Source: a virus | IMG/VR virus record: IMGVR_UViG_3300035661_000184 | Coordinates: 1 to 35,881 of that record | DNA length: 35,881 bases | Reading direction: 5' to 3' (one strand) | Shown here: one piece after another, positions 1-35,881 of the stretch | Numbering within the stretch: the first letter of the stretch is position 1 | Layout of the letters: the number at the start of each line of letters is the position of its first letter | Made by a program: the position numbers and the translations under genes | The notes under the pieces: generated by a model | What the model saw: the letters and a program-made list of their open reading frames with translations, nothing else | The model's database searches: none | What the model was told of the DNA's origin: nothing

Positions 1-496
1 AAGGTTCATTTGGGTTTTCTGGTGTTCCTTCTTTAACAGAAAAGGTACGATCTTGTAAGTCAGTACTTACATCAATACCTTGTATGCCAGTTCCACGTAT
101 AGCATTATATGCATATTCAATAGCTGGGATAGAACCTTTTTTCTGTTTAAATTCTTTAGCAGTATATATGTACTCTTCATTTAATATATCTGATATATTA
201 TTAATATTAGATGGTGAATACTGCATATTAATTGTAGCATATAATTTTGTTAAACGCTCAGATATATTTTCATCAAGCAAAGCTTTTTCATAAGCACTTT
301 TAATGTTTTCTAAATATGCACTAACTAATGAATCTTTAACTATCGAATTGTTTTCAGTAAATATTCTACTAATATCATAACTAAAATTGTTGTTGTCTTC
401 AATATATTCAAGTAATATTTGTATAGAATCATATATTACTGTTTTACTTTTTAGTTCATCAGGAATAAGTGAGTTTACGAGTTCTTTAAATAACAC
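1..496 (-). CDS. Putative baseplate/structural protein following gp6 (partial, runs off left edge)
   Basis: About 165 codons are visible; the 3' end lies outside the window. I chose the GTG at 496 as start because a strong ribosome site (TAAGGAG) overlaps the gp6 stop codon and sits just upstream, and because only nine bases separate the two genes. The visible part is soluble, rich in Asn, Ile and Lys, with no membrane segment or signal peptide. A stretch near residue 120 (KKGSIPAIEYAYNAIRG) has the look of a tail-assembly protein, but I cannot assign a family. Position directly after gp6 in a baseplate operon suggests a wedge or peripheral baseplate component, as gp7 or gp8 would be in T4. 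That role is inference from context only. Confidence 0.75.
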   Translation of the reverse strand, partial: MLFKELVNSLIPDELKSKTVIYDSIQILLEYIEDNNNFSYDISRIFTENNSIVKDSLVSAYLENIKSAYEKALLDENISERLTKLYATINMQYSPSNINNISDILNEEYIYTAKEFKQKKGSIPAIEYAYNAIRGTGIQGIDVSTDLQDRTFSVKEGTPENPNEP

Positions 497-505
497 TAAT
501 ACTCC

Positions 506-2605
506 TTATAGGTATTTTACTGAAGTTAGTCTTGGATACATATGTCTATACAATTTAAAGTTATTAGTTTTGTATTTCAAAGTTAATCTTCGTACTTGAC
601 TAAACATTAGATTTGTAAGTGGTGTAACTATAAATCTAGCATCAGTTGGTGTACTACCATCTTCATTAACATAAAAATTGATTTTTATAGATTTCTTTAT
701 TGAATTTTCAACATAGTACCTACCACAAACTACATTGTTGTATTTGATATTATAATAATAGTATTCAGCGTCTCTAGCAACAGTTGCACCACTTACCATA
801 ACTAATGATGTCCAATCTACAACTAATGTATCACCAGTAGTTATAAAGTTTGTAGTATTTATATCTGGTAAAATTGAAGGTATTATATCACCATTTGTAT
901 CATAAACACTTTCAAATGGAAAAGCAAGTAAAAATGTTATACCCATTTCAGTACGTTGACTAGTAAAATATTCATATAAATTGTAGTTAGTCCATAAGCT
1001 ACCTTCTAAACTACGTCCATATATGCTAATTTTTGGGTATAGATTACATTCTATGCCACTTAAATCATCCATTTCTTTATCCATACGTTTTATTAGGTTT
1101 GAATGAAAATATTGTTGCTCAAAATCCATAATATTAGTAGTAAAAAAGTTATTGATTATATTAAAAATATCTTGCTGAGTTGCTTGTTTTGTATTGTTTA
1201 GGCTATACTTAACAACTGTTATTTCATAATCAAAATCTATATAGAATGGACTAATATTGTGTAATTGCATAGTCATAATTTTGTATTGAGATAATGTATC
1301 AAAAACACCAGGATTAATTAGACTATTGTTTTGGTCATAAGAAGTAGAATTTAATTCATTACTCCTCATAAACAATTTTGTTGTAATATCTTTATCTATT
1401 AGGTTATAATTATAGTTTAAAACATCATTAGAAAATGTTGTTGATCGATAACTAGGAATCATAGATAGATATATATTACCAAGGTTCATAGGTGTTTCTT
1501 CATCACCACCCCAACATTGTGTATATTCAACATTAGCAAATCTGTTACAAATAGAAATGTAATCATATTTTGTTACAGCTCTATTTGCACTATTGTGAAA
1601 CAATGGAGCATTAATTTTAACTTGATCAGGATCTTCTTCATTAGCTCCAGTTACTAATAATAGTTCACTAAGATTAACATCAGTACCAGTATACATAACA
1701 AAATTATTACTAATATTAGTATCAACAATAGCCCAATTACTAGTTGCAGCTCCAGCACTACCTGAAGAAATAAGAACATTTACATATATCTGTGTATTTA
1801 AACGTAATTCATTACCAACACCAGCAATATTAAAGTATATTTGTGGGGTTGAAGTTTCAATATTATCTAATCTAACAAATTTTTTCTCTAAATTTGTATC
1901 TTTGTCAGTCAAAAACTGAGAAGATTTATACCAAGGCTCATTAATGTGTTCAATACCATTAGCGTCAACGTAATTAAGTGTTAACTCTAGACCATCATCT
2001 TCTACATTAATATATGGGATATCAATTTTATTATTAGCAATAATATTACCACCAACATCAAGTGTTGTTGGTGTATTAATTTGTAATGTAGCAGGGTAAT
2101 CACGACTTAAATATAATGTTCCTTCTTTCATAGCAACAGTAAAATATTTACTAGTATCATTCATATCTGTTATAGTAGCATTAGATAATTGTTTAGTAAT
2201 TGTTACACCAAAATAATAATAATTTTTGCCACCATTAGTTGTAGAAAAGTACTTTGGTAGTTCATATATTCGTAATGTTGTATCAGTATCAGGAAGTGTT
2301 ATATCTTTTTTAGCAATAAATGTTAAACGATATTGATAACTAACTTTGTTTTGTGCTTCATACCCTTGTTCTCGTGCAAGGTATAATATATTTTTCTTTT
2401 GAGTAGATTTAGCTAATAACATTTCACCAATATTTGCTGATGTATTTACATTTAACATACCAACAACATATGCTATTACGTCAGAAATTATAGCTGCATT
2501 ACTACCAGCAAAATTTGCGTCATAACCTTTTAGTGAAAATCTATCTACAATATCAGCTCTTACACTATCGTAATCAAAAGGAACTACTGGTAAATTTGTT
2601 GCCAT
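506..2605 (-). CDS. gp6: Baseplate wedge protein, T4 gp6-like (BaseplateJ-type)
   Basis: A 699-residue protein close in size to T4 gp6 (660 residues). The N-terminus has the typical opening of this family: an acidic start (DYDSVRADIVDRF), a Gly/Ala-rich helix ending in DVIAYVVGMLNVN, then AREQGYEAQNKVSYQYRL, which corresponds to the conserved segment in which gp6 proteins adapt to neighbouring wedge subunits. In T4, gp6 dimers form the continuous ring that ties baseplate wedges together. It follows the gp25-like gene as in other T4-like clusters. A late-promoter sequence lies 30 bases upstream of its ATG, so it can be transcribed independently of the genes before it. The family call is firm; details of the C-terminal half are not resolvable by eye. 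Confidence 0.9.
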   Translation of the reverse strand: MATNLPVVPFDYDSVRADIVDRFSLKGYDANFAGSNAAIISDVIAYVVGMLNVNTSANIGEMLLAKSTQKKNILYLAREQGYEAQNKVSYQYRLTFIAKKDITLPDTDTTLRIYELPKYFSTTNGGKNYYYFGVTITKQLSNATITDMNDTSKYFTVAMKEGTLYLSRDYPATLQINTPTTLDVGGNIIANNKIDIPYINVEDDGLELTLNYVDANGIEHINEPWYKSSQFLTDKDTNLEKKFVRLDNIETSTPQIYFNIAGVGNELRLNTQIYVNVLISSGSAGAATSNWAIVDTNISNNFVMYTGTDVNLSELLLVTGANEEDPDQVKINAPLFHNSANRAVTKYDYISICNRFANVEYTQCWGGDEETPMNLGNIYLSMIPSYRSTTFSNDVLNYNYNLIDKDITTKLFMRSNELNSTSYDQNNSLINPGVFDTLSQYKIMTMQLHNISPFYIDFDYEITVVKYSLNNTKQATQQDIFNIINNFFTTNIMDFEQQYFHSNLIKRMDKEMDDLSGIECNLYPKISIYGRSLEGSLWTNYNLYEYFTSQRTEMGITFLLAFPFESVYDTNGDIIPSILPDINTTNFITTGDTLVVDWTSLVMVSGATVARDAEYYYYNIKYNNVVCGRYYVENSIKKSIKINFYVNEDGSTPTDARFIVTPLTNLMFSQVRRLTLKYKTNNFKLYRHMYPRLTSVKYL

Positions 2606-2634
2606 ATTTTACTCTCTTATCTTAATTATATAGA

Positions 2635-2642
2635 TATTTATA
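2635..2642 (-). promoter_or_regulatory. T4-type late promoter for the gp6-like gene
   Basis: On the minus strand this reads TATAAATA, the T4 late promoter core, ending 29 bases before the gp6 ATG, with no -35 element recognised. Such promoters need a phage late sigma factor (gp55-like), which is not in this window. Confidence 0.6.
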
Positions 2643-2669
2643 CTCTTACTTTCTTGTCTACTTATATAC

Positions 2670-3020
2670 TCATCTTAGTTTGATTATTACTTGTTCTGAA
2701 GTATTTGTATCTTTTATTAGAAAATATATTTCAACAAATACTCTGTTGTATTCTTGTTGTTCAGTAACATTAACTTGTATATTTGTTATTCTTGGCTCAT
2801 TTGTATATAATGAAGACATTACAGTTTCTTCTATTTGATGAACAGTAATAAAATCCATTGGTTCAAATAAAAACCTATCTAGATTTGTACCAAATTCTGG
2901 CTGACCAGGAATAGTTAGTATTTTTGTACTAAGTATATTATTAATACTTTGTTTTATAGAATCAGAGTCTTGCAATAATGTTTGCATTTGTGTAGGGTGA
3001 AAATCATTATAAACAGCCAT
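2670..3020 (-). CDS. gp25: Baseplate wedge protein, T4 gp25-like (GPW/gp25 family)
   Basis: A 116-residue protein, a little shorter than T4 gp25 (132 residues). It carries the family signature: a helix followed by LSTKILTIPGQPEFGTNLDRFLFEP, then two-strand and helix elements ending in a beta-rich C-terminus (VFVEIYFLIKD). The glutamate in PGQPEFGT is the conserved EPR-loop position of gp25-like sheath initiators. In T4, gp25 sits at the inner baseplate and starts sheath polymerisation; related proteins exist in P2 (W) and in type VI secretion. It has its own late promoter and lies between the PAAR tip and gp6 genes, a standard arrangement. Confidence 0.92.
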   Translation of the reverse strand: MAVYNDFHPTQMQTLLQDSDSIKQSINNILSTKILTIPGQPEFGTNLDRFLFEPMDFITVHQIEETVMSSLYTNEPRITNIQVNVTEQQEYNRVFVEIYFLIKDTNTSEQVIIKLR

Positions 3021-3042
3021 TTTATTTTCTCCTATTTTGTAT

Positions 3043-3050
3043 TATTTATA
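3043..3050 (-). promoter_or_regulatory. T4-type late promoter for the gp25-like gene
   Basis: Minus-strand TATAAATA, 22 bases upstream of the gp25 ATG. A ribosome site (AGGAG) lies between it and the start. Confidence 0.6.
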
Positions 3051-3071
3051 TAATTATGCAAATTGTGCTAA

Positions 3072-3350
3072 CTATGCCAAAGATACAGAAGATGATGCAG
3101 TAGCAATATCTCCACAAGAAAGTGAATCACCTGCTAACATAATTTTCTTTCCATTAATTGTTGCTACACCACTTGCAATTCCCTTAGGGTAATGTGTAAC
3201 TCCTGATGAATTAGTATGAGTATCATAAGAATCTCCATCTAATGCTATTGGTACACCATTTATAGTAACACTAGAACTAGCATGAATTGGTACTGCGTTC
3301 CAACCATTATGACCCTTGCTCATATCTCCATTTAAAACTACATTAGCCAT
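3072..3350 (-). CDS. PAAR-domain tail spike tip protein
   Basis: A 92-residue protein of the size of a single PAAR domain. Its pattern is typical: GDMSKGHNGW near the N-terminus, a VTINGVPIALDGD repeat, a His-containing middle (THTNSSGVTHYPKG), a second ATINGKKIMLAGD repeat and a SCGD motif near the end. The histidines and the cysteine are the likely metal ligands that pin the cone together. PAAR proteins cap the membrane-piercing needle (T4 gp5.4). It lies directly after the gp5-like spike gene in transcription order, as expected for the tip of that spike. Confidence 0.9.
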   Translation of the reverse strand: MANVVLNGDMSKGHNGWNAVPIHASSSVTINGVPIALDGDSYDTHTNSSGVTHYPKGIASGVATINGKKIMLAGDSLSCGDIATASSSVSLA

Positions 3351-3371
3351 ATGCTATCCTTATGTTATCCT

Positions 3372-4070
3372 TTATACTACCATAGTACTTGTACCATGTA
3401 TTGTAACAGCACTTCCTTGAATTAACATAGCACCAGCACTTTTAAACGTACCACTACCACTAGCATTAACAGTAACATCTTTACCATTAACGGTAACAGC
3501 AGCACTACTAGTAATATTTGCAGCTCCTGTACTATTTATATTAGTAATACCCGTAGTATTAAAGGTAGTATTATTAATTGCATTAACTTCAATATCACCA
3601 TTGCTTTTTATTAATAGGTAAGTACCAGAAGAATGCTTTATATTAATTCTATTATTTGCTGGGTCATCATCAATTTCAATAATATGTCCAGCTTTTGTTT
3701 GTATTACATTATTTAGTGTATATTTACTACCACTTGCCAATGTATTAATATCACCTTTAGCTACAATAGCACCAACTATAACCGGTGCATTTACATCACC
3801 ATTATCAAATATACACCATACCCAAGTACCAACTTGTGCTATACTTGATATACCAATACCATTGTCAAAACCAAAAGCTAAAGAATTTATACTAGTCGCC
3901 CAAGGTAGTGTAGCAGTTGGTGCTAATACTTTGTCTTGTGAATGTACGCCAAGTACTCGTACTTTATATCTTGCCATTTGTTCTGGGTCATTGTTATCTT
4001 CAATGACACCTTTATAATAGATTTTTCTATTTTGAAATAGTATTTCTTCTTCTTTATCTGTAACTAACAT
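3372..4070 (-). CDS. gp5: Baseplate central spike, T4 gp5-like without lysozyme domain
   Basis: A 232-residue protein. Residues of about 15-115 look like the OB-fold of gp5/VgrG spikes (YYKGVIEDNNDPEQMARYKVRV, a PWATS segment, then VGTWVWCIFDNGDVNAPVIVGAI). Residues of about 165-232 are a low-complexity beta-rich stretch in which Thr, Asn, Ser and Val alternate, consistent with a trimeric beta-helix needle. T4 gp5 has 575 residues because a lysozyme domain sits between these parts; no such domain is present here. Peptidoglycan cleavage at entry must therefore come from another virion protein, and the peptidase domain in the tape measure gene is the obvious candidate. Confidence 0.88.
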   Translation of the reverse strand: MLVTDKEEEILFQNRKIYYKGVIEDNNDPEQMARYKVRVLGVHSQDKVLAPTATLPWATSINSLAFGFDNGIGISSIAQVGTWVWCIFDNGDVNAPVIVGAIVAKGDINTLASGSKYTLNNVIQTKAGHIIEIDDDPANNRINIKHSSGTYLLIKSNGDIEVNAINNTTFNTTGITNINSTGAANITSSAAVTVNGKDVTVNASGSGTFKSAGAMLIQGSAVTIHGTSTMVV

Positions 4071-4110
4071 ATAATTCCCTTTAACATCATTTAGTACCCT
4101 TTAGCACCCT

Positions 4111-5307
4111 TTATTTTTCTTTTATCCCTGCTCTACCAAGAGTTAATATTTGAGTAAAGTGACCACTTTTAAACTTATCTACTATTTTTAGTATTACGTA
4201 TTCACCACTTAATATAAAATTTGTTGATGTATTATTTTCTATTTGTATGTTACTTGGTATATCGATACCAACTTTAAACAATAAGTTATATGCAAATGAA
4301 CCAGTAACTTCTATTTCAATTAATATATTTTCAAGTGCATTTGTACTATATATTCTTGAAAATGCACTATATCCTGCGTTATTTGGTATTTCAACAGATT
4401 TAACTCCATTTGTTCTAGCATAAGATATTAAGTATGATGAAGAATCCATATCTGTTGCAATATTTGAGTGCACAACAATTTTGTTTTCTATTTTTTTAGT
4501 GATATAGTTAAAATTTGATACAATTGTATCTGGTAAATTAACACAAGTAGAAAGTAAATCTAATGATAATATTTGTATTTTATGTATTAGAAATGGGTTA
4601 TTTACATCTAATGGTATATCAGGATTGTGCATTTTAAATATGGCACCATTATCACCCTCTACTAACTTAACATATCTGTTAGGTATATTATTGGACTTAA
4701 CAAGAGTAGTACCTAGTCTTGTACTATAAAAAAGAAAAGAATCAAATATTTCTCTATTATGTACAAATGATAAAAATGGTTTATGTACAGGGACAACAAT
4801 ATTTTCATAAATAATATCTGTATCTTCAATATTTATTATTGGGAATTGTCTTTTTATGCTACCAATTAATTTTGGGTCAGTTAAATAGTCTTTTATAATA
4901 TTAGATACTGTTGTTGACGTATATCCTCTACCAATGTATGAATTAAGCATGTAGTAATAAACAACATCAACAAATTCTATTTTAAAAACTGTAGTAAAAG
5001 TATCATTTTTATGATGCTCTATCTTTGTTACTATAAAAATATTTTTACCAATAACATTAAATGCATCAACACCTTCTATTTTAAATATCATAGTGTTATG
5101 AGGAGGTATATTTGCAAATATACCAGCTTTGTCTTCAAATATAACATAACCATCTACATATATATCATTTATATCCCAGTTTACCTGACAATCATGAATA
5201 TCTGGAACATTTAAGGGCATAAATGTATCTTTATTTTTAGTTTGATATCCTATACTATAAGTTATATTCTTTAGAGAATTTTCTTGTGATATGCTATTTT
5301 TAAACAT
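4111..5307 (-). CDS. gp27: Baseplate hub protein, T4 gp27-like
   Basis: A 398-residue protein, close to T4 gp27 (391 residues). The N-terminal region is beta-rich with tube-like strands (DCQVNWDINDIYVDGYVIFED and FKIEGVDAFNVIGKNIFIVTKIEHHK), as in the gp27/gpD hub fold that joins the hexameric tube to the trimeric spike. The call rests on this pattern, the length and the position directly before the gp5-like spike gene and after the gp53-like gene. The ATG overlaps the end of the gp53-like gene by 8 bases, so translation is likely coupled. No single catalytic motif is expected in this family. Confidence 0.75.
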   Translation of the reverse strand: MFKNSISQENSLKNITYSIGYQTKNKDTFMPLNVPDIHDCQVNWDINDIYVDGYVIFEDKAGIFANIPPHNTMIFKIEGVDAFNVIGKNIFIVTKIEHHKNDTFTTVFKIEFVDVVYYYMLNSYIGRGYTSTTVSNIIKDYLTDPKLIGSIKRQFPIINIEDTDIIYENIVVPVHKPFLSFVHNREIFDSFLFYSTRLGTTLVKSNNIPNRYVKLVEGDNGAIFKMHNPDIPLDVNNPFLIHKIQILSLDLLSTCVNLPDTIVSNFNYITKKIENKIVVHSNIATDMDSSSYLISYARTNGVKSVEIPNNAGYSAFSRIYSTNALENILIEIEVTGSFAYNLLFKVGIDIPSNIQIENNTSTNFILSGEYVILKIVDKFKSGHFTQILTLGRAGIKEK

Positions 5308-5749
5308 TTAATAACTCTGTAAATCTTGGTAGATACTGTGATTTTAACAGTATTATTTTTCTATGCTTTTCATTATTGGCAATTTCTTCTTCAAGGAATC
5401 TAGCTTTTGTATTATCTAATTCTGTTTGGCTAAGATGAGGGAACATTGCTGTCCATACAGCAAATCTATCATTAACAACAGAATATACATAATCGTTATG
5501 CTTTGGTAGATCAAATACTGTATCCATATTATTTATTACAAAAATTAAATCCCACAAATTTGAATTATTGTAAACACTATATGCAATATCAACTAAGGTT
5601 CTTCCATCATCTACATTCATATATGTAAACCAGTCACTATATGTTGTTATATTTTCTGGTACAAGAGTAACAGTCTTAGAAAATACATCAGCAATTGTAT
5701 AACCACTAAACGATGTAGTTGCATTAAAATTGTATACTGTGTTTATCAT
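5300..5749 (-). CDS. gp53: Baseplate wedge protein, T4 gp53-like (LysM-like domain)
   Basis: A 149-residue protein. Residues of about 46-85 form a LysM-like module (DGRTLVDIAYSVYNNSNLWDLIFVINNM), which is characteristic of gp53-type wedge proteins, where it clamps neighbouring wedges rather than binding peptidoglycan. The C-terminal third is helical and charged. T4 gp53 has 196 residues, so this is a compact version. It overlaps the upstream gp48/54-like gene by 4 bases and the downstream hub gene by 8, showing a tightly packed operon. Confidence 0.8.
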   Translation of the reverse strand: MINTVYNFNATTSFSGYTIADVFSKTVTLVPENITTYSDWFTYMNVDDGRTLVDIAYSVYNNSNLWDLIFVINNMDTVFDLPKHNDYVYSVVNDRFAVWTAMFPHLSQTELDNTKARFLEEEIANNEKHRKIILLKSQYLPRFTELLNV

Positions 5750-6654
5750 ACTTTTTTTACCTTTTTACTTTTATTATAGTATGGGGTTCGTTCTACAAAT
5801 GATAAGCTTAACGTTATTTGTTTTACTGCACCATCATTTGTCATAGACATATTTCCATCTGCACCATATGAAATATTTATAGATGTTAAGTTAAAAAAAA
5901 CTTTTTCAATTTCTAACATTTGTGCTATTTGTTCATTTCCAAAAACAATCCTAAACATTGATTTTTGAGAAACAAATAGTGAATTTTGAGGTGCATCACC
6001 ACTCATATAATATTTGAATGCAATTAATCCCCTTAATATATTATTATACTCAATTGAATTTGCAGGTATTAATGTATAAGTAAAAGTAAAACGTCTTAAA
6101 TCTGTGCCAGAATATGTGTTTACTTTTTGTGGATTTATTGCTATATTTTTTCTTTTGCCAATTTCAATCATTTCCTCTATTGCTTTTGTTGCACCATCAA
6201 CCATTGATGGTTTTAATATTTTAGCAACTAAGTATGGTGCTTTAGTCATCATTCGTTCTGTAGCACCTAATACTGATGATTCATAGTTGTGTGTAGTATT
6301 ATCACTAATATTATTTGGTATTGGTAACGCCCACAGATATACATTGTCATCAAATTTTGGTAGTTCAACTGGATCTTCAGTAAATGATTTTAACTCTGAA
6401 TAATACTTACCAGCACTATTCAGTAACTTATTCATAATTTCACCAATATTGTTATCAGCAAGTTCATCTTTAGCTGCATTCCATAAAGCATCAGCAATAT
6501 CATCAGATTGTTCAATAATCTTTCTAGCAGTTTCTACTATTGGTATATCAAATTTTAGTGCTGCATCAATTTCATCTTTTATATCTTTTATTTTTGGGTC
6601 AATACCTAAAGGATAACATAGTATATACATTAAATGATTGTCGTCCAATAACAT
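5746..6654 (-). CDS. Baseplate-tail tube junction protein, T4 gp48/gp54-like (copy 1)
   Basis: A 302-residue protein. The C-terminal half has the signature of gp48/gp54 tube initiator and cap proteins: NTYSGTDLRRFTFTYTLIPANSIEYNN, then SYGADGNMSMTNDGAVKQITLSLSFVERTP. In T4 (gp54 320 residues, gp48 364 residues) these two paralogues stack on the hub and start tube growth. The next gene upstream is a paralogue with the same two motifs. By length this copy resembles gp54, but assignment between gp48 and gp54 is not secure from motifs alone. Confidence 0.82.
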   Translation of the reverse strand: MLLDDNHLMYILCYPLGIDPKIKDIKDEIDAALKFDIPIVETARKIIEQSDDIADALWNAAKDELADNNIGEIMNKLLNSAGKYYSELKSFTEDPVELPKFDDNVYLWALPIPNNISDNTTHNYESSVLGATERMMTKAPYLVAKILKPSMVDGATKAIEEMIEIGKRKNIAINPQKVNTYSGTDLRRFTFTYTLIPANSIEYNNILRGLIAFKYYMSGDAPQNSLFVSQKSMFRIVFGNEQIAQMLEIEKVFFNLTSINISYGADGNMSMTNDGAVKQITLSLSFVERTPYYNKSKKVKKV

Positions 6655-6669
6655 TATTCTTTCCTTATT

Positions 6670-7872
6670 TTATATTAGTGTTCCAAAAAGTACTTTATTA
6701 GATGCACCATTTAATTTATCATAGTTTGACTTAAAATTATCAGCCCACATAGGTATTCTTTCTATTAAACTCAAAGTTAAATTTATTTGTTTTGGCATAC
6801 CATCATTGTACATAGACATATTACCATCTACTCCATAATCAAAATTAATAGCTTGTATAAAATAGCCAGATGATACTGGTGATGCACCTTTTTTAAGTTT
6901 AATTTCTTGTTCTTTACCCTTATCATCTACTGATGAAGTTAAATGTTTTGAAGACATAACAGCATTTAATTTATTTATATTTATTCGTTCATCTGCACTA
7001 TTTTTATCAACACTTATTTCAAATGTAAATATGTGTTTCTGCTTTAGAAAACTAGCACTAAAATCTGCACCATCTGGTGTAGTAGAAACACCAGATGCTG
7101 TTGTCTTTGCAGTAGGGGTACCAGCTGTTGTACTAGGTGCTGCTAATGGTTGTCCATCGGTACCTTTAGTGCTACCATCCCCAACACCATCACTTTTAGT
7201 ATTAGTTGCAGAAATATTTTTATCAAACATTTCTGCTCTAGCATATTCTTTTATTAAATTTATCATTTCTATTATTTTATCAGCATGAGGTTTATTTTCA
7301 GGTATAAACTGAAAATTTAATGATATTGTTCTTGGGTTTGAACCCCTATATGTATGTATAATATTTTGGTTTACTACAATATTATCACGTTTTAAATATG
7401 TTTCGGTTAGACCAATAAGATCATTAAATAGTGTTGGGATATTTCTACTAACATTAGCTGCTAAGGCGTTAGCTGCACCAACACCTTTTTTAAACATTTT
7501 TTCTTCTAATGAGTATCTGTTTTCTTCAAACGATTGGTCATAGGTTTCTTCTATTTTTGAAGGAAGAGGAAGATAAAAATAATCAATTTTTTTATAGTCA
7601 CTTACTGGTCCATCAACTCTGTTTTCTAACATTTTTGTAGCATTATCAGAAAAACTCTTAGCACTAGATATAAATTTACTAGCTACCGCTTTACCACTAT
7701 CAACTGGATGATTAAAATCCAAACTGCCAATAGAAGAAAACATACCATATATATCATTAATTACTTGTGTGCCTAATTTACCAGAATCAATTTCCATTAC
7801 TGATAATACAAATCTCCTAGTTTGTGTGTCTGTAGAACTAGCAACATCTAGTTGTTTTTTAACTTCTGCCAT
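6670..7872 (-). CDS. Baseplate-tail tube junction protein, T4 gp48/gp54-like (copy 2)
   Basis: A 400-residue paralogue of the following gene. It has the same two motifs: HTYRGSNPRTISLNFQFIPEN near residue 185 and NFDYGVDGNMSMYNDGMPKQ near residue 345, followed by INLTLSLIERIPMW. Between them (about residues 225-265) is a low-complexity linker rich in Gly, Thr, Ser and Ala that is absent from the other copy and accounts for most of the extra length. The ATG shares one base with the stop of the tape measure gene (TAATG), which implies coupled translation. By size it is the better gp48 candidate. Confidence 0.82.
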   Translation of the reverse strand: MAEVKKQLDVASSTDTQTRRFVLSVMEIDSGKLGTQVINDIYGMFSSIGSLDFNHPVDSGKAVASKFISSAKSFSDNATKMLENRVDGPVSDYKKIDYFYLPLPSKIEETYDQSFEENRYSLEEKMFKKGVGAANALAANVSRNIPTLFNDLIGLTETYLKRDNIVVNQNIIHTYRGSNPRTISLNFQFIPENKPHADKIIEMINLIKEYARAEMFDKNISATNTKSDGVGDGSTKGTDGQPLAAPSTTAGTPTAKTTASGVSTTPDGADFSASFLKQKHIFTFEISVDKNSADERININKLNAVMSSKHLTSSVDDKGKEQEIKLKKGASPVSSGYFIQAINFDYGVDGNMSMYNDGMPKQINLTLSLIERIPMWADNFKSNYDKLNGASNKVLFGTLI

Positions 7873-10304
7873 TACATACCCTTGATTAGTGGTTTAACTG
7901 TTGATTTTGTGCTACTAGCACCAACACTATTTGTTTTATTTTCTGGTGTATATTTATCTTTATATGCTGGAAAGTCTGGTATAATACTTTCATTTATTTT
8001 ATCAACTAATAATTTATTATTAGTTGATTGTCCATTATCTATTAAGTTAGCTACATTTTCAGCCCCAGACTTTTTAACTATATTATTTATTTCAGCAACA
8101 TCTTTTTTACTTATATTTGTTGGGTTTAAGTCTGTCTCATCATCGGCTGTCTTATTAATAGCAGTATCTAATGAATTACCTGATGAATTATTTTTTAAAC
8201 TAAGTTGGTGTTTATCAATTACAGCTTTTTTCTCTGCTAGTGTTGTAGGTTCTAATACACTACCATTCTTATTTGATTTTAACTTAAACCTAAATACATT
8301 GTTTTTTATTTCAATATGATGTCTTTCATCTGTACGATTAAAAAATGATACAGGTATATAAAACCCCCATTTATCTAGTAGTTTAGGATTTGCTACACCA
8401 ATTTTAACTTTTCCTATATATACATCTAATGCAACACCAGCTTCGTGAGCAGATAAAGCAGCAGCATTGTTTGGGTCATCTTGGAATAATTTTGCTTGTT
8501 GTTCTTTTGTACGATATGCTGACACTACTCTTAATTTATTACCTGTAGTTTTATAATAATCTTGTGCCATACTATAGAACTGACTTCTAGTATCAGCTGT
8601 AAGACCCTTCATATCAATATTTCCAATAGGTACAAAATATTTTTCAGGGTTAATTATTTCTACATTTTTCGATGCTAATACTGCTGATGATGGCCTATCA
8701 ATAACAGACCCTATATCAGTACCAAACATATTATTAAATATACCACCAGTACTAATACCAGTATTAGTAGCACTTGTTAATGCTTCATGTGCAATAGTTT
8801 TAGCAGTATTTTTTACAAGTGCTCCATGATAGTTTATTTCTGTTAAAAACTTATTTTTTTCTTCTTGTGAAAACATATTGCTTTTGTTCATAAATTCTTG
8901 AATACTGCCATATCTAGCTGATAAAGATTTTAAAACTAGTGTACTGTTTTTAGTATCTTCTAAGAAATCTCGTAAATCATTCCTACCACTACCAATTTTT
9001 GGGTTTATTGCTTTAATTGCTGCTAGTACATCACTATTTTGAGAGTTAAAACCATATATACCAGCATTATCTCCTTCTTGAAAATCAGGGTTAGCAAATG
9101 TTCTTACTTTAGCTAACGAAACGGCAGCCGTCCAGTCTTTGGTATCTAGATTATAAAATATATCACTAGTAGTATCACTAGCATCCATTATACTCATATC
9201 TTTATTTTGTTGCGTCATAAACCCAGTAGTTATTCTATATTGGGCTGCTGTGTTTAGATCATATTTGTTGTCTTTTTTCATAGTATCAATAAAACTAGAA
9301 GCTGCACTATCATCAGAATTTTCATACTGATGCATTAGTATTTCACCAATAGCACCAATTACTGTTCCATACATTCCACCAACTTTTGCATATTTTAGAG
9401 TTTTACCAATAATAGGTAAACCATATTTTACAAAGAATTTTTCTAAAAATTTTACACCTATTATTTTTCGCAAAGTAGCAGCCAGTCCTGCTGCAAGACC
9501 ACCAGCAAGCATTCCCCCTCCAAGACTACTACTGGTATCTTCAACATATTTAAACTGATCAAAAGCTTTCTTAATCATATCAATAGCAATTTTATTTTTT
9601 TCTACTTCTTTATCAACAAGTGAAAATTTCTTTTCAATGCCTTTTTTTAATGCAATGTAGTCACCAACTAGTTTTGCATACTCTTTCTTAGATAGATTAA
9701 TAGATAATTTTGATTTTGGTGCAACAAATGTTGTATTTGTTGCTGTTGCTGTTAAGCTTACTGGTGATATTTTTTCTTTTTTTGCTTCTAAATCTAATAC
9801 TTCTTTAGCTATGGTTGTTTTAGTGCCATAATCAGATTCTTTACTGTATTGTTCAGTAAGTTTATCAATCTTCTTAGAAAGTATTGTTGTTAGTTTGATT
9901 TGGTTAGCTATACTTGTTATACCTGCTGTACCTGTTAAAATATTGTTTTGTTCTGTTTTAACTTTTCTTTCTAGATTACTTAGTTTTATTGCATTAATTT
10001 CACTATGTAGTTTTTTATTTTCTTCTGATAATAGTTTAATATCATTAGAATTTTTAGATTTCTTTATTTTTATATTATTTTTCTGTATTTCTCTAATTTT
10101 CTTAGATCTAGAAAAATTAGCCTTTTGTTCTTCATTCATACCAAGAGTACTAAGTGCTTCTACACGTTTATCAATAATTCTATTGATATTTTTTGAAGCA
10201 ACATATGTATTTGTAGGAGCATTAATTATGTTATCACCAATAGCTAATAGTTTAGCACGATTTTTTATTGTAAGATATGCCCCTAAAGCTAATGCGGTAA
10301 CCAT
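7872..10304 (-). CDS. Putative tape measure protein with M15 (VanY-type) peptidase domain
   Basis: An 810-residue protein. Residues of about 40-250 are charged, helical and coiled-coil-like. Residues of about 258-327 are Gly/Ala-rich and hydrophobic (GGGMLAGGLAAGLAATL), as in tape measures that enter the host membrane. Residues of about 585-665 form an M15 D,D-carboxypeptidase-like domain: LRVVSAYRTKEQQAKLF, then SAHEAGVALDV with the zinc-ligand His at residue 620 and the Asp seven residues later, then ERHHIEI supplying the last ligand. The tail after 670 is polar and probably disordered. Position between the hub-assembly genes and the gp48/54 pair corresponds to T4 gene 29. Role in length control is inferred; the peptidase motifs are directly visible. 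Confidence 0.8.
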   Translation of the reverse strand: MVTALALGAYLTIKNRAKLLAIGDNIINAPTNTYVASKNINRIIDKRVEALSTLGMNEEQKANFSRSKKIREIQKNNIKIKKSKNSNDIKLLSEENKKLHSEINAIKLSNLERKVKTEQNNILTGTAGITSIANQIKLTTILSKKIDKLTEQYSKESDYGTKTTIAKEVLDLEAKKEKISPVSLTATATNTTFVAPKSKLSINLSKKEYAKLVGDYIALKKGIEKKFSLVDKEVEKNKIAIDMIKKAFDQFKYVEDTSSSLGGGMLAGGLAAGLAATLRKIIGVKFLEKFFVKYGLPIIGKTLKYAKVGGMYGTVIGAIGEILMHQYENSDDSAASSFIDTMKKDNKYDLNTAAQYRITTGFMTQQNKDMSIMDASDTTSDIFYNLDTKDWTAAVSLAKVRTFANPDFQEGDNAGIYGFNSQNSDVLAAIKAINPKIGSGRNDLRDFLEDTKNSTLVLKSLSARYGSIQEFMNKSNMFSQEEKNKFLTEINYHGALVKNTAKTIAHEALTSATNTGISTGGIFNNMFGTDIGSVIDRPSSAVLASKNVEIINPEKYFVPIGNIDMKGLTADTRSQFYSMAQDYYKTTGNKLRVVSAYRTKEQQAKLFQDDPNNAAALSAHEAGVALDVYIGKVKIGVANPKLLDKWGFYIPVSFFNRTDERHHIEIKNNVFRFKLKSNKNGSVLEPTTLAEKKAVIDKHQLSLKNNSSGNSLDTAINKTADDETDLNPTNISKKDVAEINNIVKKSGAENVANLIDNGQSTNNKLLVDKINESIIPDFPAYKDKYTPENKTNSVGASSTKSTVKPLIKGM

Positions 10305-11120
10305 TTATTCTCCTACTTGCTTGTTAGCAATATCTACACATAAACTATCATATACTTCTAATTCAAATGGCATCATAGACTCAATTTCATTAATACTAAA
10401 GTTTAATTTCATTTTCATATTAGCAACAGTTTTATAATATGATGCTAAATTTGTACTAATAATAATATCATCCATAATACTAGCTTCATTAATTGTTACT
10501 TTTTTGGTATGGTTACATAACAAACATTTTGTACTAGAATCAATATGTATACTTTGAATTATTTCTTTGTATTTTTGTTCAATATATTTATACTCTAGAA
10601 CACTAAGTTCATCTAACAATAATGATATTGTATTTTTATCCGTAACATCATTTATTCTTACTACTGAATCTTCAAACTTTCCATTATATCTTAATGTATA
10701 TGTGTTGCTCTTGTACACAACATCATATATACTTACCCCACTTACCCCACTTATCCCACTTACCCCACTTATCCCACTTATCCCACTTACCCCACTTACT
10801 ATATTATCCACTATATTACTTATATCTACTCTACCTTCAGAATGATTTCTACAATTACTACAAGTAAAGTCAATATCAATAGTTTCACCAGTAATCTTAG
10901 TTCTAATATATAGTAGTATTTTTATTTTTTCTAAGTATGACAAATTTAATTCATCATACTTATCATCAAGTAGTATTCTATAGAAAATATTAGCTTTTTC
11001 ATATGTACTACTATTATCATCAATACTTAATAGTGCATCTTTTTGTTTACCTATTGTCCACGCCACATAATTAAGAATCATACCATTATGTGGTACTCTA
11101 ATTTCCATTAGTTTACCCAA
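10305..11120 (-). CDS. Putative baseplate hub assembly protein with Cys4 zinc site (gp26/gp28 position)
   Basis: A 271-residue protein with two Cys-x-x-Cys pairs far apart (FTCSNCRN near residue 87 and KCLLCNHTKK near residue 199), likely one structural zinc site. A run of Ser-Gly-Val/Ile repeats (about residues 108-130) is encoded by a 9-base tandem array. It overlaps the preceding gene by 13 bases and abuts the tape measure gene. The preceding protein has the same two-pair cysteine layout and similar size, so the two look like diverged paralogues. T4 has gp26, gp28 and gp51 as small hub-assembly proteins at this place in the gene order, which makes that role likely, but I cannot choose between them. 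Confidence 0.6.
   Translation of the reverse strand: MGKLMEIRVPHNGMILNYVAWTIGKQKDALLSIDDNSSTYEKANIFYRILLDDKYDELNLSYLEKIKILLYIRTKITGETIDIDFTCSNCRNHSEGRVDISNIVDNIVSGVSGISGISGVSGISGVSGVSIYDVVYKSNTYTLRYNGKFEDSVVRINDVTDKNTISLLLDELSVLEYKYIEQKYKEIIQSIHIDSSTKCLLCNHTKKVTINEASIMDDIIISTNLASYYKTVANMKMKLNFSINEIESMMPFELEVYDSLCVDIANKQVGE
10731..10800 (+). repeat. 9-base tandem repeat inside the hub-assembly gene
   Basis: Seven complete units of ACTTACCCC/ACTTATCCC plus a partial eighth. On the coding strand they give alternating Ser-Gly-Val and Ser-Gly-Ile, so reading frame is preserved for any unit number. Confidence 0.95.
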
Positions 11121-11920
11121 TCTTCAATAAAATCAGGAATACTATCAATAACGATTTTAGTAATATGTTTACACTCGTTATTTTCACATTCACAATCGAT
11201 AACTGGTTTTAATTCAAATCTTTGTTTAGAGTATTGTTCAACAAGTTCATCAAATATATGTGATTCTAAGTTATCTACAAAAAATGTAAGCTCTTCAAAA
11301 GAATAATCTTCATAAACTTCTATGTCGTCTTTGATAGTCTCAGTAGTCTCAGTATTTTTTATACTTTTGTTTACTGAGATGCTTCTAATAGATAATAACA
11401 ACTCATAAAATAATTTATCAAAACTGTTTTTAGCATTAGTTAGAGTATTTTTATTAAACGCATTTTGAATAATTGGTTTGATAGAAAATGTTAAACCCTC
11501 AATATTAATATCTTCAAAATTACTTAATTTTGGTTTTAATATATCAGAGTAGTTTACAACTTCAGCATTAATTGTACTACATTCACTACACACATAGTCA
11601 AAAATAAGAACATCAGACATAGATTTATTTTTTATCATATACAATACATATTGTTTTTCATCTTCAGTAAGATAAATATCTTTTTCTTTCATACAACCAT
11701 AAGTAAGAACATCATATATTTTTTCTATATCAACACCTTCAGTATTAATAATGTTATGTACAGTTCTTCTATCTTTACCCTTCCATAATCTAAAATGAAG
11801 AATTTTATCACCAAAATCTAGTTCAATAGGAAATGTTTCTTCAGTGTTTGGTAAGTTTTGTAACATTGTTAGAGTTGTTGTAGTTGTTAGAGTTGTTGGA
11901 GTTGTTGGAGTTGTTAGCAT
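11108..11920 (-). CDS. Putative baseplate hub assembly protein with Cys4 zinc site (paralogue of next gene)
   Basis: A 270-residue protein with YVCSECST near residue 112 and DCECENNECKH near residue 245, the same spaced cysteine-pair layout as its downstream neighbour. The first twenty residues are almost all Thr, Pro and Leu and come from a 9-base tandem repeat. The start ATG at 11920 is itself formed inside that repeat; a second ATG at 11866, at the other end of the array, would give a 252-residue protein without the Thr-rich leader. Only the first has an upstream ribosome-site candidate (AAAGG). First gene of the long baseplate operon, led by a T4-type late promoter. A gp26-like function is possible but not proven. 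Confidence 0.6.
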   Translation of the reverse strand: MLTTPTTPTTLTTTTTLTMLQNLPNTEETFPIELDFGDKILHFRLWKGKDRRTVHNIINTEGVDIEKIYDVLTYGCMKEKDIYLTEDEKQYVLYMIKNKSMSDVLIFDYVCSECSTINAEVVNYSDILKPKLSNFEDINIEGLTFSIKPIIQNAFNKNTLTNAKNSFDKLFYELLLSIRSISVNKSIKNTETTETIKDDIEVYEDYSFEELTFFVDNLESHIFDELVEQYSKQRFELKPVIDCECENNECKHITKIVIDSIPDFIEDWVN

Positions 11921-11927
11921 TGTTAAC
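11865..11927 (+). repeat. 9-base tandem repeat spanning a start codon
   Basis: Seven units of consensus GTTGTTGGA with minor changes. The first and last units carry ATTG instead of GTTG, and these create the two possible start codons of the minus-strand gene. Confidence 0.95.
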
Positions 11928-11932
11928 CTTTA

Positions 11933-11954
11933 TATAAATATTGCAATATTTATA
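11933..11954. promoter_or_regulatory. Overlapping divergent T4-type late promoters
   Basis: TATAAATA is at 11933-11940 on the plus strand and its inverse at 11947-11954, forming a near-perfect palindrome around TTGCAA. The plus copy serves the tube-protein genes (ATG at 11969); the minus copy serves the baseplate operon (ATG at 11920). Confidence 0.65.
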
Positions 11955-11968
11955 TAAGAAGGTATGAA

Positions 11969-12553
11969 ATGGGACTTTTAGATGCTGCTAGTTCTGCGCT
12001 TAGTTATAGTGGAGGAAATAATACCCAAAATACTGGTGCATCATTAATTGATACTATACTTAGTAAGTCCTGGGCTATGTCATGTATGTATTCTGTGACA
12101 GATTTTAAATTAAATAATAATAAGGATATTGATCTTGATATAGGCAAAACAAATAACTTTGATGCTTATGTAACAAATGTTACAATAAATCCTATAACTT
12201 GGCAACCAATACAAGAATATATTGGAGGACAATGGTCTTATACTAATGGTAGAGATGAACTAAAACAAGTAGATATAACACTCAGACTAACAAATGGTTT
12301 ATATTTTTATACAATGATTCTTAATACAATGAGAACCTTAAAAGATGATTATCCAGATAATCAAAAATGGTCAATAACTATTCAATCGATGGAGAATACC
12401 AAAAATTTTAGTGGTTCTGGTATCCAACTTGAAGGTAATAAAAAAACAGTGCTAACAACATCAACTGCATTATTAACCAATATATCTAGTATAACATTTG
12501 ATGCAAATAATAAAGAAGTAATTACATTTGTTGTTACCTTTATGTATACATAA
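11969..12553 (+). CDS. Tube-like structural protein (first of four tandem genes)
   Basis: A 194-residue, beta-rich protein with a Gly/Ser-rich N-terminus. The middle (VTNVTINPITWQPIQEYIGGQW) and the C-terminal strand pair (SSITFDANNKEVITFVVTFMYT) end in the way gp19-type tube proteins end, with an aromatic and Thr-rich last strand. The resemblance to the three following genes is weaker than theirs to each other, so a tube-related fold is an inference. It starts behind a late promoter with ribosome site AGAAGG and leads a four-gene plus-strand operon. Confidence 0.6.
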   Translation: MGLLDAASSALSYSGGNNTQNTGASLIDTILSKSWAMSCMYSVTDFKLNNNKDIDLDIGKTNNFDAYVTNVTINPITWQPIQEYIGGQWSYTNGRDELKQVDITLRLTNGLYFYTMILNTMRTLKDDYPDNQKWSITIQSMENTKNFSGSGIQLEGNKKTVLTTSTALLTNISSITFDANNKEVITFVVTFMYT

Positions 12554-12570
12554 GCAGAATAGGAGACAGA

Positions 12571-13317
12571 ATGATAAATAGACTTGATTTAAAACTAGGA
12601 AATGGAGCTAGACCTTACCAATATAAGGTATCAATTACTCTACCTAGTATTGTATCAGAAACACTAAAGTTAGATAACCGAACAGTTGATACTTTATGTA
12701 GACGTGCTAATGTTCCTGATATGATGATGGAGCAATTTTCATTATTTGTTCAAGGTAGAGAAGTAAAAATGCCTTTTGGTACAGATTCAACACATGAAAT
12801 TTCACTTTCATTCTATAATGACGAAGATTATTATATGCGTCATGTATTAGAATATTGGATGCTTACTATTGATGCATATCGATTATATAATAAAGATTTA
12901 GCTTTTTATAGCAAGTTACCACCTTCTGAGGGATTATTAGATACTATTATTGATAAAGCAACAAATCTTGCTAAATCTGTTGCAACAGATTTAGCAAGAG
13001 ATATATCAGGAGAAATAGGTAAACTTGGTGGTGATAAATTATCAACTTTCATTAATAGTGTTATTAATGAACTAAATAAAACTAACGAACCACAATTTGG
13101 TACTGTAGCAATAACACCATTAACATATAATGGTATGGAAATATGTACATATACTCTACTTAATGCTTATCCTATAAATTTATCACAGATACAATTTGCA
13201 AATGATAGTGTAGGTAGTATTTCAGAATTTGATTCTATGTTTTATTTTACTCATTATACTATTGATAAACCAACAATGCTAGATGATATACTTGGTTTTG
13301 CCAAGAAACTATTTTAA
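12571..13317 (+). CDS. Tail tube-fold protein with helical insertion
   Basis: A 248-residue protein of the gp19 type. Residues 1-105 show the core (YQYKVSITLPS, RRANVPDMMMEQFSLFVQGREVKMP, then HEISLSFYNDEDYYMRHVLEYWM). Residues of about 115-172 are an inserted helical, charged segment not present in the neighbours. The core resumes with MEICTYTLLNAYPINLSQIQF and closes with ISEFDSMFYFTHYTI. The phrase AYPI.LS.IQ recurs in the next gene as AFPIELSEIQ. Length exceeds T4 gp19 (163 residues) because of the insertion. Possible roles are a tube-end or baseplate-proximal ring. Confidence 0.72.
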   Translation: MINRLDLKLGNGARPYQYKVSITLPSIVSETLKLDNRTVDTLCRRANVPDMMMEQFSLFVQGREVKMPFGTDSTHEISLSFYNDEDYYMRHVLEYWMLTIDAYRLYNKDLAFYSKLPPSEGLLDTIIDKATNLAKSVATDLARDISGEIGKLGGDKLSTFINSVINELNKTNEPQFGTVAITPLTYNGMEICTYTLLNAYPINLSQIQFANDSVGSISEFDSMFYFTHYTIDKPTMLDDILGFAKKLF

Positions 13318-13329
13318 TAGAGGTAGAAT

Positions 13330-13986
13330 ATGGGTATACATAATGTTAATGAATTAAAATCAACACTAGGAGCTGGTGCTCAAGTATCTAGGTTTAGTGT
13401 TACTATACCAGTACCTATAATATTAAAGGGTATAGCTATAGTAAATAAAGTATTAAATTCAATACCACTATTAAATGAACTAATAACATATACTGGTAAT
13501 ACTGGTACATCACACTTACCACAAAATCAGATAAAGGTTCTAGCTAAAGCTTCCACTATACCAGGAAAAAGAGTAAATACTATAGATGTTTGGGATAGAG
13601 GTCATAAATATATTATAAGAGATGTATCAGACTTTGATCATAGATGGGCAGTAACTTTTTATAATACTGAAACATTAGACTTAAGACTGTTATTTGAAAC
13701 TTGGATGTATGAGTTAGACAGATTTGATTCATCAACATTACGAACACCATTTGTTACAAATAATATGGGTGTTGGTGTCCCAAAATTTATGGCTAGCCTA
13801 AATCCTGGTTATATGGTTGATATGCAAATTTCACAAGTAGGGTGTAAAGGAGATACTGCTGTATTTGAACTAGCTCATGCATTTCCTATTGAATTAAGTG
13901 AAATACAAATGGATGCAAGTACAATAAATACAATATCTGAGTTTACTGTAACTTTTGCTTATACTAGCTGGAGTAGGTTGCAGTAG
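13330..13986 (+). CDS. Tail tube protein, gp19-like paralogue
   Basis: A 218-residue protein. It begins NVNELKSTLGAGAQVSRFSV, closely matching the next gene (ITDLKNVLGQGAKVDRFTI). It then has KASTIPGKRVNTIDVWDRGHKYIIRD, WAVTFYNTETLDLRLLFETWM, AFPIELSEIQMDASTINTIS and a final strand FTVTFAYTSW. These are the standard gp19 tube elements. An extra segment of about 35 residues follows the N-terminus. It lies 12 bases after the previous gene with ribosome site AGAGG. Confidence 0.8.
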   Translation: MGIHNVNELKSTLGAGAQVSRFSVTIPVPIILKGIAIVNKVLNSIPLLNELITYTGNTGTSHLPQNQIKVLAKASTIPGKRVNTIDVWDRGHKYIIRDVSDFDHRWAVTFYNTETLDLRLLFETWMYELDRFDSSTLRTPFVTNNMGVGVPKFMASLNPGYMVDMQISQVGCKGDTAVFELAHAFPIELSEIQMDASTINTISEFTVTFAYTSWSRLQ

Positions 13987-14010
13987 ATTTCAGTAATTTA
14001 CAGTAGATTA

Positions 14011-14018
14011 TATAAATA
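14011..14018 (+). promoter_or_regulatory. T4-type late promoter for the short tube gene
   Basis: TATAAATA 29 bases before the ATG at 14048. It gives this tube gene, the likely major tube protein, transcription independent of the three genes before it. Confidence 0.6.
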
Positions 14019-14047
14019 TTACAATAATAAAAATATAGAGGTACAAT

Positions 14048-14566
14048 ATGGCATTATATACAATTACAGATTTAAAAAATGTGTTAGGACAGGGAGCAAA
14101 AGTTGATAGATTCACTATTGATCTTAGTGTACCAGCTGGTAATGCAGCACTTACATTAGGAACTACTGGTGGTGTATTAGTTAAGTCTTCTGCTTTTCCT
14201 GATAAACAAATAGGTAAGTGTGAAGTTTGGGAACAAGGACGCAAATTAATTATTCCTGGAAATACTGAATTTACAAATGAATGGTCAGTTACATTCTATC
14301 AGACTGCTGATCATAATTTACGTAAAATGTTTATTAAGTGGATGAGTGAGATTGATGATTATGCTACTAATAACCATAACTGTAACCCTACTCAATATAT
14401 GGTTGATGGTAAAGTTCAACAATTATCTTGTGAGGGTGTAGTAAGTGCAGAATATTTGTTTCATAATATGTACCCAAGCCATATAGCAGAAGTTGTTGTT
14501 GATGGACAAACAATTAATACTATTGAAGAATTTCAAGTTACTTTTACTTTCTCTCACTGGGAATAA
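14048..14566 (+). CDS. gp19: Major tail tube protein, gp19-like
   Basis: A 172-residue protein, the same size as T4 gp19 (163 residues) and the most compact of the four tandem genes. It has DLKNVLGQGAKVDRF, SSAFPDKQIGKCEVWEQGRKLIIPG, WSVTFYQTADHNLRKMFIKWM, MYPSHIAEVVVDGQTINTIE and the terminal strand FQVTFTFSHWE. It alone has a dedicated late promoter directly upstream, which fits high expression of the main tube subunit. Which of the tandem copies builds the main tube is inferred from size and promoter only. Confidence 0.85.
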   Translation: MALYTITDLKNVLGQGAKVDRFTIDLSVPAGNAALTLGTTGGVLVKSSAFPDKQIGKCEVWEQGRKLIIPGNTEFTNEWSVTFYQTADHNLRKMFIKWMSEIDDYATNNHNCNPTQYMVDGKVQQLSCEGVVSAEYLFHNMYPSHIAEVVVDGQTINTIEEFQVTFTFSHWE

Positions 14567-14609
14567 TACTTAACTAGATTAACTACCTTAGTTACTTTAA
14601 CTATTTTAA

Positions 14610-15746
14610 CTATTTTAGTGTTATTGAGAACTTCTCAATAACATCTTCTATAGGGATTGTATTGCTTACTCTTATAAATGCCTTAATTTTAACGGTTTGA
14701 TTAAGTATATTATTAGTACCAAAACTTTGTTGTTTTGAATAATTGCCAATATTTAAGTTAATTTGGATATCTCTACCTTGACAATGGTAATTATCTGGCA
14801 TTGGGTTTGTTTTTTCTACTTCTGTTAATACTAATTTATATTTTTCATTAAACTTACTGTCTGCTTTATCACCCACTAAACCTACAAGTGACTCTCGTAC
14901 TTTAATAATTTCATATAATGGACCAACAACAATAATAACTGGTACACTTGCAATAACTGCCAGAGTATCTTCACCAAAAAACTTCTTTTTACAGTTTGTA
15001 GGAATATAATAGCTATTAACATAATTGTTAAAATATTCTTGGTCTATACTAGCTGAAATATCAAAATAATAATCTGTAAAATTACTACCTTCTTTTTTAT
15101 ATAAATATACAATTTCCGTATGGGTATGTTCTAATAACTCATTGGTTGTAATTACTTTATTATCTTTGTCTATTGTTGCTATTTCAGATATATACTCTTT
15201 TTGTATATTATGGTTTGTTATATCATCTTTTAGCATACCAATATTAGATATGTTAGCATTTTTTAGTGTAATTTCAGTATTTGGTTTTGAAGCATTAGCT
15301 GTAGCTAGTGCAATATTCTTCTTAACTGTATTATATAGTTTTTCTTTTTCCTCTTTGTTTACAATGACTGTTTCTGTAATGAAATAGTTTTTATCTTTTA
15401 GAGTTTCAGATTTAATAATAACTGATGACGATATAGTGTTAAATATTGAAGACTTAGTAGTAAATGCATTAACAGTTTTGTTAGTTTTGTCAGTTTCGTT
15501 AGTGCTATTTTCAATATATTTAGAAGAGGATAAAACATAAGCACCAATATCATCAGCTACATATTGTCTTGTACTGTCTATACAATACTTTCGTGCTGTG
15601 CTTTGTGAATCAGAATCTCCAAGCTTATAATCCATACTAATTTCATAATATATATTTTTAGCATCTTCATGTTTATTATTAACTACTAGTTGTGCATATA
15701 CTGATGTAGTTAACATAAAACATATAGCAAATACAATCTTTTTCAT
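14610..15746 (-). CDS. Exported protein of unknown function, secreted partner of the LPP20-like lipoprotein
   Basis: The reading frame opens further upstream at a TTG, but the ATG at 15746 is the real start: it follows a purine-rich ribosome region (GAGAGATAAGAAG) and begins a clear Sec signal peptide (MKKIVFAICFMLTTSVYA, then Q). The mature protein has about 360 residues, with an N-terminal stretch ARKYCIDSTRQYVADDIGAYVLSS, many Thr/Asn/Ser, and a hydrophobic segment near residue 260 (TLAVIASVPVIIVVGPLYEII) that may be a membrane anchor or a buried strand. It follows the lipoprotein gene in the same direction behind its own copy of the conserved promoter block. Function unknown; action in the periplasm or at the envelope is likely. 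Confidence 0.7.
   Translation of the reverse strand: MKKIVFAICFMLTTSVYAQLVVNNKHEDAKNIYYEISMDYKLGDSDSQSTARKYCIDSTRQYVADDIGAYVLSSSKYIENSTNETDKTNKTVNAFTTKSSIFNTISSSVIIKSETLKDKNYFITETVIVNKEEKEKLYNTVKKNIALATANASKPNTEITLKNANISNIGMLKDDITNHNIQKEYISEIATIDKDNKVITTNELLEHTHTEIVYLYKKEGSNFTDYYFDISASIDQEYFNNYVNSYYIPTNCKKKFFGEDTLAVIASVPVIIVVGPLYEIIKVRESLVGLVGDKADSKFNEKYKLVLTEVEKTNPMPDNYHCQGRDIQINLNIGNYSKQQSFGTNNILNQTVKIKAFIRVSNTIPIEDVIEKFSITLK
15474..15500 (+). repeat. 9-base tandem repeat in the exported-protein gene
   Basis: Three units of AGTTTTGTT with single changes, giving a Thr-Asn-Lys/Asp-Lys-like repeat in the protein. Confidence 0.8.
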
Positions 15747-15766
15747 CTTCTTATCTCTCTTTCTCT

Positions 15767-15800
15767 CTTTTGGTACCAAACGGTACCACAGAAACCCTTA
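15767..15800 (-). promoter_or_regulatory. Divergent copy of the conserved accessory promoter block
   Basis: Minus strand: TTAAGGGTTTCTGTGGTAC, then a changed -10 position (TACCGT) and a repeated GGTACC. Less conserved than the copies near 20.4, 23.1, 26.3 and 33.9 kb. It overlaps the end of the lipoprotein gene. Confidence 0.4.
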
Positions 15801-16433
15801 ATTTCTACTTGTATTAGTATCTACACTTTCTTGTTTTTCGTTCTGTTCAGCTTTATATTCTTTAACTTCAGTTTTTAAATCAGCAAATGAACGTTCTGCC
15901 ATAAGTTGAGTTTGGACATACTTTGTCATTTTTGCATTACCAATTTTATATTCTGCAATCATTTCACTATTAATAGCTACTTGAACAAACATCTCACCAT
16001 CATTTGCAATATAAACTTCTTTTACAACAACACCTTGTAACAATTCTGATGATACTTGTGATGTAGTTTGTGAACTAAGTTCTTCAATCATTGAGTCTTT
16101 ATTACCAGTTACACGATAATAATCACGTACAAGTGAATCAACTTTTGTTTTAAGTTTACGACCAAGATTCATCTCAGCAATAGCTACTGCTTGATTTTTT
16201 TGTTGAATATAACTTTGTCCTTTATAAGTAGCAGACCCAACAGCAACCATACCTTCATCTTGATTAACCCATTTTGGAAGGTTATTACTTTTTTCTATAA
16301 GTGCATTTGTAGCTGGAGAAGCATTATAGTTCTTTGAAGAACAACCCGTAACAGTAACACTTAGTACACTTAGTACACTTAACATACTTAACATAGCAGT
16401 AGCTGTAATAGCAGTAATCATTTTAGTTTTCAT
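15798..16433 (-). CDS. LPP20-like lipoprotein
   Basis: The ATG at 16433, behind the purine-rich GAGAGATAAA, gives a lipoprotein signal of about 30 residues ending in a lipobox (VTVTGC followed by SS); the frame extends upstream only through a TTG. The mature protein has the LPP20 pattern seen in Helicobacter and relatives: LPKWVNQDEGMVAVGSAT, then QQKNQAVAIAEMNLGRKLKTKVDSLVRDYYRVTG, then SSELLQGVVVKEVYIANDGEMFVQVAI. The C-terminal 40 residues are charged and probably disordered. LPP20 proteins are exported lipoproteins of Campylobacterota envelopes, so this is probably a host-derived gene. A role in blocking superinfection or altering the envelope is speculation. Confidence 0.85.
   Translation of the reverse strand: MKTKMITAITATAMLSMLSVLSVLSVTVTGCSSKNYNASPATNALIEKSNNLPKWVNQDEGMVAVGSATYKGQSYIQQKNQAVAIAEMNLGRKLKTKVDSLVRDYYRVTGNKDSMIEELSSQTTSQVSSELLQGVVVKEVYIANDGEMFVQVAINSEMIAEYKIGNAKMTKYVQTQLMAERSFADLKTEVKEYKAEQNEKQESVDTNTSRN
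16353..16397 (+). repeat. 9-base tandem repeat in a signal peptide
   Basis: About five units of consensus TAGTACACT. They encode the Ser-Val-Leu/Ser-Met-Leu repeats of the lipoprotein signal peptide, so unit number would set the length of its hydrophobic core. Confidence 0.85.
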
Positions 16434-16452
16434 TTTATCTCTCTTTCTCTTT

Positions 16453-16488
16453 TTATTTCCCGTAGCGTAGCACAAAACCCCTTAAAAG
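16453..16488 (-). promoter_or_regulatory. Divergent copy of the conserved accessory promoter block
   Basis: Minus strand: CTTTTAAGGGGTTTTGTG as in the other copies, but the -10 position reads TACGCT, followed by ACGGGAAATAAAAAG. It precedes the lipoprotein gene. Confidence 0.45.
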
Positions 16489-16516
16489 ACACTTAAGCTT
16501 ATACCATAAATAATAT

Positions 16517-18232
16517 ATGAATAACCAACTATTAACTAATAAATTAAAAAATATTGAATTGTTATCATTACCGAAAGATGATAGGGGTTTCACTCTTGAT
16601 ATATATAATAAACCTATTCATTTTGCAAACAACCCTAACCTAGTTTCACCTGGTTGTAAACTTCCGTTAACAGCTACTCATATTGAAGAAATTGTTAAGT
16701 GCTCGGAGTCAGTCAGTTATTTCATTGAAAATTATGTAAAAATATTTACTCTAGACCATGGGTTTACTATCCCTGAGTTAAGAAGTTATCAATATGGAGT
16801 TCTAGAACATTATATCAACAATAGATTTTGTAATGTAATGATGTCTAGACAGAGTGGAAAATCAGTAACTACACTATTGTATATATTATGGAGCATAATA
16901 TTTAATCCAGATACTATTGTTGGTATTGTTGCAAATAAGGTATCACTAGCTACTGAATTGCTCACTAAAATTCAAGAATATCTTGAGCAATTACCTATTT
17001 GGTTACAAATAGGTATAAAATCATGGAATAAAACTTATATAATTCTAGAAAATGGTAGTAAAATATATACCTCATCTGCTGATAATGGATTAAGAGGGTA
17101 TAGTTGTAGTATTATTATGATTGATGAGTTTGCATTTATTGATAACCCAGAAAACTTAATGAATGCTATTATGCCTACTTTATCTTCTGGTAATAATACT
17201 CAATGTATCACTACTACAACACCAAATGGGATGAATTATTACTATCATCATTGGATGAAATCTGAAAATGGTAATAGTATGTTTAAAAACTTTAAAGTTA
17301 ATTGGTATGAAGTACCAGGTAGAGATGAAGAATATAGACTTAACATTATTAATACTCAAGGACTACGAACTTGGCAAGCAGAATATGCTTGTGAGTTTAT
17401 GGGTAGTAGTAATACCTTAATATCTATGGATATTCTTAAACTGCTAGAATCACAAGTTCTACAACCTATTATTTTTGACAAGTATGTCAAAGGAATAAAA
17501 ATATATGAGAACCCAAAGGAAAAACACAAATATTTATTAACATTAGACAGTAGTAAAGATGGAATAGACAATAGTGCTATTCATGTTATCGATATTACTA
17601 ACTTCCCATTTAAGCAAGTACTTAGTGGAAAATTTAAAGTATCTCATCTTAACTTACCAGAGATAATGAATAATATAGGTACTGATTATAATACTGCATT
17701 TATAATTATTGAAAATAATGAAGGAGGTGGTCAAAGTACAGCTGATACTCTACGAGGAGTGTATGAATATGATAATATGTTTAAAGAACAAAAATCATAC
17801 TATGGATTTAGAACAACAACTAAAACAAGACCTAAAATATTATCTATAATGAAGGTGTTTATAGAAAAAGGTAATTTACAATTAGTTGATGAAGATACTT
17901 TAAGTGAACTACTAACATTTGTTGATATTAATGGGAAATACCAAGCAGATAAAAGTTATCACGATGATTTAGTTATGGCATTAGCTATATCTTTTGCACC
18001 ATATTTAAACTTAAATAATATTGAAGATTATAATGAATTTTTGAAAGAATTAGAAGCAAATAGGATAGAAGTAGAGCAAGAAGAGACTGATACTATGGGT
18101 ATTTTAGGTTTTGGGTTTTTTAGTGATGCTACTGAAGCTGTTCACAACCCAAATAAAGTAATTTATGAAGGTTTTGATGATTATGATAGTTTAGATTATG
18201 ATCAAGATATAGATGGAATAGGAGGGTGGTAG
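16517..18232 (+). CDS. gp17: Terminase large subunit, T4 gp17-like
   Basis: A 571-residue packaging motor, close to T4 gp17 (610 residues). The ATPase domain has a Walker A at residues 110-117 (SRQSGKSV), Walker B with the catalytic acid at 199-204 (IIMIDE) and the coupling motif TTTPNG at 233-238. The nuclease domain begins with LTLDSSKDG (Asp 344) and has the HDD triad member at 482-484 (YHDDLVMAL). These are all elements needed for an active motor and headful nuclease. The acidic C-terminus (DDYDSLDYDQDIDGIGGW) is unusual and could contact the portal. It is divergent from the lipoprotein gene. I see no exact late promoter directly upstream; TATACCATAAATA at about 16500 is a degenerate candidate. 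Confidence 0.97.
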   Translation: MNNQLLTNKLKNIELLSLPKDDRGFTLDIYNKPIHFANNPNLVSPGCKLPLTATHIEEIVKCSESVSYFIENYVKIFTLDHGFTIPELRSYQYGVLEHYINNRFCNVMMSRQSGKSVTTLLYILWSIIFNPDTIVGIVANKVSLATELLTKIQEYLEQLPIWLQIGIKSWNKTYIILENGSKIYTSSADNGLRGYSCSIIMIDEFAFIDNPENLMNAIMPTLSSGNNTQCITTTTPNGMNYYYHHWMKSENGNSMFKNFKVNWYEVPGRDEEYRLNIINTQGLRTWQAEYACEFMGSSNTLISMDILKLLESQVLQPIIFDKYVKGIKIYENPKEKHKYLLTLDSSKDGIDNSAIHVIDITNFPFKQVLSGKFKVSHLNLPEIMNNIGTDYNTAFIIIENNEGGGQSTADTLRGVYEYDNMFKEQKSYYGFRTTTKTRPKILSIMKVFIEKGNLQLVDEDTLSELLTFVDINGKYQADKSYHDDLVMALAISFAPYLNLNNIEDYNEFLKELEANRIEVEQEETDTMGILGFGFFSDATEAVHNPNKVIYEGFDDYDSLDYDQDIDGIGGW

Positions 18233-18251
18233 TAGGATATGCACCCTACTA
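18230..18251. terminator. Possible bidirectional hairpin between convergent genes
   Basis: A 7-bp stem, TAGTAGG (18230-18236) and CCTACTA (18245-18251), overlaps the terminase stop codon and separates it from the convergent transglycosylase gene. There is no clear T-run, so termination activity is uncertain. Confidence 0.35.
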
Positions 18252-18252
18252 T

Positions 18253-18918
18253 CTAACTATATAATACTTCTTTCTTCTTGATAGCAACTGCTAGTTCAAT
18301 TACTTTCCTAGCATTTTGCTTACCAACTTTACAATACCCTTTATATCCACTAATAGCATCATATGTTTTACCATCATAGTGTAACATATAATGTTTAATA
18401 ATAAATGAACTTGCATCAATACTAACTATTGGATTAGATAAGTCAGATATATTTTTGATAATACCAGCTGCTTTTAAATCATTAGCCCAAACATTAATAT
18501 TTGTTCCAGTCATTCCTTTATCACAAGCTAATAAATGCTTTGGGTTTGCTACATAATTTGATTCAGTATCTATTAATGCAGCTTGAATATATGGAGAATA
18601 CCCATCTTTTTCAGAATTGTTAACAATTCTAACTGCATATGAGTTAGCAACTACTTTAGTTAGCTTTGGGTTAGAATCTAAGATGAAATCAACGATAACT
18701 TCTTTTTGTATTTCTTCTTTGGTTAGATCTTTGACTACTTGTTTAACATCACTTGTATTATATGTAGCATATGTAGTAGATGTAGTAGACATATCACTAT
18801 TTTTAACTGTGTTAACTGTAACTGTTCGTTCAGAATTACTATTTGCTTTTACACTCACAACTACAATAGTTAGTGATACAATAAGTAATACCCAGTTTTT
18901 TATTTTTTTCTTATCCAT
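18253..18918 (-). CDS. Lytic transglycosylase-like endolysin with N-terminal membrane anchor
   Basis: A 221-residue protein. Residues 8-25 form a hydrophobic segment (WVLLIVSLTIVVVSV) after a lysine-rich start, so it is a signal-anchor or signal peptide. Residues of about 105-215 look like a goose-lysozyme/SLT domain: YSPYIQAALIDTESNYVANP with Glu 119 as the likely catalytic acid, then GMTGTNINVWANDL, and SGYKGYCKVGKQN near the end. It probably cleaves the glycan strands of host peptidoglycan. A signal-arrest-release endolysin would fit the N-terminus. It lies after the MoxR gene and is convergent with terminase. A 27-base stretch of three 9-base repeats encodes the Thr/Ser-rich part near residue 45. 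Confidence 0.72.
   Translation of the reverse strand: MDKKKIKNWVLLIVSLTIVVVSVKANSNSERTVTVNTVKNSDMSTTSTTYATYNTSDVKQVVKDLTKEEIQKEVIVDFILDSNPKLTKVVANSYAVRIVNNSEKDGYSPYIQAALIDTESNYVANPKHLLACDKGMTGTNINVWANDLKAAGIIKNISDLSNPIVSIDASSFIIKHYMLHYDGKTYDAISGYKGYCKVGKQNARKVIELAVAIKKKEVLYS
18762..18788 (+). repeat. 9-base tandem repeat in the transglycosylase gene
   Basis: Three units of ATGTAGTAG (first one ATGTAGCAT), encoding a Ser/Thr/Tyr-rich linker between the membrane segment and the enzyme domain. Confidence 0.85.
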
Positions 18919-19059
18919 CTTGGACTTTCCTCTTTATTATTAGTTGGGATATCATAAATTTATAATATCTTACCTACTTTATTAGTAAGTTTACAATGGC
19001 TTTTTTCGTAAGCCGTTAGGTTGAACACTATCAGAGCCTTGACAAACATCTTATTACTT

Positions 19060-20181
19060 CTATTTACTACGTTTATATTTTAATATTTCAGTAAATAATG
19101 GTTTTCCTTCAAAATCTAATGAAGCAAACTTTACATAAGATTCAAAATACTTATCTTGTTTTTCTGAAAGTGAAGATGTTCTTACTTCCATATCAATAGC
19201 ATAATAGAAAACAAGCAATGGCATAATATCTTTTTGTGTTGCTAAGTCTCTAACTTTACCCTCATCGAGTAGGTATTTATCCCACATTTGATTAATTAAA
19301 TCTTGCTGAGTAATACTTTCAACGTTAGGTATTAATTCAGTTTTTAGTTTTAAAGCCATACTATGTATATTATCTTTATTTATTTCTAATTTTGATATAA
19401 ACTCTTCAACATCAGCAACTGTTACTACAGTTTCATAGGTAAGCATAAAATTATAAAACTGGCTACCAAGTGCCAACCCAATTTTTGAAGCAATAATCCC
19501 AATTTGTAAATTAGATGGTATCATATCTATATTATTTATATATTCACCAAGCATAGTCCAGGACCTAGGAGTAGCACCAATACTATCCATAGTTTCTTCA
19601 GGAGTAAAATGTAATTTACTAGGGTTTTCAGCAATAAAACTTCTAACAATATTGTTTACTTTACCATTAGACCATTCAAGCCAACCTTTAACATCAACTT
19701 CCACATCATAATAACCAAAACGATCAACTTGTGCAATGTCTAGATCTTGTGTATCATATTCATCTGATGGGTTAATAGCACTAATTACCATTGTTTTCAT
19801 ACCATTTAATGTTGGTAGCTCGTGTTCATTAATTTTTCTGTCCAATATCAATGACATAGATGCATTTCTAATAGTAGTAGGTGCACGATTTAATTCATCA
19901 AGAAATAACACACAATGTTTACCTTCTTTATTTGATTGTTTCATTCTTGCTAACCAAATTGGCTCAGCAAAACAAGTAGTTTTTCCTTCTAAGTATGGCA
20001 TACCTTGAAGATCACTTTCATCAACAAGAGATAAAATTAGTGTTTCACAATGCATATTGTTACTACTAGCAAACTCTCTAACAACCTCTGTTTTACCTAT
20101 TCCGTGTTTACCACTCATTAATACATTATCATTACACACTTGAGCAACTTTAAAAATGCTTGGCATATTTGAAATATTCAT
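19060..20181 (-). CDS. MoxR-type AAA+ ATPase
   Basis: A 373-residue AAA+ protein. Walker A is GKHGIGKT at residues 24-31, Walker B is VLFLDE ending at 95-96, sensor 1 is Asn 137 in VISAINPSDEYD, and an arginine in QVDRFGYY (154) is the likely arginine finger. The DLQGMPYLEGK stretch near residue 60 and the LNRAP after Walker B are typical of MoxR proteins. MoxR ATPases usually remodel partners together with a VWA-domain protein. Such a protein, fused to a metallopeptidase-like domain, is encoded 1.2 kb upstream on the same strand. Its ATG overlaps the preceding small gene by 4 bases. Confidence 0.88.
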   Translation of the reverse strand: MNISNMPSIFKVAQVCNDNVLMSGKHGIGKTEVVREFASSNNMHCETLILSLVDESDLQGMPYLEGKTTCFAEPIWLARMKQSNKEGKHCVLFLDELNRAPTTIRNASMSLILDRKINEHELPTLNGMKTMVISAINPSDEYDTQDLDIAQVDRFGYYDVEVDVKGWLEWSNGKVNNIVRSFIAENPSKLHFTPEETMDSIGATPRSWTMLGEYINNIDMIPSNLQIGIIASKIGLALGSQFYNFMLTYETVVTVADVEEFISKLEINKDNIHSMALKLKTELIPNVESITQQDLINQMWDKYLLDEGKVRDLATQKDIMPLLVFYYAIDMEVRTSSLSEKQDKYFESYVKFASLDFEGKPLFTEILKYKRSK

Positions 20182-20411
20182 GCTGATTCCTTTCCAGTAA
20201 GAGTAGTATCAACAAGATATTTAATCAAGTTCAATGTTTGATTAATCTCAGTATCTTTAACGCCGTTCAAATTATAATCTAATTTTTCTTGAACATCTGA
20301 GACCATACCCATAATCAACAGTTTAGTTGAACGACTGTGTGCTAATGTATTATTAACAAGAGAATTAATATCCTCAAAGCTCATTCCAAACATTTGTTTT
20401 TCATTTTCCAT
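20178..20411 (-). CDS. Small helical protein of unknown function, coupled to the MoxR ATPase
   Basis: A 77-residue protein with no recognised motif. It is predicted mostly helical and has no membrane segment. It overlaps the MoxR ATPase start by 4 bases (ATGA), so the two are translationally coupled and probably act together. It is the first gene after a well-conserved copy of the accessory promoter block, with ribosome site AGAAGGA. It may be an adaptor for the ATPase; that is a guess from context. Confidence 0.7.
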   Translation of the reverse strand: MENEKQMFGMSFEDINSLVNNTLAHSRSTKLLIMGMVSDVQEKLDYNLNGVKDTEINQTLNLIKYLVDTTLTGKESA

Positions 20412-20426
20412 CTTTATTCCTTCTCT

Positions 20427-20463
20427 TCTTTATCCCGTATTGTACCACAAAATCCCTTAAAAG
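20427..20463 (-). promoter_or_regulatory. Conserved accessory promoter block
   Basis: Minus strand: CTTTTAAGGGATTTTGTGG, then TACAAT (20439-20444) as extended -10, then ACGGGATAAAGA. It leads the small gene and the MoxR ATPase gene. Confidence 0.6.
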
Positions 20464-20486
20464 GCATTGAAGGGTTCTATCTAAAA

Positions 20487-21365
20487 TTAATAGCCTAACT
20501 CTTTTTTTATATCGTGTATCATTTGCTTATTAGTTATAAAATATTCTGGGTAATTATCCATAATTTCATCTTTAAATGTGTCATAATTTCCTTTATATAC
20601 CTCAAATGCCAATTCTTGTTCTCTTGTTTTTGCATAACACTTATTATGATAAAGCATAATGTTTGGTATATTGTTGTTAAACAATGAAGCATACAAAAGT
20701 TCTTCACTATATAAATCAAAAAATAAATTAAATGAATTACTAGTAGTTGGTAATACCATCCCAAGATAGTTCATAATATTAATGTTTGATAGGTTTGATA
20801 GGTTTTTATCTCTATCACTTTCACTATCTCCATAGAATAATTCTAGTTGACCTTCTGAATGAAGTTTGATAATGTGCTTAAAATCATCACTGTTAACTAT
20901 ATAACCTTTTGACATATACTTTACTATTCTTTTTATGTTTGTTGATTTAAATGAGTTGAATGTTAAGTTCATAGTTATGTTTTTTCTAAGATCAACAATA
21001 GTACGATTACGTAAATTAACAGCAACCATAACGTTATCAAAATCAAAGGTACTTAAAATATTTTCTATCTTATCATATTTCATATCTACTAATTGAAGTG
21101 TTATATTATGCATATATTCAAAAGTTACAGCATTACCACTTACCATATTGCTTACAAATTCAAACTCATTTTTGTTCTTTAATACTTTTAGCACACTATT
21201 AAAGCTGTACTCATCTTCAAAAAACAAATCAACATCATTACATATATGATGTTTATCAACAATACTTAAAGCTGCACCACCAGCTACCCAACACTTGATG
21301 TCTTTAAGATGTTTAGTAATACTATAAATGGTATCCATAAAATCTAATACTTGTACTTTATTCAT
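20487..21365 (-). CDS. Nucleotidyltransferase-fold protein (Pol-beta superfamily)
   Basis: A 292-residue protein. The N-terminus has the nucleotidyltransferase signature: CWVAGGAALSIVDKHH with Gly-Gly at 29-30, then NDVDLFFE with the two catalytic aspartates at 44 and 46. A third acidic residue is probably the Asp in MVAVNLRNRTIVDLRK. The C-terminal half is helical. Near the end it has the shared motif DNYPEYFI, here followed by 14 more residues rather than at the very end. Substrate is unknown; members of this fold modify RNA, proteins or antibiotics, and some act as toxins. It lies downstream of the metallopeptidase/VWA gene in the same direction. Confidence 0.75.
   Translation of the reverse strand: MNKVQVLDFMDTIYSITKHLKDIKCWVAGGAALSIVDKHHICNDVDLFFEDEYSFNSVLKVLKNKNEFEFVSNMVSGNAVTFEYMHNITLQLVDMKYDKIENILSTFDFDNVMVAVNLRNRTIVDLRKNITMNLTFNSFKSTNIKRIVKYMSKGYIVNSDDFKHIIKLHSEGQLELFYGDSESDRDKNLSNLSNINIMNYLGMVLPTTSNSFNLFFDLYSEELLYASLFNNNIPNIMLYHNKCYAKTREQELAFEVYKGNYDTFKDEIMDNYPEYFITNKQMIHDIKKELGY
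20784..20801 (+). repeat. 9-base tandem duplication in the nucleotidyltransferase gene
   Basis: Two exact units of GTTTGATAG, encoding a Leu-Ser-Asn repeat. Confidence 0.7.
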
Positions 21366-21392
21366 AATTATACACCCTACACATCCTATATA

Positions 21393-22631
21393 CTAAATAT
21401 TTTGCAAATTAAATTGTTTGTATTTTGGAAAAGCATCTATTCCTGGGATAATATTGCTATTATTTGTTAAGAACATAACTTTACATTTTGGAGCTTTGGT
21501 CCACGTTTTTAATGATTCATGATAACTATCAGTAATAATAATAAGTGCATCATAAGGTATTTTATTTGTATTTAAGTATTCAATAGCAGGATATAGTTGT
21601 GTACCACCACACCCATTTCTAGTTATTGTTTTATTACCCTTTTTAAATTCAGTAATACCGTGAATAACAGTATCTACTTGTAATATCTTTACAGATGATT
21701 TCATTACCTTACACACTTCATATATTTCTTGAAGACCACTAATTATATCATTGTCATCCATACTACCACTAACATCAACGATAGTAACTATATCAAATGT
21801 GGTATCTTTCTTTTTCCCTTTTAAATCTAGACGATCAGGATGTCTACGATTTGCTTTCATAATAGTTCTTCTAGTATTTGCTACTCTATTACCAAGAATG
21901 CTTTTGAGTTCCTTCCTCCAGGATACTTTAGGTTTTGAAGTATGTAACAATAATATATCACTGATATTATAAGGAGTGTTTCCTTGTGCCATCCCAATAG
22001 CTTTTTGAATCATTGCCTTAGTTATGTTTTTCTGATGTTCTATATTTTCAGTGTTCTCAGTGTTTTCAGTATTTTCTTGGTTTTCTTTATTACCACTCCA
22101 CTGACTATGGTCATCTAATGTTTTCAGTGTTTTGAGTGTTTCAGACACTTCTTTTTGTTCCTTTTGTTCTTTTACAAATAACTCATAATAAGCTTCAGCA
22201 GATAAATTTTCAGGGACAAAAAACTCAAAACTATCAGGAAATATAGCATCCTCAGGAAGAAAATCTTTACCAATTTGTTGGTTTAAAGCACAATCAGAAG
22301 CAAAATTAAATAGTTCATGATCTCTATCACCCTTACGAAGACTGTGGTTAAATACAATATGCATTGATTCGTGTATTAATATACCAATTCTATGTCTTAA
22401 TGAATACTTAGAAAATAGTTTTGGGTTAATTTTTAATATATATTGATTAGTATCAAAACGTACACCAGCAACAAATTGTGCTTCTAAATCAATTATAGTT
22501 TTACATTGAGCTAAAATATGAGCATAAAAATTGAATCGTATATATTCACGATTAGTTAATATGTTCACAAACGCTTCGTCTATTGATGATCTATCTGCAG
22601 TTATATTTACAGTATTAGTGATTTTACTCAT
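21393..22631 (-). CDS. Metallopeptidase-like/VWA-domain protein, likely partner of the MoxR ATPase
   Basis: A 412-residue protein with two parts. Residues of about 1-150 resemble the putative metallopeptidase domain of the DUF2201 type: ILIHESMHIVFNHSL gives an HExxH zinc motif at 87-91. Residues of about 275-412 form a VWA-like domain with a complete metal-ion site: DVSGSM (Asp 286, Ser 288, Ser 290), Thr 344 in GCGGTQLYP and Asp 368 in IITDSYHES. The linker contains Glu-Asn-Thr repeats from a 9-base array. Metallopeptidase/VWA proteins of this layout are commonly paired with MoxR ATPases. The start is one base after the stop of a small membrane-protein reading frame. Confidence 0.87.
   Translation of the reverse strand: MSKITNTVNITADRSSIDEAFVNILTNREYIRFNFYAHILAQCKTIIDLEAQFVAGVRFDTNQYILKINPKLFSKYSLRHRIGILIHESMHIVFNHSLRKGDRDHELFNFASDCALNQQIGKDFLPEDAIFPDSFEFFVPENLSAEAYYELFVKEQKEQKEVSETLKTLKTLDDHSQWSGNKENQENTENTENTENIEHQKNITKAMIQKAIGMAQGNTPYNISDILLLHTSKPKVSWRKELKSILGNRVANTRRTIMKANRRHPDRLDLKGKKKDTTFDIVTIVDVSGSMDDNDIISGLQEIYEVCKVMKSSVKILQVDTVIHGITEFKKGNKTITRNGCGGTQLYPAIEYLNTNKIPYDALIIITDSYHESLKTWTKAPKCKVMFLTNNSNIIPGIDAFPKYKQFNLQNI
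22045..22089 (+). repeat. 9-base tandem repeat in the metallopeptidase/VWA linker
   Basis: Five units of consensus TTTTCAGTG, encoding Glu-Asn-Thr repeats. A second array of three units (about 22119-22145, TGTTTTCAG) lies nearby and encodes Lys-Thr-Leu repeats. Confidence 0.85.
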
Positions 22632-22632
22632 A

Positions 22633-22752
22633 CTATATCTTATGCATTGCTATTAGTATAAGCACGTATATTGCTAGGAAAGTCATAATAAAATCAATAT
22701 ATTCATGGTTATTATTGTTAGGGTTATGACTGTTGTGATTATGACTATTCAT
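22633..22752 (-). CDS. Small single-pass membrane protein
   Basis: A 39-residue reading frame. The first 16 residues are almost all Asn, His and Ser (MNSHNHNSHNPNNNNHEY); residues 20-36 form one hydrophobic helix (FIMTFLAIYVLILIAMH). It overlaps the end of the acidic-protein gene by 8 bases and its stop is one base before the ATG of the metallopeptidase/VWA gene, so it fills an otherwise empty gap exactly. That packing is the main support; the ribosome site (GATGAAG) is weak. It could tether the ATPase/VWA pair to the membrane. Confidence 0.5.
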   Translation of the reverse strand: MNSHNHNSHNPNNNNHEYIDFIMTFLAIYVLILIAMHKI

Positions 22753-23032
22753 CTTCATCACCATACATATCATCTTTATAATCTTCATCTTCAAACTCAA
22801 AGTCAAATTCATCTTCTGACTCTTCTGACTCTAAACTTTCATAATAAGCATCACGTTTTGCTTCCGATATCTCTTCTTCAAGCCAATCTAAGTGTGATTC
22901 TTCTCGTAGGTTAGCTTTAGCAAGATCTATATTATAGTTTTCTATATTAATATAGTTTTCCTTAATAGGAAATATAGTGCTAGCACTATAACCAGTTTGA
23001 TTAAATCTATTATCATCATTCCAAATTTCCAT
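22745..23032 (-). CDS. Acidic small protein of unknown function
   Basis: A 95-residue protein. The last 35 residues are almost entirely Glu and Asp with a few aromatics (ESEDEFDFEFEDEDYKDD), and a helical region rich in Glu and Lys precedes them. No membrane segment or known motif. Such tails occur in nucleic-acid mimics, chaperones and regulators of AAA+ machines; I cannot tell which. It heads the segment encoding the small membrane protein and the metallopeptidase/VWA protein, directly after a conserved promoter block, with ribosome site AGAAGGA. Confidence 0.75.
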   Translation of the reverse strand: MEIWNDDNRFNQTGYSASTIFPIKENYINIENYNIDLAKANLREESHLDWLEEEISEAKRDAYYESLESEESEDEFDFEFEDEDYKDDMYGDEDE

Positions 23033-23047
23033 CTTTTATCCTTCTTT

Positions 23048-23084
23048 TCTTTATCCCGGATTGTACCACAAAGCCCCTTAAAAG
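23048..23084 (-). promoter_or_regulatory. Conserved accessory promoter block
   Basis: Minus strand: CTTTTAAGGGGCTTTGTGG, TACAAT (23060-23065), then CCGGGATAAAGA. It leads the acidic protein, small membrane protein and metallopeptidase/VWA genes. Confidence 0.6.
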
Positions 23085-23091
23085 ACACTTG

Positions 23092-23526
23092 TTAAAATAG
23101 CATTAATTCAGGAAAATAATCACGAAAAACTTGCTCTAGTATTTTATTTTCTACTTCACCAACTGAACAAGTTCCAATAATTTGTGCATCCTTAACTGAT
23201 GCTAATATATCATACAAAAGTTTTATTTTATCGTCATCTAATAGTTGTATTTCATCAATGACTACTATTGATTTTTTTGTACCTCTCATAATTAAATGAT
23301 CAATATCTCTATGTGCTAAGTCACCCTTTTTAGTGTTTGTTCTATAAGGTCTATAGTTAAACACTAAAACATCTGTACTGTGATTATTGTATGCATCATT
23401 TATGGAGTCAACAAAAGTTGATTTTCCTGATCTTCGTTTACCAAATAATATCGTAGTATTAACATTCATTAGTTTGAACTGTACTGGTGTTAAATATTCT
23501 GGTACTATTATATCTTTTATTTTCAT
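23092..23526 (-). CDS. Small P-loop ATPase with PELM C-terminal tail
   Basis: A 144-residue NTPase. Walker A is GKRRSGKST at residues 29-37 and Walker B is SIVVIDE with the acidic pair at 91-92, followed by IQLLDDD. The protein is little more than the nucleotide-binding core, as in small A32/HerA-like ATPases. It ends DYFPELMLF, a variant of the tail shared with neighbouring genes. Substrate is unknown; DNA or a protein complex is possible. It is the last gene of the run that begins near 26.24 kb. Confidence 0.78.
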   Translation of the reverse strand: MKIKDIIVPEYLTPVQFKLMNVNTTILFGKRRSGKSTFVDSINDAYNNHSTDVLVFNYRPYRTNTKKGDLAHRDIDHLIMRGTKKSIVVIDEIQLLDDDKIKLLYDILASVKDAQIIGTCSVGEVENKILEQVFRDYFPELMLF

Positions 23527-23536
23527 ATATTATCCT

Positions 23537-23794
23537 TTATAGTTTTATAAACAACTCTGGAAATTGTTGTTCTGCTTGTGTTAGTGTTATACAATTATTT
23601 GGTAATATATATTTTATTTCATCAGTAGTTATAACGTTTTTTGATATAAATTTGTCTATATATGTACTCTGTAAAATATCAATATTATAAAATAATGTAC
23701 CAGAATAGTTAGTTATTTTTGTAATCTTACCAATAGAGTAGTTTTCTGGTGCTTCCATATGGTTAGCTAATACAATATCATCAAGTTTATACAT
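23537..23794 (-). CDS. Small protein of unknown function with PELF C-terminal tail
   Basis: An 85-residue protein. The first 70 residues are beta-rich (MYKLDDIVLANH, then ENYSIGKITKITNYSGTLFYNIDI), similar in look to SH3-like barrels, but I cannot assign a family. It ends LTQAEQQFPELFIKL, the shared tail motif. Its start overlaps the end of the upstream leucine-rich-repeat gene by 8 bases. Confidence 0.72.
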   Translation of the reverse strand: MYKLDDIVLANHMEAPENYSIGKITKITNYSGTLFYNIDILQSTYIDKFISKNVITTDEIKYILPNNCITLTQAEQQFPELFIKL

Positions 23795-24140
23795 ATATAA
23801 AATATTCTGGATAGTTTTCTCTCAGTATTTCTGAATTAGTATTAGACCAATCATATAGTGGAAAATTCTCTGGGATATGTTTAAGGGATGAACAATCACG
23901 GAACATACCAACCATAATAATTACTTTTGATGTATCAAATTTTGGAACTTCTTTAAGTTCTGAACAACCAAAGAACATATCTGACATATCAGTTACTTTT
24001 GATGTATCCAAGAGAGGAATTCCTACAAGTGATATACAATTATTAAACATATATGACATATCAGTTATATTAGAATAATCAATACCTGATATATCTTCGT
24101 TATTTAAAATTTTATCTCTAAGTTCTTCTCTAGTTATCAA
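23787..24140 (-). CDS. BspA-like leucine-rich repeat protein (DUF285-type), short copy
   Basis: A 117-residue protein. After an N-terminal segment REELRDKILNNEDISGIDYSN come about three BspA-type repeats (for example LKEVPKFDTSKVIIMVGMF), then IPENFPLYDWSNTNSEI and the shared tail LRENYPEYFIYV. The N- and C-terminal parts match the next upstream gene closely, so the two are paralogues with different repeat number. No signal peptide or cell-wall anchor is present, so unlike the surface proteins known from bacteria this one should act inside the cell, probably in protein binding. Confidence 0.82.
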   Translation of the reverse strand: MITREELRDKILNNEDISGIDYSNITDMSYMFNNCISLVGIPLLDTSKVTDMSDMFFGCSELKEVPKFDTSKVIIMVGMFRDCSSLKHIPENFPLYDWSNTNSEILRENYPEYFIYV

Positions 24141-24167
24141 TTTTAATCCTTTAACTTAGAATTTAGA

Positions 24168-24746
24168 CTAATTTTCAGACCATATAAATAATTCTGGGTA
24201 ATTTTTTCTTAATATTTCTGAACCTGTTTCAGACCAATCATATAATAGAAAATTCTCTGGAATATTTTCCAGTGATGAACACCCAGCGAACATATTATGC
24301 ATATCTTTAACTTTTGATGTATCTAATTTAGGAACTTCTGTAAGTGATGAACAACCTTGGAACATAATACGCATATTTGTTACTTCTGATGTATCGAATA
24401 GTGGAACTTCTTTGAGTGATTTACATCTATAGAACATACCATACATATTAGTTACTTCTGATGTATCGAATAGTGGAACTTCTTTGAGTGATTTACATCC
24501 AGTGAACACATACTGCATATTGATTACGCTTGATGTATCAAATTCTGGAACTTCTACAAGTGATGAACACTCAGCGAACATACTACGCATATCTGTTACC
24601 TTTGATGTATCTAATTTAGGAACTTCTGTAAGTGATGAACACTCATAGAACATCTCAGACATATCTGTGATATGAGAATAATCAATGCCCGAAATGTCTT
24701 TTTTATTTAAAATTTTATCTCTTAATTGTTTTTTAGTTATTTTCAA
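24168..24746 (-). CDS. BspA-like leucine-rich repeat protein (DUF285-type), long copy
   Basis: A 192-residue protein with five to six repeats of 24 residues, pattern C-S-S-L-x-E-V-P-x-x-D-T-S-x-V-T-x-M-x-x-M-F. The repeats at 24379-24427 and 24451-24499 are identical over 49 bases, a sign of recent duplication. It begins KKQLRDKILNKKDISGIDYSH and ends SEILRKNYPELFIWSEN, both shared with the shorter neighbouring copy. No export signal. Regular repeats of this kind form a curved binding surface; the target is unknown. Confidence 0.85.
   Translation of the reverse strand: MKITKKQLRDKILNKKDISGIDYSHITDMSEMFYECSSLTEVPKLDTSKVTDMRSMFAECSSLVEVPEFDTSSVINMQYVFTGCKSLKEVPLFDTSEVTNMYGMFYRCKSLKEVPLFDTSEVTNMRIMFQGCSSLTEVPKLDTSKVKDMHNMFAGCSSLENIPENFLLYDWSETGSEILRKNYPELFIWSEN
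24379..24499. repeat. Exact 49-base duplication within the leucine-rich repeat gene
   Basis: Bases 24379-24427 and 24451-24499 are identical and offset by 72 bases, one 24-residue protein repeat. Confidence 0.9.
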
Positions 24747-24781
24747 TTCTAATCCTTCTAATATTTTATGATGTTAATCAA

Positions 24782-25060
24782 TTACAAATATCTGCACTGG
24801 TTATTAAGAGCAAACTGTTCAATACCTTTAAACAGTTTTAACTTTTTGGTATCTTCATTATCTGCATCTTTTATAGTTTGATATCCTATAAGTTTTTCAG
24901 CAACATCAAAAGCACAACTACAAGCATTTTGTGACACTTTATACTCTTTAGAACACCCTTTAGAATAATCTTTTTTAAAGTGTATTCTTTCAAGAGAATT
25001 TGCTGATACTGTGGATATTATAGGTGCTAATACTAATACTACTAAAAATACTTTTCTCAT
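24782..25060 (-). CDS. Small secreted cysteine-containing protein
   Basis: A 92-residue protein with a Sec signal peptide (MRKVFLVVLVLAPIISTVSA, cleavage after Ala 20 or so). The mature part has four cysteines (GCSKEYKVSQNACSCAF and NNQCRYL), suited to two disulfides in the periplasm. It contains a helix AFDVAEKLIGYQTIKDADNEDTKK. Function unknown. It sits between genes that carry the shared C-terminal tail but does not carry it itself, which suggests the tail belongs to cytoplasmic proteins. Confidence 0.78.
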   Translation of the reverse strand: MRKVFLVVLVLAPIISTVSANSLERIHFKKDYSKGCSKEYKVSQNACSCAFDVAEKLIGYQTIKDADNEDTKKLKLFKGIEQFALNNQCRYL

Positions 25061-25061
25061 T

Positions 25062-25343
25062 TTATTTCCTGTTATTTTTCCATATAAAACACTCTGGATG
25101 TCGTTCTATAATTTCATCTGTTGTTTTGTATTCTTCTACAATATCCCAATAAGTTTTACTTCTCACTTGTTCTAAAATTTCTTTAGATTTAAACCAAAAT
25201 CCGTTTTCATTTAAAGATTTAAAACATTGTTCAGGACTTTTTAATAATGTTGTTGAATTACCAGTTAGAGTGTCTATAAGTATATAATTATACCCAAGCT
25301 GACTTTTGTGTATTGCACAATCTTTTACGAGTTTATATCTCAT
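25062..25343 (-). CDS. Protein of unknown function with PECF C-terminal tail
   Basis: About 93 residues from the ATG at 25343. An ATG at 25367 is also in frame, but the eight extra residues would be read from the sequence encoding the tail of the upstream gene, and neither start has a strong ribosome site. I prefer the shorter form, which overlaps that gene's stop by 11 bases. The protein contains LGYNYILIDTLTGNST and a segment SPEQCFKSLNENGFWFKS, and ends TTDEIIERHPECFIWKNNRK, the shared motif. No family recognised. Confidence 0.68.
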   Translation of the reverse strand: MRYKLVKDCAIHKSQLGYNYILIDTLTGNSTTLLKSPEQCFKSLNENGFWFKSKEILEQVRSKTYWDIVEEYKTTDEIIERHPECFIWKNNRK

Positions 25344-25863
25344 ATAAAAACAACTCTGGATAATCATTTTTCATTTTTTCTTCATTGATATATTTACATA
25401 CAACAAATGGAAGAGAATTTTTATGTTTAGTATAAATAAAAGGGTTATTTAATAAAGATAACATAGAATCAAATTTAGCAGTTGTTCCAATAGTAATTTT
25501 CTCATTAAACCCAAAATCTACACCTCTAAAACTATGTTCAAAAGCCGCAAATTCATTAGCAATACCATATTGTATACTATTATAGTATGACTCTGTATAA
25601 TGTGCTATTTCTAAAGTAACATTTTTGATATGTTTACTTATATATTTAGCTACCATATCTAATATATTTCTTCTACAAAAAGCTAATGATTCTCTTGAAT
25701 CGTATATATTACTATATACGTCAAATTCATAAGTAAACCCATAAATCTCTGAAGTCTCCTTTGAATCTTTTGAGTTAATTATTACTTCTACTATTGATAC
25801 TTGTCCCATTGGTGGTATTGGTGATATTTGTTTACGTTCTTTTATCTCTATTTCTAATAACAT
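25333..25863 (-). CDS. Protein of unknown function with PELF C-terminal tail
   Basis: A 176-residue soluble protein with alternating strands and helices, for example SIVEVIINSKDSKETSEIYGF and a segment ESLAFCRRNILDMVAKYISKHI. No known motif or membrane segment. It ends EEKMKNDYPELFLYEI, the clearest instance of the shared tail. It lies 13 bases after the coiled-coil gene and overlaps the next gene. Confidence 0.72.
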   Translation of the reverse strand: MLLEIEIKERKQISPIPPMGQVSIVEVIINSKDSKETSEIYGFTYEFDVYSNIYDSRESLAFCRRNILDMVAKYISKHIKNVTLEIAHYTESYYNSIQYGIANEFAAFEHSFRGVDFGFNEKITIGTTAKFDSMLSLLNNPFIYTKHKNSLPFVVCKYINEEKMKNDYPELFLYEI

Positions 25864-25876
25864 TATACATCCTAAA

Positions 25877-26239
25877 CTATATTTTTAAATCAAGAGAAGT
25901 AACATACTTATCATAGTTTTTACGAAGTTTTTCTTTATTTGCTATATGCTCATAGGTATTAGTAACTTCTTGAAGTTTGTTTAATATTGCTCTAGTAGTA
26001 TGACGCTCAACTTCAAGAGTTTTTATTAGTTGTCTATTTTCTGTAGAAAGTTTGTTTTTTTCCATAGCCAACAAATCAATTATGTCATTTAACTGTCTAA
26101 CATTTTGAGCACTCTGTTGATTTTGTACATTTTGTAGACGTTTATTTTCAGCTTTTAAGTTATCAAATAATACTTGTATTTTATCAAACTCACTTTGAGT
26201 GATTCTTAGTTCTACTTCTTTTGTTTTTCTTGAAAACAT
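25877..26239 (-). CDS. Coiled-coil protein of unknown function
   Basis: A 120-residue protein, almost entirely a predicted coiled coil (heptad-like Leu/Ile spacing from about residue 12 to 105, with a Gln/Asn-rich stretch near 40-55). It ends KLRKNYDKYVTSLDLKI, which resembles the shared tail of the downstream genes (LRKNYPELFI) but lacks the Pro-Glu pair, so it may be a degenerate copy. It is the first gene of the run after a conserved promoter block. Confidence 0.75.
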   Translation of the reverse strand: MFSRKTKEVELRITQSEFDKIQVLFDNLKAENKRLQNVQNQQSAQNVRQLNDIIDLLAMEKNKLSTENRQLIKTLEVERHTTRAILNKLQEVTNTYEHIANKEKLRKNYDKYVTSLDLKI

Positions 26240-26258
26240 CTTAGTTCTCCTTCTCTTT

Positions 26259-26293
26259 TCTTTATCCCGGATTGTACCACAAAACCCCTTAAA
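26259..26293 (-). promoter_or_regulatory. Conserved accessory promoter block
   Basis: Minus strand: TTTTAAGGGGTTTTGTGG, TACAAT (26271-26276), CCGGGATAAAGA, then the ribosome site AGAAGGAG. It leads the run of genes with the shared C-terminal tail. Confidence 0.6.
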
Positions 26294-26320
26294 AATCCCT
26301 AAAGAAGGTTCTTAAGATAG

Positions 26321-26350
26321 TTACCCTAAATTACCCTAAATTACCCTAAG
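26321..26350 (+). repeat. 10-base tandem repeat at the end of the gp14-like gene
   Basis: Three units of TTACCCTAAA/G. On the minus strand each unit carries a TAA; the stop codon of the gp14-like gene lies in the third unit. Confidence 0.9.
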
Positions 26351-26955
26351 TCACCAAATACAGTATCAATATTTTTAGCTACTGTTGATTGAGTATCTTG
26401 AGCAATTTTATTAGCATTTTCATTAGCAATATCAAATAGATGACCAAAATCAGGAATAGATGGGTCTGTTATTGTTATCTCATCCCTATTAAATTGGTAT
26501 GGTTTACACTTAAGTGTGTATACATTCTTTTGGTTAGCATATACAAAAGCATTATTCATTCCTGGTACTTGGTTTTCTATATCTGTAATTTCAAAAACTT
26601 TACCAGATGGAAGAACAACTAGATCACCAATGCCATGTTGTACATTACCATCTTGATATATGCTAGCATATGTAATAGCACTAATATATAAGTTAATACT
26701 ATCAAAAGATAAAATACCAAACTTAGATAGAATATCATTCTGACTATCAAACCCACCTGTATTTTCAGGATATACATTTACACTATATATCGAACTATTA
26801 TTAGCTCTTAAGTTCTGTATCTCTTGAAATATCATATCCATATTTACTTTAATGGTTTTAATATATGTAGTAGTAAATCCATAAAGATTAATCATTTCAT
26901 ATGTTAAACCATTATATAGTGAATATTCATTAGCATAATTATTAAAATTTGCCAT
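26341..26955 (-). CDS. gp14: Neck protein, T4 gp14-like
   Basis: A 204-residue protein. The order of segments follows gp14-type neck proteins of T4-like phages: an N-terminal helix ending LYGFTTTYIKT, then NVYPENTGGFDSQNDILSKFGI, then GDLVVLPSGKVFEITDIENQVPG, then an aromatic strand region NVYTLKCKPYQFNRDEI. T4 gp14 is 256 residues. The neck joins head to tail after packaging. The neighbouring gp16-like and gp15-like genes support the call, as in the T4 order 14-15-16-17-18, although the local order here is changed. Confidence 0.75.
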   Translation of the reverse strand: MANFNNYANEYSLYNGLTYEMINLYGFTTTYIKTIKVNMDMIFQEIQNLRANNSSIYSVNVYPENTGGFDSQNDILSKFGILSFDSINLYISAITYASIYQDGNVQHGIGDLVVLPSGKVFEITDIENQVPGMNNAFVYANQKNVYTLKCKPYQFNRDEITITDPSIPDFGHLFDIANENANKIAQDTQSTVAKNIDTVFGDLG

Positions 26956-27221
26956 TAGTTATTACTTCCTGTCTGTGATTGTGATTGAGAGGCAGGTATC
27001 TCTATAGATGTAGTATTGTTATTTGCATCAATATACTTAGAAGCTGCTCTTCCAAACACAACAATACCACCATACGCTAACATCAAATCAGGAGTTAATT
27101 CGTGTTTATATACATGCCAGCAATATGTTATAGTTACTACAAACATACCAATGTTAGACCAAACTTTAGTATGTGACAAGGTACCATTTGGGTCAGTTAT
27201 TAATTCACTTAATTTATTCAA
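26955..27221 (-). CDS. Two-helix membrane protein, holin candidate
   Basis: An 88-residue protein. Two hydrophobic helices, about residues 23-40 (WSNIGMFVVTITYCWHVY) and 46-62 (LMLAYGGIVVFGRAAS), are separated by a short turn. Before them is LITDPNGTLSHTK and after them a polar Ser/Gln/Asn tail. This layout resembles the small phage membrane proteins grouped as DUF2644 and the general pattern of short holins. It overlaps the gp14-like gene by one base and lies 1 base after the gp16-like gene. Its distance from the transglycosylase gene is against a classic lysis cassette. Confidence 0.6.
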   Translation of the reverse strand: MNKLSELITDPNGTLSHTKVWSNIGMFVVTITYCWHVYKHELTPDLMLAYGGIVVFGRAASKYIDANNNTTSIEIPASQSQSQTGSNN

Positions 27222-27222
27222 T

Positions 27223-27783
27223 TTATCTTTCTCCTTTTATTTGTTTAATTATATCAGATATGTTTCCACTTATACTATTTATAGTAACATCACCTTCAAA
27301 TGTAACACTTTTTTCATTTTTACTTTCAGGAGATTTTAAGGATTGGTGAGTGCTAATAATGTCCTTATATAGTGAAATTATTAATTTTGTGCTATCATTA
27401 ACTGTTTTCATTAATGTAGCATATGCACCAACTAACTCAGCATTACCAATATCATCATCAAATAGTGTTAATTTACTATTAATAGCATTTATTATATCTT
27501 TACCATTATCAATATTTGCTAGCAATGTTTTTCGCACTGACATAAAATCTTCTTTAAGCATTCTTAGCATATCTTCTGAACTTATAAATTCATCTTCTAC
27601 TAGATCAGTTAGGCTAATTTCTTTGACTGCTGGTTCACTTATTGAAGCAACATATTCAGTGCATTCATTAATAGTTGATTCTACAATATCAAAATGTTCA
27701 CCCATTTTATCTAACTTTTTGGCTAATAGTTCTGCCTTTTGTATTGTTTTTTCACTAATTACTGGTATCATATTGTTAGACAT
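27223..27783 (-). CDS. gp16: Terminase small subunit, T4 gp16-like
   Basis: A 186-residue helical protein. The central segment (RKTLLANIDNGKDIINAI, then NAELVGAYATLMKTVNDSTKLIISLYKDI) follows the helix pair by which gp16-type small terminases form rings: a residue block around LxxxIxxGxxxI, followed by AELVGAYAxLxKxV. T4 gp16 is 164 residues. It recognises DNA and stimulates the large terminase. Neighbours gp15 and gp14 match the T4 gene neighbourhood, although the large terminase is 9 kb away here. Confidence 0.75.
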   Translation of the reverse strand: MSNNMIPVISEKTIQKAELLAKKLDKMGEHFDIVESTINECTEYVASISEPAVKEISLTDLVEDEFISSEDMLRMLKEDFMSVRKTLLANIDNGKDIINAINSKLTLFDDDIGNAELVGAYATLMKTVNDSTKLIISLYKDIISTHQSLKSPESKNEKSVTFEGDVTINSISGNISDIIKQIKGER

Positions 27784-27800
27784 ATTGTTAATCCTATTTT

Positions 27801-28850
27801 TTATACTATTGTAATAAGTTTAGTAACAATATTAGATATGTTGTTATCCCTATCCATTACTTGTACCTGTAAAGTTACTGTACCAACTACAAGAGCATTA
27901 ATAGTAATAGGGTTTTGGTTATTGCTTATTATAGTAGCACTACCTACTCCATCACTAATAATATTCCAAATATATGTAAATGTATCTTCATCATCTACAT
28001 CAGTAAATACAACAGTATATGCTGATTGTGTTAATACAGGTACACTTATAGGTCCATTAATTATTGTAACTACTGGAGCATTTTTAGCCACTGTATCGTT
28101 ATTTTCAAAGTCAACTGTTGAACCACTATTAGGTACAAATACATTATTAGCAACATCAAATTCATATTTAATACTACGTCTTTCTTCAGAAATTGTATTG
28201 TTTGCGTCCCAAGTATTTAAGTATAAGCGAACATTTTCAATAACAGAAGCATCTGTAAATGGCTGATATATACTTCCTCTAACATCAAGCATAATTGTAC
28301 CGCTACATATTCTTATGTCATCATCTTGACCTATATTATTAGGGGCATCAAGATCTACTGACATTAGTGATACTGGTACCGTTGTATCATCTTCCTGAAG
28401 GTCTAGTTCTTTAACTCTTAGATTATATGTAGGGTTAAAGTGTGGAAGTATTTGTTCTAATATCATAGCTAATTCAGTCATAGAACGAGTGGCAATAGCT
28501 AGTTCATATGTAAAAGTGTATGATACAGCATTATATTGAAAGGTTACGATATTACCATTAATTGTTTTATTAATTTTGTTAAATTTATTTGTATCTCTTT
28601 TCTGATCTTTATTTAAAGTAAGTAAAGATAATGCCATACGAGGTAACACATTATAGTTATTCTTTTGAAAATTTTCAACATCCATTTCTGAAAATATAAA
28701 AGCTTTATCTCTACTACCATAAGTAATAGGAACAGTAATATATTGTTTTGATGTATCAGCTAAAGTTCTTTCTACTTGAATATCATTAAAAGTATCAAGT
28801 AATCCAAGAGTATATTTTCTTATTGTGTTGTGAGCAAAAAAGTTAGCCAT
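27801..28850 (-). CDS. gp15: Tail terminator/sheath stabiliser, T4 gp15-like, with C-terminal Ig-like domain
   Basis: A 349-residue protein. Residues 1-250 match the gp15 type: NTIRKYTLGLLDTFNDIQVER, then YITVPITYGSRDKAFIF, NNYNVLPRMALSL, and YTFTYELAIATRSMTELAMILEQILPHFNP. T4 gp15 is 272 residues. Here an extra domain of about 90 residues follows (APVVTIINGPISVPV to the end), with the strand pattern of a PKD/Ig-like domain (DVDDEDTFTYIWNI, VTLQVQVMDRDNN). Ig-like domains on virions can bind cell surface sugars. A T4-type late promoter precedes the gene. Confidence 0.85.
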   Translation of the reverse strand: MANFFAHNTIRKYTLGLLDTFNDIQVERTLADTSKQYITVPITYGSRDKAFIFSEMDVENFQKNNYNVLPRMALSLLTLNKDQKRDTNKFNKINKTINGNIVTFQYNAVSYTFTYELAIATRSMTELAMILEQILPHFNPTYNLRVKELDLQEDDTTVPVSLMSVDLDAPNNIGQDDDIRICSGTIMLDVRGSIYQPFTDASVIENVRLYLNTWDANNTISEERRSIKYEFDVANNVFVPNSGSTVDFENNDTVAKNAPVVTIINGPISVPVLTQSAYTVVFTDVDDEDTFTYIWNIISDGVGSATIISNNQNPITINALVVGTVTLQVQVMDRDNNISNIVTKLITIV

Positions 28851-28874
28851 TAAGATATCCTTATTTTATTGTGA

Positions 28875-28882
28875 TATTTATA
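28875..28882 (-). promoter_or_regulatory. T4-type late promoter for the gp15-gp16-gp14 operon
   Basis: Minus-strand TATAAATA, 24 bases upstream of the gp15-like ATG. Confidence 0.6.
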
Positions 28883-28890
28883 GGGCTATG

Positions 28891-28940
28891 TAGGAGTATG
28901 TAGGAGTATGTAGGAGTGTGTAGGAGTGTGTAGGAGTATA
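28891..28940 (+). repeat. 10-base tandem repeat in the gp15/gp18 intergenic region
   Basis: Five units of TAGGAGTATG with small changes (TATG/TGTG), in the 251-base divergent gap between gp15 and tail sheath. Ten bases is about one helical turn, so the units face the same side of the DNA. Confidence 0.9.
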
Positions 28941-28975
28941 TGAATTAGTGTAAAAAATAGCTATCGCTTAAAAAA

Positions 28976-28987
28976 TATTTATAAATA
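28976..28987. promoter_or_regulatory. Palindromic T4-type late promoter for tail sheath
   Basis: TATTTATAAATA, with TATAAATA on the plus strand at 28980-28987 and an overlapping copy on the minus strand (28976-28983). The plus copy is 114 bases before the sheath ATG, giving a long leader. Confidence 0.55.
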
Positions 28988-29000
28988 TCACAATTAGATT

Positions 29001-29063
29001 GTTAGTGTACCTCTATGTAAATAGTGCGAAGGTTTGGATTTATCCTTTCTTAAAAACACTAAC
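29001..29063 (+). promoter_or_regulatory. Structured leader of the tail sheath mRNA
   Basis: GTTAGTGT (29001-29008) can pair with ACACTAAC (29056-29063), an 8-bp closing stem around a 47-base loop, ahead of the ribosome site AAGGAAGG near 29090. It could stabilise the mRNA of a highly expressed virion protein. Function not shown. Confidence 0.4.
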
Positions 29064-29101
29064 TCTAATAATTAAAAATCCACTTTATAAGGAAGGCAAC
29101 T

Positions 29102-31003
29102 ATGGCTTTATTAAGTCCAGGTGTAGAAGTACTAGAATTAGATGCTAGTTTAACAGTAGCTACTACAGGTAGCAGTTTTGGTTGTTATACTGGTGTGTTT
29201 CAGAAAGGTCCAGCCTCTGGAGCCGTATTAATTACAAGCATCCAAATGCTTATTGATACTTTTGGGGGTCCAAATAATACTAATTATAATGATTGGTTTC
29301 AATGTTATAATTTCCTAAGCTATTCAGGTAGTTTATATGTAGCTCGTTTAGTTGACCGTAATGGACAAACTAATACAACTGATACAACATTTACAACAAC
29401 TGTTGCTGCATCAATAGGTGCTTCACTAGTTACATTAAGTTCTACTGTTGGTTTATATGTTAATCAAATGATTGCTATTGGTGCTGATAATACAGTATAC
29501 CAAATTCAGTCTATTTCTAATTCATCAGTAACATTAAAAACTCCACTTATGGCTGCTGTTACTATTGGTGAAGAGGTTTATATCTGTACACCTTCATATA
29601 CTGCTGTTGCTGAAGCTGAAAAAACTGGTGGTACAGTTATTACTTCAAACCTATTAAATAAAGAAGTTAGAGTTATTGCTAACGTTAATGAGTATGATAT
29701 TTTAGAAACATCATTAGCATTTAATGATAATACCAATTCAAAACTTAAATTTACTGCTAAAAACCCAGGTTTGTGGGGTAATGAGATTACAATAGCTATT
29801 GCTAATCCTGCTGATTTTGCAAGTGGTACATCTGAAGCATTTCCTGGTATTGCATTAAATGATTTGTTTGCATATTTCCCAACAACTAATGAAGTAGGTG
29901 TTGTTATTGCTTACCAAGATAACATTGTAGAAACTTTTGTTCTTAGTCTTGACCCAACTAGTAAAGATTTTAACCTAAAATCAAATTATATCGAACAATT
30001 AAATGTATTATCTAACTATGTATTTTGTAAAGATAACACAGCTATCACTATGTCTACTGGTGTTGCTTCTAAATTAAACACTAATGTTATTACGTTAGCT
30101 CTTGGAACTGATGGTGCACCAGGTAAAGATGAAGTAGTTAATGCTTATACTGACCACTTTGGTGATAAAGAATTAATTGATATAGATGTTGTTATTGGTA
30201 ATGAACTTGCTAATAAAGAATGTGCAGATTTTGCTACTACTCGTGGTGATTGTATTGCTTATATTGGTGCTACTTACTCTGATGTTGTTGGTGTAACATC
30301 TACTACTGCTGTTAGTAATTTAGTTAAGTATTGTACTACTGGTGATTTTAATGTATCTACAAGTTATGCAGCATTTGTTGGTAACTATATTCAAGTTTAT
30401 GACAAGTATAATGATAAAAATCGTTGGGTAAATGTTGCAGGTGCTATTGCTGGATTAAGAGCTCAAACAAATAATAATAAAGATGTATGGTTCTCAGAAG
30501 CTGGTCTTAACAATGGTCAATTAAAAGGTGTAGTTAAAGTTGCTCAAAACTTTAATATTGGTCAACGTGATTTACTTTATAAAAACAATATCAATGCTGT
30601 TGTTACATTCCCTGGATTAGGTGTTTGTTTATGGGGTTCAAGAACCACATTGAAAAAACCATCTGTATTTAGTCAAGTAAACGTTCGTATGTTGTTTTCG
30701 TACATAGAAAGATCTATTAGCAACTCATCTAAATATGTTGTATTTGAACAAAATGACACAACTACTCGTAACTTGTTTATTAGTATGGCGAAACCGTTTC
30801 TTGAACGTATTAAAGCAGGGCGAGGGATTGAGGATTATGTACTTGTGTGTGATGAAAGTAACAATACTGGTCTTGTTCGTCAGAATAATCAATTTGTTGC
30901 TGATTTTTACATAAAACCAGTTAATGTAATTAACTTTATTACATTACGATTTACTGCAGTTGGAAGTTCAGTTAGCTTTTCAGAAGTAGTAGGTAAAGTA
31001 TAA
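29102..31003 (+). CDS. gp18: Tail sheath protein, T4 gp18-like
   Basis: A 633-residue protein (T4 gp18 is 659). It begins MALLSPGVEVLELDAS, the family opening, followed by STGCYTG-like SSFGCYTGVFQKGPASG and LSYSGSLYVARLVDRNG. The C-terminal domain contains GLNNGQLKGVVKVAQNFNIGQRDLLYKNNINAVVTFPG, then LWGSRTTLKKPSVFSQVNVRMLFSYIERSI and the closing region with VCDESNN. These are the conserved elements that form the contractile core. Ribosome site AAGGAAGG is strong. It is divergent from the gp15 operon and followed by a hairpin. Confidence 0.97.
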   Translation: MALLSPGVEVLELDASLTVATTGSSFGCYTGVFQKGPASGAVLITSIQMLIDTFGGPNNTNYNDWFQCYNFLSYSGSLYVARLVDRNGQTNTTDTTFTTTVAASIGASLVTLSSTVGLYVNQMIAIGADNTVYQIQSISNSSVTLKTPLMAAVTIGEEVYICTPSYTAVAEAEKTGGTVITSNLLNKEVRVIANVNEYDILETSLAFNDNTNSKLKFTAKNPGLWGNEITIAIANPADFASGTSEAFPGIALNDLFAYFPTTNEVGVVIAYQDNIVETFVLSLDPTSKDFNLKSNYIEQLNVLSNYVFCKDNTAITMSTGVASKLNTNVITLALGTDGAPGKDEVVNAYTDHFGDKELIDIDVVIGNELANKECADFATTRGDCIAYIGATYSDVVGVTSTTAVSNLVKYCTTGDFNVSTSYAAFVGNYIQVYDKYNDKNRWVNVAGAIAGLRAQTNNNKDVWFSEAGLNNGQLKGVVKVAQNFNIGQRDLLYKNNINAVVTFPGLGVCLWGSRTTLKKPSVFSQVNVRMLFSYIERSISNSSKYVVFEQNDTTTRNLFISMAKPFLERIKAGRGIEDYVLVCDESNNTGLVRQNNQFVADFYIKPVNVINFITLRFTAVGSSVSFSEVVGKV

Positions 31004-31019
31004 AATACAAAACTACTTT

Positions 31020-31047
31020 ACAATCTAGAGGTTAGCCTCTAGATTGT
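31020..31047. terminator. Bidirectional hairpin, overlapping the endonuclease gene end
   Basis: A perfect 12-bp stem, ACAATCTAGAGG (31020-31031) and CCTCTAGATTGT (31036-31047), with loop TTAG. It lies 16 bases after the sheath stop and contains the last codons and the stop of the convergent endonuclease gene. The T-run is weak, so it may act mostly as an RNA end protector. Confidence 0.65.
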
Positions 31048-32716
31048 ATTTCCACTTAACCTTACCACAATCCCATATTCTATCGTACCCCAAAGCTTTC
31101 ATATTTTCATATTCAGTAAGCTCTTTACAAAATTCATTTGGATACTTGCTCTTTATCCTAGATAGCATAAAATTAGACTTATGGAACTTCTTTCTAATAT
31201 TGCTTTTGTGTATATATTCATAGCTAGGCATTACATCGTGAACTTTAACAAACCCAAGAGTTTCATACAATCCTCCACCAAACCAACGATTATCTGAAAA
31301 ACTAGTAATTGGTTTATCTGAGTGCTCTTTGTGTTCTTTGTGCTCTTTGTGCTCTTTAAGAAAATGCTTAAATAGTTTAGACGCTCCACCTACTACATTA
31401 GTATTAAGTTTAGACACAAATCTAACTAGTTCATATTCTTCTTTCTTATTTGTAAAACACATAACTGATACTAGTTCATCATTGTAATATAGTCCATATC
31501 TTATACTAGCAGAAACACTTCCTTGAATATGACTAGCATCTAAAAACACATTGCATATATCATTTGATACATCTACAATTTTACACTTTCTTGCAAAGAT
31601 ATTATTATTTGTTAATCCCAGTCTATTCTTGAGCATACTAGTAACAATCTCTGTTTTTCGCCAATCAATAGAATCAAAATTTAGCAGACTAATATTGTTT
31701 GTTTTACACATCAAGAATTTGTTATAGTGGTATTTTTGACCTTTAGGGTATTTTGCATTCATACCAAAGCTTGTTTCAGTATGCCAATATATTCCATTAT
31801 ATTCAATTGCAATATTTTTACTAGGTATAAAAACATCTAACTCATATGGTGGTATAATATCCCAACACCCACTTTTATAGTCAATGTTGAGACTAGTTAA
31901 TAAATTTTGGAGTTCAAGTTCTTGACTAGATGTGTAAGGGTTGCACTGTAAACATTTAGTAATACCATCCTTAAAATCACTATATATCCGCTTAAACCTA
32001 TGACCATTTAAGCATTCAACTTCTAATCCACTAGCTAAATTATCAGAAAGTACCTTGAAACCTAAACTACCCAAGTATGATACTTTTTGGTCTTGAACAC
32101 ATTGAGTACACTGTTTTGTTCGCTCGAATAAGCCAAAAGGTCTTTTAAACCTATGACCATTTAAACATTCAACTTCTAAATCATCAGCAAGATTCTCAGA
32201 AACTACTGTATAACCTAGGCTTTTTATGTATTCTATTCTTTCTTCATCCTTACATATAGGGCAAACAGGGCATCGCTTAAGATGACTTATTTCTTTTGTA
32301 AATCTGTGACCCTTTGAACATTCTAGCTCAAGATTTTTAGTAATGGTTGTAGATATAATAGTAAAACCTAGACTCTTTACAAATTCTTTCTTTTCATTAT
32401 TAGTACACTCCAAACATTTTGTAGAACCTTCCTTAAATAGACTAAAAGGTCTTTTAAACCTATGACCATTTAAACATTCAACTTCTAAATCATCAGCAAG
32501 ATTCTCAGAAACTACTGTATAACCTAAATTCTTTAAGTATTCTATTTTTTCTTCTTGTCCACACTCAAAACAATTGGTTGTACGCTGCAAATTACTAAAA
32601 GGTCTTTTAAACCTATGACCCTTTGAACATTCTAGCTCAAGATTTTTAGCAAAAGTTGTAGATATTGGAGTAAAGCCTAGACTTTTTATATATTTTATTT
32701 TTTCTTCAATAATCAT
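31025..32716 (-). CDS. EDxHD-type homing endonuclease with five zinc-ribbon repeats
   Basis: A 563-residue protein. Residues 1-258 hold five zinc-ribbon-like repeats of about 50 residues (pattern LGxTxxSxxxAxxLExECxxGHRFKRP... CxxC). From residue 263 a Vsr-like nuclease domain follows: SSQELELQNLL (Glu 266), YELDVFIPSKNIAIEYNGIYWHTE (Asp 294, His 312), which is the EDxHD layout of phage homing endonucleases such as I-Bth0305I. The C-terminus (HKSNIRKKFHKSNFMLSRI, then MKALGYDRIWDCGKVKWKYN) is typical of such phage enzymes. Repeat 2 and repeat 4 are identical over 28 residues. Free-standing, opposite to tail sheath, so probably a mobile gene. Confidence 0.87.
   Translation of the reverse strand: MIIEEKIKYIKSLGFTPISTTFAKNLELECSKGHRFKRPFSNLQRTTNCFECGQEEKIEYLKNLGYTVVSENLADDLEVECLNGHRFKRPFSLFKEGSTKCLECTNNEKKEFVKSLGFTIISTTITKNLELECSKGHRFTKEISHLKRCPVCPICKDEERIEYIKSLGYTVVSENLADDLEVECLNGHRFKRPFGLFERTKQCTQCVQDQKVSYLGSLGFKVLSDNLASGLEVECLNGHRFKRIYSDFKDGITKCLQCNPYTSSQELELQNLLTSLNIDYKSGCWDIIPPYELDVFIPSKNIAIEYNGIYWHTETSFGMNAKYPKGQKYHYNKFLMCKTNNISLLNFDSIDWRKTEIVTSMLKNRLGLTNNNIFARKCKIVDVSNDICNVFLDASHIQGSVSASIRYGLYYNDELVSVMCFTNKKEEYELVRFVSKLNTNVVGGASKLFKHFLKEHKEHKEHKEHSDKPITSFSDNRWFGGGLYETLGFVKVHDVMPSYEYIHKSNIRKKFHKSNFMLSRIKSKYPNEFCKELTEYENMKALGYDRIWDCGKVKWKYNLEANL
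31323..31358 (+). repeat. 9-base tandem repeat in the homing endonuclease gene
   Basis: Four units of TGCTCTTTG with one change, encoding Lys-Glu-His repeats between the nuclease core and the C-terminal domain. Confidence 0.9.
32135..32527. repeat. Duplicated zinc-ribbon unit in the endonuclease gene
   Basis: Bases 32135-32218 and 32444-32527 encode the same 28 residues with very few base differences. The repeats between and next to them also match pairwise (1 with 3), so a two-repeat block was duplicated. Confidence 0.85.
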
Positions 32717-32729
32717 ATAGTACTCATAA

Positions 32730-33041
32730 TTATTTTAATTTGTTAAGATTTTCAATCTTTCGCTTTTCAACTTCTGCTATTTCTTTCTTTATCTTCTTTT
32801 CTTCTTTATATCTTTCATAACTACTTTTTATTCTAGATATTATAATATATGGTGAATAGTACATAGCGTAGAATACTATCAATACCATTATGATAGGCCA
32901 GTAGTTTTCACTATTATCTTTTATTTCAATATTTAAAGCTTTAAACGTTTCTTTTGTTAATACAGCAATAGTTGCATATATGAATACTGAAAGTAGAGAA
33001 ACACCAATAGTGTATAATACATTTGTAACTGTGAATTGCAT
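32730..33041 (-). CDS. Two-helix membrane protein with charged C-terminus
   Basis: A 103-residue protein. Hydrophobic helices lie at about 8-28 (VLYTIGVSLLSVFIYATIAVL) and 48-68 (PIIMVLIVFYAMYYSPYIII). The last 35 residues are a Lys/Glu-rich predicted coiled coil, probably cytoplasmic. No family recognised. It is 13 bases upstream of the endonuclease gene, in the same direction. Membrane roles such as exclusion, holin or lysis control are possible. Confidence 0.65.
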   Translation of the reverse strand: MQFTVTNVLYTIGVSLLSVFIYATIAVLTKETFKALNIEIKDNSENYWPIIMVLIVFYAMYYSPYIIISRIKSSYERYKEEKKIKKEIAEVEKRKIENLNKLK

Positions 33042-33156
33042 TGTGTAACCTTTTTTAATATGTAAGAATGAATATGTAGTTAAGAGAGTATAAGTATAAT
33101 AGTATGTATATGAATATATAACCGAAGCTACATAAACACATACAAGTATGAATATT

Positions 33157-33477
33157 CTATTTAATTGTTTTTAATCCACGCCCAATAAGCATAACATTTG
33201 TTACAATTCTATCAATAGAGATTGGGGACGTAGCTCTTTGAATATCAGCAAGTAATTTAGGTTTACTAGTATCAGATGCTAAACTATTAATAATAATAGC
33301 TGCTTTTGCTTTTTTAGTTGGGAGGTCAGTTTCAGACCAAACTGCATCTAGCTCTTTTTTTGTTACATCGTGAAATTTTTTCTTATCTTCTGTAGGAAGA
33401 GTAGCAACTTCTGTTTCAATTTCATTCATAACATCTTCATTTATAAATGAAGCAAACGATTTAATTTCTTTAGCCAT
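33157..33477 (-). CDS. Small helical protein of unknown function, late-expressed
   Basis: A 106-residue protein, helical and lysine-rich, starting MAKEIKSFASFINEDVMNEIE. No motif recognised. A T4-type late promoter lies 37 bases before its ATG, so it is probably a virion or late-function protein. An amphipathic, acidic N-terminal helix of this type is seen in head core or internal proteins, but I cannot assign it. Confidence 0.7.
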   Translation of the reverse strand: MAKEIKSFASFINEDVMNEIETEVATLPTEDKKKFHDVTKKELDAVWSETDLPTKKAKAAIIINSLASDTSKPKLLADIQRATSPISIDRIVTNVMLIGRGLKTIK

Positions 33478-33513
33478 TTTGTGTATCCTTAATATTTTTG
33501 TTTTAACTTTATG

Positions 33514-33521
33514 TATTTATA
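33514..33521 (-). promoter_or_regulatory. T4-type late promoter
   Basis: Minus-strand TATAAATA, 36 bases upstream of the ATG at 33477. Confidence 0.6.
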
Positions 33522-33558
33522 TTGCTTTTTGCCTATTTTTACCCGTTTTTTACCCATT

Positions 33559-33882
33559 TTACCCATTTGTTTTACACATATTAGTCATAGTATTTGTATC
33601 ATCTTGAGTAATAGTATATTCTTTACGCTTTAAATACCACATTTCAGTATCAAACTGATTACATTCAATCTCAGGTACTTTATCAACTATTATATTATTA
33701 AATCTAGAGAACGTTAAATCTCCACCAAAAACAACAGCATACCCAGTATTTTCTAGTTTTACTATATCTTTTGCATTTATTTTAGCTCTTGTACTAGTAA
33801 TAGCTTCAACTAAATAATCAAGTGTTACTTGATTAAATTTTTCTAATTCTCTAACTTCTTTAGAGTTTTTAATTTTTCTCAT
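33559..33882 (-). CDS. Small protein of unknown function
   Basis: A 107-residue soluble protein with a helical N-terminus (KEVRELEKFNQVTLDYLVEAI) and a strand-rich middle (TGYAVVFGGDLTFSRFNNIIVDKV). No motif recognised. It follows a well-conserved accessory promoter block with ribosome site AGAAGGA. The smpB gene is immediately upstream. Confidence 0.7.
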   Translation of the reverse strand: MRKIKNSKEVRELEKFNQVTLDYLVEAITSTRAKINAKDIVKLENTGYAVVFGGDLTFSRFNNIIVDKVPEIECNQFDTEMWYLKRKEYTITQDDTNTMTNMCKTNG

Positions 33883-33897
33883 CTTTTATCCTTCTCT

Positions 33898-33933
33898 TCT
33901 TTATCCCGGATTGTACCACAAAACCCCTTAAAG
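33898..33933 (-). promoter_or_regulatory. Conserved accessory promoter block
   Basis: Minus strand: CCTTTAAGGGGTTTTGTGG, TACAAT (33910-33915), CCGGGATAAAGA. It overlaps the last codons of smpB and leads the gene at 33559-33882. Confidence 0.6.
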
Positions 33934-34383
33934 GCCCCTTGCACTATTCATCTTAATATCTTTTTCTTTTAAATCATGACGTTTATCATAATTTGTTTTT
34001 CCTTTACATAATGCTAGTGTTAATTTACACAAGCCATTAGTATTAATATAGATATCAAGAGGTACTATTGTCAAATGTTGGTTAAATTTAATTTCATTAG
34101 CTAATTTTCTTATTTCTTTCTTGTGTAGTAATAATTTTCTGTCTCTTTCTTCAGCAACATCGACATAAAACACAGCATCTACATATTTTTGAATATTCAT
34201 ACCAAACAAAAATATTTCGTTATTAATAATTCTAGCAAATGATTTTTGAATACTGAACTTTTTATTTATTATTTGTTTTATCTCATAGGATTGCAATACT
34301 ATCCCAGCTTCTAATTTTAGTAGTATATCATAGTCAAAAGTTGCTCTTTTATTTTGTTGTAGTATTTTTTGAGTATGAGACAT
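33928..34383 (-). CDS. smpB: SsrA-binding protein SmpB
   Basis: A 151-residue protein, the normal length of bacterial SmpB. It keeps the family landmarks: NKRATFDYDILLKLEAGIVLQSYEIKQI at the start, SFARIINNEIFLFGMNI, RDRKLLLHKKEIRKL, LTIVPLDIYI, and the C-terminal KGKTNYDKRHDLKEKD. The last is the tail that enters the decoding centre in place of mRNA. SmpB carries tmRNA to stalled ribosomes. Its start is 113 bases after the 3' end of the phage tmRNA gene, with ribosome site AAGGA, so both may be on one late transcript. Replacement of GTEVKS by QSYEIKQ in the RNA-binding face may adapt it to the phage tmRNA. Confidence 0.95.
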   Translation of the reverse strand: MSHTQKILQQNKRATFDYDILLKLEAGIVLQSYEIKQIINKKFSIQKSFARIINNEIFLFGMNIQKYVDAVFYVDVAEERDRKLLLHKKEIRKLANEIKFNQHLTIVPLDIYINTNGLCKLTLALCKGKTNYDKRHDLKEKDIKMNSARGL

Positions 34384-34600
34384 ATACTTTTCCTTGTAGC
34401 TTTTCTATAGTTAGGAGTTATTAATATAATATTAAGGCATTAAAATACTAAAAGTGTTGATTAGTTAATCACTTAATCACTTGATATTATATTATTGGTG
34501 GAGGCGCCCAGAGTCGAACTGGGTTACTAAATAATCTTCATATATTAATTTGTACAAGCTTTTTGGTCGTATGTTATAAACTTTTCAGACTAAAATCTCT

Positions 34601-34627
34601 AAAGGTTCTAAAGGTTCTAAGGTTTTC
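34601..34627 (+). repeat. 9-base repeat inside the tmRNA gene
   Basis: Two exact units of AAAGGTTCT followed by a degenerate third, in the part between the tag stop and the tRNA-like 3' domain. Confidence 0.8.
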
Positions 34628-34673
34628 TTAATCTATGCCTTTGGTAATACCGCGCATAGAACGGCACCTAACT

Positions 34674-34715
34674 TTACGCTACTGCGTAAGCTGGAATAAA
34701 ATCTGTATTGTTTGC
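34674..34715 (-). other. tmRNA tag reading frame
   Basis: Resume codon GCA, then 13 codons in all, giving ANNTDFIPAYAVA and a TAA stop. Campylobacter jejuni has ANNVKFAPAYAKAA. The phage tag keeps ANN and PAYA but ends in AVA, one residue shorter. Confidence 0.93.
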
Positions 34716-34813
34716 AGTTATATTATGAGTGAATGTTTTAAATCATTCCGGATTGCTTGATTAACATATTACACAAAAATCCAGGCGAAACCAAATCGCC
34801 CCCGACTAAGGAG

Positions 34814-34821
34814 TATTTATA
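34814..34821 (-). promoter_or_regulatory. T4-type late promoter for tmRNA
   Basis: Minus-strand TATAAATA, 10 bases before the mature tmRNA 5' end. It is inside a short palindrome (GGAGTAT, ATACTCC at 34810-34825). Start of transcription a few bases before the mature end, then trimming, would fit. Confidence 0.6.
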
Positions 34822-34856
34822 CTCCTTGATTATACTATGGTTACACTATAAACTTA

Positions 34857-35252
34857 TCAATTGACGATATCATCAATAATAATTTCTCTAATCTTAACTA
34901 ATGAAAGATCAGAAGTAGTTAAGTTGTCTTTTATTAATTCTGCCACTTTCTTATTAATACCATCAAACTGTATTGTATAAATATATGTAAGAACAACATC
35001 ATGTTCAATTAGTTTTTGGTCAGAAATTAGTCTACGTGTAGCAATCTCTCTTCCTACTTTCTTGTTGAAATCATCTTTATCACTACATATAGCAACAGAG
35101 TATACAATATCTCCATTGTTAATATACCAAGCTATTGTTAGTCCACCATTTGATATGCTACTATTACTACTATTGTTGTTATATTTGCGAATGTGGAAGA
35201 ATTTTATGTCTTTATTGTCTTTATCGTTGTTATCGTTGTTATTGCTTTTCAT
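34857..35252 (-). CDS. Protein of unknown function
   Basis: A 131-residue protein. The first 18 residues are Asn/Asp/Lys repeats encoded by a 9-base array; a Ser/Asn stretch follows near residue 27. The folded part begins GGLTIAWYINNGDIVYSVAICS, continues NKKVGREIATRRLI and ends in helices and strands. No family recognised. Just upstream is an extended -10 sequence of the host sigma-70 type rather than a late promoter, so it is probably expressed early. Confidence 0.7.
   Translation of the reverse strand: MKSNNNDNNDKDNKDIKFFHIRKYNNNSSNSSISNGGLTIAWYINNGDIVYSVAICSDKDDFNKKVGREIATRRLISDQKLIEHDVVLTYIYTIQFDGINKKVAELIKDNLTTSDLSLVKIREIIIDDIVN
35207..35244 (+). repeat. 9-base tandem repeat at an N-terminus
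   Basis: About four units related to TCGTTGTTA/TCTTTATTG, giving Asn-Asn-Asp and Asp-Lys repeats at the start of the protein. Confidence 0.75.
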
Positions 35253-35284
35253 AAATATCCTATGTTTTATTTCTTAGATGTGAC

Positions 35285-35290
35285 ATTATA
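35285..35290 (-). promoter_or_regulatory. Possible sigma-70-type extended -10 promoter
   Basis: Minus strand: TTGTGATATAATGTCAC, with TATAAT preceded by TGTGA. It is flanked by a GTGA/TCAC inverted repeat that could be an operator. It lies 33 bases upstream of the 35252 start. Confidence 0.45.
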
Positions 35291-35485
35291 TCACAACCAA
35301 TCTTAACCTTAGCTTAAACATAAAATAGAGGGATAAATGAAATTTATATAGGATTGGAGATGAATATTTCTTTCTCAATTTATTAATATGGGTACAGATT
35401 CTGACAATAAATTCTTAATAGAAGAAACTACTAATGAAAACCCAACAAAATTTCTACTGAGAAATTATCAAGCTTGCTTTCTGCT

Positions 35486-35493
35486 TATAAATA
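35486..35493 (+). promoter_or_regulatory. T4-type late promoter for the tail fibre-like gene
   Basis: TATAAATA, 27 bases before the ATG at 35521, with ribosome site AGGGATAG between. Confidence 0.6.
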
Positions 35494-35520
35494 GAGTAAA
35501 ACAAAAATAGGGATAGTAAA

Positions 35521-35881
35521 TGGCATCTATAACAACAATTGCATCTGGAAATATTGATAACTCAGTTAATCCAGTTTTTATGGCCACTGGAAACACAACT
35601 ACCGGTAATCAGTCATCACCAGATGGTATTAACTGGACTGCTAGAACTCTTCCTAGTGCTATTGCTTGGACAGGATTAGCTTATGGGCTTGGGTTAAGTG
35701 TTGCCATTGGTACTGGTACGGCTGGATGTGCTACTAGCCCAGATGGTGTTACATGGACAGCCAGAACAATGCCTTCTTCTGCTGTATGGTATGCTGTAGC
35801 TTTTGGTGGTACAAGATTTGTAGCTGTTTCAAATGGAAGTACATCTGCTGCCTATAGTGATGATGGGGTAACATGGACAGC
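35521..35881 (+). CDS. Putative tail fibre/receptor-binding protein with Asp-box-like repeats (partial)
   Basis: The first 120 codons of a gene that leaves the window on the right. After a short N-terminus (MASITTIASGNIDNSVNP) the protein has repeats of SPDGINWTARTLPS, SPDGVTWTARTMPS and SDDGVTWTA, with Trp-rich strands between (AYGLGLSVAIGTG, AVAFGGTRFVAVS). This S-x-D-G-x-x-W pattern is that of BNR/Asp-box beta-propeller repeats, used in phage fibres and sialidases to bind glycans. It is led by a T4-type late promoter. Full length and catalytic residues cannot be judged. Confidence 0.75.

Follow-up and report, generated by a model that had tools for sequence, protein, structure and literature searches.

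We describe here two neighbouring genes of a T4-like virus: one encodes a lipoprotein (P1) whose predicted fold, modelled at low confidence, matches that of the LPP20/Tip-alpha proteins, and the other an exported protein (P2) for which the searches described below returned no relative. Phage LPP20-like lipoproteins have already been annotated, and P1 is a divergent new one that stands beside an orphan. Judged by its sequence relatives, P1 is an old, conserved phage gene and not a recent capture from a host. We tentatively propose (probability about 0.4) that P1 modifies the envelope of the infected cell, most likely for superinfection exclusion, with P2 probably serving the same end. The window to which all coordinates refer is the whole stretch analysed, a 35,881-base piece of the virus from IMG/VR in which terminase, sheath and tail-tube genes are present.

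P1 (15798–16433, minus strand; ATG at 16433, 211 amino acids) is followed on the same strand by P2 (14610–15746, minus strand; ATG at 15746, 378 amino acids), and the pair lies between tail-tube and terminase genes that are both oppositely oriented. On the tail-tube side, four tail-tube-like genes stand in a row on the plus strand (11969–14566); the last is the tail tube (phrog_45), and the others were assigned by eye. Residues 1–30 of P1 (16344–16433, minus strand) constitute a predicted lipoprotein signal peptide, recognised from the sequence by hydropathy and a lipobox scan: the N-terminus reads MKTKMITAITATAMLSMLSVLSVLSVTVTG followed by CSS, and the lipobox (VTG-C31) falls at Cys31. P2 begins with a plain Sec signal of 18 residues, MKKIVFAICFMLTTSVYA (15693–15746, minus strand; sequence and hydropathy scan), which ends in VYA and is followed by Q. 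The hydropathy and lipobox scan covered 43 ORFs picked from the window's 65; P1 alone (1/43) has a lipobox within the first 45 residues, and five of the 43, P1 and P2 among them, have a strongly hydrophobic, non-acidic N-terminus. Clear export signals had been assigned to both proteins in the initial annotation, and they are borne out, as a signal with a lipobox in P1 and an SPI-type signal in P2, at coordinates that agree. A third small exported protein of the window (24782–25060, minus strand; 92 amino acids, signal MRKVFLVVLVLAPIISTVSA) is without a Pfam match, and its best PHROG match (E 0.17) is noise.

By profile, the likeness of P1 to LPP20 falls short of formal membership. Against Pfam LPP20 (PF02169) the protein scores 16.2 bits (E 0.015), and in a six-frame search, in which it is the sole LPP20 match of the window, 19.2 bits; both scores lie below the curated cut-off of 25.9, and P1 is therefore not filed under PF02169. 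The matching stretch comprises residues 54–153 (15975–16274, minus strand). Fletchervirus homologues come somewhat nearer, at 21.2 to 22.3 bits, still below the cut-off, and they support the resemblance. Because sub-threshold LPP20 matches also appeared in 3 of 14 control genomes searched in six frames, we do not rely on the profile score alone. Neither phmmer nor a two-row profile detected a sequence match between P1 and Helicobacter pylori Lpp20, and no sequence match to H. pylori Tip-alpha was found. P1 also gave weak hits to YDG, Phage_Tail_Tip and ribosomal S19, which we treated as noise.

The comparison of folds outweighs this shortfall. Our model of mature P1 is of low confidence (mean pLDDT 51, three alignment rows); in a Foldseek search of the PDB with this model, the first nine matches are all H. 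pylori Tip-alpha or Lpp20, with E values from 5.7e-5 to 1.1e-3, and rank 10 follows at 0.14. VIA-align returned Z scores of up to 11.5 against Tip-alpha (131 residues, 3.6 Å) and of 10.3 against Lpp20 (PDB 5OK8; 103 residues, 2.3 Å, 19% identity); next come HP1454 (Z 5.8), an LPHT ring chain (4.3) and FlgT (4.0). The model, at its mean pLDDT of 51, shows the sheet of three strands crossed on one side by a helix that marks the LPP20/Tip-alpha fold, with structural matches well above noise, and the predicted lipobox places P1 with the exported lipoproteins of the Lpp20 branch. In a viral structure library, the best match to P1 is the 'LPP20 lipoprotein' of Campylobacter phage CP8. The initial annotation had taken P1 for an LPP20-type lipoprotein, and had named an absence of LPP20 similarity in a profile search as what would speak against this. 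At the Pfam cut-off that is nearly what was found; the sub-threshold profile match, the fold match and the lipobox together support the assignment, and P1 is LPP20-like by its modelled fold, without formal membership of PF02169.

Among the proteins of known structure, H. pylori Lpp20 (HP1456) is like P1 both in fold and in being a lipoprotein, the difference being that P1 is a phage gene. H. pylori Tip-alpha (HP0596) is like P1 in fold; Tip-alpha is a secreted protein and is not known to be a lipoprotein. Campylobacter jejuni FlgP and Vibrio FlgT belong, by the available text of PMC12222027, to the SHS2-like fold class to which we assign P1. The ring-forming β-hairpin insert of FlgP (PMC12222027) is not seen in the P1 model, which has a short helix at that place (residues 93–104 of the mature protein) in a stretch where pLDDT is below 50 (residues 83–100). 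FlgP is absent from the fold-match lists of P1, an absence that is uninformative. Since the fold also occurs in Vibrio FlgT (PMC12222027, as far as the text at hand goes), it is not restricted to Campylobacterota; the earlier description of LPP20 proteins as envelope lipoproteins of Campylobacterota holds as a pointer to the host group and does not hold as a restriction of the fold.

Relatives of P1 are found almost only in Campylobacter phages. P1 matches phrog_12844 at E 1.7e-27 (97.8 bits, profile positions 7–145 of 169), the family of the Fletchervirus lipoprotein (F361_031; gene 109 of NCTC 12673; UniProt S5WJL7, the CP8 protein mentioned above). A search of 50,697 phage records with P1 as query gave 41 matches up to E 10. 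Among them are 39 Campylobacter phage records that match at E 4e-5 or better, mostly with about 41–43% identity, a count that leaves out a Campylobacter phage at E 2 (H75) and a Vibrio phage at E 5 (H76); with the Fletchervirus lipoprotein as query, 40 Campylobacter records match, plus one Streptococcus phage at E 1. The lipoprotein gene is present in all five Fletchervirus records examined, and the depositors of NCTC 12673 (GU296433) annotated gene 109 as resembling a putative lipoprotein of Nautilia profundicola. P1 and the Fletchervirus lipoprotein have in common the lipobox, the size of the folded part, the upstream block described below and about 41% identity over residues 30–161. They differ in that both the hydrophobic leader and the C-terminal tail are longer in P1, and the gene neighbours of P1 are P2 and terminase, whereas those of the Fletchervirus gene are primase and thymidine kinase.

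Searches beyond the phage records gave fewer matches. No relatives were found among viral contigs with P1 alone as query; a two-row alignment returned six matches, and the Fletchervirus protein returned the identical six. Genome contigs searched with the two-row alignment yielded no P1 relatives. Plasmids of Vibrio and Pseudoalteromonas gave P1 matches of E 0.04 to 10, too weak for us to count them as relatives. Three phage records in which the lipoprotein gene is annotated as small pieces were left out of the alignment. In two of these, the Campylobacter phage records L004 and L006, stops or broken frames run across the lipoprotein gene; L004 is labelled Minhovirus, yet its gene neighbourhood is of the Fletchervirus type. 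On these sequence comparisons, P1 was most likely inherited from a phage ancestor common with Fletchervirus. A reading of the phage copy as a fresh host gene is not borne out, given the membership in phrog_12844 and the presence of the gene in 5/5 of the Fletchervirus records. In the literature searched (the NCTC 12673 genome and proteome paper lying outside it) we found annotation of the phage lipoprotein and no functional study of it, whether of exclusion, adsorption or localisation.

The tail sheath of the window is nearest to that of Fletchervirus, with about 51% identity across 98% of its length, and the terminase is closest to Vibrio phage terminases (37%), with those of CC_R7 and other Campylobacter phages next. 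Because the relatives of P1 come almost only from Campylobacter phages and the sheath is nearest to Fletchervirus, the host of the window phage is likely a member of Campylobacterota, a Campylobacter relative; in this respect the initial annotation, which held that the gene points to the host group, finds support. No host genome was found among genome contigs searched with the two-row P1 alignment and with the SmpB of the window. This phage SmpB gene (33928–34383, minus strand; Pfam SmpB, 148.4 bits) adjoins a full tmRNA gene (34496–34803, minus strand; Rfam, 92.3 bits; tag ANNTDFIPAYAVA), and SmpB-like genes occur in 66 phage records, Lak megaphages included. Elsewhere in the window, two adjoining proteins (23787–24746, minus strand) contain DUF285/BspA-type repeats (56.2 and 126.4 bits), and a 563-residue protein (31025–32716, minus strand), for which no Pfam match appeared up to E 0.05, is built by eye of repeated Cys-containing units of ~50 residues. 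PADLOC matches of two neighbour genes were set aside as noise; P1 and P2 are without any PADLOC match.

P2 is an orphan by every search made with it. No relatives were found in phages, in viral contigs or in seven chosen records; plasmid matches at E 2 or worse, and the Pfam and PHROG matches, are noise; and the gene is absent from F361 and CP81, the two Fletchervirus records searched. The model of P2 has a pLDDT of 34.6, so a fold comparison is meaningless, and its fold search ended at noise level. That includes the comparison with HP1454 (4KZS), to which phmmer also returned no match up to E 10. A reading of P2 by eye as a second LPP20/FlgT-like protein (residues about 45–130) is possible at best; it is unsupported by Pfam, by BLASTP with P1 and by profile comparison. 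As P2 has no relatives, its link to P1 consists of adjacency, export and its own copy of the upstream block.

This block is the second feature that P1 and P2 have in common. A promoter-like block precedes P1 (TTAAGGGGTTTTGTGCTAC, 16467–16485, minus strand; -10-like hexamer TACGCT) and another precedes P2 (TTAAGGGTTTCTGTGGTAC, 15783–15801, minus strand), both located by motif search. Five minus-strand copies of the pattern TTAAGGNNTTN{1,3}TGNTAC make up all its occurrences in the window, and the backwards control has no copy; a sixth copy, with one base changed, is at 23081. For all six, which are on the minus strand, the first base of the block precedes the start of an ORF by 49 to 55 bases, the copies of P1 and P2 included, and a tight form of the pattern occurred 0 times in 100 simulated sequences. 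The initial annotation had described separate copies of an accessory promoter block at P1 and P2, and the six copies, set beside an empty control, confirm it. The consensus TTTTAAGGGGTTTTGTGGTACAATCCGGGATAAAGAA precedes four small ORFs (77, 95, 120 and 107 amino acids), two of which are without a PHROG match, the other two giving weak matches of unknown function; variants of it precede P1 and P2. In the four further copies (20460, 23081, 26292 and 33931, minus strand) the -10 is TACAAT, and the -10-like hexamers of the P1 and P2 blocks are poorer than these.

The block is not confined to the window. The genomes of Fletchervirus F361 and CP81 each contain exactly two copies of the pattern. One precedes the lipoprotein gene; the other stands, in F361, ahead of a gene with an ATP-dependent DNA ligase profile and, in CP81, ahead of its presumed counterpart (the ligase profile is from F361 only). 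CP220, CC_R7, Vibrio phage phiKT1024 and phage SRB7757 showed no copy. At P2, motif inspection revealed a palindrome, GGTACC-GTTT-GGTACC (15772–15787, minus strand), that overlaps the place of the -10-like hexamer. P1's own block lacks this palindrome. Before the Fletchervirus lipoprotein gene, a similar element that can form a hairpin occupies the palindrome's place (L001, 5875–5910). It is possible that the palindrome at P2 and the like hairpin of Fletchervirus are operators.

The company that the block keeps suggests when P1 is made. We take TATAAATA to be the T4-type late box. It occurs exactly within 120 bases upstream of 8 of the 43 window ORFs, in 6 of these at -30 to -37; the block is absent from all eight (0/8), so that the two sets are separate in the window. 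Because TATAAATA in bulk is not enriched (22 in the window against 17.4 ± 4.5 simulated), the late-box argument rests on position. The Fletchervirus lipoprotein gene and the gp61 primase gene overlap, and thymidine kinase comes next. The primase overlap, the block in common with the DNA ligase and the separate late-box set suggest that the lipoprotein is expressed early or in the middle of infection, the promoter class of the block being assigned from motif distribution. In the part of PMC6024767 that describes RNA-seq of NCTC 12673, transcripts came from 166 of 171 ORFs, gene 109 not being among the five missing, and expression did not differ between the time points of the course.

The signals, the fold resemblance, the conservation among phages and the common block, all obtained with the tools named, lead us to infer a sequence of events, from the timing of expression through lipidation and membrane placement to exclusion, in which P1 and P2 would cooperate. 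P1 would be made ahead of the late genes, from a non-late promoter of its own, exported by Sec and then lipidated at Cys31 by host enzymes, so as to be anchored on the periplasmic side of the envelope, in all likelihood at the outer membrane. There it would alter the envelope such that a second phage would most likely be unable to complete adsorption or injection; possibly it binds host proteins with the same fold. P2, periplasmic or secreted, and under a like promoter, would probably work to the same end. Early envelope proteins of phages are well known to serve superinfection exclusion. Since early or middle expression is suggested, we favour envelope modification during infection over a role in lysis or in the virion.

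Other readings were weighed against this one. P1, which has the fold and the signals of host Lpp20 and is conserved among Campylobacter phages, might replace a host LPP20 protein and keep the outer membrane sound, with no effect on other phages. In H. pylori, according to the text available for PMC11756786, a deletion of hp1456 kept wild-type bacitracin resistance; Lpp20 is therefore no major barrier factor in that species, and we hold this stabilising role to be unlikely.

A decoy role at the flagellar motor, in which P1 with P2 would bind the host's basal-disk protein FlgP, or proteins that partner with it, at the outer membrane and so alter the motor, motility or energy use of the infected cell, draws on the H. 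pylori system. Within the portion of PMC11756786 at hand, one operon encodes Lpp20 (HP1456) and the secreted protein HP1454, each of which bound FlgP and FapH in co-immunoprecipitation or two-hybrid experiments, and the first domain of HP1454 resembles Lpp20; the Lpp20 fold is also found in FlgP (PMC12222027, in part), and the P1 model matches Lpp20 strongly and HP1454 weakly. NCTC 12673, moreover, fails on motor mutants and adsorbs normally to aflagellate pse mutants (PMC8540345, in the text available). However, loss of hp1456 leaves motility and motor structure of H. pylori unchanged (PMC11756786, same portion), P2 is without detectable similarity to HP1454 and its model is not usable, and the motility-independent escape phage MutC has amino-acid changes in six other genes and not in gene 109, as far as the accessible text of PMC8540345 states. 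We consider the decoy role distinctly unlikely.

A part in lysis, whether as the outer-membrane component of a spanin or as a lysis-timing protein, would have P1 work with a nearby endolysin. The window does contain an SLT endolysin-like gene (18253–18918, minus strand; PF01464, 22.4 bits, cut-off 21.3) whose product has a single hydrophobic stretch at its N-terminus, a layout like that of the Firehammervirus endolysin (224 amino acids, one TMD) described in the text available from PMC7692668; P1 is a predicted lipoprotein, and in Fletchervirus the holin lies close to the lipoprotein gene. We nevertheless regard this part as decidedly improbable. Fletchervirus has a separate predicted spanin pair elsewhere, F352_090 and F352_091 (PMC7692668, same text), which disfavours a spanin role; replication genes come after the lipoprotein gene in Fletchervirus; and the promoter type of P1 is unlike that of late genes. 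Nor is there an overlapping or adjacent gene for an inner-membrane partner of P1, which does not qualify as the o-spanin of a two-component system, an i-spanin-like neighbour being absent from the window.

It is very unlikely that P1 and P2 are the phage counterpart of the Lpp20/HP1454 pair, a lipoprotein with a larger exported partner, docking on FlgP beneath the outer membrane and setting the state of the motor or envelope. That P1 and P2 are minor structural proteins, as their place between tail-tube and terminase genes might indicate, is scarcely credible, for Sec and lipoprotein signals would remove them from the cytoplasm, where virions are built, their promoter type differs from that of the structural genes, and the next genes on the strand of the Fletchervirus lipoprotein gene are primase and thymidine kinase.

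The envelope-modifying role that we prefer for P1 bears on phages of practical interest. Fletchervirus phages are candidates for Campylobacter control, and all Fletchervirus records examined carry the lipoprotein gene. Because a relative as distant as P1 has an Lpp20/Tip-alpha fold match and the same block, we regard the lipoprotein as an old and useful phage gene, and the finding of P1 directs the search for its role to envelope and early-infection functions. Were P1 and P2 to form a pair like Lpp20 and HP1454, they would give one molecular path for the as yet unexplained connection of NCTC 12673 infection with motility; and if P1 binds FlgP-type proteins, phage infection would be tied to the flagellar motor.
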